Assembly: GCA_963575745.1 (NCBI GenBank)
Contig: CAUYUJ010017783.1
Span: forward strand, 112,344-176,343
DNA: 64,000 nt
Source: Prorocentrum cordatum
Lineage: Eukaryota > Sar > Dinophyceae > Prorocentrales > Prorocentraceae
Direction: 5' to 3'
This document shows positions 1 to 64,000 of this stretch, piece by piece. The translations under genes and the position numbers were made by a program. The notes under the pieces are model-generated. The model was not told where the DNA came from and searched no databases. It saw only the letters and a list, made by a program, of their open reading frames with translations. How positions within the stretch are numbered: position 1 is the first letter of the stretch; each line of letters starts with the position of its first letter.

Positions 1-79
1 CTGGCCGAGGAATTTCCGGCTTCGCAAGCAGGGGGCATCGCTGATCCCTCGGGGGCGTGTCGTCGATTGCCGGGTGAGC

Positions 80-240
80 GACTGAGCAAAAAACGGGATC
101 GTTTTCACCGACCTTGAGGCGTACATTTCCCGAGTAAGGTCGCGCGTAAGCCTTCAGCGCCCCCCCCCTCCGATGCAGCAGCGTGCCGCGCTGGCGGCCC
201 GCGTAAGCCGCGGCGTAAGGCCGCCATAACATCTTGCGTA
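80..240 (+). repeat. Family V dispersed repeat, copy 1
   Basis: Shares blocks with 40240-40400: both contain TAAGGTCGCGCG and, further on, GTGCCGCGCTGGCGGCCCGCG followed by AAGCCG. Two copies in one window indicate a dispersed repeat. No ends or coding content recognised. Confidence 0.5.
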
Positions 241-269
241 AGACCCGTTGCTTTACGTCGCTAGGTCGT

Positions 270-435
270 GGTCTCCCTCCTCGAGTCCATGGGGGTGGGC
301 GATTTCGCGGGCCGTTTCTGTTTCGATGTCGTTTTACAGCAGAGGCGGATTTCAGACAAAAGCGACGGACCCAAATCACAACGGGAACGAAACACATTGT
401 CTGGGTCGAGCCTTGCTCGAGCCAGCCCCCCTCAG
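270..435 (+). mobile_element. Intron-like element, family X (degenerate)
   Basis: The right part (about 383-435) resembles the right end of the element that forms the intron at 2434-2573: ACGAAACACA, then a GTCT-like step, then an AGCC-rich end and CTCAG. It stops exactly at a CAG followed by GC, where an open exon begins. The left end is poorly conserved (CTGTTTCGATGTCGTTTTAC near 318), so the 5' splice site is not fixed. Confidence 0.4.
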
Positions 436-717
436 GCGGACTCGCTCGCTGGCCTCGCCGGCAGCGGGGGCAACAACGACCGCTACGGATGGGGCTCCTG
501 GCTCCACCGCACGATCCTCGGGGCGGGCACAAGCTTGGGCAGCGCTCTGCACGGCGCGGCGGCGAATGCTGTGCAGGGCCTTAGCGCGAAGGTTCAGAAC
601 CGGCGCGCCCGCATCGAAAAGGCTCGGCTCTACCCGTCCATCGAGGCGTCGCGAGCGGGAAACATGCTCCGGATTTCACCATACGTAGAAGGGAGGTGGT
701 CTGATGCTGGGGACTGA
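436..717 (+). CDS. Probable terminal exon, unknown protein
   Basis: Open frame of 93 codons starting directly after a CTCAG acceptor and ending in TGA at 715-717. It begins A-D-S-L-A-G-L and includes a Gly/Ser/Ala-rich block with Y-G-W-G-S-W-L-H, then a basic stretch (K-V-Q-N-R-R-A-R-I-E-K). No domain recognised. The call depends on the upstream family X intron: the exon starts with GC after CAG, like the confirmed exons at 2574 and 2816. It could instead be an accidental frame, because GC-rich DNA stays open easily. Confidence 0.4.
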   Translation, partial: ADSLAGLAGSGGNNDRYGWGSWLHRTILGAGTSLGSALHGAAANAVQGLSAKVQNRRARIEKARLYPSIEASRAGNMLRISPYVEGRWSDAGD

Positions 718-895
718 TCTGAGCTGTCTGGAAGGGCCCTGAAGGGTCTGGGCAGGAGGCCGCCTTTGCACGGCTGGCCCAGGGGGATCAATTGCTCGTC
801 TGGTAGGACGGTGAGCCCCCCTTGTAGGAAGAAATCCGGAGTGCCCATATCCACGGCCTCGCGGGCCAGGCCGCCGGGCCGCGGGCCGTATCCAT

Positions 896-1091
896 CGGCG
901 GCGAGCCAGGGGGGAAGTGAGAAGGAGAAGTCCTTCTCAGAAAGGTTCGGAAGTCTCCCAGCCTTGGAGAAGTTTTCTGAGCCCTCCCCGAAGACAGGAA
1001 ACACTCCTCAAGAGGCGCGAGGGCTTTTGAGAAGTCCCGTGGCCTTCTGAGAGGGCCTTCTCCCTCCCGTCTCCCCCCTCGCTCGCCGCCG
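896..1091. mobile_element. Inverted-repeat element, family S, copy 1
   Basis: Left end CGGCGGCGAGCCAGGGGGGA runs into GAAGGAGAAG and CTTCTCAGAAAGG. The right end mirrors it (CCTTCTGAGAGGGCCTTCTC, then CTCGCTCGCCGCCG). The right half recurs at about 24035-24150 and a left end recurs at 16529. No coding potential: a MITE-like non-autonomous element. The 718-895 stretch before it holds nothing I recognise. Confidence 0.6.
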
Positions 1092-1152
1092 GATCCATGC
1101 GACCGCGTATCCGCGGAACCTCGCCCTGGAATCCAGACCGCGAGGGCGCGGA

Positions 1153-1332
1153 TACAGTCGGGGCCCTGAAGAAGGAACCATTTAAGTTGGGGAGGGGCTC
1201 CGCGTTCCTTAAGTGTTTCACAGCTCGCCTCAGGTTTTCCTTATGTGTTCGATCGGAAATCGAAGTTTAACTGATGGAAAAAAGGGGCCTCGTTCCTTAT
1301 TTAGGGTTCATTTGGTCAACGCCCCGACTGTA
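1153..1332 (+). mobile_element. Inverted-repeat element, family A, copy 1
   Basis: About 180 bp bounded by TA-CAGTCGGGGC and GCCCCGACTG-TA. The interior has GGAACC-type sequence at both sides (GAAGAAGGAACC and TTAGGGTTC). Seven copies are recognisable here (1153, 3990, 5229, 6381, 21969 reverse, 43574, 46427). The TA at each end is compatible with a TA target site, as in Tc1/mariner-type MITEs; that assignment is inference. It lies 24 bp upstream of an exon-like frame. Confidence 0.8.
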
Positions 1333-1356
1333 CGGGCACGATCGCCGCCCGCGCAG

Positions 1357-1515
1357 GCGGGGGAGGCGCTCTGGGGCATGGCCTTCCAGACGGCGGAGGG
1401 AGGCGGCGGCTCGCGGGAGCAGTTCGGCCGGTGGGTGCTCACGGTGCCGTGCGACGGCGTGGACGTGGAAGAGGACAGTTCCGTCGGGCGTGTCCCTCTA
1501 CTACCGGTTTGAAGC
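1357..1515 (+). CDS. Possible internal exon, unknown protein
   Basis: After GCGCAG at 1351-1356 a frame opens as A-G-E-A-L-W-G-M-A-F-Q-T-A-E, continues with a glycine run and F-G-R-W-V-L-T-V-P-C-D-G-V-D-V-E-E, and closes near 1515. The protein-like composition and the CAG-GC start match the validated exons downstream. The donor is not certain (perhaps after GTGGAAGAG near 1473). It may belong to the gene ending at 3223, but the linking splice cannot be proven here. Confidence 0.45.
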
Positions 1516-1654
1516 AAATCCCTATCCCTAGGTTTGGCATCACCTCACCTCGATGCCGATCTTAAGGATTCCCTAAATTTCTGAGGGCCTGTCCCTAAGA
1601 TTGTCCTCGCTTTGTGCTCGCCCATCTTAGGGAAAGGGATAGGTTCGAGGCTGG

Positions 1655-1782
1655 TTACTCTACAGGGGGAATACCCAAAAATCATCAAAAATAGTCAGGG
1701 GACGATGTTTTATCTGAATGTTTTGGATCTGTTCAGCGTTCGTCCAAAATCCGCGCCTGTAGGGAGGGGGACATGCCTGGCC
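1655..1782 (+). mobile_element. Inverted-repeat element, family C, degenerate copy
   Basis: Has the family C landmarks in order: TCTACAGGGGGAATA, AAAATAGTCAGGGGACGATG, CGTCCAAAATCCGC, CCTGTAGGGAGGGGGACATG. The outer left terminus is eroded. Same family as the intron at 2661-2815. Confidence 0.65.
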
Positions 1783-1836
1783 TACGAGGAGATCGAATCT
1801 GAGTTTGCTTGGGGCGAGGCTCGAAGAAGGAAAAAC

Positions 1837-2006
1837 GGCATAAACATAAACTTTTGGCGCTCCGCGCGGATTTCGTGGATCCGCGCTGAGCCCCACCAGC
1901 GGCGCTTCCGGCGCCGCTCCTGGCGCGCTCCGCGTGCCAGGGAGGGGGGGGGTCCAGCGCAGATCCAGGATATCCGCGCGGAGCGCCAACAGTTTATGTT
2001 TATAGC
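1837..2006. mobile_element. Foldback element, family H, copy 1
   Basis: Near-perfect long inverted repeat: left arm ATAAACATAAACTTTTGGCG then CTCCGCGCGGATTTCGTGG; right arm CCAGGATATCCGCGCGGAG then CGCCAACAGTTTATGTTTAT. The centre is rich in GGCGCC-like palindromes. Other copies at 41207, 57829 and 21410 (expanded), 44815, and half copies at 57586, 58025 and 5690. Confidence 0.75.
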
Positions 2007-2007
2007 G

Positions 2008-3223
2008 CTCGTGCTTCTTCAAGAGGTGGCTTTGGAGGTGCTCGGAAGAGCACGGAAGGCTGACCCTAGCAAGACCGTGCCCCACCCGTTGACCCTCTCC
2101 GTGCGCACGGAGATCGAGCTGCAGAGTGGCGCGCACATGCGCCGCGAGACTCACGTGGCGTGGCGTCGGGGCGCGGCGGGGTGGACCAGGTCCAGGAGCA
2201 GCAGCCTGGTCTACGTGCGAAGGCTATTCGAGGTCGCCGCCCCCTCCTACTCCTCGACGATGCCGGAGGCCTACGGCGCGGAGATGAAGTACACGTGCGG
2301 CCCCCGCGGCAGCATCTACGGCGGCCAGGCCTCGGGCTCGGACTTTGCCGCGTGCGTCCGGGGCGGGGCAGAGCAGGCGAGGGTCCGCGACAAGGCGAGC
2401 GGGAAGGACGAGGCCGAGCTGAAGAGGCTGCAGGCCGGGGCTGGACCCAAACGCTGTTCTGCTGGACTTCGGCTGTGTTTTGTGTTTCGTTTTGGCAGGG
2501 AGGTACAGGAGACCAGACAGTGCAGAACGGAAAACATAACGAAACACAGCGTCTAGGGCCAGCCCTGCTTCAGGCGGAGATCGACAAGCTGAAGAGGGAG
2601 CTCGAGCCCCTGCAAGATGCCGCAGACAACGCAGACGAGAATTCGGTCGAGGAGGCCCAGGCTTGAGTTGGGCATGTCCCTCTACAGGGGGAATATTCAA
2701 ACATACTATAACACGTCTGGGGACGATTTCTTGCCCATGTTTGAGTACTCGTTTAGTTTGTTTGTGGGGTATCTTTTATTTGTTTGTAGGGGGGACATGC
2801 CCGACCTAAGCCCAGGCTAAAGCTGACGAGACGGCGCGGAGCCTCCAGATCACAGAGAACAAGCTCGCCGAGCTGCTGAGCGGCCGGCCGCTGACTCTGA
2901 AGGAGTACGACGACGAGATCGTCGTGCGCGTGGACTTCCAGCCCTTGCCCCACTGCGAGTTCAGCCCTGGGTCGCTGCGAGAAATTAGCAACCCGGCTGC
3001 GGGCGAGAATGCCACCTACTCCGAGAATGCAAACGCTCGTGCGGCCGCGGCCATGATCCGTCGGGGGCAGGCCTGCACGACCGTGGACACACTCCACGGA
3101 GATACGTTCCTGTTCGATAACTACGTCGCAGGCTCGTACACGGGCGCGGAGACCCCCAAGAACACGCGCCGCGAAGTGATCTTGTCTCCCGTGGATGTGC
3201 TCGCTTGGCTTGGCGACCCCTGA
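2008..3223 (+). CDS. Three-exon gene (3' part), coiled-coil protein of unknown function
   Basis: Exons 2008?-2433, 2574-2660 and 2816-3223, all joined in phase 0. Splicing joins E-L-K-R-L-Q to A-E-I-D-K-L-K-R-E-L and then E-E-A-Q to A-K-A-D-E-T-A-R, giving an uninterrupted charged heptad-like (coiled-coil) stretch across both junctions. This is strong evidence that the exon calls are right. The last exon adds a C-terminal region of about 100 residues (includes V-R-V-D-F-Q-P-L-P-H-C-E-F and S-P-V-D-V-L-A-W-L-G-D-P) and ends at TGA. The N-terminal side has E-M-K-Y-T-C-G-P-R-G. No family recognised. The first exon's start is unknown; I place it after the foldback element that ends near 2006. Both introns are mobile-element copies. 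Confidence 0.7.
2434..2573 (+). mobile_element. Introner, family X (GC-AG intron)
   Basis: 140-bp intron beginning GCCGGGG and ending CTTCAG. Its body has imperfect terminal inverted repeats: GGGCTGGACCCAAACGCTGT at left, and the complement of GCGTCTAGGGCCAGCCCTG at right. The flanks CTGCAGGC (2428-2435) and CTTCAGGC (2568-2575) look like a target duplication that supplies both splice sites. Removing it restores frame and a coiled coil. Confidence 0.75.
2661..2815 (+). mobile_element. Introner, family C (GC-AG intron)
   Basis: 155-bp intron starting GCTTGAG and ending AAGCCCAG. The element body (2667-2805) has inverted termini GTTGGGCATGTCCC and GGGACATGCCCGAC plus inner CTACAGGGGG and TTGTAGGGGGG. 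A perfect 9-bp direct repeat, GCCCAGGCT, lies at 2655-2663 and 2810-2818. The duplicated CAG/GC provides the donor and the acceptor. Confidence 0.85.
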
Positions 3224-3816
3224 AGTTGCGACCTGATCATGTCGTGCCCGAGCGTGGATGCGCCGGCACATCTAAAACGGTTGGAATCGCACAAGTGTGG
3301 TGACCCCACGAGACCTCCTTCGCCCTCCTCCTCATACCTGCGTCTGGGCACGAGGTGCATGAGGAATGTGCTCAGATGAGAGTGCGTATATGCGCGGTTT
3401 CCCTCATGATGCGCCCGTGTGATACGAGAGCAGCCTGTGGAATGCTCAGGGGCCACTCCTAGCATGTATTCTGCCTGCAATCTCCAACATTCCTCGACAA
3501 ACTCTTCAAGCTTGCCCAAGCCAAATACGATTCTGGCTTGCAAGACTTTTGGCTTCCTAGGGGCTGCCTTGGACAATCTCGGGGCGCCTTGGGGCTCTCG
3601 TTGGGGCCAGTCTTGGGGCCTGCCACACATTGATCCCCACTCTTGGCTTGGGGCGTTCCTGGGGCGCTCTTGGGAGTAGTCTGAGCCATCTTGGAGCACT
3701 TCCAGGCTACATACACTTGGAGCTGTCCTGGGCGACCTTGGAGCAATCTCGTGGCCTCAGAAGCCCCACAAAGCCAAGAAAGCTCAAATCGCGGGCGGAA
3801 GCATCGCCTGCGAATA
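3224..3816. other. 3' flank; family Y low-complexity stretch
   Basis: No gene recognised. 3545-3740 has the CTTGGGGC/CTCTTGGGGC periodicity seen in long form at 60690-62190 (family Y). The rest is unique sequence that may include the 3' UTR of the preceding gene; no polyadenylation signal is identified. Confidence 0.4.
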
Positions 3817-3989
3817 CAGTGGGGGCCCATGCCAAGAAACACCGTGCTTGCCTCAAGGGTGCCCTGATTTTCTTGGGCTTCGATGGTTCTGCTATGGAAA
3901 GCGTGACGCTCCCACGCCAAAAATCGATGGATGGCCTGGAGTTTCAGGGTTGGGTGGTTTGTGGAAGGTTTCCTGTGGTTGGGCTCCTA
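3817..3989 (+). mobile_element. Inverted-repeat element, family A-prime, copy 1
   Basis: Begins TA-CAGTGGGGGCCC and ends in a GGTTGGGCTCCTAC terminus. It matches 46248-46424, including GCCAAGAAACACC / GCCGAGAAGCACC and the ATCGATGGATGGCCTGG block. Both copies sit immediately 5' of a family A element. Confidence 0.6.
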
Positions 3990-4285
3990 CAGTCGGGGCG
4001 CTGAAGCAGGAACCCTTCTCGTGGGCGAGGGGCTCGGTGTTCCTTGATTGTTTTACAGTTTGCGTTGGGGTATCCATGGGAAGTCGAAGCTTAACTTATG
4101 GAATCAAGGGGCCTCGTTCCTTATTTAGGGTTCCTCCTCCTCCTCCTCCTCCTCCTCCTCCTCCTCCTCCTCCTCCCTCCCTCCTCCTCCTCCCTCCCCC
4201 CCTCCTCCTCCTCCTCCTCCTCCTCCTCCTCCTACTCCTCCTCCTCCTCCTCCTCCTCCTCCTCCTCCTCCTCCTCCTCCTACTG
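3990..4285 (+). mobile_element. Family A element with internal CCT expansion
   Basis: Normal family A sequence from CAGTCGGGGC to TTATTTAGGGTTCCT at about 4134. It then becomes a CCT run of roughly 145 bp and resumes only with ACTGTA at 4282. The right arm seems to have been replaced by microsatellite growth, seeded perhaps by its own TTCCT. Confidence 0.7.
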
Positions 4286-4435
4286 TACGAGCTTGGCCTC
4301 GTGGGGGCAGCGCCGGGAGGACCCTCGGCGGCCCGTGGAGGCGCCGTGTCGGGTGCGTGAAGCCCCAGCCGTGTGCGGCGCGCCCTGGAGGAGCCGCTGG
4401 TCATCGTGGCGCCGCCTGGCCGCTGGTCATCCCCT

Positions 4436-4741
4436 CCTCCTCCCTCCCTCCTCCCTCCTCCCTCCTCCTCCTCCTCCTCCCTCCCTTCCCTCCCCCTATT
4501 CCCTCCCTCCTCCTCCCTCCCTCCTCATTTTCCTTCCCTCTCCCTCCCTCCCCCTCCTCATTCCTTCCCTCTCCTCCTCCTCCCTCCTCCTCCTCCCTCC
4601 TCCTCCTCCTCCTCCTCCTCCTCCTCTCCTCCTCCTCCTCCTCCTTCCTCCTCCTCCTCCTCCTCTTCCCTCCTCTTCCTCCCTCCTCCTCCTCCTCCTC
4701 CTCCTCCTCCTCCTCCTCCTCCTCCTCCTCCTCCTCCTCCT
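4436..4741. repeat. CCT/TCCC pyrimidine tract
   Basis: About 300 bp of CCT with CCCT interruptions. Every frame stays open (Ser, Pro or Leu runs), so ORFs here are not evidence for genes. 4286-4435 and 4742-5079 are GC-rich with no recognised content. Confidence 0.9.
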
Positions 4742-5135
4742 ACTTGGGGCCGCCAGGGCGATCCGGGTCGATGTCGACGCTGGCTGGCCCGATCCGGCTC
4801 GATTCCGGGATGCCGACGATCCGACGCGGCCGGAGATCTGCACGGCGTGTTTTTTTTGCGAGTTTTGGCCCAGCCGATGCGATCCGATTCCGACTCCGTG
4901 CCGACGCAGCCCGAGCCGACGCACCTTTCGATTCGAGCCGGTGTCCCGATTCGATGCCGGCTGATCCCGCAGAGAGGGGTCCCGGGTGCCGCGCCTGGCA
5001 GTTTTGGCACCTCGGAGCGCGGACTCGCCAGGGGTGCCGCCCCCCCGAGGACCCCAATGGCCGCCCCGCGCGCGAGATAGGTCGAAGGTGCTCGGTTCTT
5101 GAGAACCTCATACCAGAGATTCTGGCTCGTTTGTG

Positions 5136-5200
5136 TGAAGGGGCCCTGGAGCACACAAATAATAAATACACACAAATGAGATGATTCCCCATCTTTTCCT
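5136..5200 (-). mobile_element. Family E fragment (reverse)
   Basis: TGAAGGGGCCCTGGAGCACA is the complement of the family E right end. It is followed by AATAAATACACACAAATGAG and CCCCATCTTTTCC. Only one end is present. Confidence 0.6.
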
Positions 5201-5228
5201 ATGTCTTCGGTTTTTTGTTGGGGAGGGG

Positions 5229-5379
5229 CTTTCGTTGGGGAGGGGATCGGTGTTCCTTGATTGTTTCACAGTTTGCCTCGGGTTTCCCTCAGGTTTTTGT
5301 GTGGGAAATCGAGGTTCAACTTATGGAGAAGAGGGGCCTCGTTCCTTATTTAGGGTTCCTTGGGTCAACGCCCCGACTG
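5229..5379 (+). mobile_element. Family A element, left-truncated
   Basis: Retains TTCGTTGGGGAGGGG, the TTGTTTCACAG block, GGGCCTCGTTCCTTATTTAG and the right terminus ACGCCCCGACTG. The left terminal repeat is missing. Confidence 0.7.
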
Positions 5380-5435
5380 GGTCGAAGATGCTCGATTCTT
5401 GAGAACCTCATACCAGAGATTCTGCCTCGTTTGTG

Positions 5436-6366
5436 GCCCGCTGGGGGTGCCGAGTGTTGTTGGCCCCAGCGCCTCACATCGGTTTCTGGGGACGGGTGCA
5501 CTTTCAACCCCACCGCTCGAAATCCCCCATCTGATGCTCGCACACGCATCTCTTCGCCGCCTCCCCCCCCATGCCCACTTGCGTCAGTGCCCCATGTGCT
5601 CCGCATGTAGCATGTTCACTCGTGCTGTCCTCGAAGAAGACACGCCTGCATCGGCATAAGCTTTAACAAAGGTCCGCGGAGGTTCCTCACGTCCAGCGCC
5701 GATCCAAGACATCAGCGTAGGCCTCCGGAAGCGTATGGTTTTGCCAATGTTCATTATTTCGACCATCCTTCCGTGCATCTAATTGTTCCCCCCTTCCCAT
5801 TGTTCCCCCCTTCCCCAGCCCGTTTCTCACGAACACGCCTCTGCACAAGCCCATGGGTCGACAACCATTGGTCTTTCCACACCCACTCCGCTTCCAGCCT
5901 GCCGCTACCTGCTTTCCATCTACCTCATTGAGCTCAAGTGAGGGGGGCCTCTCCGTCGCGCCTGTCAGGCAGGGGCTCCTCTCAACGTGTTCATACTGCA
6001 AATCACGCTGCTACTCATGTTCATGGTCTTCACCGTCTATGTGTTCTGGCTGATGTACAAGACTTGCAATAACTTCTTGGGCGAGAACCCGCTGAAGTTC
6101 TTTCGGAAGGCAGGGCAGCGCTTTCGACATGCCTTCCAGACCAAATGCAGCCTCGGCGTGGCATGACCATGTTGTTTCAAATGCTTCACTTGTGCCCGCT
6201 TGCCGTTGTATCTTCAACAGCGCTTGGCAGTCACATCCAGGTTTCTGACGTCGTTGCGTCGTCGTCGCCATGCCATGCTCCCCAGTCGAGTCCGCGGCGT
6301 GGCTTATTTCCCCGATGTCTTGCCATCGTGACCCAGTGTGGAGTCCCTGAGCCCGCGAACGCAGGC
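5436..6366. other. Mostly unique sequence; half family H copy; possible minus-strand frames
   Basis: About 5690-5750 is the right half of a family H foldback. The remainder is lower in repeats. Minus-strand frames at 6011-6271 (ends H-I-D-G-E-D-H-E-H-E) and 5687-6001 look moderately protein-like but share no domain I know and have no clear splice links. I do not call a gene. Confidence 0.3.
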
Positions 6367-6380
6367 ATCTAAAGTCAGAG

Positions 6381-6560
6381 TACAGTCGGGGCCCTGAAGA
6401 AGGAACCCTTTTCGTTGGGGAGGGGCTCCGCGTTCCTTAAGTGTTTCGCAGCTTGCCTCAGGTTTTCCTTAGGTTTTCGATCGGAAATCGAAGTTCAATT
6501 TATGGTAAAAAAGGGGCCTCGCTCCTTATTTAGGGTTCCTTAGGTCAGCGCCCCGACTGT
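6381..6560 (+). mobile_element. Family A element with 14-bp flanking duplication
   Basis: TACAGTCGGGGCCC to CGCCCCGACTGT. Flanked by ATCTAAAGTCAGAG (6367-6380) and ATCTAAGGTCAGAG (6561-6574), 13 of 14 identical. This is longer than a TA duplication and contains AAAG/GTCAG-like splice signals. Confidence 0.8.
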
Positions 6561-6564
6561 ATCT

Positions 6565-6630
6565 AAGGTCAGAGTGAGGGGCCCGGACGGTCGCTCATTG
6601 TCCTCGGGTGCGTGGCTGCAGTGGGGTTCC
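6565..6630 (+). repeat. Dispersed repeat shared with 35486-35552
   Basis: Both places read TCAGAGTGAGGGG(G)CCCG, then ACGGTC, then GGGTGCGTGGCTG and AGTGGGG. A two-copy short repeat; ends not defined. Confidence 0.6.
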
Positions 6631-6706
6631 GTGGCCCCGATGTCTTGTGATTGCGAGGGTCTCTGCGGCCCCGCCAGCCTTGGAGACGACGGAGATGAAA
6701 ACGAGC

Positions 6707-7012
6707 GGGGGGCGGGGGGTAGGGGGCGGAGGAGAAGTGGGAGGGGGAAGAGGAAGGGTGGAGGAGGCGGACGGAGGAGGGAGGAGGAGGGAGGGGAGGA
6801 GAGGAGGAGGAGGAGGAGGAGGAGAGGAGGAGGAGGGGGAGGGGGAGGGGGAGGAGGGGAGGAGAGAAGGAGGAGGGGAGGAGGAGGAGGAGGAAGAAGC
6901 AGAAGAAGATGAAGACGAAGAAGAAGCATAAGAAGAAGAAAAAGAAGAAGAAAAAGAAGAAGAAGAAGAAGAAGAGGAGGAGGAGGAGGAGGAGGAGGAG
7001 GAGTAGGAGGCG
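6707..7012. repeat. GGA/GAA purine tract
   Basis: 300 bp of GGGGA, GGA and AAG steps on the plus strand. Charged or phenylalanine-rich ORFs over it are artefacts. Confidence 0.9.
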
Positions 7013-7039
7013 CTGTGGCATTCTGGGGTCTTTGGAAAC

Positions 7040-7180
7040 AGCTTTTCATGGTTTCGGGGGCGCTCGAGGGGGACACGTATCTGGGCGGCGTCCTTTGGTC
7101 GTCTGGGGGTCCCCTTTGGCCGTCCTTAGGCGTTCTTGGGCTGTTTTTTGGGGCTTGGGCCGTCTAGGGGCGCTCTTGCG
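7040..7180 (+). repeat. Family Y segment
   Basis: Short stretch of the CTTGGGGC, GTCTGGGGG, CCGTCTAGGGG periodicity. See 60690-62190 for the long version. 7181-7494 after it holds only C-rich sequence and the conserved GACGGGGAAAGGA / GACGGGGAAGGAT pair at 7301 and 7417. Confidence 0.45.
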
Positions 7181-7494
7181 GATCCGTCGTGGCGACCCCC
7201 TTCTCTTCCATCGCATCTACAGAGGGCCTCCCTGTAAAAGCCGCAAGCGGGGGATGCGAATCTGCCCCCCCCACCCCCCTCCTGGGGCCCCTCCCCCCCC
7301 GACGGGGAAAGGACGAAGGGAAGGGGCTTCCCTTTGATGTGACTACGACGTGGGTCGATTTCCCTCAATCCCCAGACTCCTCCCACCAACGACGGGAGAG
7401 TGCTCTCTCACTCCCGACGGGGAAGGATAAACAGAAAAGGCGTCCCGTCGACGAGACCAGACAGACACCCCACATATGCCGACAGGGTCGGCGG

Positions 7495-7640
7495 ATTTGT
7501 TGTTTATTGTTGTCGTCGTCCTCGACTGCGACCACCCGCAACCCACCGGCCGCGACCCACCCCACGACTCACCCACGACACACCCTAGACCCACCTTGCG
7601 ACACACCTGCGGCCCACCGGCGACCCACCCCGCGCCCGCC
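7495..7640 (+). repeat. GTT leader plus CGACCCACC minisatellite, short copy
   Basis: TTGTTGTTTATTGTTGTCGT is followed by degenerate ACCCACC/CGACCCACC units. The same order recurs at 20366-20450 and, much longer, at 36940-37430. Confidence 0.7.
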
Positions 7641-7689
7641 CTCATCGTTCTTATCCGCAGCTTCGGCGTGCTACATAGTTAGTCGCCCC

Positions 7690-8135
7690 TGGCAATCATG
7701 AACTCGACACGCTGCTGGCCGAGCTTTCGAGCCCGTCCTGCGGCCTCGCTCGGACCTCGCGGGCTCTCTCGGGGCCATCTTGGCGTCGGCACTCGGTGTG
7801 TATTGTTCGGCTTTGGCTGGTTTGGGCCCTATCCGAGGGGCTCCTGGACCGTATTGGGGGGAACATCGGAGCGTCTTGGATGTGAGCTGGGTTCTTCGGG
7901 CCAGTGTTTTTTTCAGAACCCCTGGGGCCCGTTGGACATTTGGGTGTGACCCCACGATGGCCGCACCAGGACCCGCCGAGGCCCATAAAGCGCCCCAAGA
8001 AATGTCCAAGATAGCCCCACGAGGGCCCCTAGACAGGACAAGCCCGCGATATCTCGCGCCGTCTCAGGGCGGAGGCAGTTGCTGGCCAATGTGTTCTTTC
8101 GCCCCGCCAGTTCAACAACTCCGTCGGTTCGGGGG
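7690..8135. other. No recognised gene; family Y-like part
   Basis: 7735-8020 carries CGGGGCCATCTTGG and GGGCCCTATCC-type text in Y style. ORFs on both strands run through it but resemble nothing known. Confidence 0.3.
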
Positions 8136-8139
8136 AGTG

Positions 8140-8350
8140 AAGGGGACCGTTGACGGACCACCAGAGCGGCGTCAAACGAGGGTAGTGCGCGACCATTTGG
8201 TTGATCGAAGTGTTTTTGGTTTTGAGGGCAGTGCTAGAGAGATACCTGGCGGGACCACCAGGGCGACGGCAAACGCTGGCAGTGCGCGACCCTTGGGTTG
8301 ATCGAAGTGGTGTTTCGGGGGGAGCGCTAGAGAGATACGTGGCGGGCCCG
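8140..8350 (+). repeat. Tandem repeat, ~90-bp unit, about 2.3 copies
   Basis: GGACCACCAG-GCG-C-GCAAACG, AGTGCGCGACC, TTGGTTGATCGAAGTG and GCTAGAGAGATACCTGGCGG recur in order at about 8155, 8253 and 8340. Confidence 0.75.
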
Positions 8351-8518
8351 AGGCCGCCCGGCCCACACACCGGAAGGGACCTCTCAAGCGTTCGTCAGGC
8401 CTGTGCAGTGCCCATCAGAGCAAGGACGCAGCTTGTGCACAGGAGGGCGCGCAGGCAGCTGATTGCCGAGGCTCGGACATGTGCAGGAGCACCCCGCGCC
8501 CGACGCTGCAGAGCCCTG

Positions 8519-8571
8519 GGAGGAGGAGGAGGAGGAGGAGGAGGAGGAGGAGGAGGAGGAGGAGGAGGAGC
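8519..8571 (+). repeat. GGA tract
   Basis: Seventeen GGA units. Together with the CCT tract at 8821-9125 it brackets a candidate exon with complementary arms. Confidence 0.9.
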
Positions 8572-8626
8572 AGAGCACTGGCAGCGCGAGCACCGAGGCG
8601 CGCCCCGGGAGCGCGCCGCCGACCCC

Positions 8627-8820
8627 ATGGCGAGGCTGCCGCGCGCCCGCCGCTGGGGCCCGCGCGCCGCGCTCGCCGCCGCCGCCTCGGCCGCGGCCTC
8701 GGCGAGGCCGCCGCGCTGCGCCGCGGCGAGGCCGGCGCCACGCGGCGGCGCGCCGGCGCAGCGCGCGGGGCACGCGCTGCACAGGAGCCCCGAGCCTCTG
8801 GAGCCGTCCGGTCGACGGGC
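8627..8820 (+). CDS. Possible first exon with N-terminal targeting-like sequence
   Basis: ATG at 8627 opens M-A-R-L-P-R-A-R-R-W-G-P-R-A-A-L-A-A-A-A, then more Ala/Arg/Pro-rich residues to about 8820, where the CCT tract starts. An arginine- and alanine-rich, acid-free N-terminus is typical of organelle targeting peptides. The very high GC content could produce the same composition by chance, and no splice site is fixed. Confidence 0.3.
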
Positions 8821-9128
8821 TCCTCCTCCTCCTCCTCGCCCTCCTCCTCCTCCTCCTCCTCCTCCCTCCTCCTCCTCCTCATCCTCCTCCTCTCCTCCTC
8901 CTCCCTCCTCCTCGCCCTCCTCCTTCTCTCCTCCTCCCTCCTCCTCCTCCTCCTCCTCCTCCCTCCTCCTCCTCCTCCTCCTCCTCGCCTCCTCCCTTCC
9001 TCCTCCTCCTCCCTCCTCCTCCCTCCTCCTCCTCCTCCTCCCTCCTCCTCCTCCTCCTTCCTCCTCCTCCTCCCTCCTCCTCCTCCTCCTCCTTCTCCTC
9101 CTCCTCCTCCTCCTCTCCTTCATCCTCC
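8821..9128. repeat. CCT pyrimidine tract
   Basis: 300 bp of CCT with C, CG and CTT interruptions, ending in CTACTCCTACTCC steps. Confidence 0.9.
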
Positions 9129-9158
9129 CTACTCCTACTCCTACTCCTACTCCTCCTA

Positions 9159-9349
9159 GATGGGGTCGGAGGAGGTGGGGTCGGAGGATCGCGCCACATC
9201 GCCGATGCATCGGCGATGCGGCTCGATGTGAAGCGGGATGTTATCCACGCCGACGTCGCCGACGCATAGCCCACGTCGGCGATGCATCGGCGATACATCG
9301 GCGATGCATTGGCGATGCGGCGCGACCCCATCTACTCGGACCCCATCTA
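9159..9349. mobile_element. Inverted-repeat element, family I, copy 1
   Basis: Left GATGGGGTCGGA..., then GCGCCACATCGCCGATGCAT; right GGCGATGCGGCGCGACCCCA and CCCCATCTA. The inside repeats the self-complementary word GCATCGGCGATGC or GCATCGCCGATGC many times. Related copies at 9638-9789 and 20633-20800. Confidence 0.75.
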
Positions 9350-9637
9350 GGAGGCCCCTACGAGCCTTCGGAGCCGTCTCGGGGTCTGAGGTGACCCAGC
9401 ACGTGCTCCGGCCAGCAGGACGGGCAGGCAGATTCGAGGTCCTGGGTTCGGGGAAGAGCTCTCTTGTGGCCTCGGGGCCGTCCAAAGCAGACCCGGAGTT
9501 ACACACTGCCCCAGGAAGGGTGCAGGGCCCGATTTTGATACCCCTCTTGGCAACTTTTCTCGGGTCCCAGCGAGCTCTGATCCCCTGGCCGCTTCGCCCG
9601 AACCTCGAAGGCCTCCCATGAAGGGATCGCCGCAGCC

Positions 9638-9789
9638 GGGGTCGGAGGACTGCGCCGCATCGCTGGTGCATCAGCGATGCAGCTCGAGGTTAAGCCCTAG
9701 GTTCTCCACGCGCCGACGTCGCTGATGCATCGGTGATACGTCGGCGATGCGGCGCGATCCTCCGGCCCCAATCGATTGCGGCCCCATCT
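9638..9789. mobile_element. Family I element, copy 2
   Basis: GGGGTCGGAGGACTGCGCCG, GCATCAGCGATGC, CTGATGCATCGGTGATACG and a right end of CGATCCTCCGGCCCC / GGCCCCATCTC. Divergent from copy 1 in the middle. Confidence 0.7.
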
Positions 9790-9804
9790 CAGAGGCCTCT
9801 TAGA

Positions 9805-10085
9805 TATATCTGCCGCACTTTGGGCGATTTCGCAAGTAGGGCGGGCATGTCCGCCCAATGCTTAAGCACTTCCGATGTCCCTATGAGCTCCGCTCTGCCG
9901 TCGACAATTCCGCCATATGTTTGTGGCATTATCGATAATGCCGCAAACATATGGCGGATAAGTATCCGCCCCCGTTCTCTGAAGTAGACATTACCACCCC
10001 ATGTGTTCCATCGTGTGGGGCGCATGTCTGGCACAACTTGCAGTCGGAAAAGTCGCCAAAGCACGGCGGATCCGAAGTCGGGGAA
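9805..10085. mobile_element. Inverted-repeat element, family F, copy 1
   Basis: Left CTGCCGCACTTTGGGCGATT, TCGCAAGTAGGGCGGGCATG; right AAGTCGCCAAAGCACGGCGGATCCGAAG. The complement of this right end matches the family's other copy at 38890-39110. Contains a 48-bp near-perfect palindrome at its centre. Confidence 0.75.
9910..9957. repeat. 48-bp palindrome (cruciform-capable)
   Basis: CCGCCATATGTTTG-T-GGCATTATC then its mirror, ending CAAACATATGGCGG. One mismatched pair in 24. ATCGAT is at the centre, with no loop. Confidence 0.95.
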
Positions 10086-10199
10086 GGGCTTGACAGTTGT
10101 TCGCCAATCGTCTCCCCAGACCTCCAACGCTCTGACAGCTCAGGGGAGGTCGTCCGTCTGTTTCGGCCTCTCGAGGGCCCTCGCAGGGCCCCGACGCCA

Positions 10200-10434
10200 G
10201 GAGGCGCTGCGCGGGAATCCCAAAGGGCTGCTGCTGCTGCTGCTGCTGCTGCTCTGGCGAGCGCTCGCCTTCTCGAGCGTGCAGCTCCGCCCTGTCGCAG
10301 GGTCGGCCTCGGCGATGGGCATCCCGCTGCGACGGCCGGCGCGGGCAGATCCTATCCCGAGAGTCGCGTGCCGCTGCGGGTGGCTGCGGCGTCAAGGGAA
10401 GTCCGCACGGCACGTGCTTTGCCGTACACCTTAG
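10200..10434 (+). CDS. Possible exon with leucine-rich signal-like segment
   Basis: A frame through a CTG run gives G-N-P-K-G then nine Leu, W-R-A-L-A-F-S-S-V-Q-L and a basic/Pro tail, closing just inside the family B element. It looks like a signal peptide core. The Leu run comes from (CTG)n, and another frame gives Ala, so coding is unproven. Confidence 0.25.
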
Positions 10435-10594
10435 GCGATGTTTAAGAAAACCTAAGTTTTCGTCCAAAGTCTCGATTATTCTTAACTTTTCAATGTAAAT
10501 CCCAAGATGTGTTGATAGAAGTTCTGGGTTTTATTCAATTTCTGAGACCATGAATTTCTTAACCCATGATTTCTTAAGCATTTCGCAGGGTGTA
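10425..10594 (+). mobile_element. Inverted-repeat element, family B, copy 1
   Basis: TACACCTTAGGCGATGTTTA to CATTTCGCAGGGTGTA, 170 bp. The termini are inverted repeats (TACACC..GCGA-ATG-TTAAGAAA). Two more copies, at 12162 and 21129, are over 90% alike by eye. AT-rich interior, unlike the surroundings. Confidence 0.9.
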
Positions 10595-10599
10595 GTCAT

Positions 10600-10960
10600 G
10601 GAGGAAGGAACGGGGAGGAGCGAGGAGGGGGGAGAGGATCTGCGAGTGAGAAGGGGGGAGGGGGAGGAAGGGAGGAGGAGGGAGGGAGGAGAGAGGGGCG
10701 GAGGAGAAAGCAGGGGGGAGAGTGCAGGACGGAGGGTGGAGGGACCCGCGGTGTCAGGAAACGACGCCGAAGTCGGCACGACGCGAACCTGCCATAAACC
10801 GAGGGACGCGCGGAAATGGGCAAAACACTGCGCCACCTCGTCGGGGCAGGAGGAGGAAGGGGAGCAGGAGGAGGAGGAGGAGGAGGAACAGGAAGAGGAA
10901 GAGAAAGAGGAGGAGGAGAAGGAGGAGGACGAGGAGGAGGATGGTCACGCCACAGGCTCT
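10600..10960. repeat. GGA/GGGA purine tract with embedded family R segment
   Basis: Two purine blocks (10600-10740, 10845-10945) flank 10750-10845, which carries the family R core GAAGTCGGCACGACGCGAAC and ACGCGCGGAAATGGGCAAAA (also at 12735). Confidence 0.85.
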
Positions 10961-10994
10961 GTCCTAATTTCCTAATGCGTGCCCAGCGTAAAGA

Positions 10995-11146
10995 CCCAGA
11001 CATCCGACGTCTCGACTTTTTTTCGGGACGCGGGCCCCCGACCCCCCGACCACTTCCCCGGGCACCAGTTTCTCAGCCCGAGCCGTTGTTTGTCTGACAC
11101 TCCCGACGAGGCCCCTCGCTGTGCCGAGACGCCCGATGCCTCGGAA
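10995..11146 (-). mobile_element. Inverted-repeat element, family D
   Basis: CCCAGACATCCGACGTCTCG at left; GAGACGCCCGATGCCTCGG at right. The interior has CGACCACTTCCCCGGG, complement of the family D word CCCGGGGAAGTGGTCG. Confidence 0.7.
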
Positions 11147-11399
11147 AGGAGGAGGATGGTGCCAGGAGCCAGGCTGAAATCGGCACGGCGCGAACTTGCC
11201 ACACGCTGATTGTGGAGCTCCCTGGCAGGGAGACCACGTTTTATCCACCCAAGGGATAACACTCGCCGAGCGCGTTCCGCTACTCGCAAAGTGCCTGCTC
11301 GCAAACGCCCGAAAAGCACGTGTCTGCTGCGAGTAGATCCCCCACGGCGGATCCAGGCCATTTGCGAGTAGTTACTCTGCCAGGTAGTGTCAGGAGCCA

Positions 11400-11556
11400 G
11401 CGCCGAAGCCTCGCCCACGCGCAGAGGCGGGGGGACGGCTTCTCAGAAGCACCCCTGCACAGAAGGCGCGGGCCTTGCCTGAGGATGTGAAGCCGGCGCC
11501 TTCTGAGAAGCCGCCTCCCTCTGAGAAGCCTTCCCCCTCCCCCTACCCCTTGTGTG
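11400..11556 (+). mobile_element. Inverted-repeat element, family Q, copy 1
   Basis: GGCTTCTCAGAAGCACCCCTGC at left and CTTCTGAGAAGCCGCCTCCC to CCTTCCCCCTCCCCC at right. Similar copies at about 12005, 18262 and 21820. Confidence 0.7.
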
Positions 11557-11574
11557 TTTGTAAGGAGAACGGAC

Positions 11575-11645
11575 AGGAGGAGGAGGAGGAGGAGGAGGAG
11601 GAGGAGGAGGAGCAAGGAGCAGGAGGAGGAGGAGGAGGAGAAACT
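11575..11645 (+). repeat. GGA tract
   Basis: Runs of GGA broken once by GCAAGGAGCA. Followed by a family R core (AGAAGTCGGCACGGCGCGAA) at about 11668. Confidence 0.85.
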
Positions 11646-11805
11646 ATCCCCTGCGTGCGCGCTGCCAGAAGTCGGCACGGCGCGAACCTGCCACGCGCGG
11701 AGTCCAGACCCCCGATGCCATGACTTGTTTCCTGGCGTCGACCCCCAGGGGGCTCGACCCCTTCGGCACCGGCTTTTCGCCCTTGGTCGGCTTTTGACGG
11801 TGATT

Positions 11806-11974
11806 TGTTTCTTGACGTCGACCCCCAGAGGGCTCGACCCCTTCGGGACCGGCTGTTCGTCCCTGGTCGGTGTTTCGGCGGTCCCGAGGCCCAGCGGGGG
11901 CCCCCCGAGGCCGGAAGTATAGAAGAGCCTCCGCCCCGATGTTTTTTTGTTCGAGGCGCCCGAGGTCTCGGGAA
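11806..11974 (-). mobile_element. Family D element, divergent, with partial duplicate upstream
   Basis: GACGTCGACCCCCAGAGGGC, CTTCGGGACCGGCTGTTCGT, GGTCCCGAGGCCC, ending TCGAGGCGCCCGAGGTCTCG. 11722-11800 repeats its first 80 bp. Confidence 0.6.
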
Positions 11975-12004
11975 GGAGGAGGATGGTGTCAGGAGCCAGC
12001 GCCG

Positions 12005-12161
12005 AAGCCTCGTCCACGCGCTGAGGGGGGGAATGGGGGGAGGGGGGAGGCTTCTCAGAAGCACCCCCTGCTTCTTGGAGGGCGCGGGCCTTGTCTGCAG
12101 ATGTAAGGCCCGCGCCTTCTAAGAGGCCGCCTCCTTCTAAGGAGCCCTCCCCCCTCCCCCA
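12005..12161 (+). mobile_element. Family Q element, copy 2
   Basis: GGGGGAGGCTTCTCAGAAGC to CCTTCTAAGGAGCCCTCCCC. A family B element is inserted directly after it. Confidence 0.7.
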
Positions 12162-12329
12162 TACACCTTAGGCGATGCTTAAGAAAACCTAAGTTTTCGT
12201 CCAGAGTCTCGATTATTCTCAATTTTTCAATGTAAATCCCAAGATTTTGACAGAAGTTCTGTTTTTTTCTCAGATTCTGAGACTCTGAGTTTCTTAACCC
12301 ATGATTTCTTAAGCATTTCGCAGGGTGTA
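12162..12329 (+). mobile_element. Family B element, copy 2
   Basis: TACACCTTAGGCGATGCTTA to GCATTTCGCAGGGTGTA. Sits at the TA between the CCCTCCCCCA end of family Q and the start of family R. Family A occupies the same point at 21969. Confidence 0.9.
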
Positions 12330-12330
12330 C

Positions 12331-12470
12331 CCCCTTTGTGCGCGCCGCCAGAAGTTGGAGCGGCGCGAGCGGGCCGCACGCCGACTGTGGAGCCCCCTGG
12401 CACGGCGCGGACCTGCCACACGCCGAGCCCAGGCCCCCGACGCCATGATTTGCTTCATGACGTCGACCCC
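12331..12470 (+). repeat. Family R dispersed repeat
   Basis: TTTGTGCGCGCCGCCAGAAG, then two tandem-like versions of GGCACGGCGCG(A/G)ACCTGCCAC, then CCCCCGACGCCATGATTTG. The same order is at 22158-22280. Core also near 10755, 11185, 11668, 12690, 24525 and 41430. Confidence 0.75.
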
Positions 12471-12478
12471 CCGAGGGC

Positions 12479-12715
12479 TCGACCCCTTCCCGGGGGCCCG
12501 TGTTTCATCCCTGGTCGGTTCGAGGCCGAGAATAACGGCAACAAAAACGTCGACGGGGTCTGGGAGCGCAGGAGTCGCCACGGCGCAAGCCTGCCATCGA
12601 CCCCTTCCCCGGGGCCCGTGTTTCATCCTTGGTCGGTTCGAGGCCGAGAATAACGGCAACAAAAACGTCGACGGGGGTCTGGGAGCGCAGGAGTCGGCAC
12701 GGCGCACGCCTGCCA
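12479..12715 (+). repeat. Tandem duplication, 118-bp unit
   Basis: CGACCCCTTCC, GGGCCCGTGTTTCATCC, GGTCGGTTCGAGGCCGAGAA, ACAAAAACGTCGACGGGG and GGAGCGCAGGAGTCG appear at 12479 and again at 12599. Confidence 0.9.
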
Positions 12716-12769
12716 TCGACCGGGGGACGCGCGGAAATGGGCAAAATATTGCGCCACCTCGCCGGGGCA

Positions 12770-12826
12770 GGAGGAGGAAGGGGAGCAGGAGGAGGAGGAG
12801 GAGCAGGAGGAGGAGGAGGAGGAGAA
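12770..12826 (+). repeat. GGA/GCA tract
   Basis: Purine run immediately 5' of the reverse-transcriptase coding region. The RT frame stays open through it as an arginine run. Confidence 0.9.
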
Positions 12827-12840
12827 GCATCCGGCCCATT

Positions 12841-15800
12841 CGGCGCGCTGGGCAGGAGCATGCGGAGGAGGTGCGAACAGCGGTGGCGGCAGCGGCGGCG
12901 AGGCCGGCTTCTGATCTGGCCGTCCACGGGAACGCAGTAGTTGATGGCGTGGAGCCTGCGTCAGGTGCGCCGCCGGTAGTGCATCCGTCTTGGGATGCTG
13001 CTGCGCTGCCGAATCGGGCGTGGTGGGAGGCTCTCCCATGGCGGAGCGCCTTGGGCACAGGAGTTTCCACCTTCGTCCAGATTCCTGACAGGCACCGTGG
13101 CGCAATGGGGGCAGCTCGACGTAAGGCTCTTGAAGTGCTCCGGGAGGCTTGCGAACATGGGGCCGCCACAGCAGAGTGGAAGCTGGTATTCCTCTTTGAC
13201 CTTCTGTTGTTGGCTCGGCCGCGCAGGGACGGACAGACTTGCGCAGAGCTCTTGGAGGAACGCCTCGCCTTGTGGTGGGGCGGGCAATGGACCTTGTTGT
13301 GGGCCTCCGCCACTGGAGGCGCCCCGGCCCCTCGGGGGGCGGCTCGGCCAGCCACACAGAAGCAGAGGGCACAGCGGGTGCACACACTGGCCGCTGCTGG
13401 AGAGGAGGCTCGCGCCCTGGCTGCTGCCGCGAGTGCCCCGCTCGCGCCGCGCACGGCGGATACGTTCCGCCAGCTGCAGGCATGCTTCCCTGACGACGGA
13501 CCGGGGCAGCAGCCACCACCCCTGCAGCGCCAGCCGCCCACGGCGGAGCTCCGGGAGCAGGTCGAGGACGAGGTGCGCAAACTCCTGCGGCGCCCGCCCC
13601 GGCTGGCGGCACCTGGCCTCATGGGAACGCGCTTGGAGCACCTCGCCGCCAGCGCTGGCGACTACGAGACCTCTGGGCTGCTGGCCTGGGCCGCCGCGCG
13701 TGTGGCGTTTGGAGAGCTGCCCCAAGAGACACTCCAGGCGCTTCGGACAGGGGAGCTGGTGGCGCTAGCTAAAGGCGCGGGGGAGGTCCGCCCTCTCTTG
13801 GTGGGGGCCACGTTCCGCCGCCTCGGCCTCCGCGCGCTGGCCCGGGCGCGGAAGACGCAACTCTCCGAGGCAGCAGGGCCGCACCAGTACGGGGTCGGAC
13901 GCGCGGGCGGCGCAGCTCTCTTGGTGAAGCGCCTGCAAGCCCAAGCCGAAATCCGCCCGAACGCAACGTTCATCAAAGTTGACGTCAAAGCTGCGTTTCA
14001 ACGGATGAAGCGAGGGCCCGCCTTGGAGGCCATGAGAGCGGCCGTCCCCGAAGTGGCCGGGGCTCTGGAGGCATGGTACGCAGGGCCCGCCGACCACTAC
14101 TGGCGAGGAGCCGGGGGGCGCTTGGAGACTGTTCAAAGCAGCCGTGGCTTCGATCAAGGGTGCCCTTTGTCGCCGGCGGGCTTTTCAATCGGACAGAGAC
14201 AGGCCCTCGAGCAGCTACTGCGCGAGCTGCAGCTGCAGGACGCCGGCGCGAAGCTCTACTCCTACCTCGACGACACCTACCTGGTGCTGCGGGCAGACCT
14301 GGCCGCCCCCGCGCTGGCGCGCCTCAGCGCCCTCCTCGAGCCGCTGGGGCTAGAGCTCAACGCAGCGAAGACGCAGGTCTGGTCTCCGGCGGGGGCGCCG
14401 GCCATCCCTGGTGTGCTCGCGGGCAACGCGGTGTCGACGCTGCCCGTCCTTGGGGCGCAGCTTACTGCACCGGGGGACGCTGCCGGCGCCGCGCTCCGCC
14501 TGGGCGACTGCTGCTGCGGGCTCGACGAGGCGGCGACGCGCTTGCGACGCCTCTGGGGGCGCTTGCAGGAGCTCAGGGAGGGCGGCCTCTCGCGCCAGAG
14601 GGCAGGCGCCCTCCTGCGCACGTATGCGGGGAACGCCAGCCAGCACAATCTCCAGTTGACGTTGGCCGCCGACGGGGAGACCTTCAACTACGACGCCGCG
14701 CTGCGCGGCTGCTGGGAAGAACTTACGGGGCGGCCTCTGGGGCCCGAGGCGTGCGAGCTTTTGGGCCTGCCTGCGAAGGTTGGCGGCTGCGGAGTCCAGT
14801 GGGCAGCAACGCGCCGCGCGGCCGCCTTCTGGGCCAGCTGGACACAGGCCGCCGACGAGGTGCGACGCGACCTCGCGGCTGCTTCGCTGGAGGACGCCTT
14901 GGCGCGGCTCCCGCAGACCGCGGCGGCGCTGCACAGAGCGCGCGCAGAGCTTGAGCGCCAGGGTGCGGACCCCGGGCCGGACGCCCCCTTGGCGGCGGCG
15001 CTTGGAGCCCCGACGCGACAGAAGGTCGTGGTCGCGGCAGTGCATAAGAGAACCCACGTTGCAGCTAAGCAGCGAATGCACTGCCCTGGCCAGGCGACCC
15101 TCCTGTCGGCTGGGGGGCCCGGTGCGGGCGCCTTCCTGCAGTACCCCGCAGAGGTGGCGTGCGACCTCGAGGACGTGCACTGGGCGACGGCACTCCGCAG
15201 CCGACTCCACTTGCCGCGACCGGAGTGCGACCGCGACGAGCTGGCGCAAGCCTCCGCGACCTGCTGCAACCAGGCGCGCGACGGCACCACTTGCTCTGCT
15301 GCGCTCGACCCGGGCGGGTTCCACGCAGAGACTTGCCAGCCGGGCGGCGGCGTCGTCCAGCGCCACGCCGACTTGGCGAAAGCCGTGGGGGGCCTCGCGA
15401 AGCGGTGGGTGCATTGCTCCCCGCTCTACGAGCAGCGCGTCCCTGCGTGGGATCGGACCCGCTCGCGGCGTCTGGCGGAGGGGCCGGGGGGCCCGATTAT
15501 CGAGCGGGCCATCCTTGATGTCCAATACCCGGAGCCTGACGGCGACTGGTGGGTGGACGTCACTGTCCGCCACCCTGCTGCTGGAGACGACGCTGCCGCG
15601 CGGGCTGCGGCGCGCCGGGCAGGGGAAGCCTCGCGACGCGCTGAGCGCGAGAAGCACGGCCGGTACCCCGGTGATCGCCTGACGGCGTTCGCCGTGGAGA
15701 TCGGTGGCCGTCTTGGGGCTGAGGCCCGCGAGTGGTTGCTCGCCCACGTCCGCGAGCTCCCTGAGGACGTGCAGCCCAGAGAGCTCGCGCGGGCGTACCA

Positions 15801-15867
15801 GGTCATTAGCGCCGCGGTGCAGCGCCGTCGAGCGCTGCAGCTGCGCCGCGCAGCAGGCCTCCGCTGA
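12841..15867 (+). CDS. R2-like non-LTR retrotransposon reverse transcriptase with C-terminal CCHC/endonuclease-like region
   Basis: A single uninterrupted frame. It is open from 12325 but reaches there only through repeats; the first ATG outside repeats is at 13105, so the start is unsettled. RT signatures in order: V-R-P-L-L-V-G-A-T-F-R-R-L (about 13786); motif A F-I-K-V-D-V-K-A-A-F-Q-R-M (13969); motif B G-F-D-Q-G-C-P-L-S-P-A-G-F (14149); catalytic Y-L-D-D-T-Y-L-V (14263); then L-E-L-N-A-A-K-T-Q-V-W (14350). The C-terminal part has C-C-N-Q, T-T-C-S-A-A-L, then G-G-F-H-A-E-T-C (15262-15336), a CCHC-like arrangement. It ends with a region like a restriction-like endonuclease (L-D-V-Q-Y-P-E, W-W-V-D-V-T-V-R-H-P, R-E-K-H-G-R-Y-P, F-A-V-E-I-G-G-R). 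All catalytic RT aspartates are present and there is no stop. Autonomous activity cannot be judged because the 5' end, target and 3' tail are unclear. A host-domesticated RT is the alternative. Confidence 0.85.
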   Translation, partial: RRAGQEHAEEVRTAVAAAAARPASDLAVHGNAVVDGVEPASGAPPVVHPSWDAAALPNRAWWEALPWRSALGTGVSTFVQIPDRHRGAMGAARRKALEVLREACEHGAATAEWKLVFLFDLLLLARPRRDGQTCAELLEERLALWWGGQWTLLWASATGGAPAPRGAARPATQKQRAQRVHTLAAAGEEARALAAAASAPLAPRTADTFRQLQACFPDDGPGQQPPPLQRQPPTAELREQVEDEVRKLLRRPPRLAAPGLMGTRLEHLAASAGDYETSGLLAWAAARVAFGELPQETLQALRTGELVALAKGAGEVRPLLVGATFRRLGLRALARARKTQLSEAAGPHQYGVGRAGGAALLVKRLQAQAEIRPNATFIKVDVKAAFQRMKRGPALEAMRAAVPEVAGALEAWYAGPADHYWRGAGGRLETVQSSRGFDQGCPLSPAGFSIGQRQALEQLLRELQLQDAGAKLYSYLDDTYLVLRADLAAPALARLSALLEPLGLELNAAKTQVWSPAGAPAIPGVLAGNAVSTLPVLGAQLTAPGDAAGAALRLGDCCCGLDEAATRLRRLWGRLQELREGGLSRQRAGALLRTYAGNASQHNLQLTLAADGETFNYDAALRGCWEELTGRPLGPEACELLGLPAKVGGCGVQWAATRRAAAFWASWTQAADEVRRDLAAASLEDALARLPQTAAALHRARAELERQGADPGPDAPLAAALGAPTRQKVVVAAVHKRTHVAAKQRMHCPGQATLLSAGGPGAGAFLQYPAEVACDLEDVHWATALRSRLHLPRPECDRDELAQASATCCNQARDGTTCSAALDPGGFHAETCQPGGGVVQRHADLAKAVGGLAKRWVHCSPLYEQRVPAWDRTRSRRLAEGPGGPIIERAILDVQYPEPDGDWWVDVTVRHPAAGDDAAARAAARRAGEASRRAEREKHGRYPGDRLTAFAVEIGGRLGAEAREWLLAHVRELPEDVQPRELARAYQVISAAVQRRRALQLRRAAGLR

Positions 15868-16337
15868 TCGGACCCCGCCGCGTCCAGCCGTGGCGTCTCC
15901 CCTCGCTCCTCCTCCTCCTTTCCCCCCGGCCGAAATGAATATGGCTAGTGCTTAGTTGTTTCGTTTTGTGTTGGTCAGCTCCCGCTCCTCCCCCTCCCCC
16001 CCCTCCCCTTCCCTGCTCCTTGCCTCCGGCGGGCGCGCGCGCGCCTAAGGGGGGGGTCGGGTGGCTCACACCCCTCCGCCGCGCGCCCGTCTCCTCCGCC
16101 TTCCGGTTCCTTCCTGCTCTCTCCTCCCTCCTTCCCCTCTCCCTGTCGCTGTTTTTTGGGGGTGTGCCCTGTCGCGGGCACCCAGGTGGTCTTTGGCCTT
16201 CCACCTGGGTGTCGACAAAAACCTCCTTGATGGGCACACCCCCCCAGTCCTTTTTGTTGGTGGACGCTCGGCCGATACGCCTGGCCCCGGTGGACACCAG
16301 ATCTAAAATGGATCTGGTGCCGGGGCCGCGGATTCAG
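15868..16337 (+). other. 3' flank of the RT gene with two strong hairpins
   Basis: No gene. 16179-16211 pairs CACCCAGGTGG with CCACCTGGGTG, and GGGTGTGCCC/GGGCACACCC bracket it (16160-16239). 16283-16327 pairs GGCCCCGGTGGACACCAGATC with GATCTGGTGCCGGGGCC (arms 16283 and 16311). They may lie in the element's 3' UTR. Confidence 0.6.
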
Positions 16338-16525
16338 CAGGAGGAGGAGGAGGAGGAGGAGGAGGAGGAGGAGGAGGAGGAGGAGGAGGAGGAGGAGGAG
16401 NNNNNNNNNNNNNNNNNNNNNNNNNNNNNNNNNNNNNNNNNNNNNNNNNNNNNNNNNNNNNNNNNNNNNNNNNNNNNNNNNNNNNNNNNNNNNNNNNNNN
16501 CCTCCTCCTCCTCCTCCTCCTCCTC
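16338..16525. other. 100-N assembly gap between GGA and CCT tracts
   Basis: GGA units to 16400, N at 16401-16500, CCT units from 16501. The purine strand switches across the gap, so true distance and orientation are unknown. Confidence 1.
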
Positions 16526-16528
16526 TTC

Positions 16529-16756
16529 TCGGCGGCGAGCGATGGGGGGAATGCGTTCCGAGACACTGGGCGCCTTTCAGAGGAGGAAAAGGCACGCACA
16601 CCACTTACCTCCACCCTTCGCCCGTTTTCCCATGTTTGGGCCTCCTGGGAGCCCCCAGTCGCCACTGCTGGATTCGTCTCGAAATCCCGTGCAGAACGCA
16701 CCCCGGGTGAGGTCCGAGGCCGCCCGTGCCGCCGCTGCGGACAACAATCGGGTTAA
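16529..16756 (+). other. Family S left end then unrecognised sequence
   Basis: CGGCGGCGAGCGATGGGGGG matches the family S terminus. No matching right end found. The remainder (to 16756) is unassigned. Confidence 0.4.
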
Positions 16757-16790
16757 GTCGGGCGTGTCCTTCTACAGGAGGAATCTAACA
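16757..16790 (+). mobile_element. Family C left terminus, solo
   Basis: GTCGGGCGTGTCCTTCTACA then GGAGGAAT. The rest of the element is absent. Confidence 0.5.
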
Positions 16791-17088
16791 CATCCGCGCG
16801 GCCCTCCGATGGTTTAGCTTGATGCCGGTGTTCCTTTTCTGGCTTGCCCGGCCCAAGCTGCGCGTATTTGTTCACGCCTGTCTGGGACCCCAGAGGCCTT
16901 CCCCAAACCCCATGAGTGAAAGGGTGCATGTGGAGAGCGGGGGAGAACAGCACGGCAGAGCAGGCACTTCAGGTAGCTTTCATTCAGCCCACTTGGGCTC
17001 AAGCAAACCGAGGTTTCTCTTTAGCTGAATTGTCGACAGAAAGAGAGACGGATTCCCGTGAAAGACATCCAGAGTATCCATATCAGGC

Positions 17089-17310
17089 ATGACGGCGACG
17101 AAGACGCTCCGAGACCAGATTGCCAGGCCAAGTGGCCACGGAGACGGGGAGGAAGCAACCAGTGGTCATTCGACTCCGTGGGTGGTACTCTGGGGGCCAG
17201 CTGGGACGTCGCCGCGGCCTCCCCAGATAAGTGTGGGCCTCCTTGCGCCAGGGCCACCTCTGCCAGCGCCCGAAAACTTCAATGCAAACGTGGACAAGTG
17301 TGATCAGTTA
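17089..17310 (+). CDS. Possible exon, unknown
   Basis: Open frame M-T-A-T-K-T-L-R-D-Q-I-A-R-P running to N-F-N-A-N-V-D-K-C-D-Q just before a family C element. Base composition is milder than the surroundings. A second frame (17058-17303) is equally open, so the frame is undecided. 16791-17057 shows nothing recognised. Confidence 0.25.
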
Positions 17311-17459
17311 GTCCGGCATGTTCCTTTGCAGCAGGAGTGTTCAAAACCTGTTGACAACATCTTTTGGGGACGATGTTTTGATTGTTATTTTATTTTTAAG
17401 TATGATTGACTATGCATTATTTGCCTTCAAAGATGCGCCCGTAGGAGGACACGCCCGAC
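17311..17459 (+). mobile_element. Family C element, copy 4
   Basis: GTCCGGCATGTTCCTTTGCA, TTGGGGACGATGTTTTG, then CCCGTAGGAGGACACGCCCGAC. CAGT occurs on both flanks (17305-ish and 17463-ish) and CAACAG follows it, so it could be an intron. Confidence 0.7.
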
Positions 17460-17490
17460 CCAACAGTACGGGGGGGGATACGACGCGTAC

Positions 17491-17663
17491 CGAGACACCG
17501 GGCGTCTCGAAACAATCGAAGCGGAGGTTATTCGTGGTTTTCGACCTCTCGGGGCCGTCGCTGGGCTTCGGGACGTCGAAAAAACGAATCGGGCTGAAGA
17601 ACTCGTCCCGGGGAAGTGGTCGGGAGCGCGCGTCCCGAAAAAATCGATGCGTCGGATGTCTGG
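17491..17663 (+). mobile_element. Family D element
   Basis: CGAGACACCGGGCGTCTCGA, GAAGCGGAGGTTATTCG, CCCGGGGAAGTGGTCGGGAG, GATGCGTCGGATGTCTGGG. Intact and near consensus. Confidence 0.85.
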
Positions 17664-18261
17664 GTATGGGGGGATGCATCGACGTCCAATCGCCGTATGA
17701 TCGCAGAAAATAGTCTGATAACCCACCCTTTTCATGGGAGTGCGGATTCCCTTGCGGGTCCTAGCGCCGATCTATCGGCGGGGAATTGCCGATTCCACGT
17801 CGCTGTTTCCCCCCGATCTGCCAGTCCCCCCCATAGGTTGCCCCTTAGCTCTGGGGCGAAGTGGACACCGGTGCTGCTGACGTTTTCGCCTGGGACCCTG
17901 TCACATCGATCCGGCTCGAAAAATTGCGAAAGAAGATGGGGTTCGGGGCTCCGCTCGTGATTTGCTACTTTTGATTACGTTGCAGCCATATGTTCGCGCC
18001 GTCGGATCTCAGGGAAGGGGGGATGGCCCAGACCTCCAGCACGTTGAGAAAATCAAGACGCAGGTGCTTCGCCGTCTTCGGCGTCTGGGGGGGCCTCGCA
18101 AGGCCCCAGAATCGTCAACATGATGATCCCTATGAACAACTGGCCCTCGGGAAGTGGTCCTGATGGGAGAGGAAGATGCCGATGCCCTGGAGTCGGCGGT
18201 TCGAGGTTTGACGTTCTGGGTCCGAAAAGGTTTTGTGCCGTGTTGACCAGCCACGCGCAGA
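17664..18261. other. No recognised gene
   Basis: Unassigned sequence. TGTTCGCGCC-TCGGATCTCAGGG at 17991 recurs at 38708. 18040-18180 has weak family D-like words (GGGGCCTCGCAAGGCCCC). Confidence 0.3.
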
Positions 18262-18400
18262 GGGGGGTGGGGGGAGGGGGGAGGGCTTCTTAGAAGCACC
18301 CCTGCTTCTTAGGAGGTGCGGGCCTGACCTATAGATGTAGGGCTGGCGCCTTCTAAGAAGCAGCCTCCTTCTAAGATTCCCGCTCCCCTCCCTCCACGCA
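18262..18400 (+). mobile_element. Family Q element, copy 3
   Basis: GGGGGGAGGGCTTCTTAGAA, CCCTGCTTCTTAGGAGG, CTTCTAAGAAGCAGCCTCCT. Followed by TTGTGCGCGCCGCCAG, the start of family R, with no element at the junction. Confidence 0.65.
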
Positions 18401-18464
18401 CTTGTGCGCGCCGCCAGCACCCCTCTACGGGCCCGGTGACCCCGTTCCCGTCCGTCGCCGCACC

Positions 18465-18778
18465 ACAGTCTACGCCACATAGCTCACACCACATAGATTG
18501 CACCACAGATCTCGCACTAAGTAGGTTACCACCCTATAGTACACAGCGTTGCTCACACCATGCAGCTCGCACCACATAGCTGACCTAGCATAGCTTGCAC
18601 CGCATAGCTTGCACGACATAGCTTACATCACATAACTGGCACGGCTTAGTTGCCCCCACATATCTCACACAACGTAGTTTACGAAACATAGCTTGCACCG
18701 CATAGCTCACACCGCCAAGCTTACACAACATACAGTACACCACATAGCTTACACGACATATCTTTCACTTTCACAATG
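18465..18778 (+). repeat. Degenerate 14-bp tandem repeat
   Basis: Units of CACATAGCTTACAC with substitutions (CATAGCTTGCAC, CATAGCTCACAC, CGTAGTTTACG), over 20 in about 310 bp. No ORF. AT-richer than the surroundings. 18779-19110 after it is unassigned. Confidence 0.85.
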
Positions 18779-19289
18779 CGATAAGTCATTGTTTGTGGTC
18801 CACGCCAGCTAGCATTGAACGTTTCCTCTTCAGGGTACCAGGACCGTCAAAAACGAATCCTGGATGAGAAACTTCACCAGATGGACCCCGGGAGGGGTTT
18901 GGTGACAAATTCTGAGCGGATTAGGCCCCATCCCCCCTCTTGACCGATTTCCTTCGATGTCTGTTCACGGGAGCCCTGGGCGGCGACACTGAAATCAGAT
19001 CCCCTGCGGCTGGACCGCGTTCGGCCCTTCCGCTTGCTCCTCCTTGCCCATCCTGTTTCTCCTCCCCCGCCTCGTCCTTCTCGTCTCCCCGTGGAGTGGC
19101 CAATCTGGAGGAGGAGGATGAGGAAGGCCTCCTCCTCCTCCTCCTCCTCCTCCTCCTCCTCCTCCTTTTAGTTTCCTGTTTCTCCTCCCCCGTCTCCCCA
19201 GCTCCAGATGTGTTCCAGATCCGAGCCAGATCACACCCAGATCGGGCAGCGCCGGAGGCCACGTAGGCTGCCGTGGAGCAGATCACTAA

Positions 19290-19490
19290 AGCCCAGAAGG
19301 GCCACCAGAGGTTTTGGTCTCGGACCCACGCCCTACGACGAGGAGTTCGAGACGAGCAACCACCTGCTCACGGACGAACACGTTGATGATATCAATATGG
19401 CCTGCACTGAGGACACCATTGACAAGTGTGTCAAGTGCACAGAAGACACCGTCCTGGAGGAGGACAAGGTGTACAGCCAAGACGATGAAA
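19290..19490 (+). CDS. Possible exon, acidic protein
   Basis: Frame reads G-L-G-P-T-P-Y-D-E-E-F-E-T-S-N-H-L-L, D-E-H-V-D-D-I-N-M-A-C-T-E-D-T-I-D-K-C, T-E-D-T-V-L-E-E-D-K-V-Y-S. It stops being distinct where a degenerate family A element begins (GGATTCGGAGGGGCTCGATG at about 19503). Acidic, balanced composition unlike the repeats. No domain recognised; splice sites not fixed. Confidence 0.4.
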
Positions 19491-19502
19491 TAAGGAACAG
19501 TT

Positions 19503-19650
19503 TGGATTCGGAGGGGCTCGATGTTCCTTGCGTCCTGTCCGTGGTTGTTCCTCTAGCCCTTCTCGTGCACCCAGGCTTTTTTGAAGCCGCAGAGGGGTTT
19601 CGTTCCTTATTCAGCGTTCGTTATTTCAGCAGCCCGAATGTACCCCAGGC
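19503..19650 (+). mobile_element. Family A relic
   Basis: GGAGGGGCTCGATGTTCCTT, GTTCCTTATTCAGCGTTCG and a terminus CAGCAGCCCGAATGTAC, all diverged. Followed (19655-19830) by a family D relic with GGGGCCCC and GGGGAAGCGGTCGAGA. Confidence 0.5.
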
Positions 19651-19863
19651 CTCCGTCTCGACTTTTCCAATGCAGTCGTTGTCATCCGAGTTCGGCCTCC
19701 GCGGGGCCCCTTACCGGGCCCCGAGGACAGCACGAAGCGGATCTGGGGCGAAGGGCTACCCCAGGGGAAGCGGTCGAGATTTTCCTGAGGCCGCGGGGTG
19801 AAAAAGCATATCGGCGGATGTCAGGGCAGTCGTCGTCGTTCAGGGGAAAAAACGATCGAATAA

Positions 19864-20013
19864 GGGGATCGACTACAGAATTGATCTACCCCGAAATTCA
19901 TTTCTCCGTTGAATCTACGAGAAATGGATGCCCCTTAGGCTTAAACGGAACATCCTACGCGTAGACTCAACGGAAGTTAATTCTGGAGTAAATCAATTCT
20001 GTAGTCGAGCCCC
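19864..20013. mobile_element. Inverted-repeat element, family L
   Basis: Arms of about 50 bp: GGGGATCGACTACAGAATTG and ATTTCTCCGTTGA-TCTACG at left; CGTAGACTCAACGGAAGTTA to CAATTCTGTAGTCGAGCCCC at right. Only copy in the window. 20014-20365 beyond it has no recognised content. Confidence 0.8.
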
Positions 20014-20365
20014 TCCTCGAAAAGCTACCGATGCCGCTGCTCGTCCTCGAGAGCCCTTGTCACAACTGCTGGGCTCGCCTGGGGGTTCTGGTCAGAACGC
20101 ACCCCTGGAGGGGTCCACGGGGCAGCGGCATGGGGATCTTCGAGGTTTCCTCCAATCTGATTTGTTCACTCTGCGGCCTCGGGTGTCTCGACCCTCTCTT
20201 TGGGGGCAGTTTCTCGTTCCGGATCCATGTTTGACGGTCCCAGGAAGACATTTGGGAATGAAGCAATAGTGAAACAATTGTTAGGGCGAGGGAGCCGAAT
20301 GGTTTTACACCATCTTGATTTGCGCGGGTGAGGTGGGATTGTGTGGCCCAGGTTATGTTTCCTTG

Positions 20366-20450
20366 TTGTATTTTGATGTTATTGTTGTTGCCGTCCCCCC
20401 CGCGACCCCCCGTGACACCCCCGCGACCCACCCGCGACCCACCCACATTG
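20366..20450 (+). repeat. GTT leader plus CGACCCACC minisatellite, short copy
   Basis: TTGTTGTATTTTGATGTTAT, TTGTTGCCGTCC, then CGACCCACC-type units. Same design as 7495 and 36940. Confidence 0.7.
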
Positions 20451-20632
20451 CGTTGACTAAATTCGGCGCCTTCGGCAGGCTCGTTGTGTGTGTAAAAGTC
20501 GGGCGTTTGCGGCGGGCTTCATCAAATTTGTTTTCGAGCCTTGCGGACTGCCGACGATCCTCGCCTCCGCCCCTGGACTCATATCCGCATCTGCGGGGGC
20601 TATGGTTCCAGGTTTCCAACATGGGTCCCAGT

Positions 20633-20800
20633 AGATGGGGTCGACGGATCGCGCCGTATAGCCGATGAATCGCCGATACGCCTCAATGTGGAGTTCAAGT
20701 TTCTCCACGCCGACGTCGCCGATGCATCGCCTACGTCGCCGATGCATTACTGATACTTCACCGAATCACTTTCGATGCAGCGCGATCCTCCGACCCCATT
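20633..20800. mobile_element. Family I element, copy 3
   Basis: GATGGGGTCGACGGATCGCG at left; CGCGATCCTCCGACCCCATT at right. Inner GCCGATGCAT words. Confidence 0.75.
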
Positions 20801-20946
20801 TGCTCGGTACCCCAGAGGCTCCCGCCCCGTCGCTACGGGAGCGATTGCTGCCAGGGGCGGCGCTGGCGAACCCGAGGTCGTCCGCGGCGGCGGCCGATGC
20901 GCAGGAGCCGAAGAATACATAAGCATGAATTGGGGTGGCCAACGCA

Positions 20947-21090
20947 GCCATCCGGCGTCTCGAACAAATCGGGACGGAGGGTGTTCGTATTTTTCGGCCT
21001 CTCGAGGCCCTCGCCGGGCCTCGGGACGGGGACGTGGTCAAGAGGTCGGGGGCCCGTACCTCGAAAAAGTCGAGACGCCAGATGTCTGGG
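20947..21090 (+). mobile_element. Family D element
   Basis: CCATCCGGCGTCTCGAACAA, TTCGGCCTCTCGAGGCCCTC, TCGAGACGCCAGATGTCTGG. Slightly shortened in the centre. Confidence 0.75.
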
Positions 21091-21128
21091 AACGCCCCCG
21101 TCACATGTAAGGGGTTGGGAGGGGGTTC

Positions 21129-21298
21129 TACACCTTAGGCGATGCTTAAGAAAACCTAAGTTTTCGTCCAGAGTCTCGATTATTCTTAACTTTTCAATGT
21201 AAATCCCAAGATGTTAATAGAAGTTCGGGTTTTTTTATTCAAATTCGCAGACTCTGAATTTCTTAACCCATGATTTCTTGAGCATTTCGCAGGGTGTA
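21129..21298 (+). mobile_element. Family B element, copy 3
   Basis: TACACCTTAGGCGATGCTTA to GAGCATTTCGCAGGGTGTA, 170 bp. Confidence 0.9.
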
Positions 21299-21410
21299 GG
21301 GCGGACTTGCGACGCGCAGACGACGCCCAGGCAAGGTCCAGACGACGCCCCGACAGAGCCAGACGACGCCCAGACGGTGCCCTGGAAAAGTCCAGACGAC
21401 GCCCAGACGA
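21299..21410 (+). repeat. CCAGACGACGCCC short tandem
   Basis: CAGACGACGCCC recurs at about 21316, 21337, 21359 and 21391, spaced roughly 21-32 bp. Confidence 0.6.
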
Positions 21411-21673
21411 TGTCTGCGCGGATCTATTGGATCCGCGTTGGACCCCCCCCCCCCCTGCGGCGCCTCCAGCGCCGCCCTCCTCCTCCCCCTCCTCCTCGTC
21501 CTCGTCCTCGTCCTCCTCCTCCTCCTCGACGAAGGGGCGGAGAAGCGAGGAGGAGCGATGAGAAGCGACGATGGGCGAGGAGGAGCGAGGAGGAACGAGG
21601 AAGAGCGAGGAGGGGACGGCAGGAAGGAGGAAAGGCAGGACAGCGCCGATCCAGAAAGTCCGCGCGGACCGTC
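21410..21673. mobile_element. Family H foldback with expanded centre
   Basis: Left arm GTCTGCGCGGATCTATTGGA, right arm AGCGCCGATCCAGAAAGTCC-GCGCGGAC. CCT/CGT and GGAGCGA purine blocks have grown between them. Confidence 0.6.
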
Positions 21674-21819
21674 GAGGGTGCATGCTTCTGGCGAGTTCTG
21701 TTCCTCCGAGGCGCGGGCCGTCGGAAGTCTGTACTTCTGACGCTGCTTTTGTTCCTCCTCGGAGGAGCCGTCCGTGTACCCGTCGTGGCTGTTCGGCGAG
21801 TGGGAGGCGCGGTCGCGGC

Positions 21820-21967
21820 CCGCAGAGGGGGGAACAGGGGGAGGGAGGGGCCAAGGCTTCTTGGGAGCACCCCTGCCTCTCAGAAGGCGCGCCCCGTGTC
21901 TGTAGAGGTAAGGCCCGCGCCTTCTAAGGAGCCGCCTCCTTCTCAGAAGCCCTCCCCCCTCCCCCAT
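21820..21967 (+). mobile_element. Family Q element, copy 4
   Basis: CCAAGGCTTCTTGGGAGCAC to CTCCTTCTCAGAAGCCCTCC, then CCCCTCCCCCA. A family A element follows directly. Confidence 0.7.
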
Positions 21968-21968
21968 A

Positions 21969-22154
21969 CAGTCGGGGCGTTGACCTAAGGAACCCTAAAT
22001 GAGGAACGAGGCCCCTTTTTTTCCATGAGTTAAATGAGTTAAACTTCGATTTCCCATCGAAAACATAAGGAACCCCCGAGGCAAGCTGTGAAACAATTAA
22101 GGAACACGGAGCCCCTCCACAACGAAAAGGGTTCCTTCTCCAGCGCACCGACTG
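21969..22154 (-). mobile_element. Family A element, reverse copy
   Basis: CAGTCGGGGCGTTGACCTAA to GCACCGACTG. Inserted at the same TA of the Q-R repeat where family B sits at 12162. Confidence 0.9.
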
Positions 22155-22157
22155 TAC

Positions 22158-22280
22158 CCCGCTTGTGCGCGCCGCCAAAAGCTGGCACGGCGCGAACGGG
22201 CCGCACGCCGACTGTGGACCCCCCCTTGGCACGGCGCGAGCCTGCCACGCGCCGAACCCCGACCCCCGACGCCATGATTT
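22158..22280 (+). repeat. Family R dispersed repeat
   Basis: CGCTTGTGCGCGCCGCCAAA, GGCACGGCGCGAACGGG, CTGCCACGCGCCG, CCCCCGACGCCATGATTTG, as at 12331-12470. Confidence 0.75.
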
Positions 22281-22446
22281 GTCAGGAGAGGGAAAAGCAC
22301 ACAGACACAATGAATCCTCGATTTCCAAGAAAATATGCAAAAATATGGGAAGTGGGGGGGGGGATACAAAAACCCAGCAAATACAGGAAAATATGGGGAA
22401 CCTGTTTATTTGTGTGTATTTATCTGTGTGTCCTGGGGCCCCTTCA
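22281..22446 (+). mobile_element. Family E element, copy 2
   Basis: GTCAGGAGAGGGAAAAGCAC-ACAGACACAATGAATCC to TTTGTGTGTATTTATCTGTG-GTCCTGGGGCCCCTTCA. AT-rich interior with AAAATATGGG words. Confidence 0.8.
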
Positions 22447-22448
22447 AT

Positions 22449-22615
22449 TTGTTTCATGACGTCGACCTCCAGAGGTCTCGACCCCTTCCCCGGGAATCGT
22501 TTTTCATCCTTGGTCAGTTTTTGACGCTCCCGAGGCCCGGCGAGGGCCCCCAGAGGCCGAAGATATCGGAAAGCCTCCGCCCCGATGTTTGTTCGAGACG
22601 CCCGATGTTTCGGGA
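22449..22615 (-). mobile_element. Family D element, reverse
   Basis: GACGTCGACCTCCAGAGGTC, CCCCGGGAATCGTTTTTCAT, CGCTCCCGAGGCCCGGCGAG, ending GAGACGCCCGATGTTTCGGG. 22616-22830 holds the start of family R and a right-half family Q. Confidence 0.65.
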
Positions 22616-22831
22616 AGGAGGAGGAGGGTGTCAGGAGCCAACGCCGAAGTCTCGTTCTGAGCAGCACGGATTCTGAGCAGCACCTTCTGCTCGCTCTGGC
22701 GAGGATTCGTTACCGGTTTCGCCGCGATATTGTCATTACGACGGCGAGTGTCATCTGCCGGGCAGCGGCCGCTGCCAGTTGCTGGCCGCAGCCTCCTTCT
22801 AAGAAGTCTTCCCCCCTCCCCCTATTCTTAA

Positions 22832-22973
22832 GTCGGGCCTGTCCCTCTACAGGTGGAATATTCAAAAATAGTCAACACATTTGCTGGAGACGATTTGTTT
22901 TTAGTATGTTTGATATTTTTGGCGAACTTTTTATTTTTCGCCCAAAATCCGCCTGTGGGGGGACATGCCCGAC
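22832..22973 (+). mobile_element. Family C element, copy 5
   Basis: GTCGGGCCTGTCCCTCTACA to CGCCTGTGGGGGGACATGCC-CGAC. Near-consensus. Confidence 0.85.
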
Positions 22974-22999
22974 CCAACTCTACAGTCAGCCCGCATAGT

Positions 23000-23150
23000 A
23001 AGGACGGGCAACCTTCCCAAGGGTACCCTTGCATCCTTGCCTCCTCGGTCCATCCTTCGCCGCTTTCGCTGGCCGCGTACCGCTCGAAAAGCTTCGAAAT
23101 GGGCGTCCAAGGCCCTTGCATCCTTTTCGCGCATCCTTGCTATACTTGTT
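23000..23150 (+). mobile_element. Family K repeat, copy 1
   Basis: AAGGGTACCCTTGCATCCTT, GCCTCCTCGGTCCATCCTT, CGCTCGAAAAGCTTCG. Also at 24795-24942, and in part at 56284-56380. Confidence 0.6.
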
Positions 23151-23172
23151 GACTGTATCCCCCCCTTTGCCC

Positions 23173-23365
23173 GGGCCGGACGAAGAGGGGGGATTGGGAA
23201 AGGGGGGCGTACGAAATTTGCTGCATGCAGCTGGTTTCGGCCTCGCCGAGGGGCCCGTTCCTCGATGCATGGACGCCTCCGGCGCCGGGAGGCGCCGGGA
23301 AAGTCAGCTGCGTGAGCTGATTCTGAACCCCCCCCTTTGCTATCCCCCCCTTTCGCCCGGCCCGA
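23173..23365. mobile_element. Inverted-repeat element, family J, copy 1
   Basis: Left GGGGGGATTGGGAAAGGGGG, ATTTGCTGCATGCAGCTGGT; right GCTGCGTGAGCTGATTCTG, CCCCCCTTTGCTATCCCCCC. Inner CGGCGCCGGGAGGCGCCGGG hairpin. Second copy at 56462-56638. 23366-23640 beyond it has no recognised content apart from a 40-bp block shared with 1526-1570. Confidence 0.8.
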
Positions 23366-23667
23366 AACACCCCCATGCCTAGGATCGGCGTCACCTTATC
23401 GCGGTGCCGATCGTAAGCAGTCATGATGCTCCTGTTGGGCGCACGCCCAAAACTCTGATCGCCTTGGGTGTGTCAATCTTAGGGCTGGACATGGATGGAT
23501 CCCCCCCTTTCGCCCGACCCGATTGGCGCGCCGCCGAGGTGCGGTCGCGGCCCGTGGCCTTCGGCGAGCCCCTCGGCGCGCGGTTCCTCGGGGGAGACCC
23601 GGGCGGGTGCAGGCCCCGCCGTGGTTCGCGCCGGGCGTGTTTGGTGCGCGCCGCCGTCGGGCCCCGA

Positions 23668-24030
23668 AGGAGGAGGAGGAGGAGGAGGAGGAGGAGGAGG
23701 AGGAGGAGGATGCGGAAATTAAGGAAATGGAGGAGGAGGTGGAGGAGGAGGAGGCGGAGGAGGAGGAGGGGAGGAGTGAAGGTAGGGGAAGGGGGGATGG
23801 GGAAATTGGAGGATCGGGAGGTAGGGAGGAGGAGGAGGAGAAGGAGGAGGAGGAGGGGAAGGGTAAGGAAAATGGAGGAGGAGGTAGGTGGAGGAGGAGG
23901 AGGAGGAGGGGGAGGAGGAGTGAGGAGGAGGAGGAGGAGAGAGGAGAGGGAGAGGGGAGGAGGAGGAGGAGGAGGAGGAGGAGGAGGAGGAGGAGGAGGA
24001 GGAGAAGGAACTTGGAGGAGGAGTAGGAAA
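23668..24030 (+). repeat. GGA/GGGA purine tract
   Basis: 360 bp of GGA with GAAATT and GGGAAG breaks. Then the right half of family S (24035-24150: AAGGCCTTATCAGAAGGCGG, CTCGCTCGCCGCCG). Confidence 0.9.
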
Positions 24031-24150
24031 TGGAGGAGGAGAAGGCCTTATCAGAAGGCGGTGGGCGTCTCAGAAGGCCAGAGAACTTCCGGGCCTCCTG
24101 ATAAGGCCTTCTCCTTTTCTCACTTCCCATCCTCGCTCGCCGCCGACCAG

Positions 24151-24794
24151 AGGTACCGCGGGTCGGTACGGCTCGAAAAGATCCGCAGAGAGAGTGGGTC
24201 CACAGTCCAAGCGGGTGATAGGGGTGGGTACTTGGTGATCTGTTTCTTGTTCATTGCTTTGCCGATCGGCGCGGTTCCCTGAGAGACCCAGGCGCTGCAG
24301 CCTTGCTGTATCGCGCCGGGCGTTTGTGCGCACCGCCGTCGGGCCCCTCAGAGGCACCGCGTGTCGGTGCGGCTCGAGAGATGCGTCGTGTCGACCAGCG
24401 GCGACCCCAGCGCGGGTGTTCAAGGTTGAACGCCGCTGGCGAGCCAAAATCAGTCGATGTTGAAAGATCGGGCGTTTGGTAAACTACCGATCGTTCAAGG
24501 TTGAACGGTTCCCGCGGTGTCAGGAACCAACGCCGGGGTCGGCACGACACGAACTTGCCGTAGGGATGGGTACTTTGTGATCGTTTTCGTATTCCTTGTT
24601 TTGCCGATCGGCGCGGGCCCTCCCCCCCCCTCCCCCCCTCTTTCGTGGAGTAGATCTTGGCTGTTTCTGGCGCCTGCTTCGAGCAGGTGGAGTCCCCCCC
24701 ACAGGACGCACGGTTGCAAACAGTCGCACTGAGCAGAGGTCCGGAGCCAGACCCCCCCTTCCCCCCTTTCCGCCCAATGTCGAATCGCCGAATA
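24151..24794. other. No recognised gene; duplicated 70-bp block
   Basis: GGTGGGTACTTGGTGATC-TTT and TTTGCCGATCGGCGCGG at 24220-24275 recur at 24564-24620. A family R start (GTGTCAGGAACCAACGCC) is at 24518. GTTCAAGGTTGAACG occurs at 24417 and 24492. Confidence 0.4.
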
Positions 24795-24942
24795 AGGGAA
24801 CGTTGACATTGCCCCAAGAGTACCCTGGCATCCTTGCCTCCTCGGCCCATCCTTGACCACTTTCGATGGCCAGCCCCGCTCGAGCAGCTTCGGCATGGGC
24901 CTCCGAGGGGCTTGCACCCGCATCGCGCACCCCTGCTGTCAG
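24795..24942 (+). mobile_element. Family K repeat, copy 2
   Basis: Ends against the ATG of the next exon; its terminal CTGCTGTCAG can serve as a splice acceptor. Confidence 0.55.
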
Positions 24943-24944
24943 TA

Positions 24945-25193
24945 ATGGACCGTCTCGAGCCGGGCAGGTTTGTGGACGCGGAGACGCGCAGGGCCATCCG
25001 CGGCGACGTCGAGGCCGGCGCCGAGGTGGCGTGGAGGTCGCGGTTCTACTGGGCGTCCCTGGACGAGGCGGGCGTGCCCGTGCCCCAGAGGCGCCCCGGC
25101 CCCGCCCGCGGCGCTGGCGCGTGGGGCGTCTACGCGGCGCTGCCGCCGGCCCTCGGGGGCCCAAACCCGCGCTGCGCCGGACCAGGAAATCTC
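24945..25193 (+). CDS. Probable exon, unknown protein
   Basis: ATG at 24945: M-D-R-L-E-P-G-R-F-V-D-A-E-T-R-R-A-I-R, then G-D-V-E-A-G-A-E-V-A-W-R-S-R-F-Y-W-A-S-L-D-E-A-G and a Pro/Gly/Ala tail to C-A-G-P. Balanced charge and amphipathic helices suggest real coding sequence. The donor is probably GGACCAG followed by GAAATC (GA-AG class) at 25194. No family recognised. A family D element follows within 25 bp. Confidence 0.5.
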
Positions 25194-25215
25194 CCAGTCC
25201 CAGACAGGAACGCGA

Positions 25216-25388
25216 CGCCAAAAAAGATGAGAGATGTTTCTGGCCAGTTTCGGCCCCGGGGGGCCCTCGCCGGGCCTCGGGACCCTCAAAAGGCGACTCG
25301 GGACGAAGGACCGGTCCCGTGGAAGTGGTGGGGAGGTCCGACGACGACGACGAGATTCTCGAACGAATCGAGACGTTGTATGTCTGGG
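25216..25388 (+). mobile_element. Family D element
   Basis: TTCTGGCCAGTTTCGGCC, GGGCCCTCGCCGGGCCTCGG, CCGTGGAAGTGGTGGGGAGG, GTTGTATGTCTGGGG. Confidence 0.75.
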
Positions 25389-25461
25389 GATGTACTCGGG
25401 CGCAGGAGGAGCGAGCAGGGCGGCGAGGAGCATGGTCCGACGGCGACGACGACGACCTTCG

Positions 25462-25565
25462 AGACCCTCCTCCTCCTCCTCCTCCTCCTCCTCCTCCTCC
25501 TCCGCCTCGTCCTCTTCCTTCTCCTTATCCTCCTCCTCCTCCTCCTCCTCCTCCTCCTCCTCCTG
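25462..25565. repeat. CCT tract next to the Copia LTR
   Basis: CCT run with one GCCTCGTCCTCTTCC break. Confidence 0.9.
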
Positions 25566-25568
25566 TAA

Positions 25569-25710
25569 GACAGCAATGTGTGTTTCCTGGGATCAGCTTG
25601 ACCCAAGACAGTAATGTGTTTTTCCTGGGATCAGCTTGAGCCAAGCCGGCTGCGGTGCAGGCAGAGAGCGAGGTGAGACGAGAGATGGGAACATGCGATT
25701 GACTTCAACA
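25569..25710 (-). repeat. Probable Copia-type LTR (3' LTR of the minus-strand element)
   Basis: On the minus strand, GAGGGGG (a polypurine tract, complement of 25713-25720) is followed by TGTTGAAGTCAATCGCATG, a layout I recognise from dinoflagellate Copia LTRs. The far part holds two tandem 38-bp units (25569-25606, 25607-25644) with GATCAGCTTG. The true outer end may lie in the CCT tract. No second LTR in the window. Confidence 0.55.
25635..25656 (-). other. Spliced-leader-like sequence inside the LTR
   Basis: Minus strand reads ACCGCAGCCGG-CTTGGCTCAAG, 18 of 22 positions equal to the dinoflagellate spliced leader (DCCGTAGCCATTTTGGCTCAAG, written here with D for A, G or T). It includes the last ten bases. 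It may be chance or a relic. Confidence 0.35.
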
Positions 25711-25804
25711 CACCCCCTCGGAAAATAATTTCCGCACTGTGCAAGTCACTTGAAAAACCTGCTATATAGGATTGGTGCTCCTACTGTTCTCGCTGCTCGC
25801 TCAC

Positions 25805-26476
25805 TCACTTCTGGGCAGTAACATCCTCGATGCGCTGGCTCACGGCACCGAGGACCTTTACAAGGCTCTCTAATTTCAGGTAAGGAATATCAGCAAGGAC
25901 GTCGTTCAGGACTTCGTCCTGCGAGCGCCTCTTTGCCGACACCGATGACGAACGGTCTGCTGACGAGGATGACGAGCGACCGCGCCGGCGGCGGCAGGAC
26001 CGAGACCAGTCGCGCTGCTCGTCACACCCCAGTCCTTCCCGCTTACCTCCCTTCGGAGGTCTTGGCGGCGGTGGCGGCAGCAGTGCCGCTTTCCAGGCTC
26101 TGTCCGTTGGCACTTCTGGCCACGGCTTCTCATGCGAGGAAGTGTGCTGAACCGGAACGGCGCCCGCTAGGGCATGAGCCGGACTCTGGTCCATTTTGTG
26201 GTGGCTCGCGGAAGTGAGGTGTTGCACCAGCTGGTGCGTCAACGCTTTGTCTAGCTGCTCTGGCCCTCCCTTCATTTCTGGTGTCTCTGCTCTGCTGCTG
26301 TAGAAGACATCGCGGTCGGCGCAAGAAGGACATCGCTTGAAAGCTAACACAACTTCACTTAGAATTGTCTGCATTTGGATGGCCGGGCACAGAAAGGCGA
26401 ACCTCTGAGCCGAAATGTTGTGGACACGAAGTGTCCGAATCTCGTATCGCATGGTGTTGGGAGGCTGAATGCTCAT
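25805..26476 (-). CDS. Hypothetical ORF in the 3' region of the Copia element
   Basis: 223-codon minus-strand frame, M-S-I-Q-P-P-N-T-M-R-Y-E-I at its start. Its middle is Arg/Ser-rich (R-R-R-R-G-R-S-S-S-S-S-A-D-R-S-S-S), and its end is heptad-like (D-I-P-Y-L-K-L-E-S-L-V-K-V-L-G). It begins just after the Copia reading frame runs out and stops about 95 bp before the polypurine tract. It could be an extra ORF of the element or a captured exon. Not matched to a family. Confidence 0.35.
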   Translation of the reverse strand: MSIQPPNTMRYEIRTLRVHNISAQRFAFLCPAIQMQTILSEVVLAFKRCPSCADRDVFYSSRAETPEMKGGPEQLDKALTHQLVQHLTSASHHKMDQSPAHALAGAVPVQHTSSHEKPWPEVPTDRAWKAALLPPPPPRPPKGGKREGLGCDEQRDWSRSCRRRRGRSSSSSADRSSSVSAKRRSQDEVLNDVLADIPYLKLESLVKVLGAVSQRIEDVTAQK

Positions 26477-26540
26477 GCTTGCCTACCACGCGCAAATCAT
26501 CTTCTTGAGTTCGTTGAAACGTGTTATGTTCGAGAAATTC

Positions 26541-27272
26541 TTCACGCTTCGCGTATCCCCACCAGCCCATCTCAAAACAGCAACTCTTGCGAAGCATGCC
26601 GACAGTCGTGTTTTTCAGGCGTGTTTCTGCCTGCCCCCGCCTATCTCCCCTGTTCCTCCTTCCTCCCGCCTCCTTGTACATCCTCCTTGTGGTGGGAGCG
26701 GGAGAAGGACGAGGCGGAGGAGGAGGGAGAGAAAGCGCTCCTCGTGGTTTGAGTCGTTTGGGGTTTCTCGTCCTGGTGTGAGTCGTTCGGGCCCTTCTTC
26801 CTGGTGTGAGTCGTTCGGGCTCTTCGTGGTGTGAGTCGTTCGGGCTCTTCGTCCTGGTGTGAGTCGTTCGGGCTTCTCGTGGTGTGAGTTGTTCGGGCCC
26901 CTCGTCCTGGTGTGAGTCGTTCGGGCCCCTCCTCCTGGTGTGACTCGTTCGGGCTCCTCGTGGTGTGAGTCGTTCGGGGCCCTCGTCGTGGTGTGAGTCG
27001 TTCGGGCTCCTCGTGGTGTGCGTCGTTCGGGCGCCTCGTCCTGGTGTGAGTCGTTCGGGCCCCTCCTTCTGGTGTGAGTCGTTCGGGCTCTTCGTGGTGT
27101 GAGTCGTTCGGGCGTCTTGGGGGCCTCTTGGCGGCCCCAGGGGCTTCTAGGAGCGTCTTGGGTGCCTTGGGGGAGCCTCTTCGGGCCTCTTGGGGGCCTC
27201 TTGGAGGCCGTTTGGGGCGTCTTGGGGGCTTCTTGGCGGCCCCAGGGGTTTCCAGGAGCGTTTTGGGTGCCT
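26541..27272. mobile_element. Insertion inside the Copia relic, flanked by ~21-bp duplication
   Basis: CGTGTTATGTTCGAGAAATTC (26520-26540) and CGTGTTGTGTTCGAGAAATTTC (27273-27294) flank it. Contents: 200 bp unique, then 26743-27110 tandem units of TGGTGTGAGTCGTTCGGGC with TCCTCGTCC-type linkers (about 27 and 22 bp), then family Y text. Confidence 0.75.
26743..27110 (+). repeat. GTGTGAGTCGTTCGGGC tandem repeat
   Basis: About fifteen copies with alternating short (CTCGT) and long (CTCGTCCTG) linkers. Confidence 0.9.
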
Positions 27273-28180
27273 CGTGTTGTGTTCGAGAAATTTCGTTCCT
27301 AAGTCTGCGCAGTTGTTTGCGCTGGGCACCTTTCCCAAACGAACCCGAGATGACTGGACTAGTTGCTGCATGTGCATCTACTTAATATCGACGTGCTTGA
27401 GTTGTCCTAACCCGACGCGGGAAGCTATCGCTATCCCCACGGACGAAGCGAATTTAATCCGCACTTTTACTGTCACACCAACGCCAATTTCAGTGAGTAT
27501 TGTCTGCGCTAATAAACCTTCGGCCGCTCCAGAGACGAATACGTACAATTCGGCCTCTCCAGAGCTTTGGGCAATCACTGATTGGGTACGACTACAATTC
27601 GTAAGGAGACATGGGCCCTAAAACACGTAACCGCGAGATGTGGATTTCCGTGCCTTTTTGTTCCCAACCCAATCGTTGTCTACATACACAACAATGTCCT
27701 CTTTCAAAGTTTTGCCGTTTTGCAAATGCAGGCGTTCGTGTTTGGTTTTTTGCATATACCGCATGAGGTGCTTTAGTTTCCTCATGTATTCCTTCGTGGG
27801 TGCCGCTAGTTTTCTCGCAAGTTCTTTCGCCGTGAATTGGATGTCGGGTATACCGGTGGGGATGCATAGCATCTTGCCCACTACACACCTGTACTTGTGA
27901 TGTTTTTGGCCCGTCAACTGTTCACATTCTTTTCTGATCGACCCTTGCACAGGCGTTGGGGTTGGGGTCTTATGCCGAGGAGTCGAAACGGCGCCGGCAC
28001 CGGAGAGGTGCGAGGAGACGGTCGAGCCGCCCGTGACGAAGTGCGAGTCGACGGTCAGCATCGAGCTGGCTCGCGAGGACGCGACGCCAGCCAGTTGGTG
28101 GCAGATTGGCTTGGGCGCGTCAGGTACGTTTTTGAGCGGACTTCTGTCATCGTGCGGGTGCCGAGCCGACTCCGAGGCAT

Positions 28181-29702
28181 ATGGCCATCGTCGAGCGCAC
28201 TACGCCCTTGCCAGGGCACGCGTTCGTGGTGCTCTTCGAAGGTGACGCTTGGGGCCACGAACGCCTGCTCATCTGGCCACTGCCCCCCTCGCGCTGGCCG
28301 GTACACACACACGGGGGCTTCCATGGCGAGGACGCGACTTTGCATGACAAGGTGGTGTCCGCGGAAAGCGCCCGGTGAGCTTGCAGGAATCGAGGCCGCG
28401 AATATCGCACAGTTTGATGCTCCGATTCAGCGGGGGGAGTTGCTGGATCTGATGGGCGCTGCCCAGCTACGTGCCGATGGGCTGAGACGGGCGCGCGGGC
28501 TACCAGACTGGCCGGCGCCGGGGCGCTGAATCACCGGCGAGGGCGCGCTCGAGGCCGCGCCGCGGCCACGGCGGGCACGGGGGCGCGGGTCGCTGCCAGT
28601 GCTCGGGCCCCCCCCCCCCGTGCCGCCGACGGCCACGGCGCGGTCGCGCCATGGGCTTGGTGGCGACGCGAGGGGGAGCGCCCTGGCCGACGCTCTCGCC
28701 GACGCCCTAGCCGGACACCCACCGACGACCATGCGGCGCGTGGTTGAGCTTGGACTGGCCCTCGGGGAGCTGGGCAGCGTTGTCTCGCCGCACCTGCTGG
28801 TCTTCTCAGGTCGAGCGTTCGGGGTTGCCGCGTCGGACGCGGGCATCGAGGCGCCGGCGATCGCCGCGGATCCCGGGGTCTCCGAGGAGGAGTTCAGGAC
28901 CCACGCGGGCCGCGCCCGAACCCAAGCTTACGCTGGGCGCAGCCCCTGCCGCCGCCTTCCGGCGGGGGGGCCGGCGGAAGGGCAGTCCGCTCCACGCGCC
29001 TCTCCCTGCGGCGGCGGCGGCGCCGGCGGTCGGAGCCGATTCCGCCCCGACGCGCGAGTGCTGGAGGTCGACTGGGGCGCCCAAGGGGGCCGCCACAAGG
29101 GCGTCGAATGAGGTGCGTGGGGGGCCCTCGTCACACGCCTTTCGGGGCTGGCCGCTGGCTGGCCCGCGCGCGACCCACAAGTGCGATGAAGCGCGTCGAC
29201 CGCTTCGGCCCCGCGCCGACATCGCGGCTGGAGGCACGGGGGCGAAAGAATCGCATTGCCCCCGCCGACCGCGCCTTCCACGAGTAACAGGCGCTGGCGG
29301 AGAGCTTCGAGATGTTTGGCTGCTACGACCATGCCGCGTCTTGCTCGGATCGAGGCGCCGACGGGGAGGTCCCAGGCCATCTTGGAAGCTCACGCTGCAT
29401 CTGGAGCCAAGCCGAACTACGCGATGGCCGGCGCGCGCTCGGGCACGGCGATGCCGGGGGGCGCGGTCGCTCCTGACCTTCGCGTCTACGGCGCGAAGAA
29501 GCTCAAGGAGAAGGCGCTGGAGAGCAGCGCGCATCGCGGCGGGCTGGCCGCGAAGAGCGCGGTCGATGGCCACGACGATGACACTGGTGCCGCTGGTTCG
29601 GCGCCAACAGCGGGCCCCGGCAAGGGCGGCGGAAGACGCGGAGCCGGCAGGGCAAAGGCCGAGGCCAAGGCCGGGCTCGCCGCGCCCCCGCCGGCCTCGT
29701 GA
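28181..29702 (+). pseudogene. DIRS gag-like region
   Basis: Blocks: P-G-H-A-F-V-V-L-F-E-G-D-A-W, E-R-L-L-I-W-P-L (28208-28290); after a frameshift A-N-I-A-Q-F-D-A-P, E-L-L-D-L-M-G-A-A-Q-L (28397-28475); K-N-R-I-A-P-A-D-R-A-F-H-E-stop-Q-A-L-A-E-S-F-E-M-F-G-C-Y-D-H (29250-29335); A-I-L-E-A-H-A-A-S-G-A-K-P-N-Y, G-G-A-V-A-P-D-L-R-V-Y-G-A-K-K-L (29379-29505). The stop replaces a usual Tyr codon (TAA). The end is a Gly/Lys/Ala-rich basic tail (to 29702). Confidence 0.75.
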
Positions 29703-30195
29703 ACGAGGCGAGCGGCGGGGGAGATGGGCCAGCCCACGCCGCTGTTTTCAGGTCCTGCATGGGAGCGCATCGGCGCCAACCCGCTTTCGAGGCCCCCGCC
29801 CGGCCGAGGGGCTCGCCCCGTCGTTCTCGTCGTAGACGCGGACTGGGCGCGGAGGGCTTCTGGCTCAAGAGCGAGGCTTTGGATGCGCTCCGCTGGTGTC
29901 TGGTTGCGCGGGCGTCGGCGTGCTCGGCCCCTTCGGAATTCGAGGGGAAGGCCGCGGCGGCCCTAGTCGCCCCTGCAATCGCCAAGCTGGGGACTGCACC
30001 CTCTCAGGAAGAAACCGTTCGCGTGCTTCTCCGAGGTCATATCAGCTATGCTGCGGGGTAGACCTACACCACCGTCGCGCCCTGCGAGTTTGGTTCCGCC
30101 TCGCTCCCCGAGCTCGCCCGCGACGCTGCAGACGCGACGAAGGTGCTGGGCGGGGCGCCGAGGAGCGCCAGATCGTCTAGGGTTGGCAAAAGAGC
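29703..30195 (+). other. DIRS spacer between gag and RT
   Basis: No clear domain. Frames such as 29699-30061 (A-A-A-L-V-A-P-A-I-A-K-L-G-T-A) may be decayed linker coding sequence. Confidence 0.4.
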
Positions 30196-30983
30196 ATGCT
30201 GCGGTCTACCGATGCGTTCAACCAGCTCAGCGAGAGGTTGGGAGATATCAAACCGCTCTTGGATAGAACGCTGTCTCGGAATCGAAAGACGTACCGGCAT
30301 CTCATCCTGGACTTGGACCGTCGGGGCATGATCAGATGGACCACCGAGCCCATCGAACGCGCCGAGTTGTTTTTCGTGGGCAAGAAGGACAAGTCCCTGA
30401 GGCTCATCATTGACGCGAGGAGGGTGGGCCGAAGATTCAGAGCTCTTCCACGCGCCGACCTCATCACGAGCGATGGGGCCGTCCAGGGTGCAGTGCGAGC
30501 CTGGCTTCGAAGTCGACCTGGCCTGCGGCTTCTAGATCGATGGGAGTCGGCGGCGTGGAAAATTGCATGCATCGATTGCGCCTTCCCGAGGGCGCGCATC
30601 GGTGTTTCGCTCTGCGGCCGATCTCTGCGAAGTACGCACCGCTGCGGGACATCGCGGACCGCGACGACCCCGTGCATCCTTGCCTGGCGTCGTTCCCCAT
30701 GGGATTTGCGCGGCCCCTGTGGGTTGCCCACAGGTGCAGCGAGGCGGTGCTTGACAGTGTTCCGCGTCTCGGGCCGGGTAGGGGAGTTGCGGGCCACGCC
30801 GAGCCGATCGCGCCGCAGAAAGGGGCCGACGTGCGCTGCGCCTTGTGCGTCGACAACTTGGACGTCGTCGGGGGCGCCGAGGTCCCCATGCAACGCGCGC
30901 TGGGCGCTGGCTGCGCAGCTCTTTACGCGGTCGGCCCAGGGGCGCGCGAGCGCGAGCTGAAGGCAGCGGGGGCGAGACGCTAG
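30196..30983 (+). pseudogene. DIRS reverse transcriptase
   Basis: L-L-D-R-T-L-S-R-N-R-K-T-Y, L-I-L-D-L-D-R-R-G-M-I-R-W-T, F-F-V-G-K-K-D-K-S-L-R-L-I-I-D-A-R-R-V (30258-30425); after a frameshift near 30535 V-E-N-C-M-H-R-L-R-L-P-E-G (30552), S-F-P-M-G-F-A-R-P-L-W-V-A-H (30690) and C-A-L-C-V-D-N-L-D-V-V-G (30837). The motif C position is C-V-D-N rather than Y-x-D-D. Before V-E-N-C the expected motif A Asp is Gly. Inactive by frameshift in any case. Confidence 0.8.
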
Positions 30984-31870
30984 GCCGCGCATTGGACAGT
31001 CGCCGGCTTGAGACGCAGGTTGCCAGCGGCAAGCAGCTGGAGAGGCTCATCGGCCACGCCGCGTTCATTATAGCCTGTTGGATCGGACGGCCCTGCGTGC
31101 GTTCAACGTCTGCTATGCCATCATCCACCGACGCGGTGACTCTGCGGCCGTCGCGTGGCCAACCGTGCAGCAGGAGCTCCAGGCATTCATCGGCCTCCTG
31201 CCACTGATGCGCGCGCCGCGGGATCTGCCCGGATGCGAGACAGTAGCTGCCGCAGATGCCTCCCTCGAGGGATGGGGGCACTTCCGTTGCTTACTGACGA
31301 CCGCAGCAGTGGCCAGCATTGCTCGCACCTCAGAGGCATCGCGCTTTCGGCGCGCGCGCAGCCCGAGAGCTCGCGAGGCAGCGAGCGCAGCGCTGCATCC
31401 TTTGCGCGACGACGGGGGCCAGCATCACCCGCCGCCGCCCCACGACATCACCAGCATCATCAACATCGGAGAGGCCTTGTCGATGCGTTCTGGGAAGAGG
31501 TCCGGATGGTCGACTGCTTGTTTCCGGAGGTGCCGTTCGGGGAAGGGGGCCTTTTCTCGGCCCGGGGCTGCATCGCTGAGGGCGATTTGATATCACTTTG
31601 GAGAGTCGCTGGAAAAGGCGAGCGGAAGCTCGGAGAACGCTGCCTGGAGCTTGGAGCCCGAGCGTTGGTTCTTGGCCTGGAGAGCTTGATCGCCACAGGG
31701 GTCCCAAACAGTCGAAATCAGTTCTTGGTGGACAATATGGCCATTGCTCTGTCACTCGCTCGGGGTAGGCGTGAGAACAATGGCGCGTTGCAGCACTCCG
31801 CCCGCATTTCCGTTGGATCAGATCGGAGCCCGTGCTGGCTGACGACCCCTCGCGCGGCGCCGAGGGAAGC
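30960..31870 (+). pseudogene. DIRS RNase H region
   Basis: L-D-S-R-R-L-E-T-Q-V and L-I-G-H-A-A-F-I (about 30990-31065); F-N-V-C-Y-A-I-I-H-R, L-Q-A-F-I-G-L-L-P-L-M, A-A-D-A-S-L-E-G-W-G (31099-31275); after another shift F-P-E-V-P-F, G-A-R-A-L-V-L-G-L-E-S-L and L-V-D-N-M-A-I-A-L-S-L-A-R-G (31524-31770). The D-A-S and D-N blocks are the usual RNase H aspartates. Confidence 0.8.
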
Positions 31871-32289
31871 AAGCCGCGGGCGGGTCAGTGCACCTGATCC
31901 CGCCCACACCGGCGAAGGCAGCGCTGCCTGCCCAGCTGCGGAGGCGCGGGCCACTGAGCCCACCGCCTTCGCAACCGACGCCCTCGTCGTCGGCGCGGAG
32001 ACGGACCTCAAGAGCGGCGGCGCTAGACTCGCTGGGCAGGCACGCGCCGCCGAAGCTGAGCGACAGGACAGCGGGGGAGGCGCCGGCGGGGCCGCTGATC
32101 GCCATCGACCACGCGGTGGCCAGCTACAACCCGGGCAGCGACGCGCCGGCGGCCGCAGCGGAGGGATCAAACAGCAAGGACTTGGGCGAGGCCACGGGGG
32201 CGCGCGGCAGGCAGATGCGGAGCGACTTTCAGACCGACGCCCCGCTCGCCATGGGCCCGCTGGGCGCCCAGCTCGCATCCGAGGCCGCG

Positions 32290-32992
32290 CAGTCGAATAC
32301 CAAGGACTACTACCAACCCCTGGTCTCCCAGCTCCACTACCGGGCCAAGCTGCGCAGGCCGGGCCTCCGCCCGCCATGCCGATGGGACGGGGCGCCGTGC
32401 ATCGCCGTGACGGTGTCGTCCATGTCTGGCCTGCAGACGATTGGGGGGGAGAAGCCACCCGCTTGTCCTGCGCGGCCCATCGGGGCTGCTCGGCGTGAGG
32501 CGCGGCCGCGTCATGGCGCCGATCGGATCAGTCTCTCGACGCTGGCCCCTGCCGCCGGCGCCTGGGGAGCTGGGCGCCCCCGCCGAGGTCGGCAGGAAGG
32601 ATGGCGGCCCCCCGCCGGGCGTGATGGCGCTCAAGTATAGCTGCACGCACGTGGTCTACAAACAAATCAACACATGGCCGGCTGCGGTGCAAACCTCCCC
32701 TTTCGCATATCAGCACCTGCTAGTCGACGTGCAGGCCGCGGGGGCGGCGCTCGGATCGAGTCTCGTGCCCTGCCAGCTTCGCCACAGCGGGGCCTCACAG
32801 GACAGGCTCCATGCCCTCCGTTGCCTGCCCGATGTACGGCACAGAAAGCATGCTCGAGCGGGGCTGGAGGTCGAGAGGCTAGGCGCTCTGACCAGAAGCG
32901 ATTGCGTTCGCTGCGCATCACTGCTCGCGGACGTGCACCTAGGCAGGCGTGCCCCATTTAGTCTTCGGTCGCCGGCATGGGCGAATGAGTAG
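32290..32992 (+). pseudogene. DIRS tyrosine recombinase
   Basis: N-terminal arm-like block N-T-K-D-Y-Y-Q-P-L-V-S-Q-L-H-Y-R-A-K (32298). Catalytic half: P-F-A-Y-Q-H-L, then V-P-C-Q-L-R-H-S-G-A-S-Q-D-R-L-H-A-L-R (32766-32820), the R-H box of this family. The catalytic Tyr block expected about 30 residues later is not visible (R-H-R-K-H-A-R-A-G-L-E-V-E). Degraded by frameshift. Confidence 0.75.
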
Positions 32993-33039
32993 CGATTGCA
33001 GATTGTGTTTCGAGTTGCGGGGTGGTGAGCAAGAAAGTT

Positions 33040-33640
33040 CGTCTGGCTAGTTTTTGCGCCCGCGAGTGGGGCCTCTTCCACGCGCCCTCGGGTGACCTGC
33101 GTGATCCCAACGTCCGTGGGCCTATCAAACGGAATGTCGCCGGCGGCCGCTGTATCGGTTTAGTGTTCGCCCCCCTTCAGGTCTTGGTCAGCCGCTCGAG
33201 ATCGAACGCGCCCGGCTCGCTCTGCCAAGGTTGCCATCGGGAACGCCACGTTGGACGCAGTTCTTGACCTGGCCAAAGCTGCTCGAGCAGCCGGGGCCCC
33301 CTGGTCTCTCGAGAACCCGCACACGTTTAAGATGTGGTGCGATCCTGAGCTTCGGACCCTTGCTTCGCGCAGTCACGCTGTTTCTGTTGTTTTGGAGTTT
33401 TGTACATGGGGAAAGCCTTGGCGAAACAAAAGGATTTGTTTTTTGTTTGGCAATGTTTATCCAAAACTCACCAGGGTTTGCTCCGGACGCAGATTATGTG
33501 GCCGCTCGGGTGCCCCACCAGCACTTCGAAGGAGCCGGGACAGGTGGAGTGCGGTGGACGCTCCTCGCGATGCCCTACCTGCGCCGTTGGCACACGTGTT
33601 GGCTTCCATCCTGGTCTCGGAAGCCCGCAGTGATCATATA
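33040..33640 (+). pseudogene. DIRS methyltransferase-like domain
   Basis: E-W-G-L-F, S-G-D-L-R-D-P-N-V-R-G-P-I-K-R (33070-33130); frameshift; A-I-G-N-A-T-L-D-A-V-L-D-L-A, A-P-W-S-L-E-N-P-H-T-F-K-M-W (33234-33335), then F-C-T-W-G-K-P-W-R-N-K-R (33399). The E-N-P block and the following F-C-x-x-G-x-P-W-R-K text are what I know from the DNA-methyltransferase-like domain of dinoflagellate DIRS elements. It lies downstream of the recombinase. Confidence 0.7.
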
Positions 33641-33668
33641 ATCTGAAAGCGTCACTCTACCTTTGGAT

Positions 33669-34096
33669 CGGGAGGTTTGGGGAATTTCTAGCTTCAGAAT
33701 TCCCTCAGTTCGCTCACTCTGTTTTTTTGTTCGGGGCTCTTGTGTCCCTCGTCCGCGCGCTCTATGGCGAAGCGGCCGTGGCACAACTGGAGTGCTGACA
33801 AGAAGAATCGTCAGCATGGCAAGACCCAGGTAGTCCATCCAGGGTGCGTGCAAGGGAAAGGGGGAGGTGCTGGACCGCAACCGCGCGGTTCAAGCTTCCC
33901 TTCGCCTCCCAGAGCAAACCCAAAACTTCGGTTCCAGAGAAGTGTTTTTGGTTTCAGAATTTTATCAGTTCGCTCACTGTGTTTTTTTCTCCGGGGTTTT
34001 TGTGCCCCTCGTCCGCCCGCTCTATGACGAAGCGGCCGTGGCACAAAATGGAGCGTTGACAAACATAATCGTCAGCAAGGTAAGGCCCAGGTAGTC
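33669..34096 (+). repeat. Duplicated first-exon-like unit (about 150 bp, 260 bp apart)
   Basis: CAGTTCGCTCACTCTGTTTT, GTCCCTCGTCCGC-CGCTCTATG and AAGCGGCCGTGGCACAA occur at 33705 and 33966. Copy 1 has ATG at 33763 encoding M-A-K-R-P-W-H-N-W-S-A-D-K-K-N-R-Q-H-G-K then T-Q, and then CAG/GTAGTC, a canonical donor. Copy 2 (34024) is frameshifted after M-T-K-R-P-W-H-K. Confidence 0.75.
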
Positions 34097-34198
34097 CCTC
34101 CTCCTCCTCCTCTTCCTCCTCCTTCTCCTCCTCCTCCTCCTCCTCCTCCTCCTCCTCCTCCTCCTCCTCCTCCTCCTCCTCCTCCTCCTCCTCCTCTC
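34096..34198. repeat. CCT tract
   Basis: Starts right after the GTAGTC of exon-like copy 2. Complementary to the GGA tract at 34381. Confidence 0.9.
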
Positions 34199-34211
34199 CC
34201 CGACCCTCCGC

Positions 34212-34380
34212 GGTGACCCGAGGAGGGCGCCCACCCGGCCGCGGCGCAGGGCGCGGCTGGCCGGGGCCAGTGGCGGCTCGCCCAGGCCGGCGCGCCCCAG
34301 GCCGGGGCGCCCGCGGCCGCGCCGGGCCCCGTGGTGCAGTTCCGGGCGTTCAACGCGGCGCTGCGGAGCAAAGTTGGGAA
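34212..34380 (+). CDS. Possible exon between CCT and GGA tracts
   Basis: Frame: P-E-E-G-A-H-P-A-A-A-Q-G-A-A-G, Q-A-G-A-P-Q-A-G-A-P-A-A-A-P-G-P-V-V-Q-F-R-A-F-N-A-A-L-R-S-K. The end (V-V-Q-F-R-A-F-N-A-A-L-R) is protein-like. The Ala/Gly/Pro part could be compositional. No splice sites fixed. Confidence 0.3.
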
Positions 34381-34450
34381 AAGGAGGAGGAGGAGGAGGA
34401 GGAGGAGGAGGAGGAGGAGGAGGAGGAGGAGGAGGAGGAGGAGGAGGAGG
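34381..34450 (+). repeat. GGA tract
   Basis: Over twenty GGA units, followed to 34530 by looser purine sequence. Confidence 0.9.
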
Positions 34451-34574
34451 GGGAGGGGAGGGAAGGGGGAGGAGGGAAAGGAGGAGGAGGAGGAGGAAGA
34501 GGAGGAGATGGAAGGAGAAGGAAGAAGGAGGTGGCGCATTTCTGGGTGTCGACGAGGCGCTGTTTTGCAAAGTT

Positions 34575-34757
34575 TCTAGAGATCCAACCTATGGAAAAAA
34601 TCAAGACGGAGATTTTGCCCAGCTTTTGGCCTCTAGGGGCCCTTGCTGGGCCCCGGGACCATCAAACAACGACTCGGGACGAAAAGCCGGTCCCGGGGAA
34701 AGGGTCGGGGTTTCCACAGACGCCGTCCTGAAAAAGTCAGGACGTCGCATGTCTGGG
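34575..34757 (+). mobile_element. Family D element
   Basis: TTCTAGAGATCCAACC flank; GGCCTCTAGGGGCCCTTGCT, GGTCCCGGGGAAAGGGTCGG, GACGTCGCATGTCTGGG. Confidence 0.75.
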
Positions 34758-34789
34758 AAGTTGTCGAGGGCGGCGGGGAGGGGGCGGGG

Positions 34790-34933
34790 TGAATACCATG
34801 GCGGGGGCCATGACATTTCCCCTGATTTCATGGCGCTTCTTCTTATTTCAATACGTCCCCGGCCCCCGCACATGCCGCCGGCCATGATTTGCGCCTCCCC
34901 CTCTTGGACGCCCCCCTCTTGGCCGCCCCCGAG
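34790..34933 (+). mobile_element. Family G element, copy 1
   Basis: CATGGCGGGGGCCATGACAT, CCCCTGATTTCATGGCGC, CACATGCCGCCGGCCATGAT, CTCTTGGACGCCCCCCTCTT. Copies at 47033, 59107 and 58227 (interrupted). Confidence 0.8.
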
Positions 34934-35259
34934 TTGGGGGGGCGTCGTCGTTGTCGTCGTCGTCGTCCTCGAGCTCATGGCATCTCAAGTGTTTCGAGCT
35001 CGGCGTTGTCGCTTGCTTTCGGGCCCCGGAGCCCTCTCAGATCGAGCGGGCTCGAAACATGGCACCGACAGAAGTGTCATACGGTTTCGGTCGTTTCTTT
35101 TTACAAGATATTTCCCAACCGTGGCGTTGGGTCTTTGTTATGAAGAGAGCGCCCCGCGCTCTCCTTCCTCCTCCCGCTGCCCCCATTCCCCATCCTTCAT
35201 CTCGCCCCTTGCTTCTGCCCTCCGCTCTTATCCTCCCTCCGCTCATCATCGTCAGCATC

Positions 35260-35280
35260 ACCATCACCACCACCACCACC

Positions 35281-35342
<62 letters not shown>
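35260..35342 (+). repeat. CAC then CAT trinucleotide run
   Basis: About ten CAC/CAC units then over fifteen CAT units. Confidence 0.95.
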
Positions 35343-35563
35343 CCCAGTGCCACCGCCCGCATGTGTCCGCCACACCCATGTCGGCGCACCACTCGCAAGT
35401 TTCGTGGCCCCACAGGAAGCTCCACCGAAGGTCCCAGTGCTACCGCCCGCATGCGTCCCCCCACCCAGTACAGCGCTTCGTGGCCCTATCAGAGTGAGGG
35501 GGCCCGAACGGTCATTCACTCTCCCTGGGTGCGTGGCTGGAGTGGGGGTCCACGGCGAGGATT

Positions 35564-36047
35564 ATTGTTGTTGTTGTGTTGTTGTCTTGTGTCGTTGTTG
35601 ATGTTGTTGGTCTTGTTGTTGTTGTTGTTGGTGTTGGTGGTAGTGGTGGTGTTGGTGTTGGTGTTGGTGTTGGTGTTGTTGGTGTTGTGAGTGCTGTTGT
35701 TGTTGTTGTTGGTGTTGTTGGTGGTGGTAGTGGTGGTGGTGCTGTTGTTGTTGCTGTTGCTGTTGTGTGTTGTTGTTGTTGCTTGTGTTGTTGGTGTTGT
35801 TGGTGTTGTTGTTGCTGTTGCTTTTGCTGTTGCTGTTGCTGTTGCTGTTGTTGTTGTTGTTGGTGTTGTTGTTGGTGGTGGTGGTGGTGCTGTTGATGTT
35901 GTTGTTGTTGTTGTTGTTGTTGGTGTTGGTGTTGTTGTTGTTGTTGTTGCTGTTGCTGTTGTTGTTGTTGTTGTTGTTCTTGTTATTGTTATTGTTATTG
36001 TTCGTGTTCTTGTTATTGTTCTTGTTGTTGGTGTTGTTGAACATTAT
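35564..36047 (+). repeat. GTT-rich trinucleotide region
   Basis: About 480 bp of GTT with GGT, GCT and GTA variants. Poly-Asn or poly-Val frames across it are artefacts. Confidence 0.95.
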
Positions 36048-36059
36048 TAATTCTAAAGA

Positions 36060-36720
36060 ATAATTATTGTTGGGACCCCTGGTGCACGGCCCCCCTGCGC
36101 CGCCTAGGCCGCAGCTACATTTTCATCATTTTCGTGAGGAAGCCTCAGGTAATTCGATGTGATCAAGATCCGGTTGTTTTGTTGTAATCCGCTTTCCCTT
36201 GCAAAAAACACTATAAAATGACATTTCTTGTTCTAATATAATCAAATTTCAAGAATCCCTTGCAAAAAATAAGGTAAAGTGGACATTCGCGCGCGCAAGA
36301 CGAAATCCTTCCAAAAGCTTAGTGTTCGGAGCGATTTTAACATAAAAACATCAAAAAAACCAATGGTTTTTCAACAAAAAAATGTCAAAATCTCATCCCG
36401 CGCGCTCTTGCGGATTCGTAGGAAACCCAACACTTTTTAAACATTTCTGTCAAACGGGCTTTTGCGAGCAACTTTTTCGAACTTCTGCGACAACGGTTGC
36501 GCACCTGCCAGGGCCATCATCCCTGTCAAATAATACCATGCGGGACACATTCGTTTTTTCTTCGCGCGCGCACGCCGAAATCTCCAAAAACCATTGGGTT
36601 TTTAAGAATTTTAGCACCGCGCATCATAAAATCACACGAATCGCACCGTAGGTCTTCGAAAAACACCTGCACGACTTTTCAAAATTTCTACCCGCGCGCG
36701 CTGTCCTAACAACTTCTGTG
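36060..36720. other. AT-rich island with internal repeats, no gene
   Basis: Composition changes sharply (AAAAA/TTTTT words, GCGCGCGC clusters). CCCTTGCAAAAAA occurs at 36202 and 36258. CGCGCGCGCAAGACGAAATC (36290) and CGCGCGCACGCCGAAATC (36566) are related. AACCAATGGTTTTT at 36359 is self-complementary. No coding frame recognised. Confidence 0.6.
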
Positions 36721-36939
36721 GGTGTGTACTCCACGCCAGTGTAGTAGCCACGGTCGTCCGCAGGCCACGAAGTGAAGTGTCCGAACGTCATAGGGCGGGA
36801 AGCTGGGTGTGGGTGGTGGCGAAGAGTCGTGTGGATATTTGGTAGAGCTTGCATTGCCCCCCCACAAAGTGGGGGTATTGGCTGGCGTCGCATGAAAACC
36901 CTGGCACTGGTGAGAACACTGAGCGTTCGGGTAAAGTGA

Positions 36940-37430
36940 TTGTTGTTGTTGTTGTTGTTGTTGTGTTGTTGCGTCGTCCCCATCCCCACCCAGACCCGCC
37001 CGTGACCCATCCGCGACCCACCCCGCAACCCACCCGCGACCCACCCGGCGACCCACCCGCGACGCACCCGCGACCCACCCCGCGACCCACCCGCGACCCA
37101 CCCCCGACCCACCCGGGACCCACCCCGCGACCCACCCCGCGACCCGCGACCCACCCCGCGACCCACCCCGCGACCCACCCGCGACGCACCCGCGACCCAC
37201 CCCGCGACCCACCCGCGACCCACCCCCGACCCACCCGCGACCCACCTGCGACTCACCCGCGACCCACCCGCGACCCACCCGCGATCCACTCGCGACCCAC
37301 CCGCGACCCACCTGCGACCCATCCGCGACCCACGCCACCCCGCAATCCACCCCGCGACCCACCCGCGACCCAACCGTCCGCGACCCACCCCGCGACTCAC
37401 CCGCGACCCACCCCGCGACCCACACCATGT
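36940..37430 (+). repeat. GTT leader plus CGACCCACCCG minisatellite (G-quadruplex-prone minus strand)
   Basis: GTT run then about forty CGACCCACC or CGACCCACCC units. The minus strand is a series of GGGTGGG. Short copies at 7495 and 20366. Confidence 0.95.
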
Positions 37431-37479
37431 TGATTCCACAACAGCAAAATCGAGGAGGAGAAGGAAGAGGGGGATGATG

Positions 37480-37640
37480 AGGAGGACTGAGGGCGACGAG
37501 GAGGAGGAGGAGGAGGAGGAGGAGGAGGAGGAGGAGGAGGGGCAGGAGGAGGAGGAGGAGGACGAGGACGAGGACAACGACAAGCGAGGATGAGGATGAG
37601 GATGAGGATGAAAAGAAGGTGGCGGTGGAAGACGAGGAGG
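37480..37640 (+). repeat. GGA/GAT purine tract
   Basis: GGA, GAC and GAT units. No coding claim. Confidence 0.9.
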
Positions 37641-37802
37641 AGGTTTCGGCGAGGACGGGGCGGTGGCGGTCATGAGGCGCGCGCGCGTGGGCTCTGAGGG
37701 CACTTCGCTCCCCGGTTCTGGAGGACGCTGCACGGCGGGTCTGTCTCCACATTTGCCGGCGTCCAATCTTCCCCGGCGGGCAGCCCGGGCGCCTCCTCAG
37801 TC

Positions 37803-38650
37803 TTATGTCCCAGTGCTACCGCCCGCATGCGCCCCCCCACCCAGTACAGCGCTTCGTGGCCCCACAGGAAGCTTCACCGAAGGCCCCAGTGCTACCGCCC
37901 GCATGCGTCCCCGCCCACGCAGTACAACGTTGCGTGGCCACATAGGGAGCTTCACCGAAGGTCCCAGTGTTACCGCCCGCACGCGTCCCGCCCAGTACAG
38001 CGCTTCGTGGCCCCATAGGGAGCTCCTCCGAAGGTCCCAGCGCTACCGCCCACATGCGTCCCCCCCACCCAGTGCAGTACTTCGTGGCCCCATGGGGAGC
38101 TCCACCGAAGGCCCCAGTGGCACCGTCCGCATGCGCCCCTTCCAGCCCGTACAGCGTTGCGTGGCCAAATAGAGAGATCCACCGACGGCCCCAGTGGCAA
38201 AGTTCGCACGCGTCTCCCCCGCCCAGTAAAACGTTCCGTGGCCCCATAAGGAGCCGTCCACATGCGTCTCCCCAGTGGCAAAGTTCGCATGCATTCCCCC
38301 CACCAAGAACAGCGTTCGTGGCCCCATAGGCAGCTCCACCGAAGGCCCCAGTGGTAACGTTCGCATGCGTCCCCTCACCTGGTAAAGCGTGTCGTGACCC
38401 ATAGGGAGCTCCACCGAAGGCCCCAGTGGCAAAGTTCGCATGCATCTTCCCCACCCAGTACAGCGCTTCGTGGCCCTACAGAGCTCCACCGAAGGCCCCA
38501 GTGGCAAAGTCCACATGCGTCCCCCCCACCCAGTACAGCGTGTCGTGGCCCATGGGAAGCTCCACCGAACGTCCCAGTGGCACCGTCCACATGCGTCCCC
38601 CCCACCCAGTGCAGCGTTCCGTGGCCCCATGGGGAGCTCCACCGAAGACG
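37803..38650 (+). repeat. Tandem array, ~77-bp unit, about 11 copies
   Basis: Unit: CCCAGTG-TACCGCCCGCATGC, CCACCCAGTACAGCG, TTCGTGGCCCCATAGGGAGC, TCCACCGAAGG. Spacing 76-80 bp. The TTCGTGG to GAAGG core is identical to that of the arrays at 49149 and 51190. Confidence 0.95.
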
Positions 38651-38889
38651 ATACCCGCAACTGCGGTATTCACAACTGCATCTGGTTGGGTCCTTTGCCA
38701 GGCTAGTGTTCGCGCTATCGGATCTCAGGGGCCATCGTCGTCGTCATCCTCGTCCTCGTCCTCGTCGTCGCGACGCACAGAAGCTTCGGCGTTGCCCCTG
38801 ATCTCGACACGTGACGACCTCAGACCTCGATCATCGCCTCGATCTACATCTTCCACCACCACCCCTTGCCCCCGGCAGGGCAGACCCCT

Positions 38890-39110
38890 GACTCTGGATC
38901 CGCCGTATTTTGGATGATGCTCCTTGTATCGGAAATGCACCTCAAAGCATGGGAAGAAGTAGTGCGTTTTTTTCCGCGTCAGCAGTGCAGGGCGGATAGT
39001 TCCACAACGGTATGGCAGACATCGGCATCAACGAAGCTCGAAAAGAGAAGCGGACATGTCCGCCCCACTTGCGAAGTCGCCCAAAGTACGGCGGATCCGA
39101 AGTTGGCAGG
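38890..39110. mobile_element. Family F element, copy 2
   Basis: Left GACTCTGGATCCGCCGTATT, right GCGGACATGTCCGCCCCACT, TGCGAAGTCGCCCAAAGTAC-GGCGGATCCGAAG. 39111-39385 beyond it resembles 43310-43470 (TCGAGGCTC-AGGATCGA-GT, GCTCTCGGCGG-TGTCCAGCCTCG). Confidence 0.7.
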
Positions 39111-39387
39111 CTCCAGGCGGGGCCCGAGGTTCCAGGTGTTCGAGGCTCGAGGATCGACGTCTTCGCGCGTTCTCGTCCGCTCTCGGCGGTCGTCCAGCCT
39201 CGAGATTCGGGGGAGCGTAAGACCCGGGTTTGCCAGGACTCGGGTTCGCCGTCGTTTTTTGACGACCGCGACTCGGATCTTGACGAGGAGGAGTTTTGTG
39301 AGACGTCTGCAGCGGGAGGCCTCGTCAAGATGCAGGCTCGGCCTCGTCATTTTTTGGACGACCTCGTCGGGGATTTCCGAGTCCCCC

Positions 39388-39597
39388 GTACCCGGGTCTT
39401 ACGCCTCCCTGACAGGAGGGAGAGAAACACACAGGCACAATTCATCGACGATGCCCCAGATAATCTGGGAACATGTGGGAATGGGGGGGGGGAAGACAAG
39501 AGCCCAGAGAATATGGGAAAATGTGGGGAATCTGTTCATTTGTGTGCATTCATTTGTGTGCATTCATTGTGTGTACCCGGGTCTTACGTCTCCCCGA
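39388..39597 (+). mobile_element. Family E element with 25-bp flanking direct repeat
   Basis: Body 39413-39572 (AGGAGGGAGAGAAACACACA to TGTGTGCATTCATTGTG). GTACCCGGGTCTTACG-CTCCC-GA at 39388-39412 and 39573-39597, 23 of 25 identical. Confidence 0.75.
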
Positions 39598-39715
39598 GAG
39601 AGGCGTTCCCGCGGCGGCGACTCGCCGAGAGCGTTCCGGGGGGGGGCCCGGAGCGTCCCGACCTAGAAGGGGCCAAGACCATCGGAGATGGGGCATCTGC
39701 TCACGGGGGGGGGCT

Positions 39716-39937
39716 CCTCCTCCTCCTCCTCCTCCTCCCTCCTCCTCCTCCTCCTCCTCCTCCTCCTCCTCCTCCTCCTCCTCCTTCCTCCTCCTCCTCC
39801 TTCCCTCCTCTCCTCCCTCTCCTCCTCCCCTCCTCCTCCTCCTCCTCCTCCTCCTCCACCTCCTCCTCCTCCTCCCCCTCCTCCTCCCTCCTCCTCCTCC
39901 TCCTCCTCCTCCTCCTCCTCCTCCTCCTCCTCCTCGG
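39716..39937. repeat. CCT tract
   Basis: 220 bp of CCT with CTT and CCCT interruptions. Confidence 0.95.
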
Positions 39938-40554
39938 GGGGGGGCGCCGGACCCCCAGTCGCCCGTTGATCGCTTGTGGTCAGAGCGGGAATTACCTCCC
40001 CCGCTTTCGCTTCCAGGCAAGGCCAAGCCATACCACGCGCCTCCCCGTCAAGCGGCCTGACCAGTGCAGGCCGCAGTGTGGCATCGTTTGGTATCTCTTG
40101 GAAGCGAGGGTGGTCAAAGGCGAGGTAGGTTTGTTTGCCCCCCAGGTGGGGCCCGATGCAGTAGCTCGACCCTCCTGGGAACATGGGGATTCGCTGTCGG
40201 GGCCCATCGCCGACCATCTGCGATGCAGCGCCGATTCCAGGTGAGCGCCGCGAAAAAACGAGGTCGTCCGCGCCGACGTGGGCGCGTGAGCTGTCCGCGT
40301 AAGGTCGCGCGGAGGCGCCCTCGTCTCCAACCTAGCGTGCCGCGCTGGCGGCCCGCGCAAGCCGCCGCGTGAAGGTCGCTACGTCAAGGGAGGAAAGACC
40401 ATCCGGGCCCGACAATTGGCGTTTACCAGATGGCCCTAGGCGTTTACTAATACACAGCCCTGCCCTGCTCGATTCCTTCCCTGGGTGCATTTACGAAACG
40501 GCCTCGCTTGTCGGGGTGATTGTTATGGGGGTGGATGTTCTGCCCTCCTCTATT
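39938..40554. other. No recognised gene; family V copy 2
   Basis: 40240-40400 matches 80-240. The frame from 39960 (W-S-E-R-E-L-P-P-P-L-S-L-P-G-K-A-K-P-Y-H) resembles nothing I know. Confidence 0.4.
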
Positions 40555-40726
40555 CAGGAGAGGAAAGATCACACATACACAATTAATCCTCGATTCCTCA
40601 GAAAATATAGGAACATATGGGAAGTGGGGGGGAAGACAGAAACCCAGAAAATATGCGAACATACGGGGAATCTGTTTATATGTGTGTGCGTGTGTGAATT
40701 TTTTTGTGTGTCCTGGGGCCCCTTCA
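40555..40726 (+). mobile_element. Family E element, copy 4
   Basis: CAGGAGAGGAAAGATCACAC to TGTGTCCTGGGGCCCCTTCA. Lies 78 bp upstream of an exon start. Confidence 0.8.
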
Positions 40727-40803
40727 TCTATGCCATCTCGCGTAAGACCCGTGTTTGATCGTCGTGAGGTCGATGCTTCCCCGCCCTGGCAGCTCCCCGG
40801 CAG

Positions 40804-40950
40804 GCGCAGGAGGTGCGGGCCTTCCTGGGGCGCGGCGGGCGGCAGGTCATCGGCGAGGGCGACCCGCGGGAGAGGCCCGTGAGGGTGCTGGTGGCGTACC
40901 CCGTGGAGGAGGGGGAGCCGCGCGCGCACGGCAGAGGGTCGCGCCGTGGC
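40804..40950 (+). CDS. Probable internal exon, unknown protein
   Basis: After CCCGGCAG: A-Q-E-V-R-A-F-L-G-R-G-G-R-Q-V-I-G-E-G-D, P-R-E-R-P-V-R-V-L-V-A-Y-P-V-E-E-G-E-P-R-A-H-G. Starts with GC after CAG like other exons here. The donor is unclear (perhaps within 40925-40970). The frame stays open to 41190 but runs into a family E element from 41001. V-R-V-L-V-A-Y-P-V-E-E-G is similar in style to P-V-E-E-G-G-V-E-L-V-R-T-V in the next exon, so they may be one gene. Confidence 0.5.
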
Positions 40951-41000
40951 GGCCCGCCGCAGGGCGCTCGAGGCCGACCGCCGCCAGGGGCCCAGAATCA

Positions 41001-41161
41001 GTCAAGAGAAAAAACACACAGACACCATGAATCGTCGACTCCCAGGAAAATATGGGAAAAAGTGGGAAGTGGGGGGAAGACAAAGAACCAGAAAGTATGG
41101 GAGAATGTAGGGGAATCCTGTTATGTGTGTGTATTTATTTGTGTGTCCCAGGGCCCCTTCA
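41001..41161 (+). mobile_element. Family E element, copy 5
   Basis: CAAGAGAAAAAACACACAGA to GTGTGTCCCAGGGCCCCTTC. Confidence 0.8.
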
Positions 41162-41206
41162 CCAGTGTGGAACGACCTGGCAATCGATGAGCCGCCGAGC
41201 GTTCCT

Positions 41207-41402
41207 AGGGGAACAAAAAGTGACATAAACATAAAAACTCCGAGGTCCGTGCGGATTTCTCGGATCGGCGCTGGGGCCCCCTGGCGGCGCCTCCAGCGCC
41301 GCCCCTGGCGCGCTCCGCGCGCCAGGGAGGGGGGTCCAGCGCCGATCCGAGAAATCCTCGCGGACCTCCGAGTCCTTATGTTTTTGTCACTTTTTGTTCC
41401 CC
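41207..41402. mobile_element. Family H foldback, best-preserved copy
   Basis: Arms of about 65 bp: GGGGAACAAAAAGTGACATA at left end, TTTTTGTCACTTTTTGTTCCCC at right end, with GCGGATTTCTCGGATCGGCG pairing to CGCCGATCCGAGAAATCCTCG. TA flanks both ends. Confidence 0.9.
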
Positions 41403-41746
41403 TATGAACGATCCACGCGGTGTCAGAAACCAACGCTGGGGTCGTCACGACACGAGCCCGCGTAGGGCGCTGGGGCGTCTGGGCCCTGTCCCGTGGGGGC
41501 TTCGCGGAGACTGCGGGGCCCACACATGTGCACCACCACCGCCGCCTCCCTCCTTCCCGCTTCCTCCGCCAGGAAGGAAGAGAGGAATGAAGAGGGTGGA
41601 GGAGGGAGGAGGAATCGACGTGGTGGTGGTGGTGGTGGTGCATAGTCTCGGGAAGCGCAGAAACGCCACAGGGCAGCGTGTGGCGGAATTTCCCGGCGGG
41701 CTCTCCAGGCGACGGGTGCCGTTAAAAGTGCATGCGTGGCGTGTGG

Positions 41747-41994
41747 GCCGCAGGTTGCCACGGAGTGCTGGGCGCCCACAGCATGGCACACAGAGAGCAT
41801 GTCCCTGGCCCCGTGGAGGAGGGCGGCGTGGAGCTGGTGCGCACCGTGCGCCTGCGCCTCGACGCCGCGCGGGGCGAGCGCGCGGGGGAGGACACGTTCC
41901 TGTCCTCCGAGCTGTTCCGGCAGGTGACGGCCACCGACGACGACGTCGACGACGTGGGCGACTTCGAGGTGATCAACCAGTACCAGCTCGGGCG
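41747..41994 (+). CDS. Probable exon, acidic unknown protein
   Basis: Frame C-H-G-V-L-G-A-H-S-M-A-H-R-E-H-V then P-V-E-E-G-G-V-E-L-V-R-T-V-R-L-R-L-D-A-A-R-G, E-D-T-F-L-S-S-E-L-F-R-Q-V-T-A-T-D-D-D-V-D-D-V-G-D-F-E-V-I-N-Q-Y-Q-L-G. Acceptor probably CCGCAG at about 41752 or CCACAG at 41782. The donor is CGGGCG/GTTGCC at 41995 (GT). The D-D-D-V-D-D-V-G-D-F-E-V run and hydrophobic spacing are convincingly coding. No domain named. Confidence 0.6.
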
Positions 41995-42135
41995 GTTGCC
42001 AGGAGTGCCCCCTGGCCCGAGGTGCTTCCCAGGGGATCTCCGCGGAGGCCGCCCCGGCCTCCCGAGCATCCCCCCCCACGGGGCCCCGCGGGGGCTCCGA
42101 GGAGGAGCGAACGGCGGGGGGCACCTCGGGTTCAC

Positions 42136-42286
42136 TCGGGCATGCCCCTCCACAAGGGGAGCAGTGCATCATAGTCAAACGATCGTCTGGGGATGTCTTG
42201 TGCTTGCTTTTGTGAATGGGGGTGTGTTTCAACTATCTCAAAACTTTCGCCCCAAAAATCCGCCTGCAGGAGGACATGCGCCCGAC
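42136..42286 (+). mobile_element. Family C element, copy 6
   Basis: TCGGGCATGCCCCTCCACAA, TCTGGGGATG, CGCCTGCAGGAGGACATGCG-CCCGAC. Between two exon candidates. Confidence 0.75.
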
Positions 42287-42344
42287 CTGACGCTGACGGG
42301 GCCCCGAGGGCTCCAGAGTGGAGCCAACGGCTGGGGACACCTTG

Positions 42345-42512
42345 CCACCACCCACCGAACCACCCCAACCCAACCCGAAGGCCCCAATTTGCCCTCCATT
42401 TCCAGTGGGGGGGGGGCCAGGGAACACAGAGAAAACACATATGGAACCCGTACCCCCCCCCCCACCCGAAATTCGGGTCTTCGGGTTGGGTTGGGGTGGT
42501 CTGATAGGTTGT
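42345..42512. mobile_element. Inverted-repeat element, family W
   Basis: Arms CCGAACCACCCCAACCCAAC-CCGAAG (42356) and CTTCGGGTTGGGTTGGGGTG-GTC (42478). The single copy has telomere-like GGGTTGGGTTGGGG in the right arm. Confidence 0.7.
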
Positions 42513-42552
42513 CACCTTGGGCCCGGGGCACCTCGAGCAACCCCCCGGCCAG

Positions 42553-42675
42553 CTGCTGGACGCGGCTGCCGGCCGGGTCGGCGTGCGGAACCGGGTGGCG
42601 AAGTACCTGGTGCCCGGGGACCCGCTGTACGGCGAGGCGGCGGGCCGAGCGGCGACCAGGGCTTCCGAGCTGCAG
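42553..42675 (+). CDS. Probable internal exon, unknown protein
   Basis: After GGCCAG: L-L-D-A-A-A-G-R-V-G-V-R-N-R-V-A-K-Y-L-V, P-G-D-P-L-Y-G-E-A-A-G-R-A-A-T-R-A-S-E-L-Q. Clear helical, protein-like sequence. Donor ambiguous (CTGCAG/GGCC). Likely the next exon of the gene seen at 41747. Confidence 0.5.
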
Positions 42676-42680
42676 GGCCT

Positions 42681-42958
42681 CGGCATCGCTCGGACGGGTG
42701 CACGTTTCCTTCGGCGAGGACCATCGATAAAACGACGCGAAGATCGGGACAAAATCGGATCGGGATAGCTGGAAATCTCTGAGAATCGGCGGGTTTGGAG
42801 GATGTATTGGGCGCCGCGGCCGCTCCAGAGCGTTCCGGAACGCTCTGAGAGCGCTCCGGAACGCTCTGGAGCGATGTATCCCGATCCTGGCCCTGTCTTG
42901 GCCTTGGCATCGCTCGGACGTGTGCATGTTTCCTTTGTCCCTCGGCGAGGACCATCGA
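42681..42958 (+). repeat. Direct repeat with central palindrome
   Basis: GGCATCGCTCGGACG-GTGCA-GTTTCCTT and CGGCGAGGACCATCGA occur at 42681 and 42907. Between them 42822-42873 is a near-perfect palindrome: GCTCCAGAGCGTTCCGGAAC then GCTCTGAGAGCGCTCC then GGAACGCTCTGGAGC. Confidence 0.85.
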
Positions 42959-42979
42959 GGAGCATCCTGGATCGCTTGG

Positions 42980-43190
42980 CGAAAGAACCACGCCCGAAGA
43001 AACCGACAACAAAACACAGGGAGTGGCCGCCCGAGCGATGGCCAGGGGCTCCAAAGGCAGCGGCAGGGGGCGGGCGGGCGGGCGTCGCGGCGTGCGAGGC
43101 TCTCGAGGGCCCGAGGGTCGACGCCGCTCGCGCAGGTGCGTCCCTCGCGCGCCACTCTGCACCAGTCGGGCGGGCAGTGCCGCCCTGCTC
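42980..43190 (+). other. Exon-like GC-rich stretch, undecided
   Basis: Frame E-W-P-P-E-R-W-P-G-A-P-K-A-A-A-G-G-G-R-A, C-E-A-L-E-G-P-R-V-D-A-A-R-A-G-A-S-L-A-R-H might be coding; several frames are open. Confidence 0.25.
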
Positions 43191-43280
43191 TTCTTCCTCC
43201 CCCTCCTCTTCCTCCTCCCCCTCCTCTTCCTCCTCCTCCTCCTCCTCCTCCTCCTCCTCCTCCTCCTCTTCCTCCTCCCC
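43191..43280. repeat. CCT tract
   Basis: CCT/CTT with CCCC steps. Confidence 0.9.
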
Positions 43281-43482
43281 TAGATGCCGCCCACGGCACG
43301 GCGGACCCGAAGTCGGGCAGGCTCGGGGCCGGGGCTCGGGGTTCGAGGTCTTCGAGGCTCCAGGATCGAGGTGTTCTCGCGCGGTTTCGTCGGCTCTCGG
43401 CGGCTGTCCAGCCTCGGAGTACTTTCCAGCGGCTGCGCCTCGCCGAGAGCGCTTTGCGGGTGCCTGGATCGCCACGTTCTCA

Positions 43483-43523
43483 CTCACTCACTCACTCACT
43501 CACTCACTCACTCACTCACTCAC
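43483..43523 (+). repeat. ACTC tetranucleotide run
   Basis: About ten perfect CACT units. Confidence 0.98.
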
Positions 43524-43573
43524 GCCGTTGGAGGCCCGAGTAATCATGGGCCATATGGGGATATGGGTAATTA

Positions 43574-43745
43574 CAGTCGGGGCGCTGAAGAAGGAACCCT
43601 TTTCGTTGGGGGTGCTCGGTGTTCCTGGGTTGTTTTACAGCTGCCTTGGGTCTTCCTTAGGTTTTCCATGGGAAATCGAAGTTTATCTTATGGGAAAAAA
43701 GGGGCCTCGTTCCTTGTTTTGGGTTCCTTACCGACAGGAGCCCGA
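43574..43745 (+). mobile_element. Family A element, copy 6
   Basis: CAGTCGGGGCGCTGAAGAAG, TCGTTCCTTGTTTTGGGTTC, right end disturbed (CCGACAGGAGCCCGAC). Confidence 0.75.
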
Positions 43746-43764
43746 CCCACCCCGCCCAGCCCAT

Positions 43765-44044
43765 CCTCCTCCTTCTCTCGCTCCTCCTCCTCCTCCTCCT
43801 CCTCCTCCTCCTCCTCCTCCTCCTCATCCCCATCCTCATCCTCATCCTCATTCTCCTCTTCCTCTTCCTCTTCCTCTTCCTCCTCCTCATCTCGCTCCTC
43901 CTCCTCCTCCTCCTCCTCCTCCCCTCCTCCTCCTCCTCCTCCTCCTCCTCTCCTCCTCCCCTCCTCCTCCTCCTCCTCCTCCTCCTCCTTTCCCTCATCT
44001 CGCTCCTCTCGTTCCTCCTCCTCCTCCTCCTCCTCTCCTCCTCC

Positions 44045-44076
<32 letters not shown>

Positions 44077-44235
44077 CTCTTCCTCCCTCGCTCTCCTCCT
44101 CCTCCTCCTCCTCCTCCTCCTCCTCCTCCTTTTCCTCCTTCCTCCTCCTCCTCCTCCTCCTCCTCCTCCTCCTCCTCCTCCTCCTCCTCCTCCTCCTCCT
44201 CCTCTCGCTCCTCCTCCTTCTCCTCCTCCTCCTCA
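43765..44235. repeat. CCT/CAT pyrimidine tract
   Basis: 470 bp, the longest CCT region here, with CATCC and CTCGCTCC breaks. Confidence 0.95.
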
Positions 44236-44579
44236 GGCGACTCAAAAAATCCACATGGCGGGTTGTCGTCGTTTTTGGCCTCTCGGGCCCCCGCTGGGCC
44301 TCGGGACCGTCAGAGAACGGCCGGGGACGAAAAAAGGGTCCCGGGGAAGTGGTCGGGAGGCCAGAGGCCCATGTCCCGACAAAATGCAGACGTCGGATGT
44401 CTGGGCCTGACGTCTCGAGACGCCCCACGCAGAAGTGTTTTCCGAGTGCTCCGCCCCTGGGGGCCCTCGCCGGGCCCCGGGACCGTGAACAGCAATTTTG
44501 GACGAAGGGGCAGCACCAGGAAGAAGGTCCAGGCATCTGGGGGGCCCGGCTTGAGAATCGCAAGACACCGGGTGCCTGG
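44236..44579 (+). mobile_element. Two adjacent family D elements
   Basis: First 44236-44405 (GGCCTCTCGGGCCCCCGCTG to AGACGTCGGATGTCTGGG). Second 44406-44579 (CGTCTCGAGACGCCCCACGC to CGCAAGACACCGGGTGCCTGG). Confidence 0.75.
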
Positions 44580-44615
44580 GATAGCTGCGAACAGTTTCAA
44601 ATAGTACAGACTCAA

Positions 44616-44809
44616 GCAGTGGCGAAGCGTCTTGGCTCGACTATAGGCCCCCACAGAATGTTCTGATAACCTTTTTCGTGATCTGCACGAAATGTTCTTA
44701 GAACATTTCTGGCTGAGACTGTCTTGTTTGAACACATCGGGCGAATGGTCTAAGCACATTTTTGCTGTTCTTAGAACACGTTTTGGTTCCAAGAACACTT
44801 CGTGGTAGG
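44616..44809 (+). mobile_element. Family O repeat, copy 1
   Basis: GCAGTGGCGAAGCGTCTTGG, GTTCTTAGAACA words and end TTCCAAGAACACTTCGTGGT. Matches 48354-48566. Confidence 0.65.
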
Positions 44810-44814
44810 CCGAT

Positions 44815-44904
44815 TCGGATGCCGGGACGGTCGGTCCGCGCGGATGTCTTGGAGGAGGAGGAGGAGGAGGAGGACAGTGGAGAAAGGAGGAGGAGGAGGA
44901 AGAG

Positions 44905-44935
<31 letters not shown>

Positions 44936-45097
44936 AGGAGGCTCAACAGACACACACTCTTTCGGGGAGCCCGCGCGGCTGTCCTGGATCGGCGCCAGAC
45001 CCCCCTGGCGGTGCCGCTGGTGCTGCAGCGCGCTCCTCGCGCCAGGGGGATGGGCCCAGCGCTGATCCAGGACATCAGCGCAGACCTTTTTGTTTGA
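44815..45097. mobile_element. Family H foldback with GGA insertion
   Basis: Left GGTCCGCGCGGATGTCTTGG at 44830, GGA expansion 44850-44940, right GCGCTGATCCAGGACATCAG-CGCAGACC. Confidence 0.7.
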
Positions 45098-45119
45098 GCC
45101 CCACGCCCACGCCTCCACT

Positions 45120-45178
45120 CCTCCCCTCCTCCTCCTCCTCCTCCTCCTCCTCCTCCTCCTCCTCCTCCTCCTCCTCCT
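45120..45178. repeat. CCT tract
   Basis: Nearly perfect CCT run of nineteen units. 45179-45473 after it is unassigned apart from repeated GGGTTCC words (45335-45405). Confidence 0.95.
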
Positions 45179-45473
45179 GCTCAGAATGCCTAGCTCCACA
45201 TAGATAGGCAACGCCTCGTGCTGTAACGGAGGGGAGATGCAGCGGAGCGTGCCCTGGAAAGGGGCACACTGAGGGTGTTCTGGCGGAAACTGAGAGATTC
45301 GGCGAAAGTGTCCCGCCGATTGTGGTGGCCGGCTGGGTTCGCGGGTTCCGGGGTTCCTGGGTATTGGCTCCGGGCCGATTTCGCTGGGTTCCGGGTTCCC
45401 GGGTTCCCGATCGATCTCTTTATCGAGCAAGCCATCCACTGATTGGGGTTTGTTCTCTGGCGTAATTCTGTGA

Positions 45474-45686
45474 ATGAGGATGTGTCTTCTCCCAGGTGAG
45501 CTGGGCGGACTACGACTGGCAGATGCGACGGGTGGGGACGTGCATCGGCACGCCCTACGGAGAGCAGTGCGACAGCAGGCGGCCGCCTCTGCCAGGGAGC
45601 CGCGCAGCCTGAGCGAGAAAAGGCAGCCACTCGATCGCAGCCGTGGTGCCATCTCACGGTGCGGCTATGTCGCAGGCCGAGAGGTT
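45474..45686 (+). CDS. Possible exon, unknown
   Basis: Frame: L-P-G-E-L-G-G-L-R-L-A-D-A-T-G-G-D-V-H-R, H-A-L-R-R-A-V-R-Q-Q-A-A-A-S-A-R-E-P-R-S-L-S-E-K-R, C-G-Y-V-A-G-R-E-V. It ends at a foldback. L-P-x-E-L-G-G-L-R-L is common near the end of RT-type proteins, so an RT fragment is another reading. Confidence 0.35.
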
Positions 45687-45857
45687 GACACCAACACCAA
45701 GATCGGCGGTGTGCCTTCACCGAGTGAAGAAGATCCCGATCTCGGTGATGGTGGTAATATTCTGGCTTCCAAGGTGACCGAAATATTACCACCAGCACCG
45801 AAATCTAGGATCATCTTCCCCGTGGTGGAGGCAACCCCCTGTGTTGGTGGTGGTGCC
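45687..45857. mobile_element. Foldback element, family N
   Basis: Arms of about 85 bp: ACACCAACACC, AAGATCCCGATCTCGGTGAT, GGTGGTAATATT against AATATTACCACC, AGCACCGAAATCTAGGATCA, GGTGTTGG-type end. Single copy. Confidence 0.8.
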
Positions 45858-46014
45858 CATTTCCAAGCCTCCGACCATGGCACGGGCCCCAGCCTTGGAG
45901 GGGCATCCTTTGGGCTCTGCCTGCCCGGGCCCTCCACCTCGGGGGACTTCTCGCCGTGGGCGGCTCCACGGGGCCTCGAGACGTCAGCGATGGGGCGCCC
46001 ACGCTCTCGGCCCC

Positions 46015-46190
46015 CTCGAGTTATGAAAAATTCACGACGGGAGGTTTTTCGCTATTTTTGGCCTCTGGGGGCCCTTCCCGGGCCTCGGGACCGTCAAAAA
46101 ACGATGCAGGACGAAAAGCCGGTCCCTGGGAAGTGGTCCAGACCTCTGGGGGGCGACGTCGTGAAAAAATCACGACGCCGGGGGTCTGGG
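46015..46190 (+). mobile_element. Family D element
   Basis: CACGACGGGAGGTTTTTCGC, GGTCCCTGGGAAGTGGTCCA, CACGACGCCGGGGGTCTGGG. Confidence 0.75.
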
Positions 46191-46247
46191 GCTCTCGGCC
46201 CACGTCCCTGCGACCACGCTTCCACCTGTGCAGGCGCGCAGTCAGTA

Positions 46248-46424
46248 CAGGGGAGGCCCGTGCCGAGAAGCACCCTGCTTGCCTCCAGGGTGCCATCGGG
46301 TTTCCTGGGTCTCGGTGGTTCTGCGATGGAGAGCGTGGTGTCCCCACACCACCAATCCATGGACGGCCTGGGGTCTCAGGGTCGGGTGTCTTGTGGAAGG
46401 CTTCTTGCGGTCGGGCCTCCACTG
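46248..46424 (+). mobile_element. Family A-prime element, copy 2
   Basis: CAGGGGAGGCCCGTGCC to GGTCGGGCCTCCACTG. Abuts a family A element, as at 3817-3990. Confidence 0.7.
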
Positions 46425-46426
46425 TA

Positions 46427-46669
46427 CAGTCGGGGCCCTGAAGGAGGAACCCTTTTTTTGGTTGGGGAGGGGCTCCGCGTTCCTCAAGTGTTTCGCAGCT
46501 TGCCTCAGGTGTTCCTTATGTTTTCGATCGGAAATCGAGGCTTACTCATGGAAAATAAAGGGGCCTCGCTCCTTATTTCGGGTTCTCTCGATCGGAAATC
46601 GAAGTTTAACTTATGGAACAGAGGGGCCTCGCTCCTTATTTCGGGTGCCTTAGGTCGAGGCCCCGACTG
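46427..46669 (+). mobile_element. Family A element with internal duplication
   Basis: CAGTCGGGGCCCTGAAGGAG to AGGCCCCGACTG. A 68-bp internal segment (CGATCGGAAATCGA to CTCCTTATTTCGGG) is repeated. Confidence 0.85.
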
Positions 46670-46674
46670 TATCC

Positions 46675-46870
46675 GGAGCGCCGGGCCCCGCGAGGCCTTG
46701 CCGATCCCCCGGGCGCACTGCTCGGCGGCGGTGCCCGCAGGGAGAAGGGGCGCGCCTCGGCGTGCGCGCCGCCCGCTGTCCTCGCCGCCGGGCTCCGCCC
46801 CCTCCGCGGGGCTTCCCATCGCCGGGGCGGCGGCGTGCGGCGAGGGCTTCGGGAGCGGAAAGGAGGGGTG
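46675..46870 (+). CDS. Possible exon between two elements
   Basis: Frame options include E-R-R-A-P-R-G-L-A-D-P-P-G-A-L-L-G-G-G-A, R-R-E-K-G-R-A-S-A-C-A-P-P. Very GC-rich; two frames open. Its placement between family A and family M elements is like other exons. Confidence 0.25.
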
Positions 46871-46877
46871 GTGGTGA

Positions 46878-47031
46878 CTACCCTGACCTTCCAGGAGGGC
46901 TAAAAAATAGCACCCGACGTAAAAACCTATCCCAGAGCTATGTTACGTCTTGGTTTTAGGCTGTTTCGTCTCGTTTTTTAGGTTTTGAGGTTTCCAGTGC
47001 TAAAAAATAGCTCTCTGGAAGGTCAGGGTAG
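46878..47031. mobile_element. Inverted-repeat element, family M
   Basis: CTACCCTGACCTTCCAG-AGGGCTAAAAAATAGC at left; GCTAAAAAATAGCTCTCTGG-AAGGTCAGGGTAG at right. AT-rich centre. Single copy. Confidence 0.9.
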
Positions 47032-47032
47032 G

Positions 47033-47194
47033 GGGGGGTGGATTTCATGGCGGGGGCCATGATCTTTCCCCAGATTTCAGGGCGCCTCTTCCTATTCCAT
47101 TACGTCCCAGGCCCCCCTGCTGGGCCGCGCACATGCCGCCGGTCATGATTTGCACCCCCCCCTCTTGGACACCCCCCTCTTGGCCGCTCCCGAC
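47033..47194 (+). mobile_element. Family G element, copy 2
   Basis: TTTCATGGCGGGGGCCATGA to CTCTTGGCCGCTCCCGAC. Confidence 0.85.
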
Positions 47195-47461
47195 TTCCCC
47201 CGGGTCGGCGACTACAAAGGGTATGGTCACGCCGGGGTGTGGTTTGCGATCGGCACCGTCGGGGCCCGGGGGGCACGACACGGTCCTCGGTCGGGCCTCC
47301 TCGGGGGGCAGCGGAGAGCTCTGCTGAGGTCCTCGCCCGCCTCCCAGGGCGCCCTTCAGGGTGCCGGTTGCAAACCACACCTTTTGCAAACCGCATCCTT
47401 CGGAGTCGCCGATCGGGGCTCAAGAGACGGGGGTCAATGCAAACGGGGGGCAGCCAGAGCG
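47195..47461. other. Unassigned
   Basis: GGTTTGCGATCGGCACC and GGTTGCAAACCACACC-TTTTGCAAACC words. No gene recognised. Confidence 0.3.
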
Positions 47462-47605
47462 CCGGATCTTGCAGGATTCTGCAGGGCCAGGGGTGCATTG
47501 ACCCGGGTGAAGGTGCAGGATCTTACAGGATCTTACATGATCCTTCGCATTGACCCCAGTTTGGGTGCAGGATTTTGCACGATCCTGCAGGATCTTGCAA
47601 TGCTT
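47462..47605 (+). repeat. GCAGGATCTTGCAGGATC short repeats
   Basis: AGGATCTTACAGGATCTTAC, GCAGGATTTTGCACGATCC, TGCAGGATCTTGCA. AGGAT-TTGCA words in both orientations. Confidence 0.8.
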
Positions 47606-47669
47606 GACTGACCCCGTTCTGGAGTGACCTGGGCCAGAATTCCCCCAATTCCCAGGGACGACGGGCGTA

Positions 47670-47793
47670 TCCAGAGCCGCCGTCGCCCTCGTCCTCGTCC
47701 TCGCCCTCGTCCTCGCCCTCGTCCTCGCCCTCGTCCTCGCCCTCGTCTTCGCTCTCGTGGTCGTCGTCCTCGTCCTCGTCCTCGTCGTCGTCC

Positions 47794-47825
<32 letters not shown>

Positions 47826-47875
47826 GTCGTCCTCGTCGTCGTCCTCGTCGTCGTCGTCGTCGTCGTCGTCGCCGC
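47670..47875. repeat. CGTCCT/CGTCGT tract
   Basis: CGTCCTCGCCCT hexamer-like units, then CGTCGTCCT, ending in CGT repeats. Confidence 0.9.
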
Positions 47876-47879
47876 GCGC

Positions 47880-48020
47880 AGCCGCGGCGCCCGCCTCTCC
47901 GGGGGCCACGCCGCTGCAGGCCCGTGGTGGCCGCCCGTGGACCGCTGGCGTCGCAGGGGCCAGCGACCCCCCGCGGCCAGGGCGCCCGGGGGCGGCGCCG
48001 GCGCCTCTGGCGTTGCGAAG
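47880..48020 (+). other. GC-rich island between tracts, coding undecided
   Basis: Frame A-A-R-S-R-G-A-R-L-S-G-G-H-A-A-A-G-P-W-W, P-P-V-D-R-W-R-R-R-G. Bounded by two pyrimidine tracts. Confidence 0.25.
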
Positions 48021-48024
48021 CCTC

Positions 48025-48345
48025 CTCCTCCTCGCCCTCGTGCTCCTCCTCCTCCTCCTCCTCCTCCACCTCCTCCTCCTCCTCCTCCTCCTCCTCCTCC
48101 TCCCCGCCCTACTCCTCCTCCTCCTCCTCTCCTCCTCGCCTCCTCCTCCTCCTCCCCGCCTCCTCCTCCTCCTCCTCGTCGTCCTCCTCCTCCTCTTCCT
48201 CCTCCTCCTCCTCCTCCTCCACCTCCCGCTCCTCCTCCTCCTCCTCCTCCTCCTCCTCCTCCCTCCTCCTCCTCCTCCTCCTCCTCCTCCTCCTCCTCCT
48301 CCTCCTCCTCCTCCTCCTCCTCCTCCTCCTCCTCCTCCTTCCCTC
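48025..48345. repeat. CCT tract
   Basis: 320 bp; last 85 bp a nearly pure CCT run. Confidence 0.95.
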
Positions 48346-48353
48346 GGGGTCGA

Positions 48354-48566
48354 GCAGTGGCGAAGCGTCCTGGCTTGCCTACAGTCGGGGCAGAAGCAAC
48401 GTTTAGGTCCAGCCCTGGACCCACCAGGGAATGCTCTAAGAGCCTTCTGTGGCCTGCACGACCCCTGGCTGGGGCCGTCCTGCTTTGACACCTCGGCTTC
48501 GTGTTCTAAGAACCTCGCGATTGTGTCTCACAACGCTTTTGGCTTCTAAGAACATGTCGTGGTAGG
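48354..48566 (+). mobile_element. Family O repeat, copy 2
   Basis: GCAGTGGCGAAGCGTCCTGG to TTCTAAGAACATGTCGTGGT. It includes GGTCCAGCCCTGGACC, reminiscent of the family X end. Confidence 0.65.
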
Positions 48567-48569
48567 ACG

Positions 48570-48662
48570 ACGACGAGGAGGAGGAGGAGGGCGGGGAGGA
48601 GGAGGAGGAGGAGGAGGAGGAGGGCGGGGAGGAGGAGGAGGAGGAGGAGGAAGAGGAGGAGG
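48570..48662 (+). repeat. GGA tract
   Basis: Two GGAGGAGGAGGAGG blocks joined by GGCGGGGA. 48663-48850 is unassigned. Confidence 0.9.
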
Positions 48663-49032
48663 TCGTGGTAGGCCTAGAGGAGCGGCGGGACAGTCGGTCG
48701 GTCATCGCTCCAAGGGGGCAGGGGTCGGACGGTTGCACTCTTCCGGCGCGGCCAGGGCAAAGCTCGGAGCCATTTTGGCGAATCTCGGAGTGGACGTCCG
48801 AGCGACGGCAAGGTAGTGGGAGGGCGATGCGCAGACCCCCTCGCGATGTGAAAAAATATGACGGACGTTTTTCCCAACCATCCTGTGGTGTTGGGTCCTC
48901 GTTTTGAAGAGACGGTGCCCCGCGTTCCTCCTCCCGCTGCCCCCTCCCCCCTCCTCCCATCATCATCACCATCCTCATCATGCTCATCATCATGAGTATC
49001 GTCATCATCATCATCCACATCGTGGTTGTCGG

Positions 49033-49148
<116 letters not shown>

Positions 49149-50172
49149 GGCACACCCCTCACACGTTTCGTGGCCCCATAGGGAGCTCCACCGAAGGCCC
49201 AAATGGCTGCGTCCGCATGCCGCCGCCGCCCAATTTTGGCACACCCCTCACACGTTTCGTGGCCCCATAGGGAGCTCCACCGAAGGCCCAAATGGCTGCG
49301 TCCGCATGCCGCCGCCACCCAATTTTGGCACACCCCTCACACGTTTCGTGGCCCCATAGGGAGCTCCATCTAAGGCCCAAATGGCTGCGTCCGCATGCCG
49401 CCGCCGCCCATTTTGGCACACCCCTTCACACGTTTCGTGGCCCCATGGGGAGCTCCACCGAAGGCCCAAATGGCTGCGTCCGCATGCCGCCGCCGCCCAA
49501 TTTTGGCACACCCCTCACACGTTTCGTGGCCCCATAGGGAGCTCCATCTAAGGCCCAAATGGCTGCGTCCGCATGCCGCCGCCACCCCATTTTTGGCACA
49601 CCCCTTACACGTTTCGTGGCCCCATGGGGAGCTCCACCGAAGGCCCAAATGGCTGCGTCCGCATGCCGCCGCCGCCCAATTTTGGCACACCCCTCACACG
49701 TTTCGTGGCCCCATAGGGAGCTCCACCGAAGGCCCAAATGGCTGCGTCCGCATGCCGCCGCCACCCAATTTTGGCACACCCCTCACACGTTTCGTGGCCC
49801 CATAGGGAGCTCCACCGAAGGCCCAAATGGCTGCGTCCGCATGCCGCCGCCACCCAATTTTGGCACACCCCTCACACGTTTCGTGGCCCCATAGGGAGCT
49901 CCATCTAAGGCCCAAATGGCTGCGTCCGCATGCCGCCGGGCTGCACACATTCGTTTGGCCCCATGGGGAGCTCCACCGAAGGCCCAAATGGCTGCGTCCG
50001 CATGCCGCCGCCGCCCAATTTTGGCACACCCCTCACACGCTTCGTGGCCCCATAGGGAGCTCCATCTAAGGCCCAAATGGCTGCGTCCGCATGCCGCCGC
50101 CACCCCATATTTGGCACACCCCTTACACGTTTCGTGGCCCCATGAAGAGCTCCACCGAAGGCCCAAATGGCT
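49149..50172 (+). repeat. Tandem array, 89-bp unit, about 11 copies
   Basis: Unit: CACACCCCTCACACG, TTTCGTGGCCCCATAGGGAG, CTCCACCGAAGGCCC, AAATGGCTGCGTCCGCATGC, CGCCGCCGCCCAATTTTGG. Two sub-types alternate (CTCCACCGAAGG and CTCCATCTAAGG). Confidence 0.98.
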
Positions 50173-50181
50173 GCGGCCCAG

Positions 50182-50456
50182 GCGTGATCCTGGACTGCGG
50201 CCGCCACGAGGTCGGGAACGGCAAGAAGGAGGACGACGACTGGTGGCTGGAGCTCTACGCGCTGCTCTCGCGCGCCACGCGCCACGAGGATCTCCTGCTC
50301 ATGCGGGCGCCGCTCATCGAGTTCTTCCTGGCAGGGCCGCCGGAGGGCTTGCGGAAGCAGCTGGAGCAGTTTGCAGCGCGCACGAAGCGGCGCAGGAGGG
50401 AGGCGACGGCCCTCGCCAGAGAGCTGGGCTTCAGCGAGTTCATCCGCGAGGCCTGA
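50182..50456 (+). CDS. Terminal exon, probable helicase-like (SF1) protein
   Basis: Follows CGGCCCAG. Reads (G)-V-I-L-D-C-G-R-H-E-V-G-N-G-K-K-E-D-D-D, W-W-L-E-L-Y-A-L-L-S-R-A-T-R-H-E-D-L-L-L-M-R-A-P, E-F-F-L-A-G-P-P-E-G-L-R-K-Q-L-E-Q-F-A-A-R-T, A-R-E-L-G-F-S-E-F-I-R-E-A, TGA. The segment Y-A-L-L-S-R-A-T-x4-D-L-L-L-x-R-A-P is like the C-terminal A-L-S-R motif of Pif1/UvrD-type helicases, and I recall very similar endings in dinoflagellate predicted proteins. Basic helix and conserved tail. Its upstream intron would contain the satellite array. The frame is the only one with such composition, so coding is convincing; the exact family is less sure. Confidence 0.65.
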
Positions 50457-51112
50457 CCTGGGGAGCGGCCCCGCACGAGCCAGCGGCGCGCGCTGGTTGT
50501 CGCTGACGCTTGGATGACCCCAGCTCGTCGTCGGGATTTCTCGCCAGAGGATGACCGGCGCCTGTCGGGGGATTTCACCCAGATCGCGCCATTTTCGCAC
50601 GCCTCGCCACGCAGTACGGGGGCGCTATCCGTTGACTCAGAGTCGCAGTGGACAACCCCCGCGCGTCGATGGGATCCCCTCGGGATGACCAGACCGCGTC
50701 GGCGAGGACTTCCCAGGCACTTTCGCGCGGCGCCGCCTGCGCGCTGCGTTCTGCGTGCCTCGCTGTCGGTCTGGAGGCAAAAACGTTTCTCCTCGTCTCT
50801 CGTTCCTCCTGCTTCCAATCGCTTCTTGACCGCGCGCTCCCCCGTCTCGTTTCTGCCGCTGCTGACCTGCCTTCGACATCTACACGGTGTCTCCGTCACC
50901 TCTTCCTGCGTGCCCAGTAACAGGTCTCATGATGCGATGATGATACTGATGTGTTGGCTCGCCCCAGTGAGCTCTCCTCCTCCGCCCGCCACCTCCTGCC
51001 CGCGCTGCCCTGTGCCTCGTCCATGCAGTGGCGCGGTGCCTGTGAGAAGAGGGGCCTAGTTTGCGCGCCCCCTCCTTCGTCTCGTATCCGCGCGGCACTC
51101 GCAGCTGCATGC
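50457..51112. other. 3' flank of the exon, no gene
   Basis: Unique sequence, moderate composition. Likely 3' UTR and spacer. No polyadenylation signal or tRNA-like structure noted. Confidence 0.4.
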
Positions 51113-51155
51113 GGTTGGGTCCTTCGCCAGGCTAATCCTGGCGAAGGACCCAACC
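51113..51155. repeat. Perfect 19-bp inverted repeat, 5-nt loop
   Basis: GGTTGGGTCCTTCGCCAGG - CTAAT - CCTGGCGAAGGACCCAACC. Confidence 0.98.
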
Positions 51156-51189
51156 GTGTGCAATTGTGCACTTGCGGGTGCCGCTTTCG

Positions 51190-53365
51190 GTGGGGCTCCT
51201 TATGGGGCCACGAAAGGCGTGCCACGAAACGCTGTCCTGGGTGCACGGGACGCATGAGGGCGGTAGCACTGGGGTCTTCGGTGGCGCTCCCTATGGGGCC
51301 ACGAAACGTGTGAGGGGTGCGCCGAAATGGGTGCGGCGCCGCCATGCGGACGCAGCCACTGGGGCCTTCGGTGGAGCTCCCTATGGGGCCACGAAACGTG
51401 TGAGGGGTGTGCCGAAATGGGTGCGGCGCCGCCATGCGGACGCAGCCAGTTGGGCCTTCGGTGGAGCTCCCTATGGGGCCACGAAACGTGCGATGGGTGT
51501 GCCGAAATGGGTGCGGTGCCACCATGCGGACGCAGCCACTGGGGCCTTCGGTGGAGCTCCCTATGGGGCCACGAAACGTGTGAGGGGTGTGCCGAAATGG
51601 GTGGGGCCGCCATGCGGACGCAGCCACTGGGGCCTTCGGTGGAGCTCCCTATGGGCCACGAAGCGTGTGAGGGTGTGCCGAAATGGTGCGGCGCCGCCAT
51701 GCGAACGCAGCCACTGGGGCCTTCGGTGGATGGGCCACGAAACGTGAGGGGTGGGGCGGCACCGCCATGCGGACGCAGCCACTGGAGCTTTCGGAAGAGC
51801 TCCCTATGGGGCCACGAAGCGCGCGAGGGGTGTACCGAAATGAGTGCGGCGCCGCCATGCGGACGCAGCCACTGGGGCCTTCGGTGGAGCTCCTTATGGG
51901 GCCACGGAACGTGTGAGGGGTGTGCCGAAATGGGTGCGGCGCCGCCATGCGGAGGCAGCCACTGGGGCCTTCGGTGGTGCTCCCTATGGGGCCACGAGAC
52001 GTGTGATGGGTGTCCCGAAATGGGTGCGGCACCGCCATGCGGACGCAGCCACTGGGGCCTTCGGTGGAGCTCCAAATGGGCCACGAAACGTGTGAGGCGC
52101 GTGCCGAAATGGGTGTGGCGCCGCCATGCGGACGCAGCCACTGGGGCCTTCGGTGGAGCTCCCTATGGGGCCACGAGACATGTGAGGGGTGTGCCGAAAT
52201 GGGTGCGGCGCCGCCATGCGGACGCAGCCGCTGGGGCCTTCGGTGGAGCTCCCTATGGGGCCACGAAGCGTGTGAGGGTGTGCCGAAATGGGTGCGGCGC
52301 CGCCATGCGGACGCAGCCGCTGGGGCCTTCCGTGGAGCTCTCTATGGGGCCACGAAGCGTGTGAGGGGTGTGCCGAAATGGGCGCGGCGCCGCCGTGCGG
52401 ACGCAGCCACTGGGGCCTTCGGTGGAGCTCCCTATGGGGCCACGAAACGCGTGAGGGGTGTCCCGAAATGGGTGCGGCACCGCCATGCGGGCGCAGCCAC
52501 TGGGGCCTTCGGTGGAGCTCCCTATGGGGCCACGAAACGTGTGAGGGGTGTACCGAAATGGGTGCGGCGCCGCCATGCAGACGCAGCAACTGGGGCCTTC
52601 AGTGGAGTTCCCCATGGGGCCACGAAACGTGTGAGGGGTGTGCCGAAATGGGTGCGGCACCGCCATGCGGACGCAGCCACTGGGGCCTTCGGTGGAGCTC
52701 CAAATGGGCCACGAAGCGTGTGAGGGGTGTGCCGACATGGGTGCGGCGCCGCCATGCGGACGCAGCCACTGGGGCCTTCGGTGGAGTTCCCTATGGGGGC
52801 CACGAAACGTGTGAAGGGTGCGCCGAAATGGGTGCGGCGCCGCCATGCGAACGCAGCCACTGGGGCACTCGGTGGAGCTCCATATGGGGCCACGAAGCGT
52901 GTGAGGGGTGTGCCGACATGGGTGCGGTGCCGCCATGCGGACGCAGCCATTGGGGCCCTCGGTGGAGCTCCTTATGGGGCCACGAAACGTGTGAGGGGTG
53001 TGCCGAAATTGGTGCGGCGCCGCCATGCGGACGCAGCCACTGGGGCCCTCGGTGGAGCTCCCTATGGGGCAACGAAACGTGCGAGGGGTGTGCCGACATG
53101 GGCGTGGCGCCGCCATGCGGACGCAGCCACTGGGGCCCTCGGTGGAGCTCCTTATGGGGGCACGAAACGTGTGAGGGGTGTGCCGAAATGTGTGCGGTGC
53201 CGCCATGCGGACGCAGCCACTGGGGCCTTCGGTGGAGCTCCCTATGGGGCCACGAAGCGTGTGAGGGGTGTGCCGAAATGGGTGCGGCGCCGCCATGCGG
53301 ACGCAGCCACTGGGGCCTTCAGAGGAGCCCCCTTATGGGGCCACGAAACGCGTGAGGGGTGTGCC
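51190..53365 (-). repeat. Tandem array, 90-bp unit, about 24 copies
   Basis: Unit (plus strand): GGGGCCTTCGGTGGAGCTCC, CTATGGGGCCACGAAACGTG, TGAGGGGTGTGCCGAAATGG, GTGCGGCGCCGCCATGCGGA, CGCAGCCACT. 90 is divisible by three, so four frames stay open for up to 355 codons. Confidence 0.98.
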
Positions 53366-53589
53366 GTGCTAGTGGGAGGAGGGGGGGAGGGAGGGGGGAG
53401 GAGGCGGAGGAGGAGGAAGGAAGGAAGGCAGGAGATGAGACGCGGGGCACCGTCTCTTCAAAACGAGGACCCAACACCACAGGATGGTTGGGAATTACCC
53501 TGTGACGTACCCAACACATTTGTATCAATGGAAACGAGGAGTTGGCCGAAACTTGTATGGACAATCAACTTGACGTGTGAGCTACTACG

Positions 53590-55145
53590 TGTCAACCAGC
53601 AGGCCTCGAAAGTGGCGACAGTTTCACAGATCGCAGCCCCCCAGGGATGGCGAGGTCTAATTTGAATCTGCGTGTGGCATCACTGTGCTGGGCCCCCCAG
53701 CAGGCCGCGAAAGTGGCGACAGTTTCGCAGATCGCAGCCCCCCAGGGATGGCGAGGTCTAACTTGAATCCGCCGTGGATACCCACTGTGCTGGGCCCCCC
53801 AGCAGGCCTCGAAAGCGGCGACAGTTTCACAGATCGCAGCCCCCCAGGGGCCCCGCCAGCAGGCCTCGAAAGTGGCGACAGTTTCGCAGATCGCAGCCCC
53901 CCAGGGATGGCGAGGTCCCATTTGAATCCGCCGCGGGTGCAGACTGTGCTGGGCCCCCCAGCAGGCCTCGAAAGTGGCGACAGTTTCACAGATCGCAGCC
54001 CCCCAGGGATGGCGAGGTCACATTTGAGTCCGCCGCGGGTGCAGACTGTGTTGGGACGGCGAGGTCCCATTTGAGTCCGCCGCGGGTGCAGACTGTGCTG
54101 GGCCCCCCATCAGCCCTCGAAAGGCGACAGTTTCGCAGATCGCAGCCCCCCCGGGATGGCGAGGTCCCATTTGAATCCGCCGCGGGTGCAGACTGTGCTG
54201 GGCCCCCCAGCAGCCCTCGAAAGTGGCGACAGTTTTGCAGATCGCAGCCCCCCAGGGATGGCGAGGTCATTTGAGTCCGCCGCACTTTGAGCAGCCTAGA
54301 AAGCAGCAGGCCTCGAAAGTGGCGACAGTTTCACAGATCGCAGCCCCCCAGGGATGGCGAGGTCCCATTTGAGTCCGCCGCGGTGCAGACTGTGCTGGGC
54401 CCCCAGCAGCCCTCGAAAGTGGCGACAGTTTCACAGATCGCAGCCCCCCAGGGATGGCGAGGTCTAATCTGAGTCCCCGCGTCACTCCGCTGCCCCCCCC
54501 AGCAGCCCTCGAAAGTGGCGACAGTTTCACAGATCGCAGCCCCCCAGGGATGGCGAGGTTTAATCTGAATTTCCGTAAGACGTCACTGTGCTGGGCCCCC
54601 CAGCAGCCCTCGAAAGTGGCGACAGTTTCACAGATCGCAGCCCCCCAGGGATGGCGATGTCTAATCTGAGTCCCCGTAAGACGTCACTGTGCTAGGCCCC
54701 CCATCAGCCCTCGAAAGTGGCGACAGTTTCACAGGTCGCAGCCCCCCAGGGATGGCGAGGTCTAATCTGAGTCTCCGTAAGACGTCACTGTGCTGGGCCC
54801 CTCAGCAGCCCTCGAAAGTGGCGACAGTTTCACAGATCGCAGCCCCCCAGGGATGGCGAGATCTAATCTGAATCTCCGTATGACGTCACTCCGCTGGCCA
54901 CCCCAACAGCCCTCGAAAGTGGCGACAGTTTCACAGATCGCAGCCCCCCAGGGATGGCGAGGTCTAATCTGAATTCCCGAAGGGCGTCACTCCGCTGCCA
55001 GCAGCCCTCGAAAGTGGCGACAGTTTCGCAGATCGCAGCCCCCCAGGGATGGCGAGGTCTAATCTGAGTCCCCGTAGGGCGTCACTCCGCTGGGCCCCCC
55101 AGCAGCCCTCGAAAGTGGCGACAGTTTCACAGATCGCAGCCCCAC
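53590..55145 (+). repeat. Tandem array, ~100-bp unit, about 15 copies
   Basis: Unit: CAGCAGCCCTCGAAAGTGGC, GACAGTTTCACAGATCGCAG, CCCCCCAGGGATGGCGAGGT, CTAATCTGAGTCCCCG, then a variable linker (TAAGACGTCACTGTGCTGGG or GCGGGTGCAGACTGTGCTG). Not related to the 90-bp arrays. Confidence 0.98.
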
Positions 55146-55159
55146 CAGAGAGCAAGAGA

Positions 55160-55256
55160 AGAGAGGAGGAGGCGAGAGGAGGCGGGAGGCGGGAGGAGGA
55201 AGGTGGAGACCACAGTGCTCTATTCAAAACGAGTACCCAACGCAGGAGGGTTGGGA
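55160..55256 (-). repeat. Anchor of the composite element next to the 100-bp array
   Basis: Purine spacer then TATTCAAAACGAGTACCCAA, CGCAGGAGGGTTGGGAAAAA: the anchor seen at 53460, same orientation. Confidence 0.75.
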
Positions 55257-55380
55257 AAAACACAGACACAAATCATCGTCGATTCCCCCGAAAGTATAAG
55301 AAGACATGGGAACATGTGGGAAATTATAGGGAATCTCGCTATCTGTGTGTGTATCTATTTGTCAACCCAGGGCCCCTTCA
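55257..55380 (+). mobile_element. Family E element, copy 6
   Basis: AAAAACACAGACACAAATCA to TTGTCAACCCAGGGCCCCTT-CA. It starts exactly at the end of the anchor. Confidence 0.75.
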
Positions 55381-55483
55381 CTCAGGGGCCCCCTGGGGGC
55401 CCCGTCGACGGGGGGCCCAGCAGGCCGTGGCGGCCGCCTGGGGAAACCCTGGGGGGGGGGGCACCGCGGCCCAGGGGCACCTC

Positions 55484-55951
55484 CCCAGACATCGGGCGCC
55501 TCGAAAACATCGAGGCGGAGGTGTTTCGTCGCTTTCGGCCTCTCGAGGCCCTCGCCGGGCCACGGGGCCGTCGAAAAGCGACTCGGGATGGAACATCGAA
55601 AAGATCGAGGCGGAGGTGCTTCGTCGTTTTCGGCCTCTCGAGGCCCTCGCCGGGCCTCGGGACCGTCGAAAAACGACGCGGGATGGAACATCGAAAAGAT
55701 CGAGGCGGAGGTGTTTCGTCGTTTTCGGCCTCTCGAGACCCTCGCCGGGCCTCGGGACCGTCGAAAAACGACTCGGGATGGAACATCGAAGAGATCGAGG
55801 CGGAGGTGCTTCGTCGTTTTCGGCCTCTCGAGGCCCTCGCCAGGCCCCGGGACCGTCAGAAAACGACTCGGGGTGAAAAACCGGTCCTGGGGAAGTGGTC
55901 GGGAGGTCGAGGGCCCGTGTCTCGAAAAAATCGAAGCGTCGGATGTCTGGG
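55484..55951 (+). mobile_element. Family D element with four 95-bp internal repeats
   Basis: Outer ends CCCAGACATCGGGCGCCTCG and TCGAAGCGTCGGATGTCTGG. Inside, CGAGGCGGAGGTG recurs at 55511, 55606, 55701 and 55796, exactly 95 bp apart. Confidence 0.95.
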
Positions 55952-56142
55952 GCGGTCCAGGGGCACCTCGGTCGGGGGTTGCTCAAGGTGCCCCTGGCCC
56001 AAGGTGCCCCCAACCGCTCGCTCGACTTCTGGAGCCCCCTTGTGGGCCCCGCGAGCGGGCGCTCGGGAGGCCATGGCGGCCGCCTTGGAACCCCATGGGG
56101 CACCTCGGTCCAGGGGCACGTCTGGCAACGCCCGAGGGGATG
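55952..56142 (+). repeat. GGCCC-AGGGGCACCTCGG repeats
   Basis: CCAGGGGCACCTCGGTCGGG (55966), CCCCTGGCCCAAGGTGCCC (55992), GGGGCACCTCGGTCCAGGGG (56097) and 56645: words of one GGTGCCCC-type element. Confidence 0.5.
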
Positions 56143-56276
56143 CTGCTCCATCGACAGGGGGAGTGCTCAAAAAAGTAGCCAAAAATCAGCCCAGGGACGA
56201 TGTTTCTGTCACTCTTGCTCATGATGTTTTATTTTTGTGGGCATCTTTCATTCTTCGTCCAAAACCCGCCCGTACA
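56143..56276 (+). mobile_element. Family C element, copy 7
   Basis: CTCCATCGACAGGGGGAGTG, GGGACGATGTTTCTG, TCGTCCAAAACCCGCCCGTA. Confidence 0.75.
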
Positions 56277-56283
56277 GTCGAGT

Positions 56284-56461
56284 TTGATTAGTAGGTCGAC
56301 CCTGCCCAAATAAGGGTACCCTTGTGTCCTGTGGTTCGCGTCCCATGCCCTCTGCGTTCCACTGGCAATATGGCCATCGGAAGGGTCTTGTGTCCTCTCG
56401 CGTGTCCTCTCCAATCCACCCCGCCCGTGGGGGGGACATGCGCCCGCCCCGAGCCCCCGTC
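56284..56461 (+). other. Family K part and unassigned
   Basis: AATAAGGGTACCCTTGTGTCC-type start, then TGTCCTCTCGCGTGTCCTCTC. No gene. Confidence 0.4.
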
Positions 56462-56638
56462 TCGGGTCGGGCGAAAGGGGGGGATTGGGAAAGGGGGGGT
56501 TACGAAATTTGCTGCATGCAGCTGGTTTCGGCCTCACCGAGGGGCCCGTTCCCGGCGCCGGGAGGCGCCGGGAAAATCGGCTGCGTGAGCTGATTCTCGA
56601 ACCCCCCCTTTGCTATCCCCCCCTTTCGCCCGACCCGA
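56462..56638. mobile_element. Family J element, copy 2
   Basis: TCGGGTCGGGCGAAAGGGGG to CCCCCCTTTCGCCCGACCCG. The ends pair perfectly for about 20 bp. Confidence 0.9.
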
Positions 56639-56733
56639 GAACCCCTGGGGGCACCTCGGGCCAGGGGCACTTCCGGCAACGCCCGAGCGGATGCTGGTTG
56701 ATCACCGCGGAGTCGCCCACGTTTGAGTTTTGG

Positions 56734-56877
56734 CCTGCCCCATCGACAGGGGAAGTGTTCAGAAGTAGTCAAAAGCCAGCCCAGGGCCGATGCTTCTATC
56801 ATTCTTGCTTATGTTGCTTATGTTTGCGGGTATCTTTCACTCTTCGTCCAAAACCCGCCCGTAGGGGGACATGCCCC
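56734..56877 (+). mobile_element. Family C element, copy 8
   Basis: CTGCCCCATCGACAGGGGAA to CGCCCGTAGGGGGACATGCC. Confidence 0.8.
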
Positions 56878-57018
56878 ATCGACAGGGGGAGTGCTCAAGA
56901 GTAGTCAAAAAAACAGCCCCGGGACGATGCTTTTGTCATTCCTGCTCATGCTGCTTATGCTTGTGGGTACCTTTCCTCCTTCGTCCAAGACCCGCCTGTA
57001 GGGGGAACGGTGCCCGAC
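56869..57018 (+). mobile_element. Family C element, copy 9
   Basis: Shares ACATGCCCC with copy 8, so the two are head-to-tail. Ends CGCCTGTAGGGGGAACGGTG-CCCGAC. Confidence 0.8.
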
Positions 57019-57028
57019 CCGAGCCCCC

Positions 57029-57149
57029 GCCGCCGGCGGCCGTCACCTGCCAGGAGCAGCTCCGAGGGCAGGAGCGCGCCCTCCCCCCGCGCGGCGCGCC
57101 GAGGCGCCGGCACCGGCTCCTCTCGAAGAAGAATACGCCACCGGCATGA
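57029..57149 (+). CDS. Possible terminal exon
   Basis: Frame P-P-P-P-A-A-V-T-C-Q-E-Q-L-R-G-Q-E-R-A-L, P-P-R-G-A-P-R-R-R-H-R-L-L-S-K-K-N-T-P-P-A, TGA. Follows three family C copies. Short; acceptor not fixed. Confidence 0.3.
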
Positions 57150-57204
57150 GTTCAAGGGGACGAAGTAGCAACGAAGAAGGAAACCAAGGGCTCCCACGAG
57201 GGCG

Positions 57205-57345
57205 CGAAGTGAGTCGCGCTTCGCGCTTCGCGGTCCTCGTTCCTTCTCCCCCTCCTCCTCGTCCTCCTTTTCTCCCTTTGGGGGGGCGGCGCGAGAGCGC
57301 GAAGTTATTCGCGCTTCGCGGAGCGCGAAGCGCGAAATTGGGAGC
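57205..57345. repeat. GCGCTTCGCG words in both orientations
   Basis: GCGCTTCGCGCTTCGCG (57218) and GCGCTTCGCGGAGCGCGAAGCGCG (57309, split here as an inverted repeat) with GCGAAGTGAGTC/GCGAAGTTATTC. Hairpin-capable. Confidence 0.75.
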
Positions 57346-57585
57346 CCTAGGAAACGAAATTCTGCCAAAACCAAATGGGCACGGGAAGAATGGGTACAGT
57401 GCTCAGCAGAAGTCCCTGCTCATTTCGAGCAGGGCTCGCTGTCCGCGCCGCCGCGGCTCGTGTCCATGTGAGACAGGATGCAGCCTGCCCAACAGCGGCC
57501 GCTGTTAGTTCGGGACAACATTTGTTGTTGGGCATTGTGCCCATTTTTCCGTACCCATTCCGGGCGTCCACAGAAGTAAATGCCG
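57346..57585. other. No recognised gene; inverted GGTACAGTG/GGGCAT words
   Basis: ATGGGCACGGGAAGAATGGG (57376) and CCCATTTTTCCGTACCCATT (57539) are roughly complementary, suggesting one more inverted-repeat element (57370-57560). Confidence 0.45.
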
Positions 57586-57655
57586 TGAACGAAGAAGTAA
57601 ACGAAGTTTTTGGCGCTCTGCGCGGATGTCTTGGATCCGCGCTCCGCTTGAAGAA
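57586..57655 (+). mobile_element. Family H left half
   Basis: AACGAAGTTTTTGGCGCTCT, GCGCGGATGTCTTGGATCCG. Confidence 0.65.
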
Positions 57656-57666
57656 GAAACGCGTAA

Positions 57667-57816
57667 GTCGGACCTGTCCCTCTGCAGGAGGAATATTCAA
57701 AATAGTAGAAAAATAGTCCGGGGACGTTTTTTCAAAACTGGTTTCTAATATGTTGGAGCATGTTTGAACTATCTTTAATTATTGGTCCAAACCCGCCTGA
57801 AGGGGGACATCCCCGA
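57667..57816 (+). mobile_element. Family C element, copy 10
   Basis: GTCGGACCTGTCCCTCTGCA to CCTGAAGGGGGACATCCCCG-AC. Lies between two family H parts. Confidence 0.8.
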
Positions 57817-57828
57817 CCCAAGACAAAA

Positions 57829-57945
57829 CCATAAACATAAGTTGTTGGCGCTCCGCACGGATTTCTTGGATCCGCGCTGGGCGCCCCCGGCGGCGCCCCC
57901 CGACGCCGCCCCTGGCGCACTCAGCGCGCCTGGGAGGGGGAGAAC
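57829..57945 (+). mobile_element. Family H, truncated
   Basis: CCATAAACATAAGTTGTTGG, GCTCCGCACGGATTTCTTGG, then the GC centre. The right arm is missing but a right arm occurs at 58030-58095. Confidence 0.65.
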
Positions 57946-58226
57946 ATGCTGCTTCGAGTGAGTCTGATGCCAGTGAAATGAGGATGAGTTGGATCCCTCG
58001 GAGGATCGGTCCTGTGCACTGACTCAGAAGCGGACTCCTGGCGCAGAAGTGCAAGAGATCCACGCGGACCTCCAAAAGTGTATGTTTATGCGGTTCGTTA
58101 TTCCTCTATCTTCGGGCGGGGCCAGGACGAGAATAACTCCGTTCCAGAGCGTTCTGGCGGCGGGTGCGGCAACGCCTCCTGTGGCCGTAATATGGGGACG
58201 GACAAGAGGTGGGCGATGACTATTTA

Positions 58227-58545
58227 GAGGGGGTGGTATGACGGCCTGGTTCATGAGACCTCCCCGGATTTCATGGGCCCCTCTCTCTTGTTCAGCACGG
58301 CCCTTGGCCCCCCCCCTGGGCCGCGCACATGTCAGGAGGAAAAAAAAAACACAGACACAATTAATCCTCGATTTCCCAGAAAATATGGGAAAATATGGGA
58401 AGTGGGGGGGAGACAAAAACCCCGAAAATACAGGAAAAGATGGGGAATCTTTTTATTTGTGTGTATTTATTTGTGCGTCCTGGGGCCCCTTCAACATGCC
58501 CCGGGCCATGGTTTTCGAGCCCCCCCCCCTCTTGGACGCCCGCCA
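58227..58545 (+). mobile_element. Family G element split by a family E element
   Basis: Left part 58227-58330 (TCCCCGGATTTCATGGGCC to GGGCCGCGCACAT), right part 58494-58545 (AACATGCCCCGGGCCATGGT, CTCTTGGACGCCC). CACAT/AACAT border the insert. Confidence 0.8.
58331..58493 (+). mobile_element. Family E element, copy 7 (nested)
   Basis: GTCAGGAGGAAAAAAAAAAC to TGCGTCCTGGGGCCCCTTCA inside family G. Confidence 0.85.
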
Positions 58546-58732
58546 CGCTCCGGCCCGAGGAGGCGAGGACCATGGCCCGAAAAGGGTGCGAAGTGCGAAC
58601 GGCTCGGAAACGCGCTCCGTGGTGCTCGCACCGCCTCGTCGATGGGGATGGCCCCCACGAGGGGAGGCGGATCTGCTTCTCAGCCTGGCGCTTGCGTGGA
58701 GAAAAAAGAAAAACACAAAAAACGTGTATATA

Positions 58733-58762
58733 TATATATATATATATAAAAGAAAAAAAAAA

Positions 58763-58822
<60 letters not shown>
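58733..58822 (+). repeat. TA run then A-rich tract (over 60 A)
   Basis: (TA)7 at about 58733 followed by AAAAGAAAA and an almost pure A run to 58822. Upstream 58546-58732 is unassigned; reading frames over it are artefacts. Confidence 0.95.
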
Positions 58823-58823
<1 letters not shown>

Positions 58824-58985
58824 GAGAGTGCGAATGCGAATGCGCATGCCCCTCTTGGACGCCCCCGAGTATTGGGCCGTGTTCAGCCGTCCTGCGTCAA
58901 CTCCGGGCACCCATCGGAGGCCGCTCTGGCCGCCCGCGGGCCCGCCCTCGGCCGCCGCGCGTCGGAGCGCCGCTAGCCTCCGCAG

Positions 58986-59070
58986 GCGAAGTGCATCGAC
59001 AAGGTGAAGATCATCGGGCAGACGGTGTACCACTACTTCCGCTACGGCTGGAACCTGGTCGCGCGGGAAG
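58986..59070 (+). CDS. Probable internal exon, unknown protein
   Basis: Between CTCCGCAG and GGGAAG/GCGAAG (GC donor): A-K-C-I-D-K-V-K-I-I-G-Q-T-V-Y-H-Y-F-R-Y, G-W-N-L-V-A-R-E. It is clearly non-repetitive and hydrophobic/aromatic. Both borders fit the CAG/GC-type rule (AAG/GC at the 3' side). No family named. 58860-58980 before it could be another exon (P-E-Y-W-A-V-F-S-R-P) or spacer. Confidence 0.55.
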
Positions 59071-59106
59071 GCGAAGCTCGGGAGCGGAAAAGAGGGGGAT
59101 GATGAC

Positions 59107-59274
59107 TAGGGGGGGTGGATATCATGGCGTGGGCCATGATATTTCCCCAGATTTCATGGCGCCTCTTCTTATTCCATTACGTCCCTGGCCCCCCCGCTGG
59201 GCCGCGCACATGCCGCCGGTCATGATTTGCACCCCCCCCCCCTCTTGGACACCCCCCTCTTGGCCGCTCCCGAC
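59107..59274 (+). mobile_element. Family G element, copy 3
   Basis: GATATCATGGCGTGGGCCAT to CTCTTGGCCGCTCCCGAC. Begins soon after the donor of the exon at 58986. Confidence 0.85.
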
Positions 59275-59319
59275 GAAGCGAGTCGAGCAGGAGGAAGGGG
59301 CCCCCAAACGGGGCGGTGA

Positions 59320-59502
59320 CCACACCGTGCGGTGGGTCGGTGGGGATTCGGGGTCACCGCACGGTTTTGGGATTCGGGTCGTTCTCCGAGGACGTCTCGG
59401 GCGACAGGGGCCTCCAGGGTCCCAAGATCTTGCGGTGACGGACCGTGCGGTGAGGTCTTGGGGGATTTCGAGGTCACCGCACGGTGTGTCACCGCACCGT
59501 TT
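59320..59502. repeat. Five ACCGCACGGT/ACCGTGCGGT words
   Basis: At 59324, 59356, 59442, 59476 and (ACCGCACCGT) 59491, in alternating orientation, often preceded by TC. Confidence 0.9.
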
Positions 59503-59524
59503 CGGGACTCCCCAGGAGGGAGAG

Positions 59525-59990
59525 GGGAGGTATTGGTGTCCGGCTGCGAGTTCTAATTGCCCCAGCGGGTCTTGTCGACGTTGGGTGTATCGGGCATCCC
59601 CGCTGGAGTTCATTTGGCTTCAGACATCCTCCGAAGTGTGAGCCCCAGCTGGTCGCGTGGGAAGGCGAAGTGAGTCGAGTAGGAGGAGGCGGGAGGTATT
59701 GATGTTCTGCGACCGGTTGCGAACCCCCGCATTGCCCCAGCGGGTCCTATCGACGTGGGGGAATCGGACATCCCCGCTGGAGTTCGTTTGGCTTCAGACA
59801 TCCTCCGAAGTGTGAGCTCCACCTGGTCGCGCGGGAAGGCGAAATGAGTCGAGTAGGAGGAAGGGGGAAGGTATTGGTGTTCTGCGACCGGCTGCGAACC
59901 CGCATTGCCCCAGCGGGTCCTATGGACGTGGGTATTGGACATCCCCATTGGAGTTCATTTGGCTCCAGACATCCTCCGAAGTGTGAGACC
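59525..59990 (+). repeat. Tandem repeat, ~172-bp unit, about 2.7 copies
   Basis: Unit: GGTATTG-TGT-C-GCG-CCGG, GCCCCAGCGGGTC-T-T-GACG, CATCCCCGCTGGAGTTC, TTTGGCTTCAGACATCCTCC, GAAGTGTGAG, CTGGTCGCG-GGGAAGGCGAA, GAGTCGAGTAGGAGG. The last part copies the end of the exon at 58986. Confidence 0.9.
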
Positions 59991-60432
59991 CAGCCGGCGT
60001 TTCAGAGATCTGACCTGCAGAGGTCGGGTTCACATGCGGTTGTTCAGATATTGAACCAAAAATGGTGCAAGCACTCCGCTGCCGGATCTCATGGCCGCTG
60101 AGCATGCCATCTCGTGGTGGGCGGGAAGCCGAGGTTCAGACCAATGGCACCCGAGACCAACCAGAATCTTACGCCCGCCCTCCCTGCCCCAAACGGGGGG
60201 GTACCGGGTACGGTCAAGACGCTGACATGAGGATCAGGTTGGGGGTCCAGGAGGAGCTCCTGTGGTCGGACCAATCCCTTGATCTAGATCGGGCAGATCC
60301 AGGCCATTTGCGAGCAATTGCTCTGCGAGCAGTGGAAGTGCGCTTGCCTAGGGTAGGCCTCGGGGGGGGGCGCTTCGACCCCCAGTCGCCCACTCCTCGC
60401 CGAGAGGGGCCTATCCGTGGCCGAGGTCCGCT
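59991..60432. other. No recognised gene
   Basis: Unassigned. GATCTAGATCGGGCAGATCC and AGGCCATTTGCGAG-A-TTGCTCTG resemble 11330-11375 (ATCCAGGCCATTTGCGAGTA). Confidence 0.35.
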
Positions 60433-60690
60433 GTGGCCAGAAAGGCCCCTTCGCTCATCGTCGAGGACGCCGACGGCGCATCACCGGCCGCTCCCTGGGA
60501 GTTTACCGTAGTGGTGCGCAGCATCGAAAGTCGTGACGCGGCGCGTATGCCAGCTATCGAAGACGCCTATGGCGAACCACCGCCGCCCCCTGCCTTTGTG
60601 GAAGCGCCTATGTGGCCGAACGTTGAGGCCAGACCTGCCAAGCCATCGGACCATGTGTTCCCCGAATCGGTTTGGAAAACCTTCGGGGAA
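60433..60690 (+). CDS. Possible exon, unknown protein
   Basis: Frame A-R-K-A-P-S-L-I-V-E-D-A-D-G-A-S-P-A-A-P, W-E-F-T-V-V-V-R-S-I-E-S-R-D-A-A-R-M, A-Y-G-E-P-P-P-P-P-A-F-V-E-A-P-M-W-P-N-V-E. Protein-like up to about 60690, where it enters family Y text. Acceptor maybe GTGGCCAG at 60440. No family recognised. Confidence 0.4.
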
Positions 60691-62190
60691 CACGTGGGCA
60701 TCTTGAAGGTCATCTTGGCCGTCTTGGAGGCCTCTTGGGCGATGTTTCGGCGATCTTTGGGGCTCTTGGGCCGTCTCGGGCCGTCGGAAGGCCGAACAGA
60801 AGCAAATGTCACGATCCGTCAAATACCGTAGGAAAAACAATATTTTGACCTCTTCTGGCCTTTCTGGAGGGCCATCTTGGTGGGTTCCTGGCACGTCTGA
60901 CGCCGTCGGGAGCCCTCTTGGGGGCCTTTCTGGGCCGACTTGGGACCCTCTTGGGGCGCTTCGGGGCCGTCTTGGAGGCCATCTTGGGCGTCTTGGAGGC
61001 CATCTTGAGCGTGTTGGAGGCCTCTTGGGCCGTCTTGAGGCCCTCTTGGGGCCATCTTGGAGGCCACTTGGGCCGTCATGGGGCCCTCTTGGGGGCCTCT
61101 TGGGCGATCTTTGGGGCCTCTTGGGCCGTCTTGAGCCGTCGGAATGCCGAGAAGAAGCAAATTCCAAAATCCTTCAAAAACCTAAGGATAAACCATAATT
61201 TTGGCCTCTTCGGGCCCTCCTGGAGGACCTCTTGGAGGCCTCTTGGGCCGTCTGGGAGGCCTCTGGGGGGCCTCTTGGGCCGTCTTGGACCGTCTTGGAC
61301 TCTCTTGGGCCGTCTTGGACCATCTTGGGCGGACTTGGAGGCCATCTTGGGCCATCTTCGCGATTTGTTGAGGATGTCCCGAGCGAAACGGCCGTTTCAG
61401 GGAGGATTTGTTCCGGAGTTTGTGCACGTGGGCAGGCCTCCCGGGACCCCCGCGGGACGGGCCGAAACCCATTGGGAGAGTTCTTTTGGAAAAAGAACCA
61501 AAACCAAAACCGAAATCGTCAAGCACGCCAGGCACCCCTGCGATGAATCGACAGGGGGCGGCGGATCAAATGGCCGTCGGCCCATCCTGCCACCGTGCCT
61601 GTGTTTTGGGTCGGAGTCCTCATGGACGCATCTTGGGGTCTCGCGAGAGGGCTCTCGGGGGCCTCTGGGACCTCCTCGAGGCTTCTTGGGAGCATCTTGG
61701 GACCCTCTTGGGGCCTCTTGGGGCGCTCTTGGGGCCTCTTGGGGGCCTCCTGGGGACCTCTTAGAGCCTCCTGGGGCCTCTTGGGACCGAAAGCTCGAAA
61801 TGTTCATTCGAGTTCCCCTTCTGGGTGCCTTCTAGGGGCCGTCCTGGGGCCCCTCTTGGGCCGTCCCGGGGGCCTCTTGGGCCGTCTTGGAGCGATCTCG
61901 GGGGCCTCTTGGACCGTCTTAGAGAATCGGTAAGCCGAAATGGCGAGAACGCGAAAATCCTTCCAAAACCATCGACAAATCAAGGATGTTTGTCTCTTGG
62001 TGCTCTCTTGGGGGTGCTCTTGGAGGCCTCTTGGGGCGTCTCGGAGGCGTCTTGCTCCGTCTGAAGGCCATCTTGGGCGTCTTGGAACGATCTGGAACCG
62101 TCTGGAGTCTCTCTTGGACCGTCTAGGGGCTCTCTTGGACCAGCTTGGGGCGCTCTTGGGTCGTCCCTGGGCTGTTCCGGACCTTGAAAG
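60690..62190 (+). repeat. Family Y: CTTGGG-GCC periodic low-complexity, three modules
   Basis: Words such as CTTGGGCCGTCTTGGAGGCC repeat every 10-12 bp. Modules are separated by related A-rich spacers at 60790 (GAAGCAAATGTCACGATCCG), 61147 (GAAGCAAATTCCAAAATCC) and 61938 (GCGAGAACGCGAAAATCC). Short pieces at 3545, 7040, 27115, 62805 and 63230. Confidence 0.85.
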
Positions 62191-63230
62191 AGGGGGGGGG
62201 CCCGCGGCAGAGTGGGGCCCCCTCGGAGGGACTTTCAGGGAGGTTTTTGACCAGGCACTGGCGAATGGGGCTAAAGACTATGTCAAACACTCCGTCAGAG
62301 AGGTCTCGCACGGCCCAACCCGCCAGGCCGGGAGCGGCCGGATCTGAAGGGCTTCGCCCTCTGCCGCCGGCCCCCCCCCCTCAGATTTTGTGCTTGACCA
62401 CGCTTGATCGGTAGGTTGGTTTGATGTTCTTCTCGGTTTGCTGGCTGGCGTGTTGTCTAAATTCATGGTTGGCAGTTGAGTTGGGCTGTTTGCTGGCTGG
62501 CTGGTTGCGCGTGTCTGTAGTGAGTACTATAATGGCCTTCGGTCCATGCCGCCACCGTGCATGCGCTGAAAGGTCCAGGATCAGGTGGCAGTGGCAGCTT
62601 GCCTTCGTTATCCGGGAGTGCGGCAGGAAGTAAAACGGCGGTGACGCGATGTCACGTATCTTCATCGCTGCGCCCAGAACGAAGACGACAAGCCATGACA
62701 GGAGGATAACAGACCAAAACGATAGGCCATGACAGAGCCATGAAAAGCCTGCCGCGCCAGACTTAAGCCGAATAGTGCCTTCCTTGCCTGGGTCGTGGGC
62801 CAGAGGCATCTTGGATGCATGTTCGGGTCACCTGGGATGCCTGTCGAGGGCCTCGTGGAAAGAGTTGTCATGCCCCTTGGGGCCTCATTGGGCTGTGTTC
62901 AGGGCTTCTTTTCGGCTTCCTGGGTGCCTCTTTGCAGTCTCTTGGATGCCTTTTTGAATTCTTAGGGGGGGCCCTGGGCCTTTTGAATTCTTAGGGGGGG
63001 CCCTGGGGAGCTTTCCGGCTGCTCCAAGGGGGGCCCTCTTGGGCCAGAGGGCTCGAACAGTCCGTTCGTGTCCCTCCTGTCGGGCGGGGCCCCCCTGGGC
63101 GCTTTCTTGAGCCCCTCCGCTCCCGCCCTCCCTTCCCCCAATCCTCTCCGCATTCATGTCCCTCCCCTCTCCATCCTTGCCCCCCCCCCCCCCTCGCTCC
63201 CCTCCCCTCTCCTCCCCGTCTTGGGGTCCT
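62191..63230. other. No recognised gene
   Basis: Contains 62420-62530 GCTGGCTGG/GTTGGC words, 62640-62760 of moderate composition, and a 28-bp tandem (TTTTGAATTCTTAGGGGGGG, 62951 and 62981). Open frames on both strands match nothing known. Confidence 0.35.
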
Positions 63231-63469
63231 CTTAGATTGTCTTGGGGCTCTCTTGGAGGCCTCTTGGGCTGTCTTGGGGGACGGCATTGGAGGCTTCCGG
63301 GGCCGCCTGGCATTCTCTGTGAAGCCCGACGAGGGGAATACGCCCCCCACCCCCCTCCCCCCACACACCCAAAAAGAGAAAGCGCTGTCCGAATGGATTG
63401 GGGCAATTTTAGCCTCTCGGGACTGTCTTGGGGAGGGGCGCGCGTGTGTAGTAACTAGTTAATTAAGCA

Positions 63470-63945
63470 AATAAGATGGTGGCCTCGGTGCGCGCTTCCG
63501 CTGTAGTTTACGAGGGCTCGCGGATTCGGGAGCGCGCGCTTTGTATGTTCGATGATTCGTGGCCTCGGGTCCAGAGTCAAAGTCTCTGGAAACGCCAGGG
63601 GGGGCGAAGAGTGCCTCCCGAAAACATACCCCCAACATAGAAGATTACAGCTTTCTGCTCTGGAGAGGGGGTGGTGGTGGCTGTGGGCAGCCTCCGTGGG
63701 TTCGTGGCCTCGGGAACACGAGCGCGAAGCGATTTACGAGGGACTGGGGCCCTGGGGACGCGAGCCTGTTGTAATTCACAAGGGACTGCGGCACCGGGAG
63801 CGCGAACGCGCATTAATGAACCATGGGTAGTGGTTTCGGGAGCGCGAATCGATCGCAATTGGCATAGAATTCTGACCTCGGGGACACAATCTCGTGGTAG
63901 TGTACAAGGGTTTGGTGCTTCGGGGGCGCGAACCTGCCGTATTCT
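63470..63945 (+). repeat. Degenerate ~50-bp tandem repeat
   Basis: GG-TTCGGGAGCGCGAA (63519, 63756-ish, 63798, 63834, 63909 variants) alternates with GTAGTTTACGAGGG, GCGATTTACGAGGG, GTAATTCACAAGGG and GTAGTGTACAAGGG. Confidence 0.75.
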
Positions 63946-64000
63946 AACGTGTCCCTCCCGTCCTTCTTTTTCTCCCCCCTTTTCTTGTAATCATCTCCTC

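What the first reader, a model, noticed from the sequence alone, without database searches (positions are those of the whole stretch)
2434..2815. Two unrelated inverted-repeat elements act as introns in one gene
Both introns of the gene at 2008-3223 are whole mobile-element copies (families X and C). Each is flanked by a direct repeat containing CAGGC (9-bp perfect GCCCAGGCT for family C). The duplicated CAG/GC gives donor GC and acceptor CAG. Removing both keeps phase 0 and joins one coiled coil. Seeing two families use the same trick side by side is a direct view of intron gain by transposition (introners are known in dinoflagellates; these families may be new).
Basis: partly seen in the sequence, partly recalled or inferred. 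Interest (0 to 1): 0.88.

Follow-up and report, generated by a model that had tools for sequence, protein, structure and literature searches.

The report
Two transposon-made introns in one gene
In a dinoflagellate gene, two introns side by side each look like a whole copy of a different small transposon family, with the short target repeats made at insertion supplying both splice sites; such transposon-made introns are already known in this group, so this is a clear new example and not a new kind of thing.

Summary
The window lies in a 4.13-Gb genome that fits Prorocentrum cordatum. The two inserts in the gene (X, C) are whole copies of two inverted-repeat families with many copies in the genome. 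Each TSD holds CAG|GC: the left copy gives a GC donor, the right copy a CAG acceptor. Removing both leaves one 306-codon frame with coding periodicity; retaining either breaks it. The same rule joins Pfam domains across other copies: X in SNF2, PPR and ion-channel genes and, weakly, C in a glucosidase II beta-like gene. Only 31 of 3,048 exact X ends and 651 of 37,184 exact C ends follow CAGGY, and few of the 90 such loci examined look exonic. Splicing and empty sites are inferred, not shown: no transcripts are held and no usable paralogue was found. Published introners already work this way, including in dinoflagellates, where GC donors are common. Verdict: new member of a known kind.

The parts
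2008..2433 (+). exon with coding periodicity, upstream of X; true 5' end not determined
   Evidence: open frame, GC3 0.78-0.96 in its 50-codon blocks
2428..2435 (+). left TSD of X, CTGCAGGC; CAG|GC gives the donor at 2433/2434
   Evidence: sequence; 8-bp TSD defined on family copies
2434..2573 (+). inferred intron 1, GC-AG, 140 bp, made of element X plus TSD parts
   Evidence: frame restored on removal
2436..2567 (+). element X, 132 bp; 18-bp terminal inverted repeats, each with 2 mismatches to the family form CAGGGCTGGACCTAAACG
2568..2575 (+). right TSD of X, CTTCAGGC (7/8); CAG| acceptor at 2573/2574
2574..2660 (+). middle exon, coiled-coil-like segment, phase 0 at both ends
2655..2662 (+). 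left TSD of C, GCCCAGGC; donor at 2660/2661
2661..2815 (+). inferred intron 2, GC-AG, 155 bp, made of element C plus TSD parts
   Evidence: frame restored on removal
2663..2809 (+). element C, 147 bp, ends TTGAGTTGGGC...GCCCGACCTAA (family form TTAAGTCGGGC...GCCCGACCTAA)
2810..2817 (+). right TSD of C, GCCCAGGC (8/8); acceptor at 2815/2816
2816..3223 (+). last exon, stop codon at 3221-3223
   Evidence: one search lists one other genome place, matching residues 264-304, 69% identical
1650..1784 (+). another, diverged C-family copy just upstream of the gene
   Evidence: BLAST and nhmmer

Best explanation
X and C are non-autonomous DNA transposons (MITEs) of two families, most like hAT in leaving 8-bp TSDs. 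Each inserted into an exon at a site reading NNNCAGGC. The duplication put one CAG|GC on each side. The host spliceosome, which uses GC donors for about half of introns in P. cordatum, uses the left copy as donor and the right copy as acceptor, so the mRNA regains its pre-insertion sequence. The elements supply only the body of the intron. Shown: families, TSDs, frame restoration, domain restoration at other copies. Inferred: species name, splicing, transposition by a hAT-type transposase, order and date of the two gains.
For: 8-bp TSD: X at least 7/8 in 13 of 21 copies against 1 of 420 cross-pairings; C 13 of 26 against 1 of 650. Removing both inserts restores one coding frame with GC3-GC2 of at least 0.40 on both sides of each junction. 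The same CAG|GY rule at other X copies joins Pfam domains: SNF2 59.6 bits joined against 36.9 and 15.4 for the pieces; Ion_trans 28.0 joined (cut-off 25) against none and 13.0; PPR 63.6 against 36.6 and 22.9 (the pieces were short stretches beside the junction, and for PPR the split codon was left out). For one C copy, PRKCSH-like is 29.3 bits joined against 19.5 and none, below its curated cut-off of 34.9. 31 of 3,048 exact X ends and 651 of 37,184 exact C ends are preceded by CAGGY, so two such sites in one gene by chance is about 2e-4 (post hoc, assumes independence, and the two window copies themselves do not match the exact end patterns counted). P. cordatum donors are GC 51.4%, GT 24.7%, GA 23.8%; 79.7% of acceptors have AGG.
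Against: No transcript evidence. No empty site: the only other genome match covers residues 264-304, away from both introns (367 candidates, 129 scored). Donor-capable copies are mostly not in recognisable exons: the coding score is met by 5 of 30 X loci and 0 of 60 C loci (one C locus, L096, by domain only), against 0 of 18 X and 0 of 25 C without CAGGY. That difference is not significant (Fisher p = 0.14 for X; pooled p = 0.18). Of the 60 C loci only 27 show a right-hand repeat at 7 or 8 of 8, so many of those joins are unsure. L063 also scores in antisense (0.27), C itself too (0.31), and L068 passes on 17 codons on one side. L057's insert would leave its frame open if retained. No transposase was sought. 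The planned CAGGR control counts did not complete.
Confidence: 0.86

Rival explanations
1. The gene is a decaying pseudogene or unexpressed copy that took two MITE insertions; the splice-like repeats are coincidence.
For: The X and C copies examined lie mostly outside recognisable exons; the protein has no Pfam match above cut-off; no transcript data.
Against: No stop or frameshift outside the inserts from 2008 to 3220; coding periodicity along the exons; both TSDs are of the 1-2% type that can splice.
Confidence: 0.07
2. The introns are older than the elements: the elements inserted into, or replaced, existing introns and did not create them.
For: C is not close to the copies found: 71-75% identity in the near-full-length matches listed, 72% in the best-scoring one; P. 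cordatum has about 9.8 introns per gene.
Against: Element plus TSD accounts for every base of each intron; an insertion inside an older intron would leave extra sequence between TSD and splice site.
Confidence: 0.05
3. Introns that spread by RNA (reverse splicing), as proposed for fungal introner-like elements.
For: Insertions in coding sequence at AG|G sites.
Against: 8-bp TSDs and terminal inverted repeats in both families, and nearly all exact ends (3,017 of 3,048 for X; 36,533 of 37,184 for C) are not preceded by CAGGY.
Confidence: 0.02

Closest known systems
Introners with DNA-transposon features (Gozashti et al. 2022, PMC9860276; passages read)
   Same: TIRs, TSDs, splice sites recruited from the TSD or insertion site (both, in the Florenciella case), GC donors up to 50% in some families, 1 to 43 families per genome.
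   Different: The dinoflagellate case shown there (Symbiodinium) has 4-bp TSDs and carries its own 3' site; here TSDs are 8 bp and both sites come from the TSD.
Introner elements of Amoebophrya (Farhat et al. 2021, PMC7789003; passages read)
   Same: Inverted repeats inside the intron and direct repeats over the exon/intron borders; non-canonical donors.
   Different: Direct repeats of 3-5 nt and varied non-canonical borders there; here 8 bp and a GC-AG intron, the commonest type of the host.
Introners in Polarella and other dinoflagellates (Roy et al. 2023, as cited in passages of PMC11453091; paper not read)
   Same: Many introner families per genome: 15 families in P. glacialis with at least 100 introns each, as cited.
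P. cordatum introner elements (Dougan et al. 2023, PMC10666404; passages and section 5 read)
   Same: Very probably the same genome; introns reported as enriched in inverted-repeat introners.
   Different: That paper used a pattern search for 8-20-nt inverted and 3-5-nt direct repeats; families such as X and C were not named in the text read.

Membership tests
Introner | Related copies form introns in several unrelated genes | tested here: met
   X: window gene, SNF2, PPR, Ion_trans. C: window gene and one PRKCSH-like gene below its cut-off, so thin for C. All by restored frame or domain, not RNA.
Introner | Precise splicing of the insert in transcripts | not testable with these tools
   no transcript collection
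Introner | Empty site in a relative or paralogue | tested here: inconclusive
Introner of DNA-transposon type | TSD plus TIR | tested here: met
hAT MITE | 8-bp TSD | tested here: met
   X 13/21, C 13/26 with at least 7/8; hAT TSD size from passages of PMC3942097
hAT MITE | short TIRs, 10-25 bp | tested here: met
   18-base ends used for X, 17-base ends for C; hAT range from passages of PMC3942097
hAT MITE | mobilised by a hAT transposase with matching ends | not tested
   no transposase search made; other superfamilies also leave 8-bp TSDs (recalled)

The most novel reading that the evidence does not exclude
Splice competence is set by transposase target choice, not by the element. C prefers 8-bp targets centred on CTAG (nnCTAGnn) and X, more weakly, targets with a central YRG, which already hold the AG of a splice site. 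A genome whose spliceosome takes GC donors and NAG|G acceptors then turns any such MITE family into an intron source, with no element-borne splice signal.
Probability: 0.3. Interest if true: 0.6.

Novelty: new member of a known kind. Interest (0 to 1): 0.4.

Why it matters
One gene shows two different families using the same route to a new intron, with the TSDs still readable. The genome holds tens of thousands of exact C ends, 1.8% of them at donor-capable targets, so it offers a natural experiment on which transposon insertions become introns. The general phenomenon is already published.

Tried and rejected
Nine-bp TSD for C (suggesting another superfamily): rejected, since the ninth base matches in only 7 of 26 copies. 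Strong bias of the elements to coding exons: not supported. Enrichment of CAGGY over CAGGR ends: not testable, the control searches did not complete (for X; 91, 96, 98, 102, 104, 106, 110, 113, 116, 121, 124, 128, 130 for C). Viral contigs: no match to one C-end pattern (that tool may leave out records of the window's own genome). Protein database search: switched off. Pfam for the window protein: only weak matches under cut-off, mostly over the coiled coil. Literature searches, listings only: (no paper); none of these titles or abstract starts names families X or C, but Roy et al. 2023 was not read and supplements were not open, so no claim is made that they are unpublished.

Full report
Where it lies. 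The window is part of one contig of a 4.128-Gb, 21,875-contig genome. Assembly size and G+C fit Prorocentrum cordatum CCMP1329 (4.15 Gb, 22,724 scaffolds, 59.7% G+C; PMC10666404 section 5); the window is 62.3% G+C. The name is an inference.

The gene. Joining 2008-2433, 2574-2660 and 2816-3223 gives 306 codons and a stop; keeping either insert puts a stop in the frame. GC3 runs 0.67-0.96. Pfam gives only matches below cut-off, mostly over the coiled coil. The 5' end is open: the frame runs on upstream through other repeats.

Family X. A genome search gave 2,568 candidates, of which 40 were scored and listed. I fetched 20 of them (L009-L028) and used them with the window copy. The ends are CAGGGCTGGACCTAAACG and its complement; the element is 130-133 bp in 17 of the 21 copies and 143 bp in 4. 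The 8 bp outside match at 7 or 8 positions in 13 of 21 copies, against 1 of 420 pairings between copies. The window copy scores 7 of 8.

Family C. 860 candidates, 40 scored and listed; 20 regions fetched (L037-L056), plus copies in the window. The ends are TTAAGTCGGGC...GCCCGACCTAA. The 8 bp outside match at 7 or 8 positions in 13 of the 26 copies with both ends recognisable, against 1 of 650; copies with poor ends were dropped. In the 18 copies with at least 6 of 8, the target reads nnCTAGnn: T at position 4 in 14, A at 5 in 12, G at 6 in 11. For X, from 16 copies with at least 6 of 8, the target, read on both strands, is weakly nTCYRGAn. The window TSD of C is GCCCAGGC on both sides.

How splicing would work. 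Both TSDs read NNNCAGGC. The left copy gives CAG|GC as donor, the right copy CAG| as acceptor, and exactly element plus one TSD length is removed. In P. cordatum GC is the commonest donor (51.4%) and 79.7% of acceptors have AGG, so these are ordinary introns for that species.

Other copies. A whole-genome pattern count found 31 X ends preceded by CAGGY among 3,048 exact ends; an element with two exact ends counts twice. Of the 30 fetched (L057-L086; two of them are the copies L012 and L013 again), 20 have a second repeat matching at 7 or more of 8 (which allowed an offset of up to 13 bases). Joining at CAG|GY restores an SNF2 domain in L084, PPR repeats in L063 and an Ion_trans domain in L069, each scoring more than either piece; L060 has strong periodicity but no Pfam match; L057 sits downstream of P-type ATPase domains in the same frame, but would stay open if retained. 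For C, 651 of 37,184 exact ends have CAGGY (the reversed-pattern control gave 12 against 37,184). I fetched 60 of the 651, the first in the listing; 27 of these 60 show a second repeat at 7 or 8 of 8. One (L096) restores a PRKCSH-like match, below its cut-off.

How common introns are. A coding score (GC3-GC2 of at least 0.25 on both sides of the join) is met by 5 of 30 X loci (L060, L063, L068, L069, L084) and 0 of 60 C loci with CAGGY, and by 0 of 18 X and 0 of 25 C without it. Two of the 20 X loci were dropped from the control because they have CAGGC; both score below 0.25. The window copy C0 was dropped from the 26 C copies. The difference is not significant (p = 0.14 for X; pooled and counting L096, 6 of 90 against 0 of 43, p = 0.18). 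So the copies of both families seen here, even donor-capable ones, are mostly not visible exonic introns; the two in the window belong to a minority. The chance that two inserts in one gene both have CAGGY is about 2e-4 from the genome counts, a post-hoc figure; the window copies themselves do not match the exact end patterns that were counted.

What was not reached. No transcripts are available. The CAGGR control searches did not complete. No transposase was sought.

Comparison. Published introners already include TSD-supplied splice sites, both sites recruited from the target, GC donors and up to 43 families per genome (PMC9860276, passages), introners in dinoflagellates (PMC7789003, passages; PMC11453091, passages) and enrichment in P. 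cordatum introns (PMC10666404). This is a new member of a known kind, unusually legible because two families sit 87 bases of exon apart.

Noticed in passing
window 12313-15864 (+): 1,184-codon open frame with a reverse transcriptase domain (RVT_1, E 4.6e-14); possibly LINE-like, not examined further.
   Followed up: no
window 1840-2003: A third inverted-repeat element with 32-base arms (ATAAACATAAAC...) lies just upstream of the gene; similar sequence flanks the C copy that ends near 57,820.
   Followed up: partly
window 9910-9957: Near-perfect 48-base palindrome, 2 mismatches to its own reverse complement.
   Followed up: no
window 49051-53474: Long tandem arrays of about 89-90-bp units in opposite orientations (D4, D9 and inverted pairs I1-I20).
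   Followed up: no
genome-wide, family C ends: 37,184 exact 17-base C ends in 4.13 Gb: a very abundant short-element family, with a CTAG-centred target.
   Followed up: partly
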